Program-made: the position numbers and the translations under genes
IMG/VR virus record: IMGVR_UViG_3300046533_001145
Span: 1-41,543 of that record
Length of the DNA: 41,543 nt
Reading direction: 5' to 3' (one strand)
DNA from: a virus
Part shown: positions 1 to 41,543 of the stretch, piece after piece
Layout of the letters: the number at the start of each line of letters is the position of its first letter
How positions within the stretch are numbered: position 1 is the first letter of the stretch
Notes under the pieces: generated by a model
What the model saw: the letters and a program-made list of their open reading frames with translations, nothing else
The model's database searches: none
What the model was told of the DNA's origin: nothing

Positions 1-89
1 GTCCGTGCTCGCTTGATCGCCGCCTCGGCCTCGCCGAAGCTCTCGAGGTCAGCCGGATGAATCAGGGGCTCTACTGCGGTGGGGCTCAT
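1..89 (-). CDS. 5' part of the coiled-coil early protein, duplicated by the overlap
   Basis: This is the first 29 codons of the gene seen complete at 40849-41505, cut by the window edge. It starts with ATG at 87-89 behind a GAAGGAG Shine-Dalgarno and a CACCACG leader. It overlaps the end of the preceding leftward gene (49-291) by 41 bases. It is not a second gene copy, because the bases belong to the 127-bp circular overlap. Confidence 0.9.
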   Translation of the reverse strand, partial: MSPTAVEPLIHPADLESFGEAEAAIKRAR

Positions 90-127
90 CGTGGTGCTCT
101 CCTTCGTCGGATCGTTTACGGGCGGCC
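1..127. repeat. Terminal direct repeat (circular overlap), left copy
   Basis: These 127 bases are identical to 41417-41543. An exact overlap of this odd length is what a k-mer assembler leaves on a circular or circularly permuted molecule, so the two copies are best read as one locus. The repeat covers the 5' end of the leftward gene completed at 40849-41505 (codons from position 89 down to 1) and the 3' end of the leftward gene at 49-291. Confidence 0.95.
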
Positions 128-291
128 TCGAGCTCGAGGCGCATCCCTTCTCTTACGAGGACGTGGGCACGCTTGCCGCTGACACCGAGGCGCTTCCCGG
201 TCTTCCGGTACGAGCGGAGCTCGCGGTAGGCGGCAAGCGCCCGGGCGCGAAGCTCGGAGTCGTAGTCGGATCGGCGGGGCGTGGTGCTCAT
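49..291 (-). CDS. Small helix-turn-helix-like protein
   Basis: 80 residues, basic and charged. Residues about 18-50 (AYRELRSYRKTGKRLGVSGK onward) read like a homeodomain/resolvase-type helix-turn-helix of the kind that recognises DNA by matching a species-like key, so a small DNA-binding regulator is plausible. The acidic and histidine-rich C-terminus looks disordered. The ATG lies behind the stereotyped ACGACGAAGGGAACCACG leader and a GGTGTTACC motif, so it probably starts its own transcript. It overlaps the next leftward gene by 41 bases. Coding status is well supported by the leader; function is inferred. Confidence 0.7.
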   Translation of the reverse strand: MSTTPRRSDYDSELRARALAAYRELRSYRKTGKRLGVSGKRAHVLVREGMRLELEAARKRSDEGEHHDEPHRSRAPDSSG

Positions 292-322
292 CGTCGTGGT
301 TCCCTTCGTCGTGTGGCGCGTT

Positions 323-336
323 ACGGTAACACCATA
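323..336 (-). promoter_or_regulatory. GGTGTTACC promoter-like motif upstream of the HTH gene
   Basis: On the minus strand TATGGTGTTACCGT contains GGTGTTACC and an extended -10-like TGTTACCGT. It sits about 35 bases before the ATG at 291, directly after the stop of the ArsR-type gene. No good -35 is visible. The same nonamer recurs before other leftward and rightward genes. Confidence 0.45.
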
Positions 337-348
337 ATCGGCGCGCCG

Positions 349-747
349 CTAGGCGAGCTTCCGCCCGGTGCTCTCGATGATGGATTCGATGGCCTCGGTC
401 CGTTCGATGTCGACGGGCCAGTCACGGCCGAGCACGGCCGCGATTTGATCGAGCGCCTCATCGCCGCCCAGGTCGAGCCGCACCTTGCCGGTCGCCCGGT
501 AGAAGTGCTCGACCGACCCGCGCTTCGGCCGCGTCCGCGTCAGCTTCACCGCGCCGAGCTCTTCGAGCGCGTGCATATGGAAGCTGACATTGCTCACCGC
601 GATGTCGTGGTCGCGGGCGAGTTCGGCCGGCGAGCGCGCGAGGATCGCCGCGCTCGGCCGCAGCAGGTCGCGCAGGATCGTGACGCGGGTCGGGTGTGCG
701 AGCGCCCGGGCCTTGAGCACGACCTGCTTGTCGGCGCGGGCGCTCAT
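349..747 (-). CDS. ArsR-type winged-helix transcriptional regulator
   Basis: 132 residues. The segment VVLKARALAHPTRVTILRDL is the typical first helices of ArsR/HTH_5 regulators. It is followed by PAELARDHDIAVSNVSFHMH as the recognition helix-turn-helix, and by a wing with a basic turn (TRTRPKRGSVEHFY). The ArsR metal-binding CVC motif is absent, so metal sensing is unlikely. The ATG at 747 overlaps the stop of the upstream proline-rich gene (ATGA), implying translational coupling. It is the clearest transcription factor in the leftward block and a candidate for the phage's lytic or lysogenic control, although that role is inference from position. Confidence 0.85.
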   Translation of the reverse strand: MSARADKQVVLKARALAHPTRVTILRDLLRPSAAILARSPAELARDHDIAVSNVSFHMHALEELGAVKLTRTRPKRGSVEHFYRATGKVRLDLGGDEALDQIAAVLGRDWPVDIERTEAIESIIESTGRKLA

Positions 748-1079
748 CGGGCGGCGCCGGCGCGGAGCGGCTGACCCCGCCGCACACGATGGTGCCGGCC
801 GTGGTGGTGGCAGCAGCAGCGCGGCGTCGTCACGACGACGACGACCGTGACCTGCGTCGGCGTGGCCGCCGGTTCGGGTGCCGGCGTCGGTGCCGGCGTG
901 GGCGGCTGACGCGGTGGCCGGCACGTAATCGGTTCGGCCGTGATCGTCGGTGTGGTCGGACACGTCGGCGGCGGGGTGGTGATCGCCGCGTCGGCCTTGT
1001 CGGCGCCTCCTGCGATAGCCATCAGCAGCAGCAGGATGGCGACGATGGCTGCGTAGGTGATTTTCTCTGCTCTTGTCAT
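744..1079 (-). CDS. Proline-rich membrane-anchored or secreted small protein
   Basis: 111 residues. An N-terminal hydrophobic helix (residues about 8-24, YAAIVAILLLLMAIAGG) ends in an ADAAITT stretch that could be a signal-peptidase site. Then come Thr/Pro-rich sequence with three cysteines, a PTPAPTPAPEPA repeat, a valine run and CCCHHHGRHH. The DNA at 800-850 is made of trinucleotide runs (GTG, CAG, GAC), so the C-terminus is low-complexity and may be length-variable. The start ATG follows GAAAGGAAAA. A similar PTPAP/His-rich protein lies in the lysis region (34163-34882). Function unknown; an envelope-located protein is the most that can be inferred. Confidence 0.65.
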   Translation of the reverse strand: MTRAEKITYAAIVAILLLLMAIAGGADKADAAITTPPPTCPTTPTITAEPITCRPPRQPPTPAPTPAPEPAATPTQVTVVVVVTTPRCCCHHHGRHHRVRRGQPLRAGAAR

Positions 1080-1155
1080 GTTTTCCTTTCGGTCGATTCG
1101 GGTGAGTAGGGTTCGTGGTGGTCGCACTCGTCGTGGTGCTGCGGCCTTCGTCGTC

Positions 1156-1188
1156 AGCGGGCGCCCCGGGAGACCGGCGGCGCCCGCT
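1156..1188. terminator. Hairpin below the 1196-1414 gene
   Basis: A perfect inverted repeat, AGCGGGCGCC and GGCGCCCGCT, is separated by 13 bases. It lies immediately downstream of the stop of the leftward gene 1196-1414 and before the proline-rich gene. A T-tract (CGTTTT) follows on the plus strand, not the minus strand, so as a leftward terminator it lacks a U-tail. It could also attenuate stray rightward transcription. Confidence 0.5.
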
Positions 1189-1195
1189 CTCGTTT

Positions 1196-1414
1196 TCAGG
1201 TCAGCGCCTCCTCGAGCTTCTTCTCGATGATCGCGAGGCGCAGCTCGTCGCCGGTGGCGGCGGCCGTGATCTTCGCCTTCGGGATCGCACACGCCCGCGC
1301 CTCGGCTTTGAGCTCGGCCATGCCGAGGCGTTTCAGGCGGGCGACCTCATCGAGCACCTTGAAGGTGCGCTGGCCGTCGCCCTGGTCGACGGGCTCGAGC
1401 GGCTCGCCGGTCAT
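1196..1414 (-). CDS. Hypothetical small helical protein
   Basis: 72 residues, mostly helical (KVLDEVARLKRLGMAELKAE; DELRLAIIEKKLEEAL). The ATG at 1414 overlaps the stop of the upstream gene by four bases (ATGA), so it is the last gene of the 1943-1196 operon before a hairpin. The LKAEARACAIPKAKITAAATGDELRLAI part resembles a SAP/HeH-type helix-extended-loop-helix motif, but this is weak. No recognised family. Confidence 0.65.
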   Translation of the reverse strand: MTGEPLEPVDQGDGQRTFKVLDEVARLKRLGMAELKAEARACAIPKAKITAAATGDELRLAIIEKKLEEALT

Positions 1415-1632
1415 GAGAACGGGTCTTCGGTTTCGCCCGCGTACTCGAAGGCGGCGTGGAGCTGCTCGAGTGTGCAGCGCTGGTCTCGGTGCAGGGCATG
1501 AGCCGGGGCGCCGGCGGTTCGCTCGAAGGCGATCCGGTCGCCCTGTACGGCGACGATTCGGATGCGCTGCGCCGAGGCGTCCCCCTTGCCGCACCACACC
1601 TCGGTCGGTCGCGGCTGATGCTCGCCGCTCAC
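1411..1632 (-). CDS. Hypothetical small protein
   Basis: 73 residues, starting with GTG at 1632 that overlaps the preceding stop (GTGA). The sequence MSGEHQPRPTEVWCGKGDAS, then IRIVAVQGDRIAFERT and CTLEQLHAAFEYAG, suggests a compact beta domain followed by a helix. It resembles short phage proteins that recognise nothing known. It is translationally coupled on both sides, so it is probably expressed with its neighbours. Confidence 0.65.
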   Translation of the reverse strand: MSGEHQPRPTEVWCGKGDASAQRIRIVAVQGDRIAFERTAGAPAHALHRDQRCTLEQLHAAFEYAGETEDPFS

Positions 1633-1943
1633 GACGACACCGGCGCCGCGAGGAGGTGGGCGAAGAGTCGATACGCCCCGGTCACGTCGAGCACCAGGGC
1701 GCCGCCGACGACCGCGTGCCGGCCGCTGCCGTACTCGCCAACGTCGGTCGCCTCCTTCATCGCCTCGAAGGGACGGTCGCGCTCGAGCTGATCGGCGACC
1801 CGGTTCACGAGGGACATCGCCTCTTCGACGGTGGCCTCGGGCGCCATATCCTGCCGGACCGCTTCATAGGCAGACTGGCGCCGCTCGAAGGGGATCGGAT
1901 GCCCGATGGCATCGAAGCCATCGGGAACGGTCGTGGTGCTCAT
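1629..1943 (-). CDS. Hypothetical protein of the ArdC-linked operon
   Basis: 104 residues. The start ATG at 1943 follows an AGGAGG Shine-Dalgarno and the CACCACG leader, and is favoured over an upstream in-frame ATG near 2015 that would overlap the ArdC gene. The N-terminal half is helical (AYEAVRQDMAPEATVEEAMS, LVNRVADQLERDRPFEAMKE) and the C-terminal half hydrophobic (GALVLDVTGAYRLFAHLL). No family recognised. It lies directly downstream of the antirestriction gene and may share its transcript. Confidence 0.7.
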   Translation of the reverse strand: MSTTTVPDGFDAIGHPIPFERRQSAYEAVRQDMAPEATVEEAMSLVNRVADQLERDRPFEAMKEATDVGEYGSGRHAVVGGALVLDVTGAYRLFAHLLAAPVSS

Positions 1944-1974
1944 CGTGGTGCCTCCTAGTCTGAGGAGCGCCCGC

Positions 1975-2868
1975 TTACGCGGGCACCGCCTCGGTCGTGG
2001 TGACGGCGAGGGCATCTTCCACCCTCGCCGCGATCTTGTCGATGGTGGTCAAGTCCTCGCGGAGCGTCGCGAGGTCGTCGCGGGCGTTCCATCCGGCGAT
2101 GTAGGGGACGGCCTCGCCCGAGGTGTCGAAGCCCATCGCCTCGAGGGCGACGTGCGCTGCAGCCTCAACGATCACCTCGGCGCGCTCGCGCCCGTAGTTC
2201 TCATAGCCGATCCCCTGCGCGTGGCAGAGCTCGTGCGTCAGAACCCGCACCTGCTGATCGACGGCGGCCGAGGAGTCGACCACGATGTGCCGCTGCTCGG
2301 CGTCGCACCATCCGCCCTCGGGGCGGTCTGAGAGGTCGCGGTACTCGACCGTGTACTCGAGCTCGCCGGCGAGACCCTCGAGCCGCTCGAGCAGCTCGCC
2401 GTGGTCGGCGGTCTCGATGGTCGAGCTCTCAAGTTCGGCGATGGGCTCGCCGTCGGTCTGGGAGACATCGAAGACCGACACGACCTTGAAGAAGATGCGC
2501 GGGCGATCCGACTCCTCGGTCTCGCGCTCGTCGCCGTCGACAACTTCGGTCTTCGGCTTGACCTTGATCGGGGCGAAGATGCGAAGGCCGGTCGAGCCCT
2601 TCTTCACCGAGCGGTTGAGCTTCTTCCAAGTGTGGAAGCCGGCGACGCGGGTCGCGGACTCGGCGACGGGCTCGCCGTCGACCGTCGGCACCTGGCAGGC
2701 GATGAGGAGCTGATTCGTAATCGAGTAGTTGTGGAAGAGGGACCGCGCCCGGGCCCAACGGCGGAAGCCGTCGGTGCTCATCAGCTCGCGGGTGGCTGCC
2801 TCGAGGCGCTCGACCTGCTCGGCGCGCCGCTCCTCTGCCGTCTGCTTGCTCTTCGTCGTGGTGCTCAT
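1975..2868 (-). CDS. ArdC-like antirestriction protein with HExxH metallopeptidase-type domain
   Basis: 297 residues. The N-terminal half matches the ArdC N-terminal ssDNA-binding domain: FHNYSITNQLLIACQ (about 45-59) and VAGFHTWKKLNRSVKKGSTG (about 75-94). The C-terminal half carries THELCHAQGIGY with the zinc motif HELCH at 212-216 and a later glutamate helix (EVIVEAAAHV, 231-240) as probable third-ligand region. ArdC proteins of plasmids and phages protect incoming DNA from type I and II restriction, and this order of domains is the ArdC layout. It is the first gene of the leftward block, behind the best sigma70-type promoter in the window, which fits expression immediately on DNA entry. 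An internal acidic insertion (about 105-125) is unusual. Confidence 0.85.
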   Translation of the reverse strand: MSTTTKSKQTAEERRAEQVERLEAATRELMSTDGFRRWARARSLFHNYSITNQLLIACQVPTVDGEPVAESATRVAGFHTWKKLNRSVKKGSTGLRIFAPIKVKPKTEVVDGDERETEESDRPRIFFKVVSVFDVSQTDGEPIAELESSTIETADHGELLERLEGLAGELEYTVEYRDLSDRPEGGWCDAEQRHIVVDSSAAVDQQVRVLTHELCHAQGIGYENYGRERAEVIVEAAAHVALEAMGFDTSGEAVPYIAGWNARDDLATLREDLTTIDKIAARVEDALAVTTTEAVPA

Positions 2869-2898
2869 CGCTGCTCCCTTCGTCGTGGTGTGAGATAA

Positions 2899-2927
2899 AA
2901 GGTAACACCTTCCGTCCGACTTGTCAA
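2899..2927 (-). promoter_or_regulatory. Sigma70-type promoter for the leftward ArdC operon
   Basis: On the minus strand TTGACA (2922-2927) and TACCTT (2899-2904) are separated by exactly 17 bases, and the -10 is extended by TG (TGTTACCTT). The spacer end and -10 contain the recurrent GGTGTTACC motif (2901-2909). The leader CACCACGACGAAGGGAG then leads to the ATG at 2868. This is the only promoter here with a perfect -35. Confidence 0.75.
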
Positions 2928-2929
2928 GC

Positions 2930-2959
2930 CCTGTCGAATGGTCGGCTCCGCTCGACAGG
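2930..2959. promoter_or_regulatory. Inverted repeat in the divergent control region
   Basis: CCTGTCGA (2930-2937) and TCGACAGG (2952-2959) form an 8-bp inverted repeat with a 14-base gap, immediately upstream of the leftward -35 and ahead of the terminase genes. Position and symmetry fit an operator controlling both directions. No protein can be assigned; the ArsR-type protein at 349-747 is one candidate. Confidence 0.45.
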
Positions 2960-3002
2960 TTAGACCGCTGGATTCAGGGGAACGGCCCGGGTAGCCTCCC
3001 CG

Positions 3003-3620
3003 GTGGTGGCGACCACGAAGAGGAAGACGAAGACGCCCGCGCCGAGGAAGACCAAAGCGAAGGCGAAACCGAAAGCGAAGGGCAAGGCGCCGGCGAAAGC
3101 GAAACGGCGCCGCCGCAAACCGGCCGCTCCGAAACCGACGGGGCGCCCCTCGAAAATCGCGCAGCACGTCGAGGTGCTCGTCAAGCTCAAGGGGAAAGAG
3201 GAGAAGCGCATCCTCACCGTGGCCGAGGCCATCGTCCTCGCCCTGGCGCACGGGCTCACCATCGAAAAAGCTGCCGAGACCGTCGGCGTCAGCGCCACCA
3301 CGGTGCATAACTGGCTCGCCCGGGGAGAGGAGTGGAGGGACGCCGATGTCGTCCCCGCCGGCGAGGAGCCCTTCCTTGAGTTTCTGTATGCGACGACGCG
3401 GGCGCGCGCGCAGGCGGTCGAGCTCGCCCTCGCCGGCATCATCGAGGCGGGCAAAGAGGACTGGCGCGCATGGGCGTGGTTCCTCGAGCGCAGCTTCCCC
3501 GACGAGTACGGGCGCCGGACCCGACTCGACCACGGCGGCATCGCCGACGGCGAGACCATGACCCTCGCCGAGCTCTTCGCCCGGTCGGCGAAAGACAAGT
3601 CGACCGCCGATGGCGACTAA
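3003..3620 (+). CDS. Terminase small subunit
   Basis: 205 residues. A very basic Lys/Ala/Pro N-terminus (1-55) precedes a helix-turn-helix, LTIEKAAETVGVSATTVHNW (about 83-102), and a helical region with WAWFLERSFPDEYGRRTR, a signature of phage small terminases (DNA recognition at the packaging site). It overlaps the large subunit by 11 bases. The start is a GTG with no clear Shine-Dalgarno, and a second GTG follows at once, so the exact start is uncertain. The long basic tail could add nonspecific DNA binding. It is the first gene of the rightward block. Confidence 0.88.
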   Translation: MVATTKRKTKTPAPRKTKAKAKPKAKGKAPAKAKRRRRKPAAPKPTGRPSKIAQHVEVLVKLKGKEEKRILTVAEAIVLALAHGLTIEKAAETVGVSATTVHNWLARGEEWRDADVVPAGEEPFLEFLYATTRARAQAVELALAGIIEAGKEDWRAWAWFLERSFPDEYGRRTRLDHGGIADGETMTLAELFARSAKDKSTADGD

Positions 3621-4986
3621 GCCGCGCGCCTCGGCCGAGCAATTCATCGCCCGCTCGCAGGCCGACCCGGTGTGGTGGATGCAGACCGTGCTCGGCGCGG
3701 AGCTATGGAGCGCGCAGCGCAAGATCACCCGCTCGGTGCGCGACAACCGGCAGACCGCCGTCCGCTCCTGCCACGGGCCCGGGAAGACGTTCATCGCCGC
3801 CGGCGTCGCCCTGTGGTTCCTCTACTCCTTCCCGAACTCGCGCGTCGTCACCACGGCGACCAAGTGGTCGCAGGTCAAGAATCTCCTATGGCATGAGGTG
3901 AATCAGCTCCACTCGAGGGCGAAGGCACCGCTCGGCGGCACCTGCCTGCAGACTCAGCTCTACCTACCGGACGGCCGCTACGCGCTCGGCCTCTCGACGC
4001 GCCCCGGTCAGGAGGAGAGCTTCCAAGGGCACCACGCCCCGCACATCCTGCTGCTGTACGACGAGGCGAGCGGCATCCCCGAGCCGGTGTACGAAGCGGG
4101 CGAGGGCTACATGACCACCGAGGGCGCCCGCAAGCTGATGATCGGCAACCCGACCCGAGCCGAGGGCGAGTTCTACAAGGCGTTCCACTCCGACCGCGAC
4201 AAGTACTCCTGCCACCACATCAGCGCTTTCGATACGCCGGCCTTCACCGGCGAGCCGATCAGCGAGGAGCTGCGCACGCGCCTGGTCTCCGAAGCGTGGG
4301 TCGAGGAACGGCGCGACCGATGGCAGGGCACCGCCCTGTGGGACGTGAAAGTCCTCGGCGAGTTCTCCAAGCGCGCCGACGACACCGTCTTCTCCCTCGG
4401 CCTGGTCGAGGAGGCGCAGGAGCGCGAGGTGCCGCCGGCGGCCATCGACCGCGAGGCCGTGGTCGCCTGCGACGTGGCGCGCTTCGGCTCCGACGAAACG
4501 GTCATATCGACCCTGGTCGGTCATGAGGTCCGCATCCGCGAGAACTACCAGGGCGTCGACACCGTGGTCACGGCGGCGAAAGTGAAGAACATCCACGACG
4601 AGCTGCGGCAGGGACGGGGATCGGCGCGGGTCGTGGTGGACGACTCGGGCGTCGGCGGCGGCGTCACCGACATCCTGCGCCATAACGGGGTGTCGGTCAC
4701 CGCCTTCAACGCCGGCGAGTCGGCCATCGAGGACGACAACTATCCGAACGCCCGCTCGGAGCTGTGGTTCCGAGGAGCCGAGAGCATCGAGAAAGTGCGC
4801 ATCCCCGACGACGAGGAGCTCGCCGCCGACCTCCTCTCCCCGCGCTACCGGCTCGACAAGCATGGGCGCCGCGAGGTCGAGCCGAAGGATGCGACGAAGA
4901 AGCGCCTCGGCCGCTCGCCCGACAAGGCCGACTCGGTGCTGATGCTCTTCGTCCCCGCCGCCGATAGCGGCATGGAAGTGTGGTGA
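3610..4986 (+). CDS. terL: Terminase large subunit (packaging ATPase/nuclease)
   Basis: 458 residues. Walker A SCHGPGKT (53-60) and Walker B ILLLYDEAS (146-154, D151/E152) form the ATPase motor, and MIGNP (177-181) fits the coupling motif. The C-terminal RNase H-fold nuclease shows CDVARFGSD (D288), VVVDDSGVGGG (D344/D345) and SPDKADSV (D438/D441) as metal-binding acids. It pumps DNA into the prohead and cuts it. It overlaps the small subunit. The usual next gene, portal, is absent here and appears only at 15417. Confidence 0.95.
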   Translation: MATKPRASAEQFIARSQADPVWWMQTVLGAELWSAQRKITRSVRDNRQTAVRSCHGPGKTFIAAGVALWFLYSFPNSRVVTTATKWSQVKNLLWHEVNQLHSRAKAPLGGTCLQTQLYLPDGRYALGLSTRPGQEESFQGHHAPHILLLYDEASGIPEPVYEAGEGYMTTEGARKLMIGNPTRAEGEFYKAFHSDRDKYSCHHISAFDTPAFTGEPISEELRTRLVSEAWVEERRDRWQGTALWDVKVLGEFSKRADDTVFSLGLVEEAQEREVPPAAIDREAVVACDVARFGSDETVISTLVGHEVRIRENYQGVDTVVTAAKVKNIHDELRQGRGSARVVVDDSGVGGGVTDILRHNGVSVTAFNAGESAIEDDNYPNARSELWFRGAESIEKVRIPDDEELAADLLSPRYRLDKHGRREVEPKDATKKRLGRSPDKADSVLMLFVPAADSGMEVW

Positions 4987-5132
4987 CGGGTCGCGGCTGT
5001 AGTCTCGCTTCGCAGGAGCGCTCGGTGTGCTCGGGAATCGCTGTCGTGTGGGGAAGCGAGCCTCTCCCCTCTCGAGCGTAGGCGGCGTCGGGTGGCTGAC
5101 GGCCCGGCGTCGCCGGCCCGGTGCTTCGGCCG

Positions 5133-5142
5133 GGTGTAGGCT
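5133..5142 (+). promoter_or_regulatory. Promoter-like GGTGTAGGCT before the DUF1508 gene
   Basis: GGTGTAGGCT carries a TANNNT -10 (TAGGCT) and resembles GGTGTAGGGT at 12696-12705. It is followed by CCCACGACGAAAGG and ATG at 5177. The 190 bases between terL and this gene otherwise contain only GC-rich hairpin potential (for example CCCGG and CCGGG around 5118-5134). No -35 is evident. Confidence 0.4.
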
Positions 5143-5176
5143 GCCGCCGACGACCCACGACGAAAGGATTTCCACG

Positions 5177-5524
5177 ATGAATCCCGTTGAATCGCCGATG
5201 GAGAAGATCGGTGACCTGCCCGGTGGCGCGACCCTCTACTACGCCGACGAGCACTTCGACTCGCCCGGCTTCTACGTCGGCGAGGACGACACCGGCTCGC
5301 AGTACCGGGCCGTGCTCGTGCCGATCAACCCCGAGGGCAACGCCGGCCAACGCTCGCACTTCGAGGTCTTCCCGGGCGAGGACGACCAGCACTACTACCA
5401 CCTGATCGCGGCCAACGGCGAGGTGCTCTTCGTGTCCGAGGGCTACACCCGCCGCGAGGACGCCGAGCGCGGTCTCGTGACGGCGCTTAGCGCGATGCGC
5501 GAGGCCATCGGTGATCGCCAGTGA
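5177..5524 (+). CDS. DUF1508 (YegP-like) domain protein
   Basis: 115 residues. The C-terminal half (YYHLIAANGEVLFVSEGYTR, then REDAERGLVTAL) matches the DUF1508/YegP fold, in which a short beta-hairpin 'AaNGevl..SegY' is followed by an 'A..gi..v' helix. The start at 5177 is chosen for its CACGACGAAAGG leader and the CACG just before ATG; an upstream in-frame extension has no ribosome site. Function of the family is not established; E. coli YegP is a two-repeat version. First gene of the accessory block after terminase, coupled to the next gene by GTGA overlap. Confidence 0.8.
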   Translation: MNPVESPMEKIGDLPGGATLYYADEHFDSPGFYVGEDDTGSQYRAVLVPINPEGNAGQRSHFEVFPGEDDQHYYHLIAANGEVLFVSEGYTRREDAERGLVTALSAMREAIGDRQ

Positions 5525-5844
5525 AGCCGACGATCTGCCGCATGGTCGTCTACCGCTCGAGGACGGGCGGCTATGACGTACCGGCCGTGGTCAACTGCAC
5601 CGAGGATTCGATCAGCGAGGAGGGCGTCGAGCTCGGCCACGTGCCGCCGCTCACCGGGAAGGATCACGTCCACCTCACGGTGTTCACGCCGGGCAAGCCC
5701 GGCACCGCCCGCGAGGGCAACGAGGTGAACGAGGCGCAGACCTCGGGCTGCTACCAGGAGTGGGACATCCCGCCGTGGACCGGCGCCGAGGAAAAAGGCG
5801 AGGTGCCCGAGCCCGGCACCTGGCGCTTCCCGGTTCGCATCTAG
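5521..5844 (+). CDS. Hypothetical phage protein
   Basis: 107 residues, GTG start overlapping the previous stop by four bases. Compact, mixed beta composition: MVVYRSRTGGYDVPAVVNCT, then HVHLTVFTPG and CYQEWDIPPW ending GTWRFPVRI. The C-terminal 'WDIPPW...GTWR.P' pattern looks like a recurrent small phage protein, but I cannot name it or give a function. Followed by a strong terminator-like hairpin. Confidence 0.7.
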   Translation: MKPTICRMVVYRSRTGGYDVPAVVNCTEDSISEEGVELGHVPPLTGKDHVHLTVFTPGKPGTAREGNEVNEAQTSGCYQEWDIPPWTGAEEKGEVPEPGTWRFPVRI

Positions 5845-5879
5845 TAGCGTCAGCGACGGCGGCCTCGGCCCGCCTACAT

Positions 5880-5936
5880 GACCCCTCGAGGAGGCGCGCC
5901 GCAGGGCGAGCTAAACCTCGAGGGGTCGCCTCTTTC
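5880..5936 (+). terminator. Terminator after the DUF1508 operon
   Basis: A perfect 12-bp inverted repeat, GACCCCTCGAGG (5880-5891) and CCTCGAGGGGTC (5916-5927), encloses 24 bases containing GCTAA and is followed by GCCTCTTT. A related element (GACCCCG..GCTAACC..CGGGGTCGCCTCATT) closes another operon at 10528. Confidence 0.75.
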
Positions 5937-6058
5937 CGATGGCGGGTGTATGTTGCGCGCGGACGAGACACGACCTCGGCGCCGGCCACATAGGCGGGTC
6001 CAAGTCATTCGCCACTGTCGGCGCCGGGGTTGATAACCACGACAGGAAGGGCACCACG

Positions 6059-6538
6059 ATGGCGCGAACTTTGAAGGCAGCCGAGAAGGGCTACACCTAC
6101 ACCTCGGGCTGCGACCTCGATGTCGTCACGTGCGGCGACTGCGGGATCAGCCACGCGATACCGACGGCGCTCAACGAACGCGCCCTCGCGAATTCGGCCG
6201 AGGAGCCCGACACGGTCTACTGGTATTGCCCGGCAGGGCATCGGCTCCGTTACAACGGCAGGTCCGAGGAGTCGAAGCTCCGCGACCGCCTCGAGCGCGA
6301 GCGCGAGCGAGCCGGCCACCATGCCGCCCGTGCCGATCAGGCCGAAGCGAGCGCGCGCGGCCAGAAAGCAGCGGCGAGCAGGGCGCGCGGCGAACGCGAC
6401 CGGATCATCGAGAAGGTCAAGAAGGGCGTGTGCCCGGTCAAGGGCTGCGGTCGCACCTTCCGCTACGTGAAGCGCCACATCGCCTCGCAGCACCCGGAGT
6501 TCGAGGTGCCGGTCGAAACCAGCACGACCGAGGAGTAG
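6059..6538 (+). CDS. Zinc-binding protein with C-terminal C2H2 finger
   Basis: 159 residues. The N-terminal part has a CGDCGISHAI pair and YWYCPAGHRL, a plausible zinc ribbon (about 25-65). A charged helical linker follows (ESKLRDRLERERERAGHHAA), then CPVKGCGRTFRYVKRHIASQ with a following H: a C2H2 finger of CX4C-X8-HX4H type (about 127-145). It likely binds nucleic acid or protein; the role in the phage is unknown. ATG at 6059 is preceded by ACCACGACAGGAAGGGCACC, the local leader form. It starts a run of tightly packed small genes that reaches 8069. Confidence 0.78.
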   Translation: MARTLKAAEKGYTYTSGCDLDVVTCGDCGISHAIPTALNERALANSAEEPDTVYWYCPAGHRLRYNGRSEESKLRDRLERERERAGHHAARADQAEASARGQKAAASRARGERDRIIEKVKKGVCPVKGCGRTFRYVKRHIASQHPEFEVPVETSTTEE

Positions 6539-6543
6539 GGGCG

Positions 6544-6999
6544 ATGAAACAGGTCCGCACCATCAGGTGCCGGCGCCGCTTCGTGCTACCCGGCGGCACC
6601 GACCGGAATGACCTATGGGTCGAGGAGCGTCGCGGCGAGCACGGCGAGCCGGTCCTCTCCTCCACCTGGCAGCCGACCGACGAGGAGCGCGAGGCCATCG
6701 CCAAGGGCGCCAACGTCGAGCTCTGCGTGTGGGGCGAAGGGACGCCGCCCGTCTACATCGGCACGTCGACCGAGCAGCTCGGCGTCTTCACCCTCGAGGA
6801 CAACGAGCGCGACGCGATCATCGACATTCAGGATCACGGCCGATGGACGCAGGAGGCGGCGCGGGTCGTCGGTCAGCGGTTCCGGGCCGAGACCTACGCC
6901 GCCGGCGGCAACATCGCCGGCGACCTGGCCGTCCTGTATCTCGACGTGAACGATGCGAAGAGCGTGGTCATCGTCGGGCCCGGGGAGGAGGAGGGATGA
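6544..6999 (+). CDS. Hypothetical protein
   Basis: 151 residues, starting ATG at 6544 after GAGTAGGGGCG. It begins with a basic strand (MKQVRTIRCRRRFVLPGG), and later has WQPTDEEREAIAKGANVELC, followed by WGEGTPPVYIGT. That segment reads like a short phage module in which a helix precedes a beta-hairpin. No family recognised. It overlaps the next gene by ATGA, so it is part of a coupled operon with 6059-8069. Confidence 0.7.
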   Translation: MKQVRTIRCRRRFVLPGGTDRNDLWVEERRGEHGEPVLSSTWQPTDEEREAIAKGANVELCVWGEGTPPVYIGTSTEQLGVFTLEDNERDAIIDIQDHGRWTQEAARVVGQRFRAETYAAGGNIAGDLAVLYLDVNDAKSVVIVGPGEEEG

Positions 7000-7208
7000 G
7001 CGGGCGCGGCTTCCATCAGAAGGGCTACGCCCACATGCAACCCAACGAGAAGTCGCTCGGACCCGGCGCACCGATCCCGGCCAAGGTGCCGAGCAACATC
7101 CTCGTGCGCCCGCTGCAGGGACCGCCGATGGTCCCGATCAAGGACGCCGACGAGCGCTGTACCTGCGCCGATATGGACGGCTTCGAGGAATGCCCGGTGC
7201 ACATATGA
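6996..7208 (+). CDS. Hypothetical short protein with Cys motif
   Basis: 70 residues. Mostly Pro/Gly-rich and probably extended, ending in CTCADMDGFEECPVHI, whose three cysteines and histidine could bind one metal. Overlaps both neighbours by four bases (ATGA at each junction). Shine-Dalgarno GGGGAGGAGGAG lies directly upstream. Confidence 0.65.
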   Translation: MSGRGFHQKGYAHMQPNEKSLGPGAPIPAKVPSNILVRPLQGPPMVPIKDADERCTCADMDGFEECPVHI

Positions 7209-7486
7209 CCCGCTTCCGCGACGAACGGCCACGCCCGCGCTCGGTCTTCACGGCGAGCATCGTCCCGCTACCCGACGACCTGGCGGACTTCCTCAAGGGC
7301 GCGGCGAGCATGGCCGCGTCCGAACGGGCCGAGGAAATCGAGAAGCGCATCCTCGAGGGGGAGAACCGCATCGACGTGCCGAGCTTCGGCGGGCACCATC
7401 GGATCGTCTACGTGATCCCGAGGTGGTGGGCGCATCCCGTCCGCCGGTGGCGGATCGCTCGAGCCCGGCGGCGGTATCGGCGATGA
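7205..7486 (+). CDS. Hypothetical basic protein
   Basis: 93 residues with ATG overlapping the previous stop. Central helix (LADFLKGAASMAASERAEEI) precedes a strand-rich HRIVYVIPRWW and a strongly basic tail (PVRRWRIARARRRYRR). The tail suggests nucleic-acid or membrane-surface contact, but no family is recognised. Confidence 0.65.
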   Translation: MTRFRDERPRPRSVFTASIVPLPDDLADFLKGAASMAASERAEEIEKRILEGENRIDVPSFGGHHRIVYVIPRWWAHPVRRWRIARARRRYRR

Positions 7487-7695
7487 GGTGCGCCCGCGAC
7501 TCGGACTGGTGCGACGGTCGGCTCTGCACCGAACGGGGCATCGACTGCTCTCGAGCTGATGCCGCGCAGGACATCGCCGAAGCGGAGCTCGAGCGGCAGC
7601 GAGGGCGGACGCCGCACCGCCACTTCCCGCCCGGACCGAAGCAGCTCAACCCGAAACCTACGGCGAGCGTCCCATTGCGGGACGACCCGGCATGA
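7483..7695 (+). CDS. Hypothetical short Cys-rich protein
   Basis: 70 residues. The N-terminus has four cysteines (MRCARDSDWCDGRLCTERGI, then DC) that could form a small metal or disulfide knuckle, followed by a charged helix and a Pro-rich end. Coupled to both neighbours by ATGA overlaps. Confidence 0.6.
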   Translation: MRCARDSDWCDGRLCTERGIDCSRADAAQDIAEAELERQRGRTPHRHFPPGPKQLNPKPTASVPLRDDPA

Positions 7696-8069
7696 CCGAG
7701 GAGGGACCGCCGCAGCTCACCATCGGCGGCGGCGAGGTGCCGAGCTCGAGGGCGAACGCGACCTCCTCGGCCGGCCGCTACCGCGATGCGCACCTGACCG
7801 AATCGCAGCGGGTGATCCTCGAGACCATCCGGCGCGAGGGCAGCATCCGCTCGGTGGAGGCGGGGAACATCGTCCACGCCCGCCGCACACCGCCCTGCTA
7901 CGGCGGGCGGGCCGGCGCCGGCGAGCACAAGGGACCGGGGACGGCCGCGCGGATCGGCTGCTGCGGCTACGCCGCAACGGACGGCCTCTCGGCGATGAAG
8001 AAGCTCGAGAAGCGCGGGCTCGTGAAGTGGGACCGGCCGGGCCGATGGGTAGCGCACACGCCCGACTAG
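7692..8069 (+). CDS. Winged-helix-like protein
   Basis: 125 residues. SQRVILETIRREGSIRSVEA (about 37-56) and AMKKLEKRGLVKWDRPGRWV (about 101-120) look like the first and recognition/wing elements of a winged-helix fold, separated by a Cys/Gly-rich insertion (PPCYGG.., CCGYAATDG) that may bind metal. A DNA-binding regulator or adaptor is plausible. It is the last gene of the 6059-8069 run. Confidence 0.65.
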   Translation: MTEEGPPQLTIGGGEVPSSRANATSSAGRYRDAHLTESQRVILETIRREGSIRSVEAGNIVHARRTPPCYGGRAGAGEHKGPGTAARIGCCGYAATDGLSAMKKLEKRGLVKWDRPGRWVAHTPD

Positions 8070-8080
8070 GTGTTACCCTC
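8069..8080 (+). promoter_or_regulatory. GGTGTTACCCT promoter-like motif
   Basis: GGTGTTACC (8069-8077) continues as TGTTACCCT, a TGN-TANNNT extended -10. It overlaps the stop region of the previous gene and precedes ACACCACGACTAGGAGGCACCACG and the ATG at 8112. No -35 is apparent. Confidence 0.5.
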
Positions 8081-8111
8081 TCGCGCACACCACGACTAGG
8101 AGGCACCACGA

Positions 8112-8315
8112 ATGGAGCGAATGACCGTCGGCGAGCTCATCGAGCTTCTGTCCGAGCAACCGTCCGACGCCTACCTCAACGCCGAAGTGGTAAGCGAGGG
8201 CCAGTACGGCTTCGACATCCGCTTCCGGCAGCCGGGGCAGACCCTCTCGCTCGGCGACGACGAGCCGGTGATCCTGGCGCTCAGCGATGCCGCCGGCAAC
8301 CCGCTGCCGCTATGA
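8112..8315 (+). CDS. Hypothetical small acidic protein
   Basis: 67 residues behind AGGAGG and CACCACGA. The pattern MTVGELIELLSEQPSDAYLN is a common opening of small phage proteins ('mkvgeLielLkelpqda.v'), followed by VVSEGQYGFDIRF and DEPVILAL strands. Function unknown. First gene of the third accessory operon (8112-10391), all of whose members overlap or abut. Confidence 0.7.
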   Translation: MERMTVGELIELLSEQPSDAYLNAEVVSEGQYGFDIRFRQPGQTLSLGDDEPVILALSDAAGNPLPL

Positions 8316-8449
8316 GCAAAAAGCGCGGCAAGTCGAAGAGCCGCCGGCCGAAGAAGGGGCACGGTCACAAGGCGTGGTGCCTCGCGCTGCAGGATCGCGG
8401 CGCGAAGTGCTCGTGCGGATTCGCCGAGCGCCACGGCGGCCGGCGATGA
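8312..8449 (+). CDS. Small basic Cys-containing protein
   Basis: 45 residues. A Lys/Arg-rich start (MSKKRGKSKSRRPKKGHGHK) leads to AWCLALQDRGAKCSCGFAER, with three cysteines and nearby histidines that could hold one zinc. Coupled by ATGA to both neighbours. No family. Confidence 0.6.
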   Translation: MSKKRGKSKSRRPKKGHGHKAWCLALQDRGAKCSCGFAERHGGRR

Positions 8450-8637
8450 ACGGCGTCGGCCTCGTCGTGGTCGACCAGGACGGGCGCGAAAAGCCGGGCT
8501 GGGCGCTGCGCGCCGGCGACTTCATCGTGCGGACCGAGTACAACCACGACCGGCGGCTGATGATCGCGACGGTGGGCGAGCGCCCGCTGCCGCTGCGGGT
8601 TCGCCTTCGCCGGTGGTGGGAGGGGCGGCGCCGATGA
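8446..8637 (+). CDS. Hypothetical small protein
   Basis: 63 residues, start ATG overlapping the previous stop. A compact beta-type sequence (VGLVVVDQDGREKPGWALRA, DFIVRTEYN) ends in a basic amphipathic tail (LRVRLRRWWEGRRR). Function unknown. Confidence 0.6.
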   Translation: MNGVGLVVVDQDGREKPGWALRAGDFIVRTEYNHDRRLMIATVGERPLPLRVRLRRWWEGRRR

Positions 8638-8792
8638 GCTCGGGCAGCGGCGGCGTCTACCACCTGACGCCGACGAAGGCGCTGCGGGCGATGCTCAACG
8701 ATCCGACCGTCGCCCGCGACCCGCACAAGGCCGGCGCGATCCGAACCGAGCTGCGCTACCGCGAGCGCCAGTCCAAGGAAGCGAGGCGCTGA
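8634..8792 (+). CDS. Hypothetical small protein
   Basis: 52 residues, read directly from the sequence: ATG at 8634 overlapping the previous stop, TGA at 8790-8792 overlapping the next ATG by one base. Contains YHLTPTKALRAMLNDPTVAR and a charged C-terminal helix. Function unknown; real mainly on the evidence of perfect coupling. Confidence 0.55.
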   Translation: MSSGSGGVYHLTPTKALRAMLNDPTVARDPHKAGAIRTELRYRERQSKEARR

Positions 8793-9094
8793 TGCACCCG
8801 GCCGCGCTCAGGCTGCTGCGCTTCCTCTCGCCGCGCAGGGCGGCCAAGGTCGAGCACCGTGAGAAGGAACGGGCGACGCGCCCGGCCGCCTTCGACTCGG
8901 CCTACGAGCACACCGCCTTCGTGGGCCCGTGGCGACTGCACCGGGAAATGCACTACTCCTGCGAGGCGACCCTCGAGCTGATCGCCGAAGCGTTCGCCGC
9001 CGAACACCATCCCGAAGTGCGGGACGTGGTCAAGGCGGCGGCGCTCGAGGGGTTCCGCAAGTACCTGGCCGGCGAGGGGGAAACGCTCGGATGA
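8792..9094 (+). CDS. Hypothetical helical protein
   Basis: 100 residues. Basic N-terminal helix (ALRLLRFLSPRRAAKVEHRE) and a longer C-terminal helical part (CEATLELIAEAFAAEHHPEV, VVKAAALEGFRKYLAG). ATG shares its A with the preceding TGA and its stop overlaps the antitoxin-like gene by four bases. No family recognised. Confidence 0.65.
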   Translation: MHPAALRLLRFLSPRRAAKVEHREKERATRPAAFDSAYEHTAFVGPWRLHREMHYSCEATLELIAEAFAAEHHPEVRDVVKAAALEGFRKYLAGEGETLG

Positions 9095-9282
9095 ACCGGA
9101 TCAGGGTCTCCAATGAGGAGCTTCGCGGCTCGAAGGAGCTGGCGCGCGAACTACCGAAGGTGGTCACCGCCCTCGAGGATGGCGAGCTCGAGAAGTGCGT
9201 CGTCATGCGCCACGGGAAGATGGTCGCCGTGATCCTCTCCATCCCGGCCTACGAAGAGCTGCTCGCCGGGGTGCCCTCGTGA
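9091..9282 (+). CDS. Phd/YefM-type antitoxin-like protein
   Basis: 63 residues. IRVSNEELRGSKELARELPK followed by VVTALEDGELEKCVVMRHGK and MVAVILSIPAYEEL reproduces the prevent-host-death fold: an N-terminal beta-strand, the helix, the 'vi.rhGkpvAvllS...YeeL' core. Phd proteins bind operator DNA and neutralise a toxin such as Doc, RelE or a PIN nuclease. The usual C-terminal toxin-binding tail is short here, and no toxin is encoded next door (the next frame is a 41-residue peptide). It may be a solitary DNA-binding regulator or an anti-toxin counter-defence protein; both are inferences. Confidence 0.75.
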   Translation: MNRIRVSNEELRGSKELARELPKVVTALEDGELEKCVVMRHGKMVAVILSIPAYEELLAGVPS

Positions 9283-9404
9283 CCCGCACCTACACCTGGC
9301 GGGAGCAGGGCGTCGAGCACTTCCTCGAAGTGACGACCGGCGAAGGCGAGCGCCTCGTGTCGTGGCGATGTTGGGCATCCCTCGAGCCGGCGGGCCGGAC
9401 CTGA
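9279..9404 (+). CDS. Hypothetical 41-residue protein
   Basis: GTG start overlapping the antitoxin-like stop (GTGA), ending one base into the next ATG. Sequence TYTWREQGVEHFLEVTTGEG looks like a small beta-hairpin domain. It is where a toxin would normally be encoded, but it has no resemblance to a Doc, RelE or PIN toxin. Confidence 0.5.
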   Translation: MTRTYTWREQGVEHFLEVTTGEGERLVSWRCWASLEPAGRT

Positions 9405-9616
9405 TGGACACCGAGCTACGCCGCCGCTTCCTACAGATGCTCGGCTTCGACCTGGCTGCGGTCGAGCTGCGGGAGATGGGGGTCAGGCGGTATGGCGCGC
9501 ATCGCTGCGACTGGCCGCTTCGCGGGCCCGGCGCGTGGGCGCTGACTCGAGCATGGTGGCGCGACGAAGACCCGACGAGCGCCGGCCGCGAGCCGTCGGG
9601 CAGGATGGCTCGCTGA
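9404..9616 (+). CDS. Hypothetical protein
   Basis: 70 residues from ATG at 9404, which shares its A with the preceding TGA; an earlier in-frame GTG near 9362 would overlap the upstream gene more. Contains LRRRFLQMLGFDLAAVELRE and a Trp/Arg-rich second half. Function unknown. Confidence 0.55.
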   Translation: MDTELRRRFLQMLGFDLAAVELREMGVRRYGAHRCDWPLRGPGAWALTRAWWRDEDPTSAGREPSGRMAR

Positions 9617-9807
9617 TGGCGCGCTGCCCGCGATGCGGTGGAAGCGGCGTCGACCCCGAGCCGGCGCCCGAATGCTGCGGGCGCTTGCGGCCGGATCACG
9701 ACACGGGCGAGCCGGTGTGCTGCGGCAACCCTGATCCGGTCCCGCAGCGGTGTGCGAATTGCGGCGGCGAAGGCGCGCTGCCCGACGATCAGCTCGAGCT
9801 CGGGTGA
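9616..9807 (+). CDS. Small zinc-ribbon protein
   Basis: 63 residues with CPRCGGSG, an ECCG, a VCCG and CANCGGEG: eight or more cysteines arranged as paired CXXC knuckles like the DnaJ-type central zinc region, in which CXXCXGXG repeats bind two zinc ions. Here the repeat is shortened. Protein or nucleic-acid binding is likely, role unknown. Overlaps both neighbours. Confidence 0.65.
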   Translation: MARCPRCGGSGVDPEPAPECCGRLRPDHDTGEPVCCGNPDPVPQRCANCGGEGALPDDQLELG

Positions 9808-10391
9808 CGCCGAAGCCGATCCCCGTCAAGGTCGGCGACCTGGTCGTCGTCGTCACCGACGCGGACCTCGCCGTCCTCAACGGTCTCGACATCGAGCTCG
9901 AGCGATGGTGCCGCTCTCTCGAAAGAAGCTGGCACGAGGAGGTCGACCCCGCCGTCGAGGGCTACCCGCTGACCGCTGGCCGCGAGCACGAGAAACTCAG
10001 CCGCTACCACCCGGCCGGCTCCTACCCGCGCGCCTCACTCAACGCCCTCGAGCGCGCCGGCCTGGTCAAGCGCGGCAAGCTGCGCGGCGGCACCCGCTGG
10101 TACGTGACCGCCGCCGGCGACGAGCTGCTGCAGGAACGTGAGGACGAACTCGGGCCGGCGCTCTGCGCTCATTGTTGGGTCGAGCCTTCGATCCCTGACC
10201 TTCAAGTCGAGGGCGAGCCGCCGCGATGGAGCAGCGTCGATCAGCTCTGCCCGAGCTGCGCCCTCGAGGTGCTGACGCGGGTGGTGCGCGAAAGCGACGA
10301 AGACCTCGAGCGAGCCGAAGAGTCGGCGGCCAACGCGCGGCGCTACGTGGCGGCGGTGCGCGATGCGCTCGAGGCGCTGCCCGACGATTGA
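9804..10391 (+). CDS. Winged-helix protein with C-terminal zinc site
   Basis: 195 residues, GTG start overlapping the previous stop. Middle part RYHPAGSYPRASLNALERAG followed by LVKRGKLRGGTRWYVTAAGD is a typical winged-helix recognition helix and wing ('L..Le..GlV.r.....g.r.Y.lT..G'). The C-terminal part has CAHCWVEP and CPSC pairs (about 114 and 151), probably one zinc, then a long acidic helix. A DNA-binding regulator is the best reading. It closes the 8112-10391 operon. Confidence 0.65.
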   Translation: MTPKPIPVKVGDLVVVVTDADLAVLNGLDIELERWCRSLERSWHEEVDPAVEGYPLTAGREHEKLSRYHPAGSYPRASLNALERAGLVKRGKLRGGTRWYVTAAGDELLQEREDELGPALCAHCWVEPSIPDLQVEGEPPRWSSVDQLCPSCALEVLTRVVRESDEDLERAEESAANARRYVAAVRDALEALPDD

Positions 10392-10397
10392 GGTTCC

Positions 10398-10422
10398 GTA
10401 CTGAGTACGCGGTACGGTGTAC
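10398..10422. repeat. Four GTAC sites in exact 7-bp phase
   Basis: GTAC occurs at 10398, 10405, 10412 and 10419, each followed by three variable bases (TGA, GCG, GGT). The array has two overlapping dyads and lies seven bases after a stop codon, in the 240-bp gap before 10632. It could be an operator array or part of a promoter (GGTGTACAGG at its end resembles the other GGTGT motifs). GTAC pairs 14 bp apart also define the palindrome at 12528-12547. Confidence 0.5.
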
Positions 10423-10527
10423 AGGCGATTTGGGGAATCGGGATCAGCGGTGAGTGCCCGAGTCGAAACCGCCGTGCATGACGCCACCTGCGGATTCCGT
10501 CCGCGCCGGTGGCCTCCTTTCTGGGAT

Positions 10528-10562
10528 CGACCCCGTCGGGGCTAACCACCTCGGCGGGGTCG
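10528..10562 (+). terminator. Terminator-like hairpin before the 10632 gene
   Basis: CGACCCCG (10528-10535) and CGGGGTCG (10555-10562) flank 19 bases containing GCTAACC, followed by CCTCATT. The layout and sequence parallel the hairpin at 5880-5927, so both appear to be copies of one terminator type. Confidence 0.6.
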
Positions 10563-10578
10563 CCTCATTGCCACCGCC

Positions 10579-10590
10579 GGTGTTACCGGA
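10579..10590 (+). promoter_or_regulatory. GGTGTTACC promoter-like motif
   Basis: GGTGTTACCGGAT sits between the hairpin at 10528-10562 and the ACCACGACCTACG..GGAGGCACCACGA leader of the gene at 10632. It repeats the terminator, promoter-like motif and leader order seen elsewhere. Confidence 0.45.
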
Positions 10591-10631
10591 TAGGCTGCCG
10601 CAACCACGACCTACGAATGGAGGCACCACGA

Positions 10632-11576
10632 ATGCAGACCCGCGAGCGATCCCGCGCCCTGATGGAGGCGCTCGGCCTGGTCCCCGACGACCACGCGACC
10701 GTCAAGCAGCAATTCGCCATCGAAGCCGCCCTCGAGGAAGCCGCCGGCATCCCGCAGCCGGACGGCCGCGAGCTCGACCTCATCGAGGGGCTCGAGACAA
10801 TCACCCGCCGCCTCGAGCGCGAGGGCGAAAGCGTCGAGGCGCGAGGGCAATGCGTGATCGCGCTGCGGCAGACCACCGAGCAGATGCGCAACGGCCTCGG
10901 CGCCGCCCCGTCCCGCGAGATGCGGCAGATGGCCGGCGAAGACACCGAGGGCGAGCGCCGGTGCCGCTCCACGGCGACTCCCATCGTGGTCCCCGACGGC
11001 TACCCCGAAGCGGGCACGACGCTGCCGCGCGAGGCGTCCGACGAGGAGGAGAAGCACGAGCACTCATGGAGCGCGACCTATGTCCTCGGCGACGCCGGGA
11101 AAACGGTCCTCGGGTTCCACTCGCTGCGTCGCTGCGTCGACCTCTCCTGCGACGCAATTCAGCTCGTCTACAGGACGCCGGGACCGAGCGGCTACCGGGA
11201 GCGGGAGACCGTTGTCGTGCCCGAGGCCGAGGCGAACCTCATTCGCGCGGTGCAGGAGGAGTTCGCGAAGCAGCGGATCGACCTTCTCGAGCAGCGCGCC
11301 ATCCGTGCCGAGACCACGGTCGAGCAGCTCGAGGGCGAAGTGCAGGAGGCACGCGGACAGACCACGCTCGCGCAGCGCGATTACAACCACCTCTATCGCG
11401 ACCACATCGCGATGAGCGAACAGGTCGACCGACTCGTCGCGCACCTCGATGGCTCCGACGGCTTCCCGGCCGCGTGGTGGCTCGACGCCGCCGACGCCGT
11501 GCGACGACTCGACCGCATGGTGCACCCGCGTGAGGCCGCCGAACCGAGGGACACGTCCGACGAGGAGCAGCGCTGA
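10632..11576 (+). CDS. Large hypothetical coiled-coil protein
   Basis: 314 residues, ATG at 10632 behind GGAGGCACCACGA. The N-terminal part is helical and acidic (FAIEAALEEAAGIPQPDGRE, LIEGLETITRRLEREGESVE). A middle segment has CVDLSCD and beta-type sequence. A strong coiled coil follows (ANLIRAVQEEFAKQRIDLLE, AETTVEQLEGEVQEARGQTT, about 200-255). The C-terminus is WLDAADAVRRLDRM plus an acidic tail. No enzyme motifs. Position near the proposed origin makes a DNA-associated role possible but unproven. Ends one base into the next ATG. Confidence 0.7.
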   Translation: MQTRERSRALMEALGLVPDDHATVKQQFAIEAALEEAAGIPQPDGRELDLIEGLETITRRLEREGESVEARGQCVIALRQTTEQMRNGLGAAPSREMRQMAGEDTEGERRCRSTATPIVVPDGYPEAGTTLPREASDEEEKHEHSWSATYVLGDAGKTVLGFHSLRRCVDLSCDAIQLVYRTPGPSGYRERETVVVPEAEANLIRAVQEEFAKQRIDLLEQRAIRAETTVEQLEGEVQEARGQTTLAQRDYNHLYRDHIAMSEQVDRLVAHLDGSDGFPAAWWLDAADAVRRLDRMVHPREAAEPRDTSDEEQR

Positions 11577-12043
11577 TGGGGACCGAGCAGCAGGCCGGCG
11601 GGTCGCCGCCGAGCGATCCAATCGAGGTCGTGCGCGGCGTCGCGTCCGAGGCGATCATGCGCGGCGCGGCGCCCGGCGACGTGGCGCAAGCCGTGCTCGA
11701 GCTCTGCGCCGAAGAGCCGCGTCAGCCGTTCGGCGACGGCGAGCGCGACAAGTGCCGCGTGACGACGATGGTCGAGGCGACCGGCGTCTTCGAGCAGAAG
11801 GTTGAGCGAATCGGGCCGATAGCTGTCGCATTCGACCAGGCCGGCGACCCGATCACGGCCGAGGAGCTCGCCACCGACGAGGAGGCGAAGCGGCAACAGG
11901 CCAAACCCGCGTGCGAGTGCGGCCATCCCTATGCGATCCATCGCGGCGTAGACGGCGGCGAGGGCTGCTTCTATAGCGGCGGCGCGGATCAGGCGACCGC
12001 CTGCTCGTGTCTCCGATACAGCGAACCCGAGGAGGGCACATGA
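11576..12043 (+). CDS. Hypothetical protein with C-terminal Cys/His site
   Basis: 155 residues. Helical N-terminus (IEVVRGVASEAIMRGAAPGD), a strand-rich middle (FEQKVERIGPIAVAFDQAGD) and a C-terminal CECGHPYAIHRG ... GCFYSG ... CSCLRY that has the CXCGHXXXXH...C...C.C pattern of a common small phage zinc-binding module. Function unknown. Confidence 0.68.
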   Translation: MGTEQQAGGSPPSDPIEVVRGVASEAIMRGAAPGDVAQAVLELCAEEPRQPFGDGERDKCRVTTMVEATGVFEQKVERIGPIAVAFDQAGDPITAEELATDEEAKRQQAKPACECGHPYAIHRGVDGGEGCFYSGGADQATACSCLRYSEPEEGT

Positions 12044-12303
12044 ACTGGCAGCACGAACAGATCGTCAAGCGCGGCGGGCTCAAGCCGATCAAGGCCGACG
12101 ACATCGAGGTCGCCTTCGATGAGGAGACCGAGACCGGCCACGTGCCGAAGGCGCACCTCGAGGCCGGGCTCAAGGCGGCGGTCGCGGCGGCCGAGCCGAT
12201 CCCGGCGCCGAAGCTCGTCACGGTCGTCGGCCACGTCGGCGCCGGCGACGGCCCGCAGCCGGCGCACCTCAACGTCACGGTCTCGCGCATCCTCGATGAG
12301 TGA
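12040..12303 (+). CDS. Hypothetical protein
   Basis: 87 residues, ATG overlapping the previous stop behind GAGGAGGG. HEQIVKRGGLKPIKADDIEV and VAAAEPIPAPKLVTVVGHVG suggest a small alpha/beta domain with an Ala/Pro linker. No family recognised. Confidence 0.65.
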   Translation: MNWQHEQIVKRGGLKPIKADDIEVAFDEETETGHVPKAHLEAGLKAAVAAAEPIPAPKLVTVVGHVGAGDGPQPAHLNVTVSRILDE

Positions 12304-12418
12304 CCGGGGCGCATTGATCCTCGCCGGCGCCGCGATGCTGATCGTCGGCCTGGCGATGGCGGTCCCGTTCCTGCCGTTCCTCGGCGCGCTGCTCGTCGGC
12401 ATCGCGCTCTTCACCTGA
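12296..12418 (+). CDS. 40-residue membrane peptide
   Basis: ATG at 12296, overlapping the previous gene by eight bases. Residues about 6-38 are almost wholly hydrophobic (LILAGAAMLIVGLAMAVPFL, PFLGALLVGIALF), so one or two membrane helices. Could be a holin-like, anchoring or superinfection-type peptide; none can be assigned. Followed ten bases later by a strong terminator. Confidence 0.6.
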   Translation: MSDRGALILAGAAMLIVGLAMAVPFLPFLGALLVGIALFT

Positions 12419-12427
12419 GAACCAGCA

Positions 12428-12459
12428 CGGCCCGGTCGTCGGGAGAAACGACCGGGCCG
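12428..12459 (+). terminator. Strong hairpin closing the 10632-12418 operon
   Basis: A perfect 12-bp inverted repeat, CGGCCCGGTCGT (12428-12439) and ACGACCGGGCCG (12448-12459), with loop CGGGAGAA, begins ten bases after a stop. No long T-tract follows. It insulates the adjoining origin-like region from upstream transcription. Confidence 0.75.
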
Positions 12460-12690
12460 CTCGAGCTCAATGGAACGACAGGCATCCTAGCTTCTGTCTT
12501 ATCGAGTAGAGGTAGTACCTGTGGATTTGTACGGGTGGACCCGTACACCGCTGCAAATCGCCGCCTTTTCGCCTGTTGAAACCCCTGTGGAAATTATGGA
12601 TAACTTCTGCCGGCGCCCCGGCCGCCGAGAGAAATCCTCCATATCCACACGCCTTCCACACTCGCCCCTGTGGATAACGCATCGGTCCGC
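12460..12690. other. Probable origin of replication: cluster of DnaA-box-like sites
   Basis: This is the largest non-coding stretch (12419-12744) and locally AT-rich. DnaA-box-like nonamers are TGTGGATTT (12520-12528), TGTGGAAAT (12586-12594), TATGGATAA (12595-12603), TGTGGATAT (reverse, 12641-12649), TGTGGAAGG (reverse, 12652-12660) and TGTGGATAA (12669-12677). The last is a perfect bacterial DnaA box. Six sites in 158 bp on both strands, beside the AAATTATGGATAACTT segment that could unwind, are what a DnaA-dependent origin looks like. With no recognised replication enzyme in the genome, initiation by host DnaA is a reasonable inference. Confidence 0.65.
12528..12547. promoter_or_regulatory. 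Perfect 20-bp palindrome next to the DnaA sites
   Basis: TGTACGGGTGGACCCGTACA has two perfect 9-bp arms around GG. It abuts the first DnaA-like box. It is probably a dimeric-protein operator controlling replication or the neighbouring transcript. Its GTAC half-sites lie 14 bp apart, the same spacing as alternate GTAC units at 10398-10422. Confidence 0.6.
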
Positions 12691-12695
12691 ACCCG

Positions 12696-12705
12696 GGTGT
12701 AGGGT
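12696..12705 (+). promoter_or_regulatory. Promoter-like GGTGTAGGGT
   Basis: A TANNNT-type -10 (TAGGGT) within GGTGTAGGGT, just after the origin-like region. It is followed by CCCACGACGAAGGAGGAACCACG and the ATG at 12745. Confidence 0.4.
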
Positions 12706-12744
12706 CGCGCGGTCAGCTTGACCCACGACGAAGGAGGAACCACG

Positions 12745-13152
12745 ATGAGCGAGACTGCACGCGACGAGGACCGCAAACCCGAGGAGGGTGGCGGTGGTGG
12801 TGGCGACGACTCGCCGACCAAGCTCTTCGCCGCGTGGCTGCAGGAGCAGCGCGAGGGTCTGCTCCACGGCGAACTGACCGACGCCCTGGCCGAGGTCTCG
12901 GCGGCGGTGATCGACCTCAACAAAGGCGGGACGGTCGAGCTCAAGCTCAAGATCAACCCGGCCGGGAAAGGTCAGCGCGCGGTCTTCGTCACCGACGAGG
13001 TCAAGGCGAAACCGCCCGTCGACAAGCCCTCGATGATGTTCTTCGCGGACGGCAAGGGCAACCTCACCCGCCGCGATCCAAACCAAACGGCGCTCCCGCT
13101 CAAGGACGTGTCCCGTCCGCCGGCGCGAGACCTGCCACCACGAAAGGACTAG
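12745..13152 (+). CDS. Hypothetical protein partnered with DUF2303
   Basis: 135 residues with a strong AAGGAGG Shine-Dalgarno. After an acidic Gly-rich start come LFAAWLQEQREGLLHGELTD and ALAEVSAAVIDLNKGGTVEL, then KLKINPAGKGQRAVFVTDEV (strands). The C-terminus is disordered. The pattern 'dl..el..al.e..eav..tgK.g.l.l.l.i.p..' is typical of a small phage protein found beside DUF2303 proteins, which is the arrangement here (six bases to the next gene). Function unknown. Confidence 0.7.
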   Translation: MSETARDEDRKPEEGGGGGGDDSPTKLFAAWLQEQREGLLHGELTDALAEVSAAVIDLNKGGTVELKLKINPAGKGQRAVFVTDEVKAKPPVDKPSMMFFADGKGNLTRRDPNQTALPLKDVSRPPARDLPPRKD

Positions 13153-13158
13153 ACGACG

Positions 13159-14055
13159 ATGTCTGAGCAGCACGAGGAGTCCAGCATTCACGAGTTCAAG
13201 GCCGAGCTCGGCCAGATCGGGGGCGGCGGCAGCGCCGCCGTTATCGAGACCGCGCAGCAGGCCGTCGAGCCGCGCGAGCTCGACACCGCCAAGGTGTACG
13301 CGGTCCGCACCGCCGACGGCGGGCTCGCGGTCATGAACCTCGAGGGCGCCCGCGAGGCGCCCGACCGCCCGCGCGGCACCTATCGGCCGGCGACGGTCGC
13401 CTCCTTCCTCGAGTACGTGAAGGAGTGGGCCGCGTCCGGCACGACGGTGTGGGTCCATCCGACCGACGCGAAGGTCGTCGCCGTGCTGGACGACCACGAA
13501 AACGCGGACACGCCGGGGTGGCGCGAGCACACCGTCCGGCTCGAGTTGATCCCCACGCCCGAGTGGCTCTTCTGGAAAGAGCACGACGGGCAGCTCATGG
13601 ATCAGCAGAGCTTCGCCGAGAAGATCGAGGACGGCCTCTCCGACGTGGTCGACCCCGACGGCGCGAAGATGCTCGAAATCGCGCAGTCGATCCAGACCAC
13701 GACCGATGTCGCCTTCCACTCGGGCATCGACCTCTCGAGCGGCGAGGCGAAGTTCCGCTACGACGAGACCGTCGAGGCGAAAGCCGGCGAGAAGGGCGAC
13801 CTGGTCGTCCCGCAGGTCTTCGAGCTCGGCATCCCGCCCTACGTCGGCGAGGACGCCTACCGCATCGAGGCGCGCTTCCGCTTCCGCAACCGGGGTGGGC
13901 ACCTGCAGCTCGGCTACAAGCTGCAGCAGCCTGAGCTCGCCGAGCGGGCGGTCCTCGAGGGGATCGGCGCACGGATCGGCGAGGAGCTCGGCGACCGCTC
14001 GCCGGTCTACCTCGGCGCCCCGGCCGACGGCTCGGTCCTCGCGGGCGTCCGCTAA
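13159..14055 (+). CDS. DUF2303 (YfdQ-like) family protein
   Basis: 298 residues. Diagnostic blocks are VVAVLDDHENADTPGWREHT (about 105-124), EWLFWKEHDGQLMDQQSFAE and FIED-like KIEDGLSDVVDPDGAKMLEI, then a beta-rich C-terminal half (VPQVFELGIPPYVGEDAYRI). These match the DUF2303/YfdQ family found in many phages and prophages near recombination or replication genes; its biochemical role is not established. Here it lies between the proposed origin and a hairpin with a parS-like core, which fits a DNA-metabolism setting. Confidence 0.85.
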   Translation: MSEQHEESSIHEFKAELGQIGGGGSAAVIETAQQAVEPRELDTAKVYAVRTADGGLAVMNLEGAREAPDRPRGTYRPATVASFLEYVKEWAASGTTVWVHPTDAKVVAVLDDHENADTPGWREHTVRLELIPTPEWLFWKEHDGQLMDQQSFAEKIEDGLSDVVDPDGAKMLEIAQSIQTTTDVAFHSGIDLSSGEAKFRYDETVEAKAGEKGDLVVPQVFELGIPPYVGEDAYRIEARFRFRNRGGHLQLGYKLQQPELAERAVLEGIGARIGEELGDRSPVYLGAPADGSVLAGVR

Positions 14056-14077
14056 CGCTCGACCTCACCGTGAGAGT

Positions 14078-14109
14078 GGCGGGATCGTTTCACGTGGAAC
14101 GGTCCCGCC
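14078..14109 (+). terminator. Terminator-like hairpin containing a parS-like core
   Basis: The 32 bases form a nearly perfect dyad. As rightward RNA it pairs completely, because its only two mismatches are U-G wobbles (14085/14102 and 14090/14097); on the other strand they would be A-C. That favours an RNA hairpin after the DUF2303 gene. Its centre, GTTTCACGTGGAAC (14087-14100), equals the 14-bp core of bacterial parS (GTTNCACGTGAAAC read on the reverse strand), so it could also bind host ParB. Confidence 0.6.
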
Positions 14110-14163
14110 GACTCGCCCTCTACCGTTTTCCGACGCTGTACACCACGAAGAAGGGAACACCCG

Positions 14164-14340
14164 ATGTCCGCTCTGCTGGTCGCTTTCGGAACCATCCTGG
14201 TCGTCGTCGGCGCTGCCGCGCTGAGCGAGGAGCGGGAACGGCCGCGACGCGGCGGCGGGACTCGGCTCGAGTTCGTGGTGCTCTGTGCGGTCCTGATCGG
14301 TGGAGGGGTGGCGATGGCCTATGCCGGTGTCGCTGCATGA
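14164..14340 (+). CDS. Small two-helix membrane protein
   Basis: 58 residues, read directly. ATG at 14164 follows CACCACGAAGAAGGGAACACCCG. Two hydrophobic segments (SALLVAFGTILVVVGAAAL and FVVLCAVLIGGGVAMAYAGV) flank a basic turn (ERERPRRGGG), giving a hairpin membrane topology. Size and topology would suit a holin or superinfection-exclusion protein, but it is far from the lysis cassette. Confidence 0.65.
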   Translation: MSALLVAFGTILVVVGAAALSEERERPRRGGGTRLEFVVLCAVLIGGGVAMAYAGVAA

Positions 14341-14605
14341 GGTGCGCGAGGCGTACCCGCTGCTCTTCGACCCTCGCTTGCGCGAGCTGATCGAAGATGC
14401 CGAGGCGGGCGAAGAAGCGCCGGGCCCGGGAAGCGGCGGCGCGGGTGGCGGCGCCGGACACGGCGATGCAGACCCCGGGCGCGCCGGGCGAGTGCCCGGT
14501 CGTCGGATGCCCGAACGTCGGGATGTGTCGCCACGACACGCCGAGCGGACCGATCTATCTCTGCGGTCGCTGCGACATCGTGGCGCGCCGCAACCTGCGC
14601 GATAA
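14321..14605 (+). CDS. Uncertain reading frame; N-terminal part looks coding
   Basis: 94 residues if read to its stop. The first 33 (VSLHEVREAYPLLFDPRLRE, LIEDAEAG) look like real protein and sit behind GGAGGGG. The remainder is Gly/Pro/Arg-rich and lies over the zinc-protein frame at 14397-14705, as a shadow would. Either the two frames overlap by 209 bases or they form one protein joined by a frameshift (or a sequencing indel) near 14400. The latter would explain why the 14397 ATG lacks a Shine-Dalgarno. Confidence 0.35.
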   Translation: MPVSLHEVREAYPLLFDPRLRELIEDAEAGEEAPGPGSGGAGGGAGHGDADPGRAGRVPGRRMPERRDVSPRHAERTDLSLRSLRHRGAPQPAR

Positions 14606-14705
14606 GCAGGGGCACGAGGAACTCCTCGAGGCGCTCGCCGCGCCGCTCCAACGCAGCGCGCTCGTGCGTCAGAAGGCGGCGGCCCGCATCTACTCGCCGT
14701 CATAG
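14397..14705 (+). CDS. Zinc-finger-type hypothetical protein
   Basis: 102 residues. A basic start (PRRAKKRRAREAAARVAA) precedes CPVVGCPNVGMCRHD ... YLCGRCD, a five-cysteine plus histidine cluster that could hold one or two zincs. A C-terminal helix (QGHEELLEALAAPLQRSALV) follows. Nucleic-acid binding is possible. The start is uncertain (no clear ribosome site, stop three codons upstream); see the overlapping frame at 14321. Confidence 0.65.
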   Translation: MPRRAKKRRAREAAARVAAPDTAMQTPGAPGECPVVGCPNVGMCRHDTPSGPIYLCGRCDIVARRNLRDKQGHEELLEALAAPLQRSALVRQKAAARIYSPS

Positions 14706-14775
14706 CGCCTGACGCACGCGCTACGGTTCCGCGCATCGAGGGCGAGCCGCGAGAATCGACCAGGGCGACGGCGGC

Positions 14776-15420
14776 GTGATCGTCACCGCCCATCAGCCGG
14801 GCTACTTACCAGGAGTAAGTGTGGTCTCCAAGATCGCCCGGGCCGACGCCGTCGTGTGGCTTGACGATGTCCGCTTCACGACCCCGGGCTTCGTCAATCG
14901 CAACCAGCTTCCCGACGGGACGTGGCTCACCGTCCCGGTCGAGCGCCGCGACCACCTGACGCCGATCCGGGAAGTGCTGATCGCCGAGGACGGATGGGCG
15001 CCGGCGCACACGAAGATCATCGGCGAGCACTACCGCGACGCCCCGCACTTCGACGCTTCGATCTTCCTGCCGCTCGGCGGCCCGCTCTCCTACGAGGGCT
15101 CGCCGCTGCTCGAGCTCAACCTCGCCTTGACGGAGAGGCTCTTCGCTGGCCTCGGCCTCTCGCCCCGGCAGTACCGGCAGTCCGAACACCGCTCGCCGTC
15201 GGGCTCGCTCTCGACCAAGCTCATCCACCTGGTCAAGTCCGTCGGCGGCTCGGCCTACCTCTCGGGCCCGACCGACGCGCTCGACCCCGAGGTCTTCGCC
15301 GAGGCCGACCTCGAGCTCCTCTACTTCCGCTACGCCGGCGACAACCCGAGCGTGATCGACCCGCTCTTCCGCGCCGGGACTCTGCCATCGGAACCGAAGC
15401 AGGAGGTCAACGTCGCATGA
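14776..15420 (+). CDS. WbqC-like family protein
   Basis: 214 residues, GTG start. Near the N-terminus AHQPGYLPGVSVVSKIARAD and VVWLDDVRFTTPGFVNRNQL are the WbqC signatures (HQP..P....KI..aD..v.LDdvqf....fvNRn). Later SLSTKLIHLVKSVGGSAYLS and GP..AL, then FAEADLELLYFRY, complete the family's C-terminal pattern. WbqC-like proteins occur in O-antigen, glycan and other modification clusters; their reaction is not settled. The gene overlaps the portal by four bases (ATGA), so it is translated with the head genes. A role in modifying virion protein, DNA or host glycan is conjecture. Confidence 0.85.
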   Translation: MIVTAHQPGYLPGVSVVSKIARADAVVWLDDVRFTTPGFVNRNQLPDGTWLTVPVERRDHLTPIREVLIAEDGWAPAHTKIIGEHYRDAPHFDASIFLPLGGPLSYEGSPLLELNLALTERLFAGLGLSPRQYRQSEHRSPSGSLSTKLIHLVKSVGGSAYLSGPTDALDPEVFAEADLELLYFRYAGDNPSVIDPLFRAGTLPSEPKQEVNVA

Positions 15421-17531
15421 AGTCGGTCCTCTACGAGGCGTTGAAGGCCGGACCGCGCGGCGCGTCGGCCGACCGGGAATGGGGAATGACCGGCGTCTAC
15501 GGCGAGCGCTACGAGCCCGAATCGCGGCTCGAGTTCGTGGACGCCTACTTCAACCGCGTGTGGGTGCATCGCTGCATCGACCTGATTTCGAGCTCGGCCA
15601 CGCAGGTGCCGATGCAGGTGAAAGTCGGCGGCGAGTGGGTCGAAGAGCACCCGCTGCTCGACCTGCTGCGGCGCCCCTCGCCCCGCGACCCCGCCCTGAT
15701 GTTCTTCGAGTGGTCGATCAAGTGGGCCGAGGTGATCGGCGAATGGTATTGGGAGATCGTCCCCTCTCGAGGCGGCGACATCGCGCAGCTCTTCCCGCTG
15801 CGCGGGCAGCACATGCGGATCATCCCCGGCGAGGAGGGCGCCATCGCCGGCTACAGCTATGACCCGAACGTCAACGGTGTCGACACGGTCGAGTTCGATG
15901 CGCTCGACCCCTTCAAGCCGAAGGTCAAAGGCAGCGGCGAGAAGACCATCGTCGTCGCCGGCCGCTACGCGAATCCCAAGGACGACCTCTACGGGATGTC
16001 GCCCCTGCGGGCCGCCAAAGACGACATCATCAGCGAGTACTACGGGGTCCGATACGACCACCGCTTCTTCCGCAACTCGGCCCGTCCCGACCTCGTGATC
16101 GGCTTCAAGGGCAAGCTCGACGCCGAGGAGCGCCGCCTCAACAAGGAGGAGTGGCAGGAGTTCAAAGGCATGGACAACGCGCACCGCGCGGCGGTGATGT
16201 CCGGCGAGCCCGACATCACCCTGCTGACTCAGAACTCGAAGGATGTCGAGTACCTCGATGGCCGCCGCCTCGCCCGCGAGGGGCAATGCGCCGCCTTCGG
16301 TGTGCCGCCGGTCCTGGTCGGCGATATGACCCGCGCCACCTACTCGAACTTCGAGAATGCCGAGCCGATCTTCTGGAAAATCACGATGCTGCCGAAGCTC
16401 GGCTTCTTCGCCACGTGGACGAACTTCACCCTCGTGCCCTTCTATCCCGATGTCGAGGAGTTCCGCTTCGACACGAGCCGCGTCCCCGCCCTCGCCCGCG
16501 CCGAAGGATGGCGCTCGGACCGGGCCCGGGGCGAGATAGCCGGCGGGATCAAAACGCCGAACGAGGCGCGCGAAGAGCTCGGCGAGGAGCGCATCGAGGA
16601 TGAGGAGGGCGCCGATCTTCTGTGGCTGCCGACCAAAGTCCGGCCGATCAGCGACCTCGAGCAGGCGGCGCCCGAACCGCAGCTCAACCCGATACCGGCC
16701 GGCGTCCCGGCCGGCGAAGAGAAAGGCGTCCGCCCCGGCCACCGGCTCGAATCGTGGGCGCTCAGCGCCGAGAAGGGGACCGTCGCCAATTGGCTGCGGC
16801 AGGGTCTCGAGGCGAAGCTCCGCTTCTCCGAGCGCGGCAAGAACGAGATAGCCGGTCACTTCGCCGAGCAGCGCGACGCCGTCCTCGCCATCGTGGAGGG
16901 GCAGGAAAAGAGCGCCGAGCTCGAGCGCCTGCTGCGCGAGTACGGATGGGCCGACGACGCCGCCAACTTCCATCAGATCGTGGAGGCGATGCAGGCCGGG
17001 CTCGCCCTCGCCTCCTTCAAGATCACCGCCGGCGCCGTCGACCAGGAGGCGAGCGAGTCGCTCATCAGCCGGATGCTCGCGCAGCTCGCCAACCGCCCCG
17101 AGGGAATCCAGTCGGTCTCGGGCCGGGTCAAGGAGGAGGTGCTCGAGGAGGTCCGCGAAGGGATCGCCCACGGCCTCACCTATCGGCAGATCGCCGAGGG
17201 CGGCACCTTCACCTCGGCCACGGCCGGCGCCGAGGACGTGACGATCAAGGGCATCCAAGGCGTCTACGAGGAGTACACCGGCTGGCAGGCCGAGCGGATC
17301 GCCCGCACCGAGGCCGCCGTCACCTTCAACCTTTCGAGCGCCGGCCTGATGCGCGAGGCCGGCGTCGGTTACGTCGACATCTCAGACGGCGACGAAGACG
17401 AGGAGTGCGCGCTCGCCAACGGCTCGCGCTGGTCCCTCGAGGAATACGAAGCCAACCCGATCAGCCATCCGAATTGCACGCGGATCGGGCTTCCCGTAAT
17501 CGAAGTGCCTACATCAGGAGGATCAGCATGA
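15417..17531 (+). CDS. Portal protein fused to MuF-like minor head domain
   Basis: 704 residues. Residues about 1-400 are an HK97/SPP1-like portal: AYFNRVWVHRCIDLISSSAT, then DDLYGMSPLRAAKDDI, FRNSARPDLVIGFKGK and FGVPPVLVGDMTRATYSNFE. A Pro-rich hinge near 430 leads to a helical C-terminal region with YEEYTGWQAERIARTEAAVT, then FNLSSAGLMREAG and ISHPNCTRIGLPV. These are hallmarks of the phage Mu gpF-like (MuF) minor head domain. Portals form the dodecameric DNA gate, and MuF proteins are normally a separate neighbouring gene. Here they are one polypeptide with no stop between. Confidence 0.92.
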   Translation: MKSVLYEALKAGPRGASADREWGMTGVYGERYEPESRLEFVDAYFNRVWVHRCIDLISSSATQVPMQVKVGGEWVEEHPLLDLLRRPSPRDPALMFFEWSIKWAEVIGEWYWEIVPSRGGDIAQLFPLRGQHMRIIPGEEGAIAGYSYDPNVNGVDTVEFDALDPFKPKVKGSGEKTIVVAGRYANPKDDLYGMSPLRAAKDDIISEYYGVRYDHRFFRNSARPDLVIGFKGKLDAEERRLNKEEWQEFKGMDNAHRAAVMSGEPDITLLTQNSKDVEYLDGRRLAREGQCAAFGVPPVLVGDMTRATYSNFENAEPIFWKITMLPKLGFFATWTNFTLVPFYPDVEEFRFDTSRVPALARAEGWRSDRARGEIAGGIKTPNEAREELGEERIEDEEGADLLWLPTKVRPISDLEQAAPEPQLNPIPAGVPAGEEKGVRPGHRLESWALSAEKGTVANWLRQGLEAKLRFSERGKNEIAGHFAEQRDAVLAIVEGQEKSAELERLLREYGWADDAANFHQIVEAMQAGLALASFKITAGAVDQEASESLISRMLAQLANRPEGIQSVSGRVKEEVLEEVREGIAHGLTYRQIAEGGTFTSATAGAEDVTIKGIQGVYEEYTGWQAERIARTEAAVTFNLSSAGLMREAGVGYVDISDGDEDEECALANGSRWSLEEYEANPISHPNCTRIGLPVIEVPTSGGSA

Positions 17532-18403
17532 ACGCACCATCCGGCTTCGGCCGCACGAGTCCCGCCCAGGTCGCCGAGGAGTCCGGCATCTACGTGCCCG
17601 ACCTTCCCGGCCTCGCACCCGAAAAGGTCGCGCTCGCCGCCGGCGTCGCGCAGCTCGCCCGCTTCATCCCGAAGATCGGGCTCCGCATCCTCGGCCTCGG
17701 CTTCGACATCTCAGATGGCGGGACCGGCACCAACGAGGTGCAGAAAGTCCAGGTCAAAGCGAAAGCGGGGACCTACAAACTCACCTTCGCTGGCAAACAG
17801 ACGGCGGCCATCGCCTTCGACGCCCTGGCGGCGGCGGTGCAGTCGGCGCTCGTCGCGCTGCCCAACATCGGCGCCGGCGACGTGGAAGTGACCGGCGGGC
17901 CCGGCGACGAAAACGGGACCGCGCCCTACGTCGTGACCTTCAAAGGCGCGCTCGGGCATCAGGACGTGCCGGCCATGACGGCGGACGCGACCGGGCTCAC
18001 CGAAGGCACGAAAACGGTGACGATCACGACGCAGGCCGCCGGCGAGTCCCTGCGCTGCGATGTCGGCATCTACGGCGCCGACCTCAACCTGATCGGCGCC
18101 AACGGCGGCACCGAGGTGGCCGACGACGCCGGCGCGAAGGCGCTGGACTTCGCCGAGCCCGTCCGGGTGCAGCCGGGCCACGCCTACTACGCCGCCTTCG
18201 GCACGCAGGGGGGCGCCGCGAAAGCGCTCTGCATGGTCAGCGCCGACGCCGCCGGCGCCGACCTGGTCGGGAAAACCGCCGGACTGCGCGAGCTCGTCAC
18301 GCTCGCGGCCGGGGGCTACCCGCTGCCGGACGTGATCCCCGTCGGGGAAGCGGCCGGAACGAAGGCACCGCTCATGGCGCTGCGGACGGCCGCCGCGTCG
18401 TAA
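17528..18403 (+). CDS. Structural protein with beta-sandwich repeat domain (putative head decoration)
   Basis: 291 residues. Residues about 69-170 (NEVQKVQVKAKAGTYKLTFA then LPNIGAGDVEVTGGPG, YVVTFKGALGHQDVPAMT) match a beta-rich module often seen in phage structural and bacterial surface proteins. The flanks are Ala/Gly-rich: the N-terminus names nothing, and the C-terminal part has repeated beta strands (GHAYYAAFGTQGGAAKALCM). Position between portal and protease suggests a virion component such as a decoration or head-fibre protein. Overlaps the portal stop (ATGA). Followed by a hairpin. Confidence 0.65.
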   Translation: MNAPSGFGRTSPAQVAEESGIYVPDLPGLAPEKVALAAGVAQLARFIPKIGLRILGLGFDISDGGTGTNEVQKVQVKAKAGTYKLTFAGKQTAAIAFDALAAAVQSALVALPNIGAGDVEVTGGPGDENGTAPYVVTFKGALGHQDVPAMTADATGLTEGTKTVTITTQAAGESLRCDVGIYGADLNLIGANGGTEVADDAGAKALDFAEPVRVQPGHAYYAAFGTQGGAAKALCMVSADAAGADLVGKTAGLRELVTLAAGGYPLPDVIPVGEAAGTKAPLMALRTAAAS

Positions 18404-18412
18404 ACCGCTGAG

Positions 18413-18443
18413 CCCGCCGCCGGCCCTGGTCGCCGGCGGCGGG
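18413..18443 (+). terminator. Hairpin between decoration-like and protease genes
   Basis: CCCGCCGCCGG (18413-18423) and CCGGCGGCGGG (18433-18443) form a perfect 11-bp stem with a nine-base loop, starting nine bases after a stop. No T-run follows, so it may be a weak terminator or a processing or attenuation hairpin in the late transcript. Confidence 0.6.
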
Positions 18444-18467
18444 TCCACTTCCCGAAGGAGGGAACGC

Positions 18468-19226
18468 ATGAAGACCGAGGAGAAGGAGAGGCAGCAGAAG
18501 GGCCGCAAATCGGTCTTCCCGATGCAGCGGCTAAAGCTCGAGGAGCCGCAGGCGGATGGTCGCCGGCGCATCGAGGGCTACGCCGCCGTGTTCGGCAACC
18601 GCGACGCTTACGGCGACATCATCATGCCGGGCGCCTTCGAGCGCAGCCTGCGCGAGAAACCCGACGTGAAGGTGCTCTGGCAGCACGACACCCGCACGCC
18701 CATCGGCAAACAGGAGTCGGGCTACGAGGACGACTTCGGGCTCGCCGTCACCGGCGTGCTGACGAACACCGACAAGGTCACCGGCGAGATTGTGCCGCTG
18801 CTGCTCGATGAAGTCGTGACCGGCCTCTCCATCGGTTACGACGTGGTGGTCGAGGAATACAACGCCGAGCTCGAGGCGTGGTTCCTCAAGGACATCGAGC
18901 TCTGGGAGTGGTCGCCCGTGACCTTCCCGGCGAACGAGCTCGCGACGGTGTCGGAGGTCAAGCACCTCGGCACCCGCGAGGACGCCCACGCGACCCGCGT
19001 TTCCCGCCACGCGAAGAGCATGATCCACGAGCTCGAGGGCTATTTTCAGAAGTCCGACCGACGGGACGCGCTAGATTCAGACCAGCTCGCCACTCTGCAC
19101 ACCCTGCTCGGAGGCCAACTCCCCGGTGCGCAGGCGGTGTCCGCCAAGGGCATCGAGTTGGCCTACATGCGGGGCGTGGACGACACACTCGACACGCTCG
19201 GCTTGAAACCGAAAGAGAAGGAGTGA
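18468..19226 (+). CDS. HK97-family prohead maturation protease
   Basis: 252 residues behind GAAGGAGG. IEGYAAVFGNRDAYGDIIMP and GAFERSL (about 35-61) open the fold. VLWQHDTRTPIG gives catalytic His73, GLSIGY gives Ser121, and ELWEWSPVTFPAN supplies the acid (probably Glu147). These are the U35 serine-protease features that cleave capsid scaffold. The C-terminal tail (KSMIHELEGYFQKSDRRDAL) is helical. It precedes the capsid gene by two bases. Confidence 0.92.
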   Translation: MKTEEKERQQKGRKSVFPMQRLKLEEPQADGRRRIEGYAAVFGNRDAYGDIIMPGAFERSLREKPDVKVLWQHDTRTPIGKQESGYEDDFGLAVTGVLTNTDKVTGEIVPLLLDEVVTGLSIGYDVVVEEYNAELEAWFLKDIELWEWSPVTFPANELATVSEVKHLGTREDAHATRVSRHAKSMIHELEGYFQKSDRRDALDSDQLATLHTLLGGQLPGAQAVSAKGIELAYMRGVDDTLDTLGLKPKEKE

Positions 19227-19228
19227 CG

Positions 19229-20881
19229 ATGTTCTCGACTGCGCTGTCCATCTTCGGGGCCGCCCTCGCGGTGTTCGCCCTACTCGCTGTATGGCTTGCC
19301 CTCGAAACGCCGCGCCGGCTTCTCGCGCGCCCCGCAGGGGGCAGCGTCCTGGCGAAGCGCATCGCGGGTCTCGCCGGACCGGCCTCCTACTTCGCCGCCT
19401 ACTTCGACGGCGTCCGCAAGGCGTTCAAGTACCCGCGCCTGGCGCTGACCGTCACGCTACGACCGGCCGAGGCAATTCGATTCGGGCTGATGCCGGCGAT
19501 GTGCGGTGGCTCTCCCGAGCTGGACGAGGATGTCGAGCTCACGGACGGCGAGAAGGTCGAGCAGAAGAAGATCGAAGAGCAGGTCGCCGATTTGCGTTCG
19601 AAGCTGATGGGGCGCATCGGTGAGATGGAGGTCAAGGGCGAGGACAAGGCCGAGCTCGAGAAGCGCGAGGCCGAGCTCGCGAAGCAGGTCGACAAGCTGA
19701 TCGGCTTCGCCAAGAAACAGGAGTCCGACGAGGTCAAGGACTTCAAGGCCGAGCTCGAGGAGCGCGTCGACGCCTTCGAGAAGACGATCAAGGAGTACTT
19801 CGCCGAGGCCGAGGACGGTCCCCGGGGCGCCTTGAAGAAGGGGAAGCAGCTCGAGCGGTACAAGGGCGACAACCTCTTCCTCGATATGCGCGAGGCGATC
19901 AAGACCCACGATCAGGCGCTTTCCAGTCAGCTCCACGAGTACGAGCAGAAGTTCAACTCGGCCGAGCGGCAGAAGGCGTGGGCCACCGAAGACCTCGAGG
20001 ATGTCGACCTCATCATCCCCGACATCCAGCAGGCGCTTCCGTTCCTGCGCGCCCGGGCCCGGGTCGTCCAGCTCTTCCGCGAGCTGCGCACGTCCTCGCC
20101 GGCCGTCGAGTTCCCGGTCTTCAAAACGGGGCTCACCGTCGGACACGTCAAAGAGGGGGAAGGGAAGCCCGAAAGCGACCCGACCTTCGACCTCGAGGTC
20201 GCCCGGGTCTTCACCATCGCCGGGATCAGCGACGTGCCGAACCCGACGCTCGAAGACTTCCCGGCCGCGCGCGGCTGGATTTCGACCGAGCTCGGCGCGG
20301 CGACCGGCGCCCAGGAGGAGACCGACGTGCTGATGGGTGGCGGCGTAGGCGAGCCGCTCGGCATCCTCGAAAACGAAGACGTGCCCGTCCGACAGGTCGA
20401 TGAAGTGGCGAAAGCGAGCAACGGCCGCAACTTCATGACCTCCATCTTCCGGGCCGCGCAGCAGGTCCGCGTCGAAGGCTTCGTGGAGCCGACCGACGCC
20501 GCGCTCAACCCGGCGGTGTGGACGGACATCGCGCTCTCGTTCGAGGACGCCATCGGCTTCCTCTACGGGCCGCCGCAGGCGAGCACCTCGGGGGCGCCGG
20601 CGGACACGCCGCCTCCTCGGGTGCTCGGGCTCCCGATCACCTGGTCGTCCTACATCCCGCTCGATGCGGGTGAAGGCGAAGACGAGTCGCCGATCATCGT
20701 CGGCAACTTTCAGGACGGCATCGTCCTGCGTCGGTCGCCCTTCCGCATCGACATCGACACGAGCGTCGGGTTCAAGAAAAACCTGACCTCCTTCCGAGGG
20801 GAGGAGCGGATGGGCTTCATCGTCGTGCGGCCCATGAGCTTCGTCGTGGTCGAGGGTGTCAAACCGACGCCGGTCGTCTAA
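19229..20881 (+). CDS. HK97-fold major capsid protein with atypical hydrophobic N-terminus
   Basis: 550 residues, ATG after AAGGAG. Residues about 250-550 show the HK97 capsid pattern: FPVFKTGLTVGHVKEGEGKP, then VARVFTIAGISDVPNPTLED, a GVGEPLGIL loop, and IIVGNFQDGIVLRRSPFRID with FRGEERMGFIVVRPMSFVVV at the end. Residues about 95-200 are a long coiled coil (EKVEQKKIEEQVADLRSKLM), the usual scaffold-like delta domain that the protease removes. Oddly, residues 2-26 form a transmembrane-type helix (FSTALSIFGAALAVFALLAV) and another ~60 residues precede the delta domain. An internal ATG at 19499 would start a more conventional capsid. Confidence 0.88.
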   Translation: MFSTALSIFGAALAVFALLAVWLALETPRRLLARPAGGSVLAKRIAGLAGPASYFAAYFDGVRKAFKYPRLALTVTLRPAEAIRFGLMPAMCGGSPELDEDVELTDGEKVEQKKIEEQVADLRSKLMGRIGEMEVKGEDKAELEKREAELAKQVDKLIGFAKKQESDEVKDFKAELEERVDAFEKTIKEYFAEAEDGPRGALKKGKQLERYKGDNLFLDMREAIKTHDQALSSQLHEYEQKFNSAERQKAWATEDLEDVDLIIPDIQQALPFLRARARVVQLFRELRTSSPAVEFPVFKTGLTVGHVKEGEGKPESDPTFDLEVARVFTIAGISDVPNPTLEDFPAARGWISTELGAATGAQEETDVLMGGGVGEPLGILENEDVPVRQVDEVAKASNGRNFMTSIFRAAQQVRVEGFVEPTDAALNPAVWTDIALSFEDAIGFLYGPPQASTSGAPADTPPPRVLGLPITWSSYIPLDAGEGEDESPIIVGNFQDGIVLRRSPFRIDIDTSVGFKKNLTSFRGEERMGFIVVRPMSFVVVEGVKPTPVV

Positions 20882-20895
20882 GGGACTGATCGCCG

Positions 20896-21195
20896 ATGGC
20901 CGATCAGCCGAAGAGCGATAAGTCCACGTCCCCTCCTCGGGACGAGTCCAAGACCCCCCCCCGCGATAAGAGCGGGGGGGGCGGCGAGAAGCAGCGGGAG
21001 AGTTTCCCGCAGCGTCAGCGCCGCAGCGGTACTCGCCGCCACCACGGCCGCGAGGCGACGCCCGAGGAGGCGTCGCAGCGTCAGCAGCAGCGCGACGATG
21101 CGCGCAAGGCCGAAGTCTCGACTCAGGCGAAGGCGCGCGAGGAGCGCACGCCGAAGGGCTGGTCGGGACGCAGGGCGGCGCGGCGAGGGCGCTAG
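20896..21195 (+). CDS. Low-complexity charged protein between capsid and connector
   Basis: 99 residues, almost entirely Ser/Pro/Lys/Arg/Gln/Glu and predicted disordered. The DNA has a C9 run (20954-20962) and a G8 run (20974-20981), a hairpin inside the coding sequence. An indel in either run would shift the frame. Position is that of small head genes, but no family is recognised. The open frame and adjacent starts (21196 follows at once) support it only moderately. Confidence 0.55.
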   Translation: MADQPKSDKSTSPPRDESKTPPRDKSGGGGEKQRESFPQRQRRSGTRRHHGREATPEEASQRQQQRDDARKAEVSTQAKAREERTPKGWSGRRAARRGR

Positions 21196-21909
21196 ATGGC
21201 GCTCAGCGCTCAGGCATTGGTAAGTACCGAGGGGGCACGCACGTATCTGGGCGTGGACTCCTCGGACTTGCCGAGCGATGAGCTCCTCGAACAGATCATC
21301 GAGGGGCTCTCGGCGCGGATCACCGAGCGGACCGGCGCCTGCTACATCAGCGACGACGAAAAAGACAAAGCCTCGAAACGGATGTTCACCTTCGACCCCG
21401 GCGCCAAACACGCCGAGGTCGACAACTTCCGCGCCCCGGAAAAAGTCGAGGTCTCGGCGACGCCCGGCGATGAAGGCTCGTGGATAGAGCTCGCCGCTGA
21501 AGACTTCGTCGCCGAGCCGCTCAGCGACCCGACCTTCAACCGGCTGCGCTTCCTCAACCCGGCCGACCTGCCGGCGCAGGGCACGGGATGGGGCGCGCTC
21601 TCTCTGCACACGAACAACCGCGACACCATCGGCGGGCAGACCCCGTGGCCGCATCAGGTGCGCTCCGAGCTGCGGGCCTACGCGGTGGTGAGGATCACGG
21701 CGAAATGGGGCTACGGGCCCGACCTGAAAACGGTCCCGGCTCAGGTCAAGCTCGCGGTGACGATGTGGCTGCAGAACATCCACAAGCGCGATCAGGCGTT
21801 CTTCTCCGAAGACTTCGGCAAAGCGATGGCCGGGCTCAAGATGCCGGCCGATGTGGAAGAGCTGCTCGAGGGACAGGGCATCTCGGCCGGACTGGTCGCG
21901 GCGGTATGA
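21196..21909 (+). CDS. Head-tail connector protein (gp6-like)
   Basis: 237 residues. ALVSTEGARTYLGVDSSDLP and ELLEQIIEGLSARITERTGA are the opening of phage connector (gp6/YqbG-like) proteins: a helical bundle that docks beneath the portal. YAVVRITAKWGYGPDLKTVP and QVKLAVTMWLQNIHKRDQAF close the pattern typical of this group. It starts directly after the preceding stop and overlaps the next gene by ATGA. Confidence 0.82.
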   Translation: MALSAQALVSTEGARTYLGVDSSDLPSDELLEQIIEGLSARITERTGACYISDDEKDKASKRMFTFDPGAKHAEVDNFRAPEKVEVSATPGDEGSWIELAAEDFVAEPLSDPTFNRLRFLNPADLPAQGTGWGALSLHTNNRDTIGGQTPWPHQVRSELRAYAVVRITAKWGYGPDLKTVPAQVKLAVTMWLQNIHKRDQAFFSEDFGKAMAGLKMPADVEELLEGQGISAGLVAAV

Positions 21910-22361
21910 CCGGGCTCAAGGTCACCACCGGCGGCGGCGCGGTCCCGGCGACCGAGCACTTCGCCATCGACGTAGGTCCCGCGATCTATCGGTCGATCCT
22001 CAAAGGCGCCCTGCTGCTCGGCCGCCACATCGCCGAAAACGTCGAGCGCTTCAAGGTCACGCCGGGGACGAAACGGCTCTCGCGATCCTTCCTGGTCCCG
22101 GTGCCCTCCTCGGCCTGGTCTTTCCTGCTCGGCGCCGACTCGCCGATCTATGCCGCCATCCACGAGTACGGCGGCCGGATCAAGGCGAAGAGGGCCGAGT
22201 ACCTCCACTTCATGACGCCCGACGGCGAGTGGCACACCGTCAAGGAAGTCGAGATTCGCGAGAAGCGCTACGCGCGCGACGCGCTCGACACCTTCGACCA
22301 CGAGCAGGCGATGAGCTCCATCCTCGCGGCCGAGCTGACCTCGGCGTTTAAGGCGACATGA
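21906..22361 (+). CDS. Neck / head-tail joining protein (HK97 gp10-like)
   Basis: 151 residues. The segment IYAAIHEYGGRIKAKRAEYL, with HFMTPDGEW and a helical ending (DALDTFDHEQAMSSILAAEL), matches HK97 gp10-like/Bacteriophage-joining proteins ('ya.ihEyGg.i..k.akyL.f'). Order connector, gp10-like, tail terminator is as expected. Overlaps both neighbours. Confidence 0.8.
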   Translation: MTGLKVTTGGGAVPATEHFAIDVGPAIYRSILKGALLLGRHIAENVERFKVTPGTKRLSRSFLVPVPSSAWSFLLGADSPIYAAIHEYGGRIKAKRAEYLHFMTPDGEWHTVKEVEIREKRYARDALDTFDHEQAMSSILAAELTSAFKAT

Positions 22362-22840
22362 CCGAAGACCCGCTCAAGCTCGTCAAGGAAGGGCTGCTCG
22401 ACAGGTGGGCGCCCAAAGACGAAGAAGGCAACCGGGTGCCCATCGGCGACCTCGAGGCGGTGCTGCCGTATGAGAAGAAACAGGCGCGCGCCCTGCCGCA
22501 GCTCACGATGCAGACGCGCGGCTTCAACCGCGCCGGCCTCGAGACTCCCGTCGTCAAAAACCCGATCATCGACCCGCTCATGGGGCGCCGATGGGTATGG
22601 CGCCTGTGGGTGCGGGTGTGGGTCGCGGTCAAGTCGGACGAGGTTGCAGCACAAGAACAGCTCGACGCGCTGATCCCGCAAGTGGTGCAGGCGCTCGAGG
22701 AAGATCGCTCCCTAAACGGGGTGGCGGTCGATGCGGTGCTCGAAGCAGGTGACGCCGTCGTGGTCACGCCGCAGTCCGGCGAGTCCCTGATGATGCTCAC
22801 ATGCGAGTGCGCCGTCGAGACAGAGGAACCCCTGACATAA
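22358..22840 (+). CDS. Probable tail terminator / tail completion protein
   Basis: 160 residues in the position of tail terminator genes, between the gp10-like protein and the tail tube. It has no strong signature; the second half WVWRLWVRVWVAVKSDEVAA, then EQLDALIPQVVQALEEDRSL and GDAVVVTPQSG, fits the alpha/beta fold of these short ring-forming proteins. Assignment rests mainly on synteny. Confidence 0.65.
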   Translation: MTEDPLKLVKEGLLDRWAPKDEEGNRVPIGDLEAVLPYEKKQARALPQLTMQTRGFNRAGLETPVVKNPIIDPLMGRRWVWRLWVRVWVAVKSDEVAAQEQLDALIPQVVQALEEDRSLNGVAVDAVLEAGDAVVVTPQSGESLMMLTCECAVETEEPLT

Positions 22841-22854
22841 GGAGCGGTTGAACC

Positions 22855-23904
22855 GTGGCTAAAGAACGATACGCAGAGCTACTGATCGAGAAAAAAGAAG
22901 GCAGCGAGAACACCGAAGGCGAAGTCAACGTCCTCAAAACCTTCTTCCCCGCGACCGAGGTCGGCTTCCTGCCGAACCCCGCGCTGCTCGACCGCTCCGA
23001 CGAGATTCGGGCCATCGACGGCCGCGTCGTCGGCGCGCAGAATGACTACGCCCCGACGGGCTCGCTCGTCACGCGCGGCTACTCGCGCTACCTCGGGGTG
23101 CTGCTCTACCTGCTCTTCGGCGAAGTGACGACGACGGAAGGCGACGGGGTGGCGAAAAAAGACCCCGACGAAGTCCTCTACCCGAAAAAATCGTGGAAGC
23201 ACGTCTTCTCGAAGAAGCCGGGCGCCGCGCCGCTGACCGCGCGGATGGTCTACGCCTACTACGACAAATGGATCGAAGCGCGCGGCGTCACCGCCTCGAG
23301 CCTCGCCCTCGCCCTGGCGGACGACGGCGTCAAAGGGACGGCGGCGCTCATGGCGAACTACCTGCGCCGCCTGACCGTCGACCCGGCGCTCGCGCCGGCC
23401 GGCGACGCGCTCTCGATTCTGCCGTGGCGCCGACGCAACGTGATCGTCACGACCCCGTCGCTGGCGGCGACCGCGCTGCTCAACTCGATTGACCTCTCGA
23501 TGGAGCAGTCGCTCGAGCCGGTCCGCTCGCTCGGCTCGATGTCGGGATGGCCGCAGGCCACGCAGCGGGCGAACTCGCCCGAGGGCTTCCTGCGGTTGCA
23601 GGGCAGCCTGCAGCGCCGGGACTTCGACGCCGTCGATTGGGATGCCCTGATCGCCGCGTCGATCTTCGGACTCAAGTTCAAATTCGAATCCGAGCAGAAC
23701 ATCCCCGGCACGGAAGGCGGGTCCTACCCGTTCAAGATGTGGGTCGAAACGCTGGGGGCGCAGTTCACCGGCGGCGGGCCCGAGACCCTCAAGCAGCAGG
23801 CGCGCCACGAGGCCAACTACGACTGGCAGGCGGGGGCGCAGGCGACCGGGGAACAGGACTTCACGGTCACCCTGATTAACGACGTAAAAAGCTACAAAGA
23901 ATGA
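22855..23904 (+). CDS. Major tail tube protein
   Basis: 349 residues, GTG start after AAGGAG. Larger than most tail-tube subunits (about 200-250), so it may carry an extra domain; YAYYDKWIEARGVTASSLAL and LMANYLRRLTVDPALAPAGD form a helical insert between beta-rich parts. LKFKFESEQNIPGTEGGSYP, FKMWVETLGAQFTGG, ANYDWQAGAQATGEQDFTVT fit tube proteins. Its position, before a strong terminator and the tail chaperones, is the usual one. Confidence 0.75.
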   Translation: MAKERYAELLIEKKEGSENTEGEVNVLKTFFPATEVGFLPNPALLDRSDEIRAIDGRVVGAQNDYAPTGSLVTRGYSRYLGVLLYLLFGEVTTTEGDGVAKKDPDEVLYPKKSWKHVFSKKPGAAPLTARMVYAYYDKWIEARGVTASSLALALADDGVKGTAALMANYLRRLTVDPALAPAGDALSILPWRRRNVIVTTPSLAATALLNSIDLSMEQSLEPVRSLGSMSGWPQATQRANSPEGFLRLQGSLQRRDFDAVDWDALIAASIFGLKFKFESEQNIPGTEGGSYPFKMWVETLGAQFTGGGPETLKQQARHEANYDWQAGAQATGEQDFTVTLINDVKSYKE

Positions 23905-23910
23905 GGGCTA

Positions 23911-23938
23911 GGGCGAGGCGGCTTCGGTCGCCTCGCCC
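23911..23938 (+). terminator. UUCG-tetraloop terminator after the tail tube gene
   Basis: GGGCGAGGCG (23911-23920) pairs with CGCCTCGCCC (23929-23938); two more pairs close a TTCG loop, giving a 12-bp stem with the very stable UUCG tetraloop. It lies seven bases after the tail tube stop. The reverse strand at 38683-38710 has the same 28-base element with two substitutions. Confidence 0.75.
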
Positions 23939-23986
23939 GCCCTCTCACCACCACGAAGCGACAACCAACGAAGGAGATACGAACGC

Positions 23987-24358
23987 ATGAGCCAACGAGT
24001 GAAGCTGCCGAAGATCGACCCGGGCGTCACGGTCGACATCGCCGATCCCGAGTCCGGCACCGAGCACCACTTCAAGATGATCCCGATCACGCTCGAGGTC
24101 GAGGAACAGATCGAAGAGCTGCAGAAGGAGACCACGGCTGTCGAAAACAACCCCGACTCGACGCCGGTCGACCGGATGGAGGTCCAGGTCAAGCAGCTCG
24201 ACATCGTCCTCGTCCCGGTCGAGCGTCCCGCCGGCGACAAATTCGAGGAGAAGACGCCGACCGAGCTCCTGATCCCCGGCTACAAGGACGGAAAGGTGAC
24301 CGCGACGCAGATCAGGGCGCTCGTGCAAAACATCGTGGAACGGAGCCGCCCTATCTAG
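23987..24358 (+). CDS. Tail assembly chaperone, short form (gpG-like)
   Basis: 123 residues behind AAGGAGATACGAACGC. KLPKIDPGVTVDIADPESGT and HHFKMIPITLEVEEQIEELQ, with VQVKQLDIVLVP, look like the small acidic chaperone that coats tape measure protein before tail tube assembly. Synteny (tail tube, this gene, tape measure) supports it. Most tailed siphoviruses also make a longer form by -1 frameshift, and an open frame lies immediately at -1 (see next entry). Confidence 0.8.
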   Translation: MSQRVKLPKIDPGVTVDIADPESGTEHHFKMIPITLEVEEQIEELQKETTAVENNPDSTPVDRMEVQVKQLDIVLVPVERPAGDKFEEKTPTELLIPGYKDGKVTATQIRALVQNIVERSRPI

Positions 24359-24639
24359 AGGGGCCGGACCTCGGCCAAACCGTATGGGTCATAGATCGTG
24401 AAAACGGCGAACCGCCCATCGAGCTCAGCCTCGCCGAAGCGGTGGTGCTGCTCAACCGACGCGGGATCACGATGCATGAAGCCCGGCACGTGCGGCCACG
24501 GTTTGAAGTCGAGGCGCTCCTCATGAGCTCAATCGCGGAATACGAGGCGAATCGGGAGGATCGCCGAGAAGACATACAGGTCGTGCCCAACCCCGACGAC
24601 ACACCCGCGCCGGGATGGGTAGGCGACCTGCCTACGTAG
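24295..24639 (+). CDS. Tail assembly chaperone, -1 frameshift extension (gpT-like)
   Basis: The -1 frame is open across the end of the short chaperone and its sequence is protein-like, not shadow: after PPYLEGPDLGQTVWVIDREN come GEPPIELSLAEAVVLLNRRG and ITMHEARHVRPRFEVEALLM. It has no start of its own before 24442, so a fusion made by ribosomal slippage is likely. The best slippery heptamer seen is C GGA AAG at 24289-24295; G CAA AAC at 24325-24331 is weaker. The boundary of this entry assumes the first site. It ends 17 bases before the tape measure start. Confidence 0.7.
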   Translation, partial: GDRDADQGARAKHRGTEPPYLEGPDLGQTVWVIDRENGEPPIELSLAEAVVLLNRRGITMHEARHVRPRFEVEALLMSSIAEYEANREDRREDIQVVPNPDDTPAPGWVGDLPT

Positions 24640-24655
24640 GAAGAGAGGGGCGCCG

Positions 24656-27600
24656 GTGGGCGCAGGCGAGCAGTTCGTAATCAGCGTAGTCGTCACCGGC
24701 GCCCCTCAAGCCGAGGCCGCGTCCGCCAAGGTCGCGGGGTCGATGCGCGGCATGGAGGCCGCCGCGACGAAAGCGTCGACCGTCGGCGGGCGCGGCGCAT
24801 CCTCGATGGCGCAGAAGTGGACGAGCGCCGGCACCTCGATGGCGGCGACCGGGAAGAAGCTCAACCGCAACGTCACCCTGCCGATCCTCGCCATCGGCGC
24901 CGTCACCGGCAAGATGGCGATCGACTTCGAAAAAGGGATGCGCAACGTCAACTCGATTGCGCAGCTCCCCGAGCCCGCCTTCAAACGGCTCAACAAGCAG
25001 GTGCTCGAGATGGCGGGCCCGACGGCGCAGGCGCCGAAAACGCTCGCCGAAGGTCTGTACGACCTGGTCTCCTCGGGCTTCGACGCGAAAGAATCCATCG
25101 TCGTCCTCAATGCCTCGGCGCGGGCGGCCACCGCCGGCCTGACCACGACCGAGGTCTCGACCAAAGCCGTCGCCGCCGCGCTCAACGCCTATCACCGGCC
25201 GGCCTCGGACGCGAGGGCGATCAGCGACGACCTTTTCCAGACGGTCAACCTCGGCGTCGTCACCTTCGATGAACTCGCCTCGAGCATCGGCTACGTGCTG
25301 CCGGCGGCGGCGACGATGGGGATTGACCTCAAGCAGGTGGGCGCCTCGATTTCCACCCTGACGAAGGAGGGGCAGTCCGGCTCCAACGCGGTGACCAACA
25401 TCAACGCCGCGATCACGGCCTTCATCAAGCCCTCGAAAGCGATGGCCGCGATCCTCAAGGAACTCGGCTACGACACCTCGGCTCAGCTCATTCATCAGAA
25501 AGGCTTTCAGGGCGCCCTCGAAGAGGTGATCGGCGCCACCGACGGGACCAAAGAAGCCATCGGGCAGCTCTTCCCGAACGTGCGCGCGATGCGCGCCGTC
25601 TTCGGCCTCACCGGCGATAGCGCGAAGAGCGCCGGCAAAGACCTGCTCGGCTTCGGCTCAGACACCGGCGCCACGGCGACGGTGCTCAAGGAGCAGTCGA
25701 AATCGCTGGCCTTCCAATGGCAGCAGCTCAAAGCCGAAGGCTCGGTGCTCGCCATCGAACTCGGGAGCAAACTTATCCCGGTCTTCCGCGAAGTCGCACA
25801 CGACCTCGGCTCGATGGTCGAGGGCTTCACGGAACTGCCCGACCCGGTGCAGAGTACGACGATCAAGTTCCTCGCCCTGGCCGCCGTCGCCGGCCCGATC
25901 CTGCGCCTCGGCGGCGCCTTCGCGACCCTCGGCTCGAAGGTGATTGAGGGGATGGCGCTGCTCAAAGGCGCGGCGATCATCGGCGACTTGCAGGCGGCGA
26001 TGTCGCTGGCGATGGCCGGCGAGGCTGGCGGCTTCGCGATCATCGGCGCCGAGGCCGGCACCGCCCTGCTCGGCGGGCTCCTGACGGGTGTCGCCGCCGG
26101 CGCCGGTGCGTTCGCCATCGGCAACCTGCTCACCTCGGCGCTGAGCGGTGACTTCCAAGATGCGGGCTTCGAGCTCGGCGGCTCGCTGCTCGGTGGCATC
26201 GTCGGGTTCATGGTCGGCGGCCCGGTCGGTGCCGCCATCGGCGTCGGCCTCGGCTCGGTCGGCGGCGAACTGGTCTCCTCGATGTTCAGTGGCGGCGAGG
26301 CCAAAGCCACCCTGCAGGAGGAACTCGCGAAGGTCACAAAGGACGCCCACGTCGGCCACAAGAATCTGCTCTCTTCGACAAACCTCGTGGCCGATGCCGA
26401 ACAGCGGTTGACGCAGACCGGGAAGCGGCAGTCGCGGGTCGCCGACGAGGTCCGCGCCGCGCAGAAGCGCCTCAACAATGCGCGCGAGGCGGGCAACCTG
26501 CCGCGCGTCCGCCGCGAAGAAGCACACCTCAACGAACTGAAAGCCAAACAGATTCACCTCACCCACATTCAGTGGCGCGAGGAAACCCTGCTCCACGCGG
26601 CCAAAGTCAAGAACACCGCCGACGCCCGGCACGAGCGCACCGTCGAGGTCGCGCTCGTGCGCACCCGCGAGGCCGCCCTCGAGCAGGCCAAGAAGCACGA
26701 AGCGGTCACCCGCAAGGCGTTCGAGCGCTCGGTGCTGCAGCAGAAGCCGCTCAAGGAACAGAACGAAAAGGAAAAGGAACTCATCGAGGCGCAGAAGCGG
26801 CGCAAGGGCGCGAGCGAAAAACTGCAGGGCTCCGAAAAGGAACTCGGCGGCACGATGAAGGAAATCACGCAGAAGTTCGGCAAGGACTTCGCCGAACAAC
26901 TGCGCAAGCAGATTCCACTGTGGGGAAGCACCGCCGCCCAGTGGCGCAAAGGCGCTGCGGCTCTCCATCAGCTCACGCCGGGTGTGCAAGGGCTGAATCA
27001 GATCATCGGCAACTACAAGGAGCGGCAGGAAGGATCGGCCGAGGCGAGCGGCAAGGGGACCAGGTCGCTGAAACGGTTCGGCAACGCGGCCGAAGAAGTG
27101 GGCGGCAAAGTCAAGACGGCGCGCACCGAAGTGGTCACCGGCTTCACCGGCATGGAAACGAAGTCGAGCGCCTTCCTCGGGGCGCTCGATGTGCCCTCGC
27201 CATTCCAAGTACCGGGCAAGGCGAGCGGCGGGCTGATGGAAGTGAAAGGCCGTGGCAACCGCGACACGGTGCCGATCACGCAGCAGCAGGTCTCAGCGAT
27301 GGTCGCGCCGGGCGAGATGCTCGCCGTGATAAATCGCCATCAGGCGCCGCTTCTCAATCGCGCGCTCCACAACGAATACGGCGTCGATGGTCTGGGCGAC
27401 TTCTTCTCGACCTATGACCGGCCGCACCACATGGCAATCGGTGGGCTCGTGGAACCGAAGGTGCGGTCCGGCGGCGCCTTCCGGCGCGGCGAGCAGCGAG
27501 ACCTGCACATGGGCTACCAGGCCGCCGTTCACTACCTGCAGACCCATGACCGCTACGGGCGCCTGGTTCGCAACGGGAACCGCATGGACGCCATGCATCA

Positions 27601-29536
27601 GCCTTACCTGTGGGGCGGGGGCCACGGCGCCTCGGCCTCGGTCGGCGGGCCGTGGGACTGCTCGGGCGGGATCAGCGAGCTGCTCGACGGCGCGGGGTTC
27701 AAGACGACACCGATGGTCAGCGGTGGGTTCGCCTCCTACGGCGCCGCCGGCAAGGGGAAGGCGTCCATCCTCGCCAACGCCGAACACGTCTACGCGGTGC
27801 TCGGCAACCGCGCCATCGGCACCTCAAGTGAGAACCCCGGCGGCGGCTTCGGATGGATCGACGGCTACACCTACCGGCCCGGGTTCACCGTCCGCCACGT
27901 CGACCTCGGCGCCGGCGCCATCCCCGGCGGCGCGGCGCGCGGCGGCAAGGGGCAGCCGCCGAAGAAGGGCTTCGCCACTGGCGGGTTCGTGTCGACGGCC
28001 TACGGCCCGCCGTGGACGGGGATCAACGGGACGGGCGTCACGGCGACCGAAGTCGACCTGACCTCCTCGCCGCACAAATACATCGTCGCCGTCGACCCCT
28101 CGGTGATCCCGCTGCATTCGAAACTCGGCATCCATCCCAACCCGTTCCACACGAATGAACCCTTCGCCGCCGAGGACACCGGCTCCGCAATCCAGGGCAA
28201 GCGGATCGACTTCTATGACTGGCGCGGCCGGGCCTCGCAGCTCGGATGGGGACGGCGCACGGTCACCGTCGATGAGGGCGCCGGCGGCGGGCCGGCGAAA
28301 GAAAAACCGATCCACAAGAAAGCCGAATTCGGATTCAAGGGCGGGGCGACCTCGGCGGGCGGCACCTACGCGCCCGGCCGGGGCTCGGTGTCCACCGACC
28401 GCCTGCCGAGCTTCGGCTCCCTGCCCGACACGCTCTTTCAGGTGCGCAAAGAGCTCGCCGAACGGCGCGCGCAGCTCGCGCAGTATCGGCGCGCCTACCA
28501 CATCCAGAAAGACCCGCGCGAACGGGCGGCGTTGAAGACCAACATCGACCTGCTGACCGGCCGCATACAGGCGCTCCTACGGCAGCAGGGGCGCCTGGTC
28601 CGCGAGCGCCACGAAAAGCGGGTGACGGCGAGGATCGCCAAGCGCGGCCTCTTCCCGAGCTTCGACTCGCTGCTCGGCGGCGACGAAGGCAACTACGACC
28701 ACTCGACCGAATACGCCGGTCAGGTGATCGACCTCGAGCCCGAACGGCTGACCGACGCCTACGCCGGCTCCGAGCGCGCGGCCTTCGACACCGAGCTCGG
28801 GGTCGAGCTCAAGTGGCGGAACGACCTGCTGCGCGGCGAGCAGCAGGCGGACAAACGCTCGCGCCAAATCACGAAGGACATCGAGGACATCGAAGCGCTG
28901 AAAGGCAAGGATCAGAGGGCGTACAACCGCCAGAAATACCGGCTCAAGCCGCTGCGCGACGCGCTCGCCGGCGTCGCCACGCAGAAGGGCGAATGGGGGA
29001 CGAAGCTCGGCGAAGTGCAGGGACTCGCCGGTCCGCCCGGCATCCTCTCCATGCTGCCCGCCGAGCCCGCCGCCGGCAGCTTCGGCGGCTACATCTTCGA
29101 GACTCAGAAGTCCATTCGCGACCTCGGCCTGCGGCTCAAATCGGCGAACGAGGAAGGCGGCGGGGAATCCGAGCTCGACGCCGCGAAGCTCGAACGAGTC
29201 GAAGAAGAAAACCGCAACCTGCGCCGCGAACGCGCCGTCGAACAGGCGCAGCGCCCGGTGCTCGGCGACTACCTCGGCGCCTATAAGACCGGCGGCATCC
29301 TGCCCGCCGACGGCTACTACTACGGCCACAAAGACGAGACCGTGATCCCGTCCGACATCGGCGCCCTGATGTCCCTCGCCGTGAATATCAACGGCCGCGA
29401 CGGCGTGCTCGAGCAGCTCATCGACGTGGCAGTCGAGAAGCGCCTCACCGCCGCCGGCCGCCGCGTCGGCCTCGGCCGGTCAACCCCGAGCGCGCCCGGT
29501 CGGCGCGCAGCCATGACACAAGGAAGGTCCCGATGA
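24656..29536 (+). CDS. Tape measure protein with NlpC/P60-like and 3D-type domains
   Basis: 1626 residues, GTG start behind GAGAGGGG. Residues about 60-400 match TP901-type tape measures (ALNAYHRPASDARAISDDLF; PNVRAMRAVFGLTGDSAKSA). Residues about 425-545 are Gly-rich hydrophobic segments, probably membrane-inserting, and 550-750 a long coiled coil. About 945-1085 is an NlpC/P60-like peptidase: PYLWGGG, then DCSGG (Cys near 1001) and NAEHVY (His near 1042). About 1112-1200 looks like a 3D/RlpA-type beta-barrel (VAVDPSVIPLHSKLGI; AEDTGSAIQGKRIDFYDW). The C-terminus is again coiled-coil. It sets tail length and probably opens the wall during DNA entry. Confidence 0.93.
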   Translation: MGAGEQFVISVVVTGAPQAEAASAKVAGSMRGMEAAATKASTVGGRGASSMAQKWTSAGTSMAATGKKLNRNVTLPILAIGAVTGKMAIDFEKGMRNVNSIAQLPEPAFKRLNKQVLEMAGPTAQAPKTLAEGLYDLVSSGFDAKESIVVLNASARAATAGLTTTEVSTKAVAAALNAYHRPASDARAISDDLFQTVNLGVVTFDELASSIGYVLPAAATMGIDLKQVGASISTLTKEGQSGSNAVTNINAAITAFIKPSKAMAAILKELGYDTSAQLIHQKGFQGALEEVIGATDGTKEAIGQLFPNVRAMRAVFGLTGDSAKSAGKDLLGFGSDTGATATVLKEQSKSLAFQWQQLKAEGSVLAIELGSKLIPVFREVAHDLGSMVEGFTELPDPVQSTTIKFLALAAVAGPILRLGGAFATLGSKVIEGMALLKGAAIIGDLQAAMSLAMAGEAGGFAIIGAEAGTALLGGLLTGVAAGAGAFAIGNLLTSALSGDFQDAGFELGGSLLGGIVGFMVGGPVGAAIGVGLGSVGGELVSSMFSGGEAKATLQEELAKVTKDAHVGHKNLLSSTNLVADAEQRLTQTGKRQSRVADEVRAAQKRLNNAREAGNLPRVRREEAHLNELKAKQIHLTHIQWREETLLHAAKVKNTADARHERTVEVALVRTREAALEQAKKHEAVTRKAFERSVLQQKPLKEQNEKEKELIEAQKRRKGASEKLQGSEKELGGTMKEITQKFGKDFAEQLRKQIPLWGSTAAQWRKGAAALHQLTPGVQGLNQIIGNYKERQEGSAEASGKGTRSLKRFGNAAEEVGGKVKTARTEVVTGFTGMETKSSAFLGALDVPSPFQVPGKASGGLMEVKGRGNRDTVPITQQQVSAMVAPGEMLAVINRHQAPLLNRALHNEYGVDGLGDFFSTYDRPHHMAIGGLVEPKVRSGGAFRRGEQRDLHMGYQAAVHYLQTHDRYGRLVRNGNRMDAMHQPYLWGGGHGASASVGGPWDCSGGISELLDGAGFKTTPMVSGGFASYGAAGKGKASILANAEHVYAVLGNRAIGTSSENPGGGFGWIDGYTYRPGFTVRHVDLGAGAIPGGAARGGKGQPPKKGFATGGFVSTAYGPPWTGINGTGVTATEVDLTSSPHKYIVAVDPSVIPLHSKLGIHPNPFHTNEPFAAEDTGSAIQGKRIDFYDWRGRASQLGWGRRTVTVDEGAGGGPAKEKPIHKKAEFGFKGGATSAGGTYAPGRGSVSTDRLPSFGSLPDTLFQVRKELAERRAQLAQYRRAYHIQKDPRERAALKTNIDLLTGRIQALLRQQGRLVRERHEKRVTARIAKRGLFPSFDSLLGGDEGNYDHSTEYAGQVIDLEPERLTDAYAGSERAAFDTELGVELKWRNDLLRGEQQADKRSRQITKDIEDIEALKGKDQRAYNRQKYRLKPLRDALAGVATQKGEWGTKLGEVQGLAGPPGILSMLPAEPAAGSFGGYIFETQKSIRDLGLRLKSANEEGGGESELDAAKLERVEEENRNLRRERAVEQAQRPVLGDYLGAYKTGGILPADGYYYGHKDETVIPSDIGALMSLAVNINGRDGVLEQLIDVAVEKRLTAAGRRVGLGRSTPSAPGRRAAMTQGRSR

Positions 29537-32196
29537 GCATCGTCGCCGAGGACGTAACGATAGATCCGGTGACCGAGGACCCGAGCCTCGTCCCGCTCGA
29601 CCTGGTCGGGACCAATCCCTCGTGGGGCATCTACCTGCTCGGCCACGAGTACCCGCCGCCCGAGCTGACGACGCAGACCGCCGGCGGCGCCGATACCGAA
29701 GGCGACCCGGTCGTGCAGTCGAAGTACGGCAACCGGACGATCACCGTGCGGGTGCGCGTCTTCGAGCCGAGCGACCCGGCGGCGACGAACCTGATCCCGA
29801 ACCCGAGCGGCGAGCTGAACGCGACGGGATGGAGCACCTCATCGGCCGGCTACGCCGGCGTCACCCTGACCCGCGAAGCGCTGCCGAGCCTGATGTCGAC
29901 GCAGGGAAGCGACTTCGGCCTGCGGATGAAAGGCACCCACGAAGCGAGCGTCACCGAACGGTTCCTGGTCGCCGAGACCAAAAGCGGGGTCGAAGGCATC
30001 CCCGTGGTGGTCGGCACCACGTACACCTTCAGCTTCTACGGGTACTTCCCCGACCCGCCCGTGCGCACCGGCGGCAATACGAAATCCCTGTGGGTTTCGA
30101 TTCTTTGGTACACCGCCGCCGGCGCTGAAATCAGTCAGCCGATCAAAGAATATGCCGTAGCAGCAGGCGATTTCAGCCGCTACAGCGTGACCGCCGAAGC
30201 GCCGGCCACCGCCGCCTTCGCCAAAGTCCGGGTCTCCTGCGACTCCAACGTCAGCGGCGACACGATTGATATGTGGATCGACCGGACGCAGTTCGAGGCC
30301 GCCGCCGCGCCGACGGCCTACCTCGATGGCGACACGCCTGGCTGCGACTGGTCCGGCGCCCGTCACGCGACCGCCTCCACCCGACCGGCGCCCGACGGCA
30401 CGCGCTTCTCGCGCATCTACCGCGACCTCACCCGCAAGCTCGACCGGATCAAGCGGCAGAAGTCGGGCACCCTGCGCCGCATCGCGCCCGGCTTCAAAAC
30501 CGGGGTGTACGACCTGCGCTCGGCGAAGGTGATCGACGCCCCGCAGGGGATCGACATCGGCATGAAACGGGCCGAGGTCGGTCTCAGCTTCGAGGCCGAC
30601 CCCGGCTGCCGTACCGCCGAGGTGCAGATCGGCGGCACCCGCGAAGAGCTCGTCCTGCCCGCGCTCTCCTTCCTCGCCGAAGAAGTGCCGGGCGAGCTCG
30701 AGGCGCTCGGCCGCCTGGTGGTCGAAGAGAAACAGGCGCAGGCGCAGGGCGCGTGCTACTGGGGCTTGCAGTTCGACACCTACAGCTCCTCGGTCGACGC
30801 CGAACTCTTCTACGAGGCCGAGTCCCGCACGCCGCTCGGCACGGCCGCGCTCGAATCCCGCGCCGGCGCCTCGGGCGGCGGCAACAACACGATCAAACAC
30901 GCGAACCTCGTCGCCGCCTACCAGGGAATTATGTCGACGCAGAAAGCCGCCGCCGGGAACCACCTCGCCCACTTCGGCAGCTACCGGGTGCTCGCTCGGA
31001 TGCAGCGCCCGACGACGAACACCGGGCAGGTCGCGGTCAAGTTCGTGTGGACCGACGGGGACTTCGTGAAGACGACCGAAAACGAAGAGGTGATCTTCCC
31101 CGAGGAAGACCATCAGGGGATGTGGCAACTGGTCGACCTCGGGATGATCGACATCGACAAGGTGCCGAGCGGCTCAACGCAGCGGTGGGAGGGGCGCGTC
31201 CTCGCCAAATCCACGGTCGCCGGCGACGACATCTACATCGACTTCCTGATGCTGGTCCCGGCCGAGCGCTCGGGGAAGACGGTCGCCTCGAGCGAACCGG
31301 CGCCGGTGACCTCGCTCGGCGCGCTCGACCTCTTCAACCAGGGCGCCGGCGCGCTGACTGGGAAAAGCGCAGAAATCGGTGGCGCCTACACCGGCGCCGG
31401 CGACGTTGACGACTTCACGGTCACCGGCGCCGGGCAGGCGCAGCGTGTGGCGGTCTCCGATGCGGCAGGCATCGGGCGTTACTGCTTCCTCGCCACCACG
31501 AGCTATACCGACGTGGCCGTCAAGCTCCGCATCGGGCTCGGTCTCGAAAGCGGATTCGCGGCGCGCGCCGGCTTCGTCGTCCGCTACATCGACGTGAACA
31601 ATTGGGTTGCCTTCGCGCCCTACTACCAGACGATTGTCCCGCCGGGCGGCATCCCGTGGAAACTGAAACTCGAGCAGAAAGTCGCGGGGGTCCGCTCGAC
31701 CCTCGCCAAGATCGCCTTCACGCCGGGGTCGGCAGCGGCCATCGACCTGCAGCTCATCGCCCTCTCTACCGGCGATTGGCGAATCGGCGCCGAAGGCTTG
31801 TGGATCGCCTCGGGCAACGCCGCCGCGCTGGGCGCCGCCGGCGCCCTGAAAGAAGGCAAGGTCGGCCTATGGGATGAGAAGACCGCTGCCAATGCCGAGA
31901 CCCGCACCTTCGACAACTTCGAAGCATGGGTGCCGAGTATCGACCGGGCGCTCTACCCGAGCCGGACGCTCGAGCTGCGCAGCGACCGTATCCGCCGGCA
32001 GGACGTGGCCGGCACCACGTGGGGCAAGCCGCCGTATCAGGGCGACTATCTGCTGATCCCGCCGGCCGGACCGGAGAAGGCGTCCTCTCGCTTCATCGTC
32101 AAGGACTCGCGCGATCCCGAAGCCGACGAAGGGATAGACGACACCGCCGCCAAACTCTTCGCCACGCCTCGCTACCTGATTCAGCCGCCCGCGTGA
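29533..32196 (+). CDS. Tail-tip (distal tail) protein with two carbohydrate-binding-type domains
   Basis: 887 residues. The first ~80 fit a distal tail core. About 85-285 resemble a CBM4/9-type jelly roll (NLIPNPSGELNATGWSTSSA; FAKVRVSCDSNVSGDTIDMW; AYLDGDTPGCDWSGARHA). About 590-800 resemble a concanavalin/LamG-like sandwich (AGFVVRYIDVNNWVAFAPYY; VGLWDEKTAANAETRTFDNF). These should attach the tail to surface glycans. It overlaps the tape measure by ATGA. No catalytic glycosidase motif is visible. Confidence 0.8.
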   Translation: MSIVAEDVTIDPVTEDPSLVPLDLVGTNPSWGIYLLGHEYPPPELTTQTAGGADTEGDPVVQSKYGNRTITVRVRVFEPSDPAATNLIPNPSGELNATGWSTSSAGYAGVTLTREALPSLMSTQGSDFGLRMKGTHEASVTERFLVAETKSGVEGIPVVVGTTYTFSFYGYFPDPPVRTGGNTKSLWVSILWYTAAGAEISQPIKEYAVAAGDFSRYSVTAEAPATAAFAKVRVSCDSNVSGDTIDMWIDRTQFEAAAAPTAYLDGDTPGCDWSGARHATASTRPAPDGTRFSRIYRDLTRKLDRIKRQKSGTLRRIAPGFKTGVYDLRSAKVIDAPQGIDIGMKRAEVGLSFEADPGCRTAEVQIGGTREELVLPALSFLAEEVPGELEALGRLVVEEKQAQAQGACYWGLQFDTYSSSVDAELFYEAESRTPLGTAALESRAGASGGGNNTIKHANLVAAYQGIMSTQKAAAGNHLAHFGSYRVLARMQRPTTNTGQVAVKFVWTDGDFVKTTENEEVIFPEEDHQGMWQLVDLGMIDIDKVPSGSTQRWEGRVLAKSTVAGDDIYIDFLMLVPAERSGKTVASSEPAPVTSLGALDLFNQGAGALTGKSAEIGGAYTGAGDVDDFTVTGAGQAQRVAVSDAAGIGRYCFLATTSYTDVAVKLRIGLGLESGFAARAGFVVRYIDVNNWVAFAPYYQTIVPPGGIPWKLKLEQKVAGVRSTLAKIAFTPGSAAAIDLQLIALSTGDWRIGAEGLWIASGNAAALGAAGALKEGKVGLWDEKTAANAETRTFDNFEAWVPSIDRALYPSRTLELRSDRIRRQDVAGTTWGKPPYQGDYLLIPPAGPEKASSRFIVKDSRDPEADEGIDDTAAKLFATPRYLIQPPA

Positions 32197-33881
32197 TCGC
32201 CGATCCCGAGACAGACCTCGCGCTTTCGCTGCTCAACCCTGACGGCACGGTCGGCTCGAGGTGGGGCGCGGATGAGGGCAGCGTCGGCGATGTGCCTCGG
32301 GGGCTCGGCTTCACCACCTCGGACCCGGGCGGCTTCAAAGACGCGAACCTCGCCCTCGCGCGCGACATAAACGTCGACTGGCCGGACCTCGATCTTCTGC
32401 GGGCACTCCGCATCTATGGGCGCGGGCAGCGCACGGCATGGGAGGGACGCCTTCACGAGACCCCGCGCCACCACGCCGAGGACTTCTCGATCAACCCCGG
32501 CGCCGTCGGCCACGTCGCCCGGCTCGATGATGATCCGAGCTTCGCCGAGCTCTACATCGACGCCGACTTGAGCAAATGGGGCGAGCCGTCGAGCGCAAGG
32601 AAGGTGGGCATTCTGGGGGCGGTCTTCGGCGGCCGGCCGTACCAGTACGAGCAGGAGTTCAACGCTTCAACGGACGACAGCACCTACGGCGCCGGCGTCT
32701 TCGCGCGCCTCGGCAACGTCGCAGCGGGGACGACGCCGTTCGGCGAGATGGTCTATTACGGCGGCGGTCCGGACATCGGCAAGGTCCGCCACGACTACAG
32801 AGTTTTCGCCGGCCTCGCCGAAGACGCGAATATGGACGACCGCATCTACCTCGCCGGCGACGATGCTTTCGCGACCCTCGTTGACGCCGGCGCCTCGGGC
32901 AAACAGGCGACGGCCCTCAACAAAACCGTTGAAGCCGCCGGCGCCGGCCGCAAGTACGCGGAGGTCTCGAGCGCCTACCTCGCGGTGCTCGCCGCCGGGA
33001 ACTTCGGCAACACCCGCGCCTGGCTCAACCTGAAAGTCATCGGTCGCCACGGCCTGACCGAGCGCGGCGTGTTCCCGGCCATCGGCTTCTACGGCTCCGA
33101 CGTGGTCACCGACATCGTCAAGCGGGTCGCGCCCGACCTCAACTACAGCACCGGGCCCGATGGGTCGATTGTCGATTCGACCTTCGCCATCCCGCACCTC
33201 ACCTTCCCCGAAGGCGTCAAAGGGTCGGACGCGATCCTCGGCGTCAACGCCTTCCATCAGCGCTCGTGGGGCGTCTACGACGACAAAACCTTCTTCTGGC
33301 GGCCGGCGACCAGCTACCGGAAACGCTGGCGCATCCGCCGCTCGAAGGGCCACGGCGTCGACCTGCTCGGACCGCAAGCCGAGGATGCGATCAACGGCGT
33401 CGTCGTGACTTTCACCGATCCGAGCGGGATCACCCGCGTGGTCGGGCCGCCTGAATGCAGGACGGCATTCGCCACGTCCGAATTCCTCGCCGACCCGAGC
33501 CCGAGCAACCCGGTGAACCTCGCCGGGATCACGCGCAAGTGGGGCGAACTCAAGCTCGGCTTCATCACCACGACCGCCGGCGCGATCCAGGTCGGCGCCG
33601 CGTGGCTGCAGGAGAAACTTACGAGCGCCTCCTCGAGGGGCTCGGTCGTGGTCAGCGGCCTGGTCGAAGACGACGCGACCGGAACGCTCTATCCGTCGTG
33701 GGCGATGCGGGCCGGCGACTCTGCCGTCGTCACCGATGGGGACAATGTCGAGCGGGGCATCATCGAGACCACCTACGACCATGACTCCCGCACCTGCACA
33801 TGCAATCTCGACGCGACACCTCACAAGGTGGAGGCGCTGATGGAACGCATGGGGATCGTCCTCACCGGGGTGGTGGATTAG
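32193..33881 (+). CDS. Minor tail / tail-associated baseplate protein
   Basis: 562 residues, GTG start overlapping the previous stop (GTGA). Beta-rich throughout, with RIYGRGQRTAWEGRLHETPR near the N-terminus (hub-like 'G.v.WeGrl...'), and FRSW-type HQRSWGVYDDKTFFWRPATS in the second half. This arrangement is common to the minor tail protein following the Dit-type protein in actinobacteriophages. Specific function (hub or receptor binding) cannot be decided. Confidence 0.72.
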   Translation: MIADPETDLALSLLNPDGTVGSRWGADEGSVGDVPRGLGFTTSDPGGFKDANLALARDINVDWPDLDLLRALRIYGRGQRTAWEGRLHETPRHHAEDFSINPGAVGHVARLDDDPSFAELYIDADLSKWGEPSSARKVGILGAVFGGRPYQYEQEFNASTDDSTYGAGVFARLGNVAAGTTPFGEMVYYGGGPDIGKVRHDYRVFAGLAEDANMDDRIYLAGDDAFATLVDAGASGKQATALNKTVEAAGAGRKYAEVSSAYLAVLAAGNFGNTRAWLNLKVIGRHGLTERGVFPAIGFYGSDVVTDIVKRVAPDLNYSTGPDGSIVDSTFAIPHLTFPEGVKGSDAILGVNAFHQRSWGVYDDKTFFWRPATSYRKRWRIRRSKGHGVDLLGPQAEDAINGVVVTFTDPSGITRVVGPPECRTAFATSEFLADPSPSNPVNLAGITRKWGELKLGFITTTAGAIQVGAAWLQEKLTSASSRGSVVVSGLVEDDATGTLYPSWAMRAGDSAVVTDGDNVERGIIETTYDHDSRTCTCNLDATPHKVEALMERMGIVLTGVVD

Positions 33882-34166
33882 GTGCCGGGGGAAACAATCG
33901 ACTGGCGCGTGAGTCAGGCCGAGCGCGACATCGAGACTCTCTACACCCGCACCGGGCCCGTCGGCGAGCATGAGCGCCGCCTCGAAACCGTCGAGGAATC
34001 CCAGAAGACCGCGATCCAGCAGCGCAGCGAGGACCGGACGGAATTCCTCTCGGAGATAAAAGAGCTGCGGCGGACCATCATTCAGGCCACGCTTGCAATC
34101 CTGGTCGCGATGATCGCGGCCATCGTGACGTTCTCCCAGATCGCCGGCAGCGGAGCGCACCCGTGA
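33882..34166 (+). CDS. XhlA-like membrane protein (putative holin/lysis)
   Basis: 94 residues, GTG start one base after the tail protein stop. Residues about 15-62 are a coiled coil (RDIETLYTRTGPVGEHERRL; SEDRTEFLSEIKELRRTIIQ) and 66-88 a membrane helix (ATLAILVAMIAAIVTF). Coiled coil followed by a C-terminal transmembrane helix is the haemolysin XhlA-like design. First of the lysis genes; overlaps the next gene by GTGA. Confidence 0.7.
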   Translation: MPGETIDWRVSQAERDIETLYTRTGPVGEHERRLETVEESQKTAIQQRSEDRTEFLSEIKELRRTIIQATLAILVAMIAAIVTFSQIAGSGAHP

Positions 34167-34882
34167 CCTCGGAGAAGACGAAGCACGCGACCTTCATCGT
34201 CCGCGTCGTCGTCCTCGGGATCATCGGCCTGATCGGGCTGCTGACCTTCACCGCGATCACCGCCGTGAAGAGCATCCAGACCCGCGAAGACGTGAAGGAA
34301 TCGCAGCGCTTCGATCCCTGCGTGTCGCTCTCGGAGGCGGTCGCCCACACGGCCGCGCCGTCGCACATCGCCGAGCTGACCATCGACTGCAAGCTCTTCC
34401 TCAACGGCCTCGCCCCGCTCGTGACGAGGAAGCTCGCCTGCGCCTTCATCCACAAGGGCGGCTACGTGTGCCCGGCGCCCGAGCGCAAGCGCACCGCAGG
34501 AGGGCAGAGCGGCGGGCAGGAGCGCGCCGGGCCCGTCCTCGGCCCGAGCCTACCCTCGGCCCTCGCCGGCCCTACAGCGGCGCCAGAAGCCGCAGGCGGC
34601 GGCGGTAGCGGCGGCGGCGCAGGCCACGGCGGCGGCCATCAGCCGAGCTCACCGCCCTCGAGCGGTGGCGGTGGCGGCCACCACCATGCGCCGCACCACC
34701 ACCATCCCTCGCCGGCGCCCGCTCCGACGCCGGCGCCAACCCCGGCACCCGAACCGGCACCGGCGCCCGCGCCGGGCCCGGGCAACTCTGAGAACACGCC
34801 GGCGCCGGTGCATCCCTCGGTCGAAGTCTGCGTGCGTAACCCGCTGATCCCGGCCTGCGTGTCGGCCGACGCCGGGCTCTAG
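34163..34882 (+). CDS. Membrane-anchored Pro/His-rich lysis-region protein
   Basis: 239 residues, GTG start. A membrane helix at about 11-34 (FIVRVVVLGIIGLIGLLTFT) is followed by a ~65-residue helical domain with four cysteines. A long Gly/Ser linker, HHHAPHHHH and PAPAPTPAPTPAPEPAPAPA stretch, and a final CVRNPLIPAC follow. The Pro-rich stalk would span a cell envelope, as in membrane-anchored lysis or spanin-like factors, but no lysis family is recognised. It resembles the small Pro/His-rich protein at 744-1079 in composition. Confidence 0.65.
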   Translation: MTSEKTKHATFIVRVVVLGIIGLIGLLTFTAITAVKSIQTREDVKESQRFDPCVSLSEAVAHTAAPSHIAELTIDCKLFLNGLAPLVTRKLACAFIHKGGYVCPAPERKRTAGGQSGGQERAGPVLGPSLPSALAGPTAAPEAAGGGGSGGGAGHGGGHQPSSPPSSGGGGGHHHAPHHHHPSPAPAPTPAPTPAPEPAPAPAPGPGNSENTPAPVHPSVEVCVRNPLIPACVSADAGL

Positions 34883-34894
34883 CGTCGGGGCGCT

Positions 34895-34910
34895 GCTCTA
34901 GGGTTCCGCT
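34895..34910 (+). promoter_or_regulatory. Promoter-like TAGGGT before the endolysin gene
   Basis: GCTCTAGGGTTCCGC (TAGGGT at 34899-34904) precedes the endolysin ATG by ten bases and is shared with GCGCTACGGTTCCGC at 14718-14732 before the WbqC-like gene. Both could be promoters with a TANNGT -10; no -35 is visible and the leader would be very short. Confidence 0.35.
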
Positions 34911-34913
34911 TCG

Positions 34914-35477
34914 ATGAGCCTTCGCTCACAAGAGCGCGCGGCGAAGCGCAAGCAGAAGCGCGAACTCGCCCGCCGCCGCCGCGCCTACGAGCACGAGCAC
35001 TTCAAGCTCGCCGCCCGCCTCGGCATCGCCGCCCGCCGCCTCAAGCAGAAGGCGCAGACCATCCACAAGCGCCGCGTCGGGGACTTCCACGTCGGGATGC
35101 TCGACGGCCACCCGGCCAACATCGCCGACCAGGTCAAGCGCTTCATCGCTCTCGCCTACCGCTTCGGCGCCGAGAAGGGCTATCTCGTCACCGTCACCGC
35201 GACGACCGACGGGACGCACGCGACCGGCTCCTACCACTACATCATCGTCAGCCGCAACGAGAAGGGATGGGCGGTCGACCTGATCTTCGCGACCGTCGGG
35301 CAGATGGAAGAGTTCCAAGAGTGGGCGGACGACCGCTCCGAGCACGGCGACCTTGACTGGTTCGAGTTCTTCGGGCCCGCCGACTTCTACGTCAAGGACG
35401 GGACGCGGATCGTCGGCCACTTCCCCGACCACGGCGACCACCTGCACGGCGCACCGAAGCCGAGCTACCGCCGATGA
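34914..35477 (+). CDS. Endolysin: M15-type (D-Ala-D-Ala carboxypeptidase-like) peptidase
   Basis: 187 residues. A basic N-terminal helix precedes the catalytic region: THATGSYHYIIVSRNEKGWA then VDLIF gives the His (102 or 108) and Asp122 of the M15 zinc site, and HGDHLHG supplies H176-x-H178. These resemble VanX/VanY-type and phage L-Ala-D-Glu peptidases that cut peptidoglycan stems. No wall-binding domain is visible. It overlaps the transglycosylase by four bases, so both enzymes are co-translated. Confidence 0.78.
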   Translation: MSLRSQERAAKRKQKRELARRRRAYEHEHFKLAARLGIAARRLKQKAQTIHKRRVGDFHVGMLDGHPANIADQVKRFIALAYRFGAEKGYLVTVTATTDGTHATGSYHYIIVSRNEKGWAVDLIFATVGQMEEFQEWADDRSEHGDLDWFEFFGPADFYVKDGTRIVGHFPDHGDHLHGAPKPSYRR

Positions 35478-35995
35478 AGCGCCAACGCCTCTACAGCCGC
35501 CGGGCGCTGCGCCGCGTCGCGAAGCGGGCGACCGAGGCCGGCGTGCCGAAGGCCATCGCGCTCGACATCGCGCAGGCGTGCCGCAAGTACCACCTGCGCT
35601 ATGCCCTCGCCTTCGCGATGTTCGATCAGGAGTCCAACTTCAAGCTGATCTACGGCCACGACGCCGGCGGCGGCCACGCCGGCGAGAGGGTGACGAAGGC
35701 CAACTACGCCGCCTTCCGCGCCGAACTCATCGCCCGCCACGGCGGCGGCGCGAACGGCGTCGGCCTCGGGCAGATCACCTTCTGGACGTACATCCGCGAT
35801 CACATCGGACTGTGGAAGCCTCGCGTCGAGGTCTTCCTCGCGACCTCCATCCTCGCCGACCTGGTACACCGGCTCGGCGAGGAACGCGGGACCGGCGCCT
35901 ACAACGGCGGCGAGGGCAACCCGAACTATGTCTATGCCCGCGAGGTGCTCGAGCGGGCCCACAAGTGGCGGCCGATCCTGGCCGGGAAGGAGTAA
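35474..35995 (+). CDS. Lytic transglycosylase-like endolysin
   Basis: 173 residues. LAFAMFDQESNFKLIYGHDA gives the catalytic Glu53 in the E-S-x-F motif of SLT/goose-type lysozymes. GVGLGQITFW is the GLGQ substrate-binding motif, and TGAYNGGEGNPNYV is the AYNgG...Y motif. It cleaves glycan strands. With the M15 peptidase it forms a two-enzyme lysin pair. A basic N-terminal helix may bind the wall or membrane. Confidence 0.82.
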   Translation: MKRQRLYSRRALRRVAKRATEAGVPKAIALDIAQACRKYHLRYALAFAMFDQESNFKLIYGHDAGGGHAGERVTKANYAAFRAELIARHGGGANGVGLGQITFWTYIRDHIGLWKPRVEVFLATSILADLVHRLGEERGTGAYNGGEGNPNYVYAREVLERAHKWRPILAGKE

Positions 35996-35997
35996 CG

Positions 35998-36354
35998 ATG
36001 GCACGACTGCGACCACCGAAACCCGAGACCGAGACCGAGGCACCGAATAAGGGCGTCGCCACGCCGCTGCCCGACGAGCCCGCCGCGCCGCGCGATCCGG
36101 GCGTCGCGACGAACGGGGGCGGTCCGCCGATCCTCGCCACGATCACGAAGGCGATCACCTACCTGCTCGACCGCCTGCCGGTCGCCACGGTGCAGGCATA
36201 CGCCGGGATCGTCGTCGTGCTCTACGCCTACTTCACGGGGTCGATCAGCTTCATCGAAGCCGGCGCCTTCCTCGGGCTCAACGGCGTGGGCGCCGCCGCA
36301 GTCGGCAAGGTCCGCAACGAATCGGGCCGAGGCGTCAAGCAGCCTCGTCCGTAG
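35998..36354 (+). CDS. Holin-like membrane protein
   Basis: 118 residues, ATG behind GAAGGAGTAACG. After a Pro/Glu-rich start come LATITKAITYLLDRLPVATV, then QAYAGIVVVLYAYFTGSISF and IEAGAFLGLNGVGAAAVG: one clear helix and a second hydrophobic segment. Position last in the lysis cassette supports a holin or anti-holin. It overlaps the convergent leftward gene by 20 bases, ending the rightward block. Confidence 0.7.
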   Translation: MARLRPPKPETETEAPNKGVATPLPDEPAAPRDPGVATNGGGPPILATITKAITYLLDRLPVATVQAYAGIVVVLYAYFTGSISFIEAGAFLGLNGVGAAAVGKVRNESGRGVKQPRP

Positions 36355-36832
36355 GCTCCTCGCCGCGCCGCCGCATTTCTTCGCGCGCCGCGTTCGTGGC
36401 GGCGAGCACCTCGGCGCGCTGACCGCTCGGCGTCAGGCGCGTGTCGGCGGTGACCTCGAGCCACCCGCCTTCGAGCAGCTCCTTCACGCGCGGGCGGATC
36501 GTGTTCGGCGACATCCGCAGGTCGGCCGCGAGCTCGTCGCGGGTGCGGCCATAGTCGCCGTGGCGGGCGATGTGGGTCATGATCCGCCACCGCCCCTTGC
36601 CGGTGCGCGGGTAGGCGGCGATGGCTGCTTGCCTCGAGGTCTCCGACTCCCGCGCGAAGTGGCCGAGCGCCACGTCGTCGGCCTTGCCGGCGGCCGGCAC
36701 GATGAGGAAGTCCTCGCCGTGGCGGACCTCGAGCTCGCGCAGGGCGGTGGCGATTTCGCTGTAGTAGGCGTCGACCCGGTCGCGGCCGGCGCCGGCGGGC
36801 GGGCGGCGAAGGCGGCGGACGGGCCCGCTCAT
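36335..36832 (-). CDS. Winged-helix DNA-binding protein
   Basis: 165 residues. The start ATG at 36832 overlaps the previous stop. The C-terminal half is a winged-helix: RWRIMTHIARHGDYGRTRDE, then LAADLRMSPNTIRPRVKELL, EGGWLEVTADTRLTPSGQRA. It is the last gene of the leftward block and meets the rightward block tail-to-tail. A regulator of early/late expression is plausible. The N-terminal half (RVDAYYSEIATALRELEVRH) is a separate helical domain. Confidence 0.75.
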   Translation of the reverse strand: MSGPVRRLRRPPAGAGRDRVDAYYSEIATALRELEVRHGEDFLIVPAAGKADDVALGHFARESETSRQAAIAAYPRTGKGRWRIMTHIARHGDYGRTRDELAADLRMSPNTIRPRVKELLEGGWLEVTADTRLTPSGQRAEVLAATNAAREEMRRRGEEPTDEAA

Positions 36833-37260
36833 GCCGGGAACCCGTGCGGCCATCGCATCCGAACGGCGACGACCACCTCGTCGCCGAGGCGGGCGAGCCC
36901 GGTCACGATCTTGTAGGAGGAGCGCGAGAAGGCGACATCGACGGCGGTGTGCAGGCTGACTTTGACCATATGCAGGAGGAAGACGACCTCCTTCGGTCCC
37001 TCGAGCTGCTCGACCACGTCCTCGGCGCTGATCGCCGTCAGCCACGGGACCGGCTCGCCGTCGGGCGGCACCGCCTGGTCGGGGTCGTCTTCGGGCCGGT
37101 GTTCCTCGATGCCTCTCGGGACCGCTTTCGGCGGCTCCCACTTCGTGTCGATCACGAAGGCGCCGTAGTCGTGCTCGGATCGGTAGCTCATCGACACGAT
37201 CCCGGGCAGCTCGTCGGACATCGAGCGCAGGACGTGTTCGGTGTCGACGTAGCGGATCAC
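36829..37260 (-). CDS. Hypothetical protein
   Basis: 143 residues, GTG start overlapping the methyltransferase stop (GTGA) and ATGA overlap with the next gene. A middle segment WLTAISAEDVVEQLEGPKEV and VFLLHMVKVSLHTAVDVAFS is mixed alpha/beta, with RWPHGF at the end. No family recognised. The tight coupling to the methyltransferase and winged-helix genes suggests co-expression only. Confidence 0.65.
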   Translation of the reverse strand: MIRYVDTEHVLRSMSDELPGIVSMSYRSEHDYGAFVIDTKWEPPKAVPRGIEEHRPEDDPDQAVPPDGEPVPWLTAISAEDVVEQLEGPKEVVFLLHMVKVSLHTAVDVAFSRSSYKIVTGLARLGDEVVVAVRMRWPHGFPA

Positions 37261-38099
37261 GAGGAGACCAATCCGAAGAGCGCCCCGTGAGGCTCGAAGT
37301 TCATCCACACGGCCTCGGGTGCGGTGTGCTCGCCGTCGCCGTCGGCGCGCGGCGTCACCCGCCGTTGCACGTAGTCGGCTCGCTTCCACCCGGCGCCCTC
37401 GAGGCGCTCGACCTCGGCGCAGGGGTAGCCGCTCAGTAGGACATTGGCTTGTTCGAGGTCGAGCAGCGCGTCGACCAGGTCGCCCCATAGGTCGGGGTGA
37501 TTGTCGAAGCGATAGCCGCGCGTGTTCTCATCGTTGCGGCGGTGCTCGCCGGTGTAGGGCGGGTCGCAGTAGATCAGGCACTCGGGCAAATCCCATCGGC
37601 TAAGCATCGGGATCGCGTCCGCATTCTCGAGGGCCACACCGCGCAGGCGTGTCGCCGCGGCGACGATCTTCTCGGGCACGTTCTCCCACGTGCCGGGCTG
37701 CCACCGCCCTCGGCGGTCGGCGCGCAACGAAGGAGGCGACCAGGAATCCCCCCCCCTCGAGAAGGATTGGTCGATGGTCACGATCAGGCGCCGTGCCCGC
37801 TCGACGCCGCCGAGCTCCTCATCGAGGCCGGCGCGGCACTCGTGGAACTCGTCGCGCGAGTAGGGCGTCAGCTCGAGGGCGCGGGCGAGCTCGAGCGGTT
37901 CGTCGCGCACCACGTGCCAGAAGTTCGAGACCGCCCCATCGAGGTCATTGAGGGTCTCGCGCTGGACACGGGGCTTGTGGAAGAACACCGCCGCGCCGCC
38001 GGCGAAAGGCTCGAGGTAGACCTGATGCGAGGGCATCAGCGCGACGATGTCGGGCGCCATGCGCTGCTTGCCGCCGTAGTAGGTCAGCGGCGTCCTCAC
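37257..38099 (-). CDS. D12-class N6-adenine DNA methyltransferase (Dam-like)
   Basis: 280 residues, GTG start at 38099 overlapping the previous stop. TYYGGKQRMAPDIVALMP (6-23) and YLEPFAGGAAVFF (28-40) form the SAM-binding motifs X and I, and LIYCDPPYTGE contains catalytic DPPY (179-182). This is the D12/Dam order, methylating adenine in DNA. It probably protects phage DNA from restriction together with the ArdC-like protein. A C9 run on the plus strand (37748-37756, G9 in the gene) lies at codons about 115-117, a possible phase-variation tract. Confidence 0.9.
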   Translation of the reverse strand: MRTPLTYYGGKQRMAPDIVALMPSHQVYLEPFAGGAAVFFHKPRVQRETLNDLDGAVSNFWHVVRDEPLELARALELTPYSRDEFHECRAGLDEELGGVERARRLIVTIDQSFSRGGDSWSPPSLRADRRGRWQPGTWENVPEKIVAAATRLRGVALENADAIPMLSRWDLPECLIYCDPPYTGEHRRNDENTRGYRFDNHPDLWGDLVDALLDLEQANVLLSGYPCAEVERLEGAGWKRADYVQRRVTPRADGDGEHTAPEAVWMNFEPHGALFGLVSS

Positions 38100-38356
38100 T
38101 CGGCGAGCTCCCCGTCGGTGCCGCAGTAGGAGCAGGAGATAGAGGCGTCCCATTCGCTCGGCCGGTGAAAGGTCGCGTTGTAGTGGAAGGCCATCCACCG
38201 ATGCGGGATCACCGTCGGTTCCTCGGGGCAGTCTTCGAACTCGTAGGGCTCGTCGCCGGCGACACGTTCGGTCCCCTTGCAGCGGCACTCGCCGGTGTGC
38301 GTGACCTCGCGCCCCTTGCAGTCCTCGGCCGGGCACTCGACCTCAACCCATGCCAT
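38096..38356 (-). CDS. Zinc-binding hypothetical protein
   Basis: 86 residues. Seven cysteines in groups CPAEDCKG, ECRCKG, DCPE and CSYCGTD suggest two zinc knuckles around a beta core. The start ATG at 38356 overlaps the previous gene. It is translationally coupled to the methyltransferase and may be a partner or an independent nucleic-acid-binding protein; no evidence decides. Confidence 0.62.
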   Translation of the reverse strand: MAWVEVECPAEDCKGREVTHTGECRCKGTERVAGDEPYEFEDCPEEPTVIPHRWMAFHYNATFHRPSEWDASISCSYCGTDGELAE

Positions 38357-38642
38357 CGTCCGCCGCCTTCCGCGCCAAGCACAAGGCGGTGTGGCGCTCG
38401 TGGATACCGCGCAGCTCGTCGGCGAGGTGGCGCACGTCGCGCTCGCGGCGGTAGTTGCCGCGCAGCGGGTCGTCGGCAAGCAGCAGCACCGCCGAGTAGT
38501 AGAAGACGCGCTCGCGCTCGGGCGGGTCGATGTCGCCGACGACGCGCCACGCCTGCGTGCGCAGCTCGTGGTCGGCGTAGCCTGCCGCCTTCACCGCTGC
38601 ATCGCTCAACGCCTGGTCGGCAGGGTCAAGGTGCTCTCTCAT
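38343..38642 (-). CDS. Hypothetical helical protein
   Basis: 99 residues behind ACCAGGGAGGCACCACGACC, a leader variant. Mostly helical: PADQALSDAAVKAAGYADHE, VFYYSAVLLLADDPL, RHLADELRGIHERHTALCLA. First gene of the methyltransferase operon, preceded by a terminator for the upstream gene. No family recognised. Confidence 0.65.
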   Translation of the reverse strand: MREHLDPADQALSDAAVKAAGYADHELRTQAWRVVGDIDPPERERVFYYSAVLLLADDPLRGNYRRERDVRHLADELRGIHERHTALCLARKAADDGMG

Positions 38643-38682
38643 GGTCGTGGTGCCTCCCTGGTCGTGGTGCAGAGCGAAGGGC

Positions 38683-38710
38683 GGGCGAGGCGGCCGAAGC
38701 CGCCCCGCCC
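38683..38710 (-). terminator. UUCG-tetraloop terminator on the minus strand
   Basis: On the leftward RNA, GGGCGGGGCGGC and GCCGCCUCGCCC form a 12-bp stem (one G-U) closed by UUCG, nine bases after the stop of 38719-39003. It is a near-identical copy (26 of 28) of the rightward hairpin at 23911-23938. Confidence 0.78.
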
Positions 38711-38718
38711 GGCGCGGC

Positions 38719-39003
38719 TCAGTCGGTGGCCGCCGCCGTCAGCTCGACGGTCTTCTCGCCGTCGGGCGCCTCGTCGCCGTACTTGAGCAGCGGTCCCTTG
38801 ACCAGCTCCTTGATCCGGCTTTCGACCTGCGACACGCTCTGATCGGGCCAGAGGTTCGCGGTCTGCTGGCCGGCGTAGCTCTCGGCGAGCTCCTTGATCG
38901 TGCGCGGCGCCGGCGCGATGGTCACGAGCTGCAGCGCTGCCACCTGCTCGGGCGTCAGGTCGCTCTTCGCGGCGGACGGACTGGTCTCTTTGCTCTCGCT
39001 CAT
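38719..39003 (-). CDS. Hypothetical protein
   Basis: 94 residues behind GAGGAGGGAACCG. After an acidic N-terminus come LTPEQVAALQLVTIAPAPRT and IKELAESYAGQQTANLWPDQ, then SVSQVESRIKELVKGP, largely helical. Monocistronic: an isolated start (with GGTAACACC upstream) and its own terminator. Function unknown. Confidence 0.65.
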   Translation of the reverse strand: MSESKETSPSAAKSDLTPEQVAALQLVTIAPAPRTIKELAESYAGQQTANLWPDQSVSQVESRIKELVKGPLLKYGDEAPDGEKTVELTAAATD

Positions 39004-39063
39004 TCGGTTCCCTCCTCGGGAGTAGGTCTAGGTCTGCGTGCATCGTCGCACGGTCATCGGTCG

Positions 39064-39072
39064 GGTGTTACC
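39064..39072. promoter_or_regulatory. GGTGTTACC element upstream of 38719-39003
   Basis: The nonamer appears here in the plus orientation, so the leftward gene at 39003 reads it as GGTAACACC. It lies about 60 bases upstream, next to the stop of 39075-39332. A TAAG/TAAC -10 may be present. The inverted orientation suggests the element can also act as a protein site and not only as a promoter. Confidence 0.35.
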
Positions 39073-39074
39073 TC

Positions 39075-39332
39075 TTAGCCCGTCGGCACGACCGTGAGGT
39101 GCGGCGTCGCTTTCATGCCCGGCGCCGGGATCGACCACCACACGTCGATGATCTTGTAGGTGCCATTGCGCAGCGCCCGGGGATGCTCTTCGCCTTCGCC
39201 CTCCTCGGGTGAGAAGAAGAACGACTCGCCGATGCACGGCGTCCGGTCGGGCAGGAAGGCCATCAGCGGGAAGGCGTCCCGCTGATCGGGTTCATCGACC
39301 GCGTGCGCGAGGCGGACTTCGACGCTAATCAC
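39075..39332 (-). CDS. Hypothetical small protein
   Basis: 85 residues, GTG start overlapping the preceding stop. Beta-type sequence: MAFLPDRTPCIGESFFFSPE, then GTYKIIDVWWSIPAPGMKAT and PHLTVVPTG. Coupled to the recombination-like gene upstream. Function unknown. Confidence 0.65.
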   Translation of the reverse strand: MISVEVRLAHAVDEPDQRDAFPLMAFLPDRTPCIGESFFFSPEEGEGEEHPRALRNGTYKIIDVWWSIPAPGMKATPHLTVVPTG

Positions 39333-40402
39333 GATTTCTTCTCCCGTTTCTTGCCGGCCTTCTCGCGGGCCTGGCGCTCGCGCTTCTCCTCGGCCGACTC
39401 ACCGGACTCGGCCTGCGCTTTCGCGTCGCCCTCGGCCTCCTCGTCGGTGGCGCGCTCGTCGTCGTGGATCGCTTTCAAGCGGCGTATCGGGATCATTGCC
39501 GCCTCGGCCGCCGGCCCGTACAGACCGCCGCCGAACGCCGCCTTTATCTCGCCCCACGCGAGTTTCGCTTCCTCGGGCGGCAGGATGTACTCGAGCGCGG
39601 CGCGCAGCGTCCCCATCTGCTCCTCGTCGGCGGGCGCGAGGCCGGGTGCCTCGGTGCCGCCCTCGGCCTCCTCGTCCAAGTCCTGCGTGAAGATCGCCGA
39701 GGCGCCGGTGACGGCGAGCACGGCGTCGACGCGGGCCCGCTTCTCGGCCATCTTGACCACGGTGTTCCACGTGTCGGGCAGGTCGGGGTTGACCACCTCG
39801 CCGACGGACTGGTCGAGGATCACCGGGTCGCCGTCCTCGTACTTCGCACCGCAGCCGCCCTTTTTGTAGAAGCAGAGCCACCCGCCGCCGTACTCCTCCT
39901 TGCCCTTGATGATCGCCTCCTCGCCGCAGGCCGGGCAGCGGCGGGACTGCTGGCGCTTGCCGTACTTCTTCTCGCGGGTTGTGCAGAGACCCTCGCCGAA
40001 GCCGATGCGTGCGCCGCTCTCGATGTCGTAGACGGTGGCGGCGGTCTCGACCGTCAGGTGATCGCCCGGGCCCCACGTCTTCGTGCTGCGCGGCTGTACG
40101 TCGAGCTTGAAGAGGACGGATAGCTTCTCCGACCCCGGCTTGAAGAGCGCCGGCTTGTCGGTGCCGGGCACCTTGCCGTAGTCGACGCCCTCCTTCATCG
40201 CCGAGTCCATCGCCTCTTCGATCACCTCGAGGCGCTGACCGAGCTCGCCGGCGCTGACCTGCGGGGTGACGCTGACGGCTGCCGGTGGCGGCGCGGCGGG
40301 CTCGAGGGCGCGAGAGGTGCGGACGCCGTCGGGCGCGGCCGGCTCTTCTATCGCCTCGCCGTCGAGTACCTCCTCGTCGTGGTGGTGCTGCTCATCGCTC
40401 AT
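39329..40402 (-). CDS. Putative ssDNA-annealing/binding-type recombination protein with zinc finger
   Basis: 357 residues. The core contains YGKVPGTDKPALFKPGSEKL (75-94), CPACGEEAI ... CFYKKGGCGAKY (Cys 156, 159, 177, 184, one zinc) and DTWNTVVKMAEKRARVDAVL, then AVTGASAIFTQDLDE (210-244). The last is a motif of phage single-strand annealing proteins (ERF/Sak-like 'K.A.kRA.v.avl...G.sd.fTqd'). The acidic C-terminus resembles those of ssDNA-binding proteins. A role in DNA recombination is thus the best guess, but it is inferred. Start ATG follows ACGACGAAGGAGACACCACG. Confidence 0.6.
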   Translation of the reverse strand: MSDEQHHHDEEVLDGEAIEEPAAPDGVRTSRALEPAAPPPAAVSVTPQVSAGELGQRLEVIEEAMDSAMKEGVDYGKVPGTDKPALFKPGSEKLSVLFKLDVQPRSTKTWGPGDHLTVETAATVYDIESGARIGFGEGLCTTREKKYGKRQQSRRCPACGEEAIIKGKEEYGGGWLCFYKKGGCGAKYEDGDPVILDQSVGEVVNPDLPDTWNTVVKMAEKRARVDAVLAVTGASAIFTQDLDEEAEGGTEAPGLAPADEEQMGTLRAALEYILPPEEAKLAWGEIKAAFGGGLYGPAAEAAMIPIRRLKAIHDDERATDEEAEGDAKAQAESGESAEEKRERQAREKAGKKREKKS

Positions 40403-40428
40403 CGTGGTGTCTCCTTCGTCGTCGTGAC

Positions 40429-40450
40429 TTCATGGTTCATGAATCGTGAA
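40429..40450. promoter_or_regulatory. 22-bp palindrome in the promoter of the recombination gene
   Basis: Four TTCA/TGAA half-sites are arranged symmetrically around a central TTCATGAA (40436-40443), with outer TTCA (40429) and TGAA (40450 end) at three-base spacers (TGG and TCG). It lies 27 bases upstream of ATG 40402, next to a TAGGTT -10-like sequence. This is a good candidate operator. Confidence 0.5.
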
Positions 40451-40454
40451 CCTA

Positions 40455-40476
40455 GCTATATGCAGGCTATATGCCG
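40455..40476. repeat. Two tandem 11-bp repeats (GCTATATGCAG, GCTATATGCCG)
   Basis: The two units differ at one base and cover the stop codon of the small leftward gene at 40467. The stretch is AT-richer than its surroundings and lies directly upstream of the TAGGTT -10-like sequence and the TTCA operator-like site. It may be UP-element-like or another protein site. Confidence 0.45.
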
Positions 40477-40631
40477 TGGCGCCGCCAGTCATAGACCGAG
40501 CCGCGCACCTCGCTATCGGGTCGAGCTCGAGGTCGGCCGGCCCGCCGCTGCATCGTCCGCTGCTGCCGCCGCATCCCGGCCTGCGTCGGAGGGATGGGCG
40601 GCAGCGGGCGCGGCATGATGAAGGCGGCCAT
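40467..40631 (-). CDS. Hypothetical small basic protein
   Basis: 54 residues (start ATG at 40631, overlapping the previous stop by one base). Pro-rich then strongly basic (MRRQQRTMQRRAGRPRARPD) with a final SVYDWRRHGI. Could bind nucleic acid. Its real status rests on coupling; composition is permissive for a chance frame. Confidence 0.45.
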   Translation of the reverse strand: MAAFIMPRPLPPIPPTQAGMRRQQRTMQRRAGRPRARPDSEVRGSVYDWRRHGI

Positions 40632-40852
40632 CAGCCTGCCCTCGTGTTCACGTCGCCGGTGTGTTCGATCACGCCCTCGGCGAGCACCGTCGCGATGCAC
40701 GCAAGCGAGCGCGCCTGCGACAACGCAAGGAATTGGTCGGCGCGCTCGTCGCGACCGGCGGCGCGCTGCTCGCTCGAAAGCTGGACGGCGTGACGTGCAT
40801 CCCGGGCGAGACCTTCGACCTGCTCGCGGGTGTAGGTGGGGTCGATGCTCAT
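40631..40852 (-). CDS. Hypothetical small helical protein
   Basis: 73 residues. IDPTYTREQVEGLARDARHA, then ADQFLALSQARSLACIATVL are helical. ATG overlaps the stop of the coiled-coil early gene (ATGA), so it is in the operon 41505-40467. Function unknown. Confidence 0.62.
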   Translation of the reverse strand: MSIDPTYTREQVEGLARDARHAVQLSSEQRAAGRDERADQFLALSQARSLACIATVLAEGVIEHTGDVNTRAG

Positions 40853-41505
40853 CGGGTGGCGACCTCGTCCTCTTCCCAAATCCTCACACCGGGGATCGCT
40901 TCGCCGGCGTTGACCGCCGTCTTGATTTTCAGTTTGTCCGGCACCCTTTTGACCAGGTGGTCGGGGAGAAGGGACTCGTCCTCGATGCGGTACTTCTTCA
41001 CTTTCTTGACCGTGGTTTTCGCATTGGCACCACGGGCGCTCGGCGGCGGGGGCGGCGGCGCCGGCGCGCCGCGCTTGTCGTGGGACGCGCGACCCTCCTC
41101 GGCCGCCTTCTCGTCCTCGCGCTTCTGCCGCGCCTCGGCGTTCCGCTCGATGCGCTTGCGCTCCTCCTCGGCTTCCTTCGCCTTCCTCGCGGTGTAGGCG
41201 ACGACCCGCTCTTTCAGCGATTCGATGGCCGCTTTGAGCGAGGACTGCACCTCGTTGAAGTCGGCGTCGATCTTGCGGGCGGTCACCGTGTAGGGCTCTT
41301 TCTCAGCCTTGCGCGAGACCTCCACGTCCTGCAGGGCGTGGCGCCCTTCTTTCAGCGCGTCGGCCGCCGCGCTCGCGCTGTCGTCGTCCAGCTCGGCGGG
41401 GATGCCGTCGATGGTCGTCCGTGCTCGCTTGATCGCCGCCTCGGCCTCGCCGAAGCTCTCGAGGTCAGCCGGATGAATCAGGGGCTCTACTGCGGTGGGG
41501 CTCAT
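40849..41505 (-). CDS. Coiled-coil early phage protein next to the recombination gene
   Basis: 218 residues. Residues about 60-130 form a long coiled coil (SSLKAAIESLKERVVAYTAR; EEERKRIERNAEARQKREDE), followed by Pro-rich APAPPPPPPSA and a C-terminal domain TTVKKVKKYRIEDESLLPDH with IPGVRIWEEDEVATR. The last parts match a recurrent phage protein ('V.v.k.W.feI.D..lvP........kI..avkaG..iPGVri.e') usually encoded beside RecT/ERF or Gam-like genes; function unestablished. Start ATG at 41505 lies behind GAAGGAGAGCACCACG, within the circular overlap. Confidence 0.8.
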   Translation of the reverse strand: MSPTAVEPLIHPADLESFGEAEAAIKRARTTIDGIPAELDDDSASAAADALKEGRHALQDVEVSRKAEKEPYTVTARKIDADFNEVQSSLKAAIESLKERVVAYTARKAKEAEEERKRIERNAEARQKREDEKAAEEGRASHDKRGAPAPPPPPPSARGANAKTTVKKVKKYRIEDESLLPDHLVKRVPDKLKIKTAVNAGEAIPGVRIWEEDEVATR

Positions 41506-41543
41506 CGTGGTGCTCTCCTTCGTCGGATCGTTTACGGGCGGCC
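41417..41543. repeat. Terminal direct repeat (circular overlap), right copy
   Basis: Identical to 1-127. Joining the two ends closes the genome to 41,416 bp and makes the leftward block continuous across the junction. It should be counted once. Confidence 0.95.

Follow-up and report, generated by a model that had tools for sequence, protein, structure and literature searches.

A candidate host-DnaA-dependent replication origin of chromosomal type in a phage without recognised replication genes

Introduction

The origins of pSC101, P1 oriR and phage lambda use DnaA together with an initiator of their own (Rep, RepA or O), and phages are, to our knowledge, usually assumed to supply an initiator or a helicase loader of their own as a minimum. 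For bacterial chromosomes, a basal unwinding system (BUS) of oriC has been described (Richardson 2019, PMC6669920; Pelliciari 2021, PMC8287927), in which a DnaA box with no more than two mismatches lies in the correct orientation at most 16 bp from the triplets (PMC8287927); the published rule further calls for at least three consecutive NAN DnaA-trios. Among phages, a putative origin comprising DnaA boxes and an A+T-rich region was predicted by Ori-Finder in Pseudomonas phage vB_PseuGesM_254 (PMC11512268). This resembles the locus described here, but it is a software prediction for one phage, and a DnaA-trio core was not found in the text of that report (PMC11512268). A partial literature search, mostly of titles and abstracts, found nothing that pairs DnaA-trios with a phage origin.

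The present study concerns IMG/VR virus record IMGVR_UViG_3300046533_001145, the whole 41,543 nucleotides of which are referred to as the window. Positions 12469-12705 probably represent a chromosome-type, host-DnaA-dependent replication origin, a reading to which a probability of roughly 0.8 is given. The locus resembles bacterial oriC in its cluster of TTATCCACA boxes, placed on both strands of a non-coding gap, and in a core of box, GC spacer and TAG-type triplets of the same order and orientation, with the A+T peak at this core. It differs in being carried by a phage, without dnaA or dnaN, in its size of about 230 bp, in an interrupted run of triplets (intact in two relatives), and in the number of boxes next to the triplets, of which a single one is recognisable, most oriCs having two in tandem. 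Like pSC101, P1 oriR and lambda, it belongs to an extrachromosomal replicon and combines DnaA boxes with an adjacent A+T-rich segment; however, those origins need Rep, RepA or O, whereas neither an initiator gene nor iterons were found in the window.

Genome completeness and gene content

A direct terminal repeat of 127 bp indicates that the genome is complete, with a circular length of 41,416 bp, and the two ends of the window are contiguous in a relative, G001. Therefore, the missing replication genes are not an effect of a fragmentary sequence. A Pfam search of 75 open reading frames, picked so as to represent non-structural regions in several frames, revealed methyltransferase, HTH, Gp157, DUF2303 and DUF1508 families and no initiator, helicase, primase or polymerase, in agreement with the first-pass annotation, which had recognised none of these. 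The HTH_36, O-like phrog_391, DnaB_C and IstB/DnaC models had no match in the window, and no encoded Rep, O or DnaD-like initiator, such as a Rep-type origin would have, was recognised there. A divergent initiator among the uncharacterised genes is possible.

Several other genes were noticed. A DNA methyltransferase (37257-38336, minus strand) and an ArdC-like anti-restriction protein (1975-2868, minus strand) are encoded in the leftward, probably early operon, and the D12-class adenine methyltransferase family is represented among the reading frames. The product of the gene at 39329-40402 (minus strand), an early protein of 357 aa that contains a Cys-rich insert and has conserved counterparts in G001 and G005, is possibly a single-strand annealing protein; its structure predicted from three sequences had a pLDDT of 49, too low for use. 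The portal gene begins within a WbqC-like gene (14776-15420) that is conserved among all close relatives.

A group of virus contigs of about 41 kb was found with profiles of the portal and of phrog_204. The box array described below occupies the corresponding position in four relatives of the window, namely G001 (with a near-identical partner, G002), G005, G006 and the fragment L022. Direct DNA comparison of the region with named phages gave chance-level matches only, a BLAST comparison of four actinobacterial genomes with the L022 origin gave noise, and a search for the host by portal profile found none among 84,980 genomes.

DnaA box cluster

Nonamers were scored as TTATCCACA-type boxes. The six DnaA-like nonamers reported by the first-pass annotation, one of them perfect, are present at 12520-12677 on both strands. 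Box 1, AAATCCACA (12520-12528, minus strand), has two mismatches and adjoins the triplet segment. It is followed by boxes 2 and 3, ATTTCCACA (12586-12594) and TTATCCATA (12595-12603), both on the minus strand, by the inverted boxes 4 and 5, ATATCCACA (12641-12649) and CCTTCCACA (12652-12660), both on the plus strand, and by the perfect box 6, TTATCCACA (12669-12677, minus strand), which is exact in G001, G005 and G006. A possible non-canonical box, CTGTTGAAA (TTTCAACA), lies at 12573-12581 on the plus strand and is conserved in G001.

The cluster is located in non-coding DNA and is well above chance. It had been claimed that five TGTGGA hexamers exceed expectation at this composition, and indeed five fall within about 155-160 bp, against a mean of 0.11 when the 285-bp region is dinucleotide-shuffled, none of the 5000 shuffles reaching five. 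For boxes with up to two mismatches, five were observed against 0.52 expected, and again 0 of 5000 shuffles reached this number. In the genome-wide box count proposed as a check, no other 160-bp stretch approached the density of the cluster. Direct-repeat iterons were not found beside the boxes, the repeats in the region being of the box type or short chance ones.

A multicopy phage with a box cluster would titrate DnaA, and a cluster so far above chance could be a sink of the datA kind, which binds up host DnaA and blocks host initiation while the phage replicates otherwise. Such a sink does not require the unwinding core described below, nor a position of that core at the border of the A+T peak, and genes for another mode of replication were not recognised; this explanation is regarded as very unlikely.

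Triplet core and its match to chromosomal oriC

The left edge of the putative origin consists of TAG-rich triplets followed by a short run of GC and a TGTGGA box, in the order and orientation of the BUS of bacterial oriC (PMC6669920, PMC8287927), for which the C. difficile trio sequence given in PMC7561715 offers a comparison. The triplet-repeat (DnaA-trio-like) segment GAGTAGAGGTAGTACC with its GC spacer occupies 12503-12519 on the plus strand (direct reading). Read 3'->5' from box 1, the triplets of the window are GAT GGA GAT GAG, an interrupted run, whereas the run is intact in G001 (GAT GAT GAT GAG) and G006 (GAT GAT GAG). Box 1 (AAATCCACA, 12520-12528) has two mismatches and lies at the distance and in the orientation that the BUS rule prescribes, and at least three consecutive NAN trios are present in G001 and G006 but not in the window, L022 or G005. 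Since its trio run is broken, the window is classed as presumably working like a BUS and not as a strict member.

The A+T-rich segment noted beside the boxes in the first-pass annotation is also real: positions 12469-12528 contain 55% A+T, as against 32% for the genome, and rank among its most A+T-rich 60-bp intervals. This candidate DNA-unwinding element adjoins the triplets, the A+T peak coinciding exactly with the core.

Position 12509-12525 (plus strand) is the sole place in the genome that matches the oriC core 17-mer GTAGTAGGGCCTGTGGA with no more than four mismatches. The 17-mer is exact in G006 and has one mismatch in G001, two in L022, and four each in the window and G005; its best match is at the origin site in the window, G001, G006 and L022, while in G005 this site ties with two other places, each of four mismatches. 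No match with up to four mismatches was found in G003 or G007, two phages of the group without the cluster. The probability that a match with up to four mismatches occurs by chance within the 285-bp region is 0.8%.

A search of 84,980 bacterial and archaeal genomes for the exact GTAGTAGGGCCTGTGGA, as it stands in G006, gave at least 119 loci, where about 30 would be expected by chance (257 Gb, both strands). Among the loci listed, 112 of 119 carry a DnaA and/or DnaN reading frame, and at each of the five that were inspected the site lies between the two genes. The listed loci include many from Streptomyces, as well as Firmicutes, Acidobacteria, cyanobacteria, Chloroflexi and Bifidobacterium. 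Among 80 of the at least 119 loci, tandem boxes follow rightward in most and A+T-rich DNA lies leftward in many. The core is thus shared with dnaA-dnaN intergenic regions, the 17-mer being that of a relative from which the window departs by four mismatches. The first-pass annotation had compared initiation with that of plasmids; this comparison is not retained, since no Rep gene was recognised and the match to the dnaA-dnaN intergenic region makes the locus look like a chromosomal oriC instead. The cumulative GC skew, which had also been proposed as a check, gave no support, its sign remaining unchanged at the site, unlike in a bidirectional chromosome.

Conservation of the array in related phages

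In the window and all four relatives that carry it, the array has a common order (-> / -> -> / <- <- / ->), namely a left-edge box, a rightward pair or triple, an inverted pair and a final rightward box. The regions of these origin-bearing phages contain five to seven TGTGGA hexamers, against about 0.1 expected. In the five-way alignment the left edge GTAG..C-TGT is invariant, and four of the five sequences have an intact box 1. The boxes of G001 have been kept or improved, including two perfect TTATCCACA and one TTGTCCACA, while the spacers have diverged.

The 20-bp palindrome reported near the boxes, TGTACGGGTGGACCCGTACA, is present at 12528-12547 as a single copy and may be an operator, although it is absent from the relatives. 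It was also considered as one of an operator family; this was rejected, no further copies being found in the genome. That the palindrome adjoins box 1, and that the HTH gene at 349-963 is present in G001, G005 and G006 but not in G003, G007 and G009, would suit a different explanation, in which the sites serve a DNA-binding protein of the phage (the winged-helix product of 349-963 or an unrecognised initiator) as operators or as an origin and resemble DnaA boxes by convergence. However, the relatives keep or improve the DnaA consensus while spacers and palindrome diverge, and the 349-963 protein looks ArsR-like rather than Rep-like, making this highly improbable.

The phages of the group without the cluster show the reciprocal pattern. 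G003 and G007 encode an O-like initiator (phrog_391, E-values 1.7e-15 and 3.6e-28) that matches phage proteins annotated for replication initiation; behind it lies a partner gene with 70% identity between the two. They belong to the same phage group as the window, with related structural genes and a similar genome size, but the phrog_391 initiator and the conserved partner gene are theirs and absent from the window. G009 has an IstB/DnaC-like loader and no box cluster. No O-like initiator, partner gene or DnaC-like loader was found in G000, G001, G005 or G006, the full genomes that have the cluster. On the TerL and portal trees the origin-bearing phages form one clade; therefore, the exchange of an origin for an initiator represents approximately one event and not four, and a count of four against three independent genomes as a measure of exclusion was rejected. 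As a separate observation, G003 (L011) carries GTP cyclohydrolase I and QueC genes at 14618-16030, which suggests 7-deazaguanine DNA modification in this phage.

Flanking elements and the downstream operon

The array had been described as lying behind a strong terminator and ahead of a promoter. Upstream, a perfect 12-bp GC-rich hairpin at 12428-12459 (plus strand) is terminator-like and closes the upstream operon, but it lacks a T-run. For the promoter, neither a sigma-70 consensus nor a consensus -35 was found, whereas a -10-like element for the downstream operon, TAGGGT at 12700-12705 (plus strand), is conserved as TANNNT in 5/5 phages.

The operon begins with the phrog_204 gene (12745-13152, plus strand), which directly follows the array in all five origin-bearing phages, and continues with a DUF2303/YfdQ-family gene (phrog_210; 13159-14055, plus strand). 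The DUF2303 protein has a match (E 3.8e-11) in E. coli YfdQ, whose structure is solved; the model predicted for the DUF2303 protein has a pLDDT of 62. In G001 (L004), the DUF2303 gene (7431-8180) is inverted relative to the window, faces the end of the phrog_204 gene and has apparently lost its C-terminal part. In E. coli, yfdQ belongs to a prophage gene set that, when overexpressed, inhibits DnaA-dependent initiation at oriC; multicopy yfdQ plus yfdR plus yfdS or yfdT inhibits oriC initiation, and YfdR binds DnaA (PMC4776307). Because boxes lie just upstream, the phrog_204-DUF2303 operon may also respond to DnaA, and one might speculate that its products tilt DnaA from host to phage. Since a YfdQ relative is the one member of that set identified here, a role of DUF2303 in DnaA control is a lead and not a result.

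The position of the array directly upstream of this operon in every one of the five phages, the conserved TANNNT element, located 21 bp after the last box in three phages, and the tie of the YfdQ family to DnaA inhibition in E. coli (PMC4776307) could also be explained by a DnaA-regulated promoter, in which DnaA bound at 12586-12677 controls phrog_204-DUF2303 and senses the host cell cycle, no origin being involved. Nevertheless, such a promoter has no need for a core of triplets, GC run and box with an A+T peak 180 bp upstream, a core otherwise found beside dnaA/dnaN, and G009 keeps both genes without the box cluster and has the DnaC-like loader instead. This interpretation is therefore considered unlikely.

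Proposed mode of initiation

DnaA-dependent initiation, proposed in the first-pass annotation, is the best-supported reading of the locus, on account of the unique cluster, the conserved array, the oriC core and the lack of a recognised initiator, helicase or loader; it is further supported by the recognisable replication genes of the relatives without the cluster. These features suggest that the phage makes host DnaA start the copying of the viral genome. Host DnaA would bind the array at the perfect box (12669-12677), the inverted pair (12641-12660) and the boxes at 12586-12603, and from box 1 (12520-12528) a DnaA filament would extend over the GC spacer as far as the TAG-rich triplets, opening the A+T-rich segment to their left. 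Loading of the host helicase and firing of the origin would follow, host helicase, primase and polymerase then copying the circular 41.4-kb genome, so that under this proposal a phage initiator would be unneeded.

Occurrence of the core in other phages and significance

Virus contigs were scanned with the 17-mer and with a second pattern that includes a tandem box. About 20 distinct IMG/VR contigs (L151-L162 and L182-L190), ranging from 4 to 71 kb and of varied GC content, carry the core, and on the sequence of them examined neither dnaA nor dnaN was found. A terminase or portal gene is present in 6 of the 16 core-bearing contigs tested; L154, L160, L162 and L182, among others, may be chance matches. 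Lambda-type phages keep the origin inside the O-like initiation gene, and in L157 (9403-10125) the core with tandem boxes is located inside such an O-like replication initiation gene, which speaks for a role of the core as an origin and shows that one contig can contain both the core and a phage initiator. In gokushoviruses, (TAG)n-GGGGC-TGTGGAAAAG is found alongside numerous TGTTGAAA repeats. In L175 (KT264798.1, 3540-3790), for example, (TAG)5-GGGGC-TGTGGAAAAG is followed by about ten TGTTGAAA repeats in the gap after VP4, and the oriC-like core also occurs in KT264804.1 and other Microviridae/gokushovirus records. A partial literature search found no paper that joins gokushoviruses with the DnaA box.

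The presence of an oriC-like element in a clade of soil phages whose sister phages have an O-like initiator, together with the same core in unrelated tailed phages and gokushoviruses, makes it somewhat probable that phages repeatedly carry chromosome-type origins at which host DnaA alone starts replication, replacing the phage initiator. Because the core recurs in other phage contigs, the general question of how often phages depend on DnaA alone becomes testable. If the chromosome-like origin is the sole replication determinant of the phage, viral replication would be tied to the DnaA cycle of the host and the phage origin would compete directly with oriC. The locus would then also be a natural minimal oriC, suited to studying how little DNA is needed by DnaA.

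Follow-up and report, generated by a model that had tools for sequence, protein, structure and literature searches.

A conserved membrane-type helix at the N-terminus of an HK97-type major capsid protein precursor

The major capsid protein (MCP) encoded in the window, i.e. the whole analysed stretch of 41,543 nucleotides (IMG/VR virus record IMGVR_UViG_3300046533_001145, positions 1 to 41,543), begins with a hydrophobic helix of membrane type that is almost certainly genuine, conserved and part of the MCP precursor. Its conservation suggests a transient attachment of the head precursor, to the membrane or to another partner, during assembly. The kind of protein is itself known, namely an HK97-type MCP with a fused scaffold; the conserved N-terminal membrane-type helix is the new part, and the accessible portions of the open-access literature searched did not mention an HK97-type MCP with an N-terminus of transmembrane type. 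Papers that proved uninformative on this point are PMC3483164, PMC9628853, PMC5567305, PMC6471424, PMC5889276, PMC7996906, PMC12542753 and PMC11476376. For tailed phages, it has long been asked how the first capsomers find the one portal and what sets the place where assembly starts (PMC10275583; here and below, papers are cited for the accessible portions of their text). A scaffold with a membrane-type anchor, together with a family of close relatives that differ in the helix, would make membrane-linked nucleation directly testable. The MCP gene, its predicted domains and the adjacent head genes are arranged as follows, where KD19 denotes the best 19-residue Kyte-Doolittle mean:

15417..17531 (+): portal protein with a C-terminal head-morphogenesis (MuF-like) part (PF04860, E 3e-52; phrog_2662, phrog_4728)
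18468..19226 (+): prohead serine protease, S78 (PF04586, E 1.9e-29; phrog_80, E 3.9e-46)
19218..19223 (+): Shine-Dalgarno site AAGGAG of the MCP gene, overlapping the 3' end of the protease gene (read from the sequence; comparable sites in relatives)
19229..20881 (+): HK97-type MCP precursor, 550 aa (PF05065, phrog_10, Foldseek)
19232..19306 (+): N-terminal hydrophobic helix, residues 2-26 (KD19 2.43; helix in the AlphaFold2 model)
19277..19300 (+): invariant core ALLAVWLA, residues 17-24 (7 of 7 sequences; E26 is invariant too)
19307..19522 (+): basic, hypervariable linker spanning residues 27-98 (pN/pS 0.87, with 3 of its 72 columns unchanged)
19523..19975 (+): coiled-coil scaffold (delta-like) domain, residues 99-249 (predicted helices; predicted removal after K249)
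19976..20878 (+): predicted mature capsid domain, residues 250-550 (PF05065, AlphaFold2, Foldseek)

The window MCP combines the predicted hallmarks of the HK97 type: an HK97 fold, a fused N-terminal coiled-coil scaffold, and protease and portal genes upstream. Its residues 273-542 match Phage_capsid (PF05065, E 5.1e-32), and the protein matches the major head protein phrog_10 with E 4.1e-43. An earlier AlphaFold2 model from seven sequences was poor (mean pLDDT 36.6); the model used here was built on a 50-row alignment and is usable (mean pLDDT 71.7). Foldseek relates it to HK97 (1ohg, E 3.1e-17, TMt 0.67) and to D3 (9ous, E 2.7e-18), with query-normalised TM-scores that are low (0.35-0.37 for 1ohg/9ous) because the shell domain makes up only about half of the model. 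The predicted domain order is helix (residues 2-26), linker, coiled-coil scaffold and HK97 shell; the linker is modelled with low confidence and contains short helices, and scaffold helices are predicted at residues 106-132, 138-164 and 167-192, with a pLDDT of about 62-81 per block. The initial annotation, made from the sequence alone, had described a strong AAGGAG start, a hydrophobic helix at residues 2-26 and some 90 residues ahead of a delta/scaffold coiled coil, and all three descriptions hold. AAGGAG is read at 19218-19223, and the open reading frame starts 2 bases past the stop of the protease gene (19226); the hydrophobic segment forms a single helix in the model; and the modelled coiled coil starts near residue 99-106.

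K, R, D and E are all absent from residues 1-25, and the KD19 of 2.43 is the maximum for the helix. When residues 2-249 were shuffled, only 2 of 20000 permutations attained this value inside the first 40 residues. Residues 2-90 are already rich in hydrophobic residues; when this segment alone was shuffled, 466 of 20000 permutations attained the value at any position. Stronger evidence for the helix than shuffling comes from the comparative data. The window family has seven distinct members, i.e. the window and six phages from scans of IMG/VR (L001, L002, L004, L005, L006 and L009) whose MCPs are 57-72% identical to the window MCP; a further contig, L010, was not counted, the available part of its MCP being identical to that of L009. 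All seven carry the hydrophobic N-terminal stretch in frame behind a Shine-Dalgarno site, with GTG as the start codon in L001. In each, the hydrophobic span covers about 20 residues (KD19 2.30-2.78), and the stretch free of K, R, D and E comprises 21-25 residues, the length of a membrane span. No member has a K or R ahead of the invariant motif, so that the basic N-region of a Sec signal peptide is absent throughout.

The motif ALLAVWLA and E26 are invariant in all seven, and the codons there vary mainly at synonymous positions. As judged from the substitution pattern, the helix core is more strongly constrained than the linker, the scaffold or the mature capsid: for residues 12-26 pN/pS is 0.23 and 9 of 15 columns are invariant, compared with 0.87 and 3 of 72 for the linker, 0.73 and 26 of 151 for the scaffold, and 0.47 and 141 of 301 for the mature domain. 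The length of the linker varies widely among the seven members. Those with a long linker (L001:3977-4360, L002:3659-4010, L009:1730-2088 (-)) share the linker sequence ASGQGREGI(A/S)KR, which is absent from the window and from the members with a short linker. Beyond this family, a search with the N-terminal 94 residues alone returned no match at E<=10 among 50,697 phage records, scans with single proteins of L005 and L006 recovered only their own contigs as loci, and no proviruses of the window family were found in bacterial genome scans.

These comparisons also bear on whether the extension is an artefact. The initial annotation had offered as an alternative that a small gene was fused to the capsid gene by an indel and that the capsid starts at ATG 19499. 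In favour of an indel fusion or a wrong start codon one can cite that residues 88 and 91 are encoded by ATG and that the Pfam match is confined to residues 273-542. ATG 19499 (residue 91) does exist, without a Shine-Dalgarno-like site, and codon-position GC agrees with the annotated MCP frame. Of the two findings that were named as refuting a genuine extension, homologs that start near residue 91 and an indel separating two frames, neither was seen: the six homologs share the extension, and at the level of the assembled sequence there is no frame break. The same in-frame extension with its own ribosome site in 7 of 7 members, and a helix conserved with a pN/pS of 0.23 through mostly synonymous changes, i.e. 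under purifying selection, make a sequencing-indel fusion or a mis-called start untenable; we regard an artefact as extremely improbable. An internal start that would yield a second, shorter MCP seems unlikely: no internal ATG or GTG ribosome site is common to the window family, which shows only isolated, weak Shine-Dalgarno-like strings at internal codons (codon 110 in L002, 75 in L004 and 52 in L006). The family also warns against cutting back MCP N-termini as mis-called starts.

How common is such a helix among other MCPs? Altogether 261 phage records match the window MCP, and from these 15 were picked for diversity and examined. The helix is missing in 14 of these named phages (maximum KD19 <=1.54) and present in one, Mesorhizobium phage vB_MseS-P1, with a KD19 of 2.74. 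With the vB_MseS-P1 MCP as query, IMG/VR yielded 74 loci with 61 distinct usable MCPs of a second family, whose start codons were assigned by an automatic Shine-Dalgarno score, three being set by hand. By cut-offs of our own choice (KD17 of 2.0 and 0.8), 18 of the 61 have a helix (KD17 >=2.0), 15 an intermediate start (0.8-2.0) and 28 none. As a third family we analyzed actinobacteriophage MCPs retrieved with that of Arthrobacter phage Coral; none of these 53 distinct proteins has the helix, and two have an intermediate start (0.82-0.86). Within the families sampled, the N-terminal membrane-type helix is, by these profiles, a real minority feature of HK97-type MCPs, evidently fixed in the window family, facultative in the vB_MseS-P1 family and absent from the Coral family. 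The premise of the initial annotation that membrane insertion is not normal for capsid proteins is in line with 14 of the 15 named phages and all 53 Coral-type MCPs, which lack the helix; the window protein is not unique, since 18 of 61 MCPs of the second family carry one too.

In the second family, the helix has repeatedly been gained or lost. Mapped on a tree built from the C-terminal 310 residues, the helix label requires 13 changes (bootstrap 12-13), at least 9 of which are forced by well-supported branches, and the label shows no more than weak clustering (31 of 500 shuffles are equally low). Helix-less MCPs mostly begin a few bases past the protease gene, like the helix-bearing ones. The idea that the helix is encoded here as a gene of its own found no sign in a check for separate small membrane ORFs near the MCP, which were present at none of 14 helix-bearing, none of 13 intermediate and 2 of 24 helix-less loci, both of them downstream. 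The flanking charges are arranged in reverse: K or R stands ahead of the helix in 18 of 18 members, and in 17 of 18 there is none in the next 20 residues. To the eye, three MCP N-termini (L084:3812-5137, L099:3908-5272, L062:3950-5365 (+)) resemble classical Sec signal peptides that end in A-x-A. Four others (L103:2049-3377, L104:3878-5200, L105:3902-5221, L106:3887-5203 (+)) share a start of the type MTKHFMP.ASLAAL.AARP, which is conserved and shorter than a membrane span, and may indicate a non-membrane role of MCP N-termini.

The vB_MseS-P1 family is alphaproteobacterial, related to RcGTA, and has one cultured, inducible member. Like the window MCP, its proteins have the membrane-type helix before the scaffold coiled coil, a portal-protease-MCP gene order, and a helix that begins a few bases past the protease gene. 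Unlike in the window family, the flanking charges are reversed, an AHxxG-type turn often lies past the helix, and the helix is facultative (18 of 61); the window MCP is 21-26% identical to members of this family, and the helix sequences are unrelated. For vB_MseS-P1 itself, CsCl-purified virions were analyzed by mass spectrometry, which detected 15 virion proteins including g3-9 (PMC11409702). The position of the MCP corresponds to g5, inside this detected set, and the word transmembrane is absent from the accessible text of that paper (PMC11409702). So far as this source goes, a phage whose annotated MCP bears such a helix does make particles, which counts in favour of the anchor mechanism considered below. 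Agrobacterium phage 7-7-1, whose virions show no more of the MCP than its C-terminal part (PMC3517404), was considered as a proteomic parallel and dropped, its MCP lacking such a helix.

The predicted maturation cleavage bears on the fate of the helix. In the 50-row alignment, at least 90% of the rows keep K249 and A250, and a profile alignment to HK97 gp5 maps the HK97 cut (K103/S104) near residue 250 of the window MCP. Lying upstream of the predicted K249/A250 cut, the helix should therefore belong to the removable scaffold. The neighbouring S78 prohead protease would cut near K249/A250 and remove helix, linker and scaffold together, and the mature shell would then be an ordinary HK97-type capsid. 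HK97 gp5 resembles the window MCP in its fold, its fused coiled-coil scaffold, the protease gene directly upstream and the predicted K/small-residue cut; it lacks an N-terminal hydrophobic helix (maximum KD19 0.87 in the first 150 residues), and the window MCP has about 100 extra residues ahead of the scaffold. The scaffold of HK97 is located beneath the capsomers in prohead I, facing the interior, and its residues 2-66 form trimeric coiled-coil towers that contact the portal (PMC10275583).

The initial annotation had proposed that the extension anchors the prohead to the membrane or the portal. Anchoring is still the best class of explanation, and within it membrane insertion and portal contact are hypothetical. 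The mechanism that we favour, in which the scaffold side carries a transient membrane anchor, is tentative and, taken as a whole, falls somewhat short of probable. In all seven members of the window family, no K, R, D or E precedes the invariant motif, and the next 40 residues have a net charge of +4 to +8. By the positive-inside rule, the basic flank of a membrane span lies on the cytoplasmic side; an uncharged N-tail followed by a stretch of net positive charge therefore predicts an N-out/C-in topology with a cytoplasmic capsid domain. The N-tail would span the cytoplasmic membrane with the basic linker inside, and the flexible linker would tether precursor subunits or capsomers to the cytoplasmic side of that membrane. 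Such anchoring may concentrate subunits where head and portal nucleate and delay free assembly, until the protease frees the shell from its membrane anchors.

What is more challenging is to reconcile a membrane anchor with the geometry of the head. Because the HK97-type scaffold faces the lumen, several hundred anchored subunits would be unable to close a shell, which counts against the anchor; closure could be possible if the helices leave the membrane or if only the first subunits insert. The reversed charges in the second family predict the opposite topology and thereby weaken a common anchoring mechanism, and since sister phages in that family do without the helix, HK97-type assembly in general can proceed without it. 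We consider it rather doubtful that heads are templated on the membrane in a broader sense, i.e. that the precursor MCP is an integral membrane protein through its scaffold, that the protease frees the shell, and that the anchor was repeatedly gained and lost in unrelated HK97-type lineages. Two other known systems offer partial parallels to a membrane anchor on the scaffold. The fold of pVIII of the filamentous phages is unrelated to that of HK97-type MCPs, and pVIII is assembled by extrusion, whereas the window helix would be cut off. The likeness is that of a capsid protein with a transmembrane helix, the pVIII virion being lipid-free (PMC3185693). The heads of T4 are assembled on the inner membrane, which speaks for the anchor, but are attached by the portal side and a connector chaperone and not by the capsid protein (PMC3185693).

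The main rival to the membrane anchor places the helix at the tip of the scaffold towers, where it would pack with its neighbours in the prohead or dock in a groove of the portal, the protease or another core protein before being removed by the protease, with no membrane involved. An added helix would cap HK97-like trimeric towers of the kind that bind the portal (PMC10275583), and the sequence itself, beyond its hydrophobicity, is fixed in 7 of 7 members; the exact invariance of ALLAVWLA goes beyond the demands of lipid anchoring and is suggestive of a protein partner. The reversed charges of the second family and its gradation towards less hydrophobic N-termini (intermediate in 15 of 61) also fit a scaffold tip. 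However, the hypervariable linker suits a flexible tether more than a rigid tower, and 21-25 residues without charge are unusual for a soluble coiled-coil tip; on balance we regard this explanation as somewhat unlikely. A signal-peptide-like aid to targeting or folding, by which the N-terminus recruits SRP or a chaperone co-translationally and slows folding without stable insertion, would accord with the basic start, hydrophobic stretch and A-x-A-like end seen by eye in L084, L099 and L062. In the window family the basic start is missing in 7 of 7 members, and such an aid seems distinctly unlikely. Very unlikely in our view is a role in ejection, for which the cleaved hydrophobic peptide and basic linker would be kept in the head and ejected with the DNA, aiding its passage across the membrane of the next cell. 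The copy number would run to hundreds, and HK97-type phages lose their scaffold by digestion. The basic character of the linker speaks for such a role, as does SPN3US gp47, which has been proposed to be an ejection protein and whose mature part bears a membrane helix at its N-terminus (PMC5694885).

A further gene ahead of the portal gene encodes another membrane-type protein:

14164..14340 (+): 58-aa two-helix membrane protein (KD19 2.42)

It is matched in 5 of the 6 relatives at E<=1, with best values per genome of 2.8e-12 to 2.3e-6; the sixth has, in the stretch examined, an unrelated small hydrophobic two-helix ORF instead. The 58-aa protein could be a partner of the MCP helix, a holin or unrelated to either; a comparable small gene was found near none of the 14 helix-bearing loci of the second family. 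Directly 5' of the portal gene lies a WbqC-like gene (14776-15420 (+); PF08889, E 7.8e-30), an odd site for it within the head and packaging cluster. Between portal and protease, a gene of 291 aa (17528-18403 (+)) has weak matches to tail proteins (phrog_2839, E 4.7e-10); it is missing in L001, where the protease, beginning at 3203, closely follows the end of the portal-frame ORF at 3181. Farther downstream, at 33882-34882 (+), two adjoining small genes have one hydrophobic stretch each (KD19 2.49 and 2.59) and are possibly lysis genes, the second with a C-terminal half rich in Pro, Ala and His.
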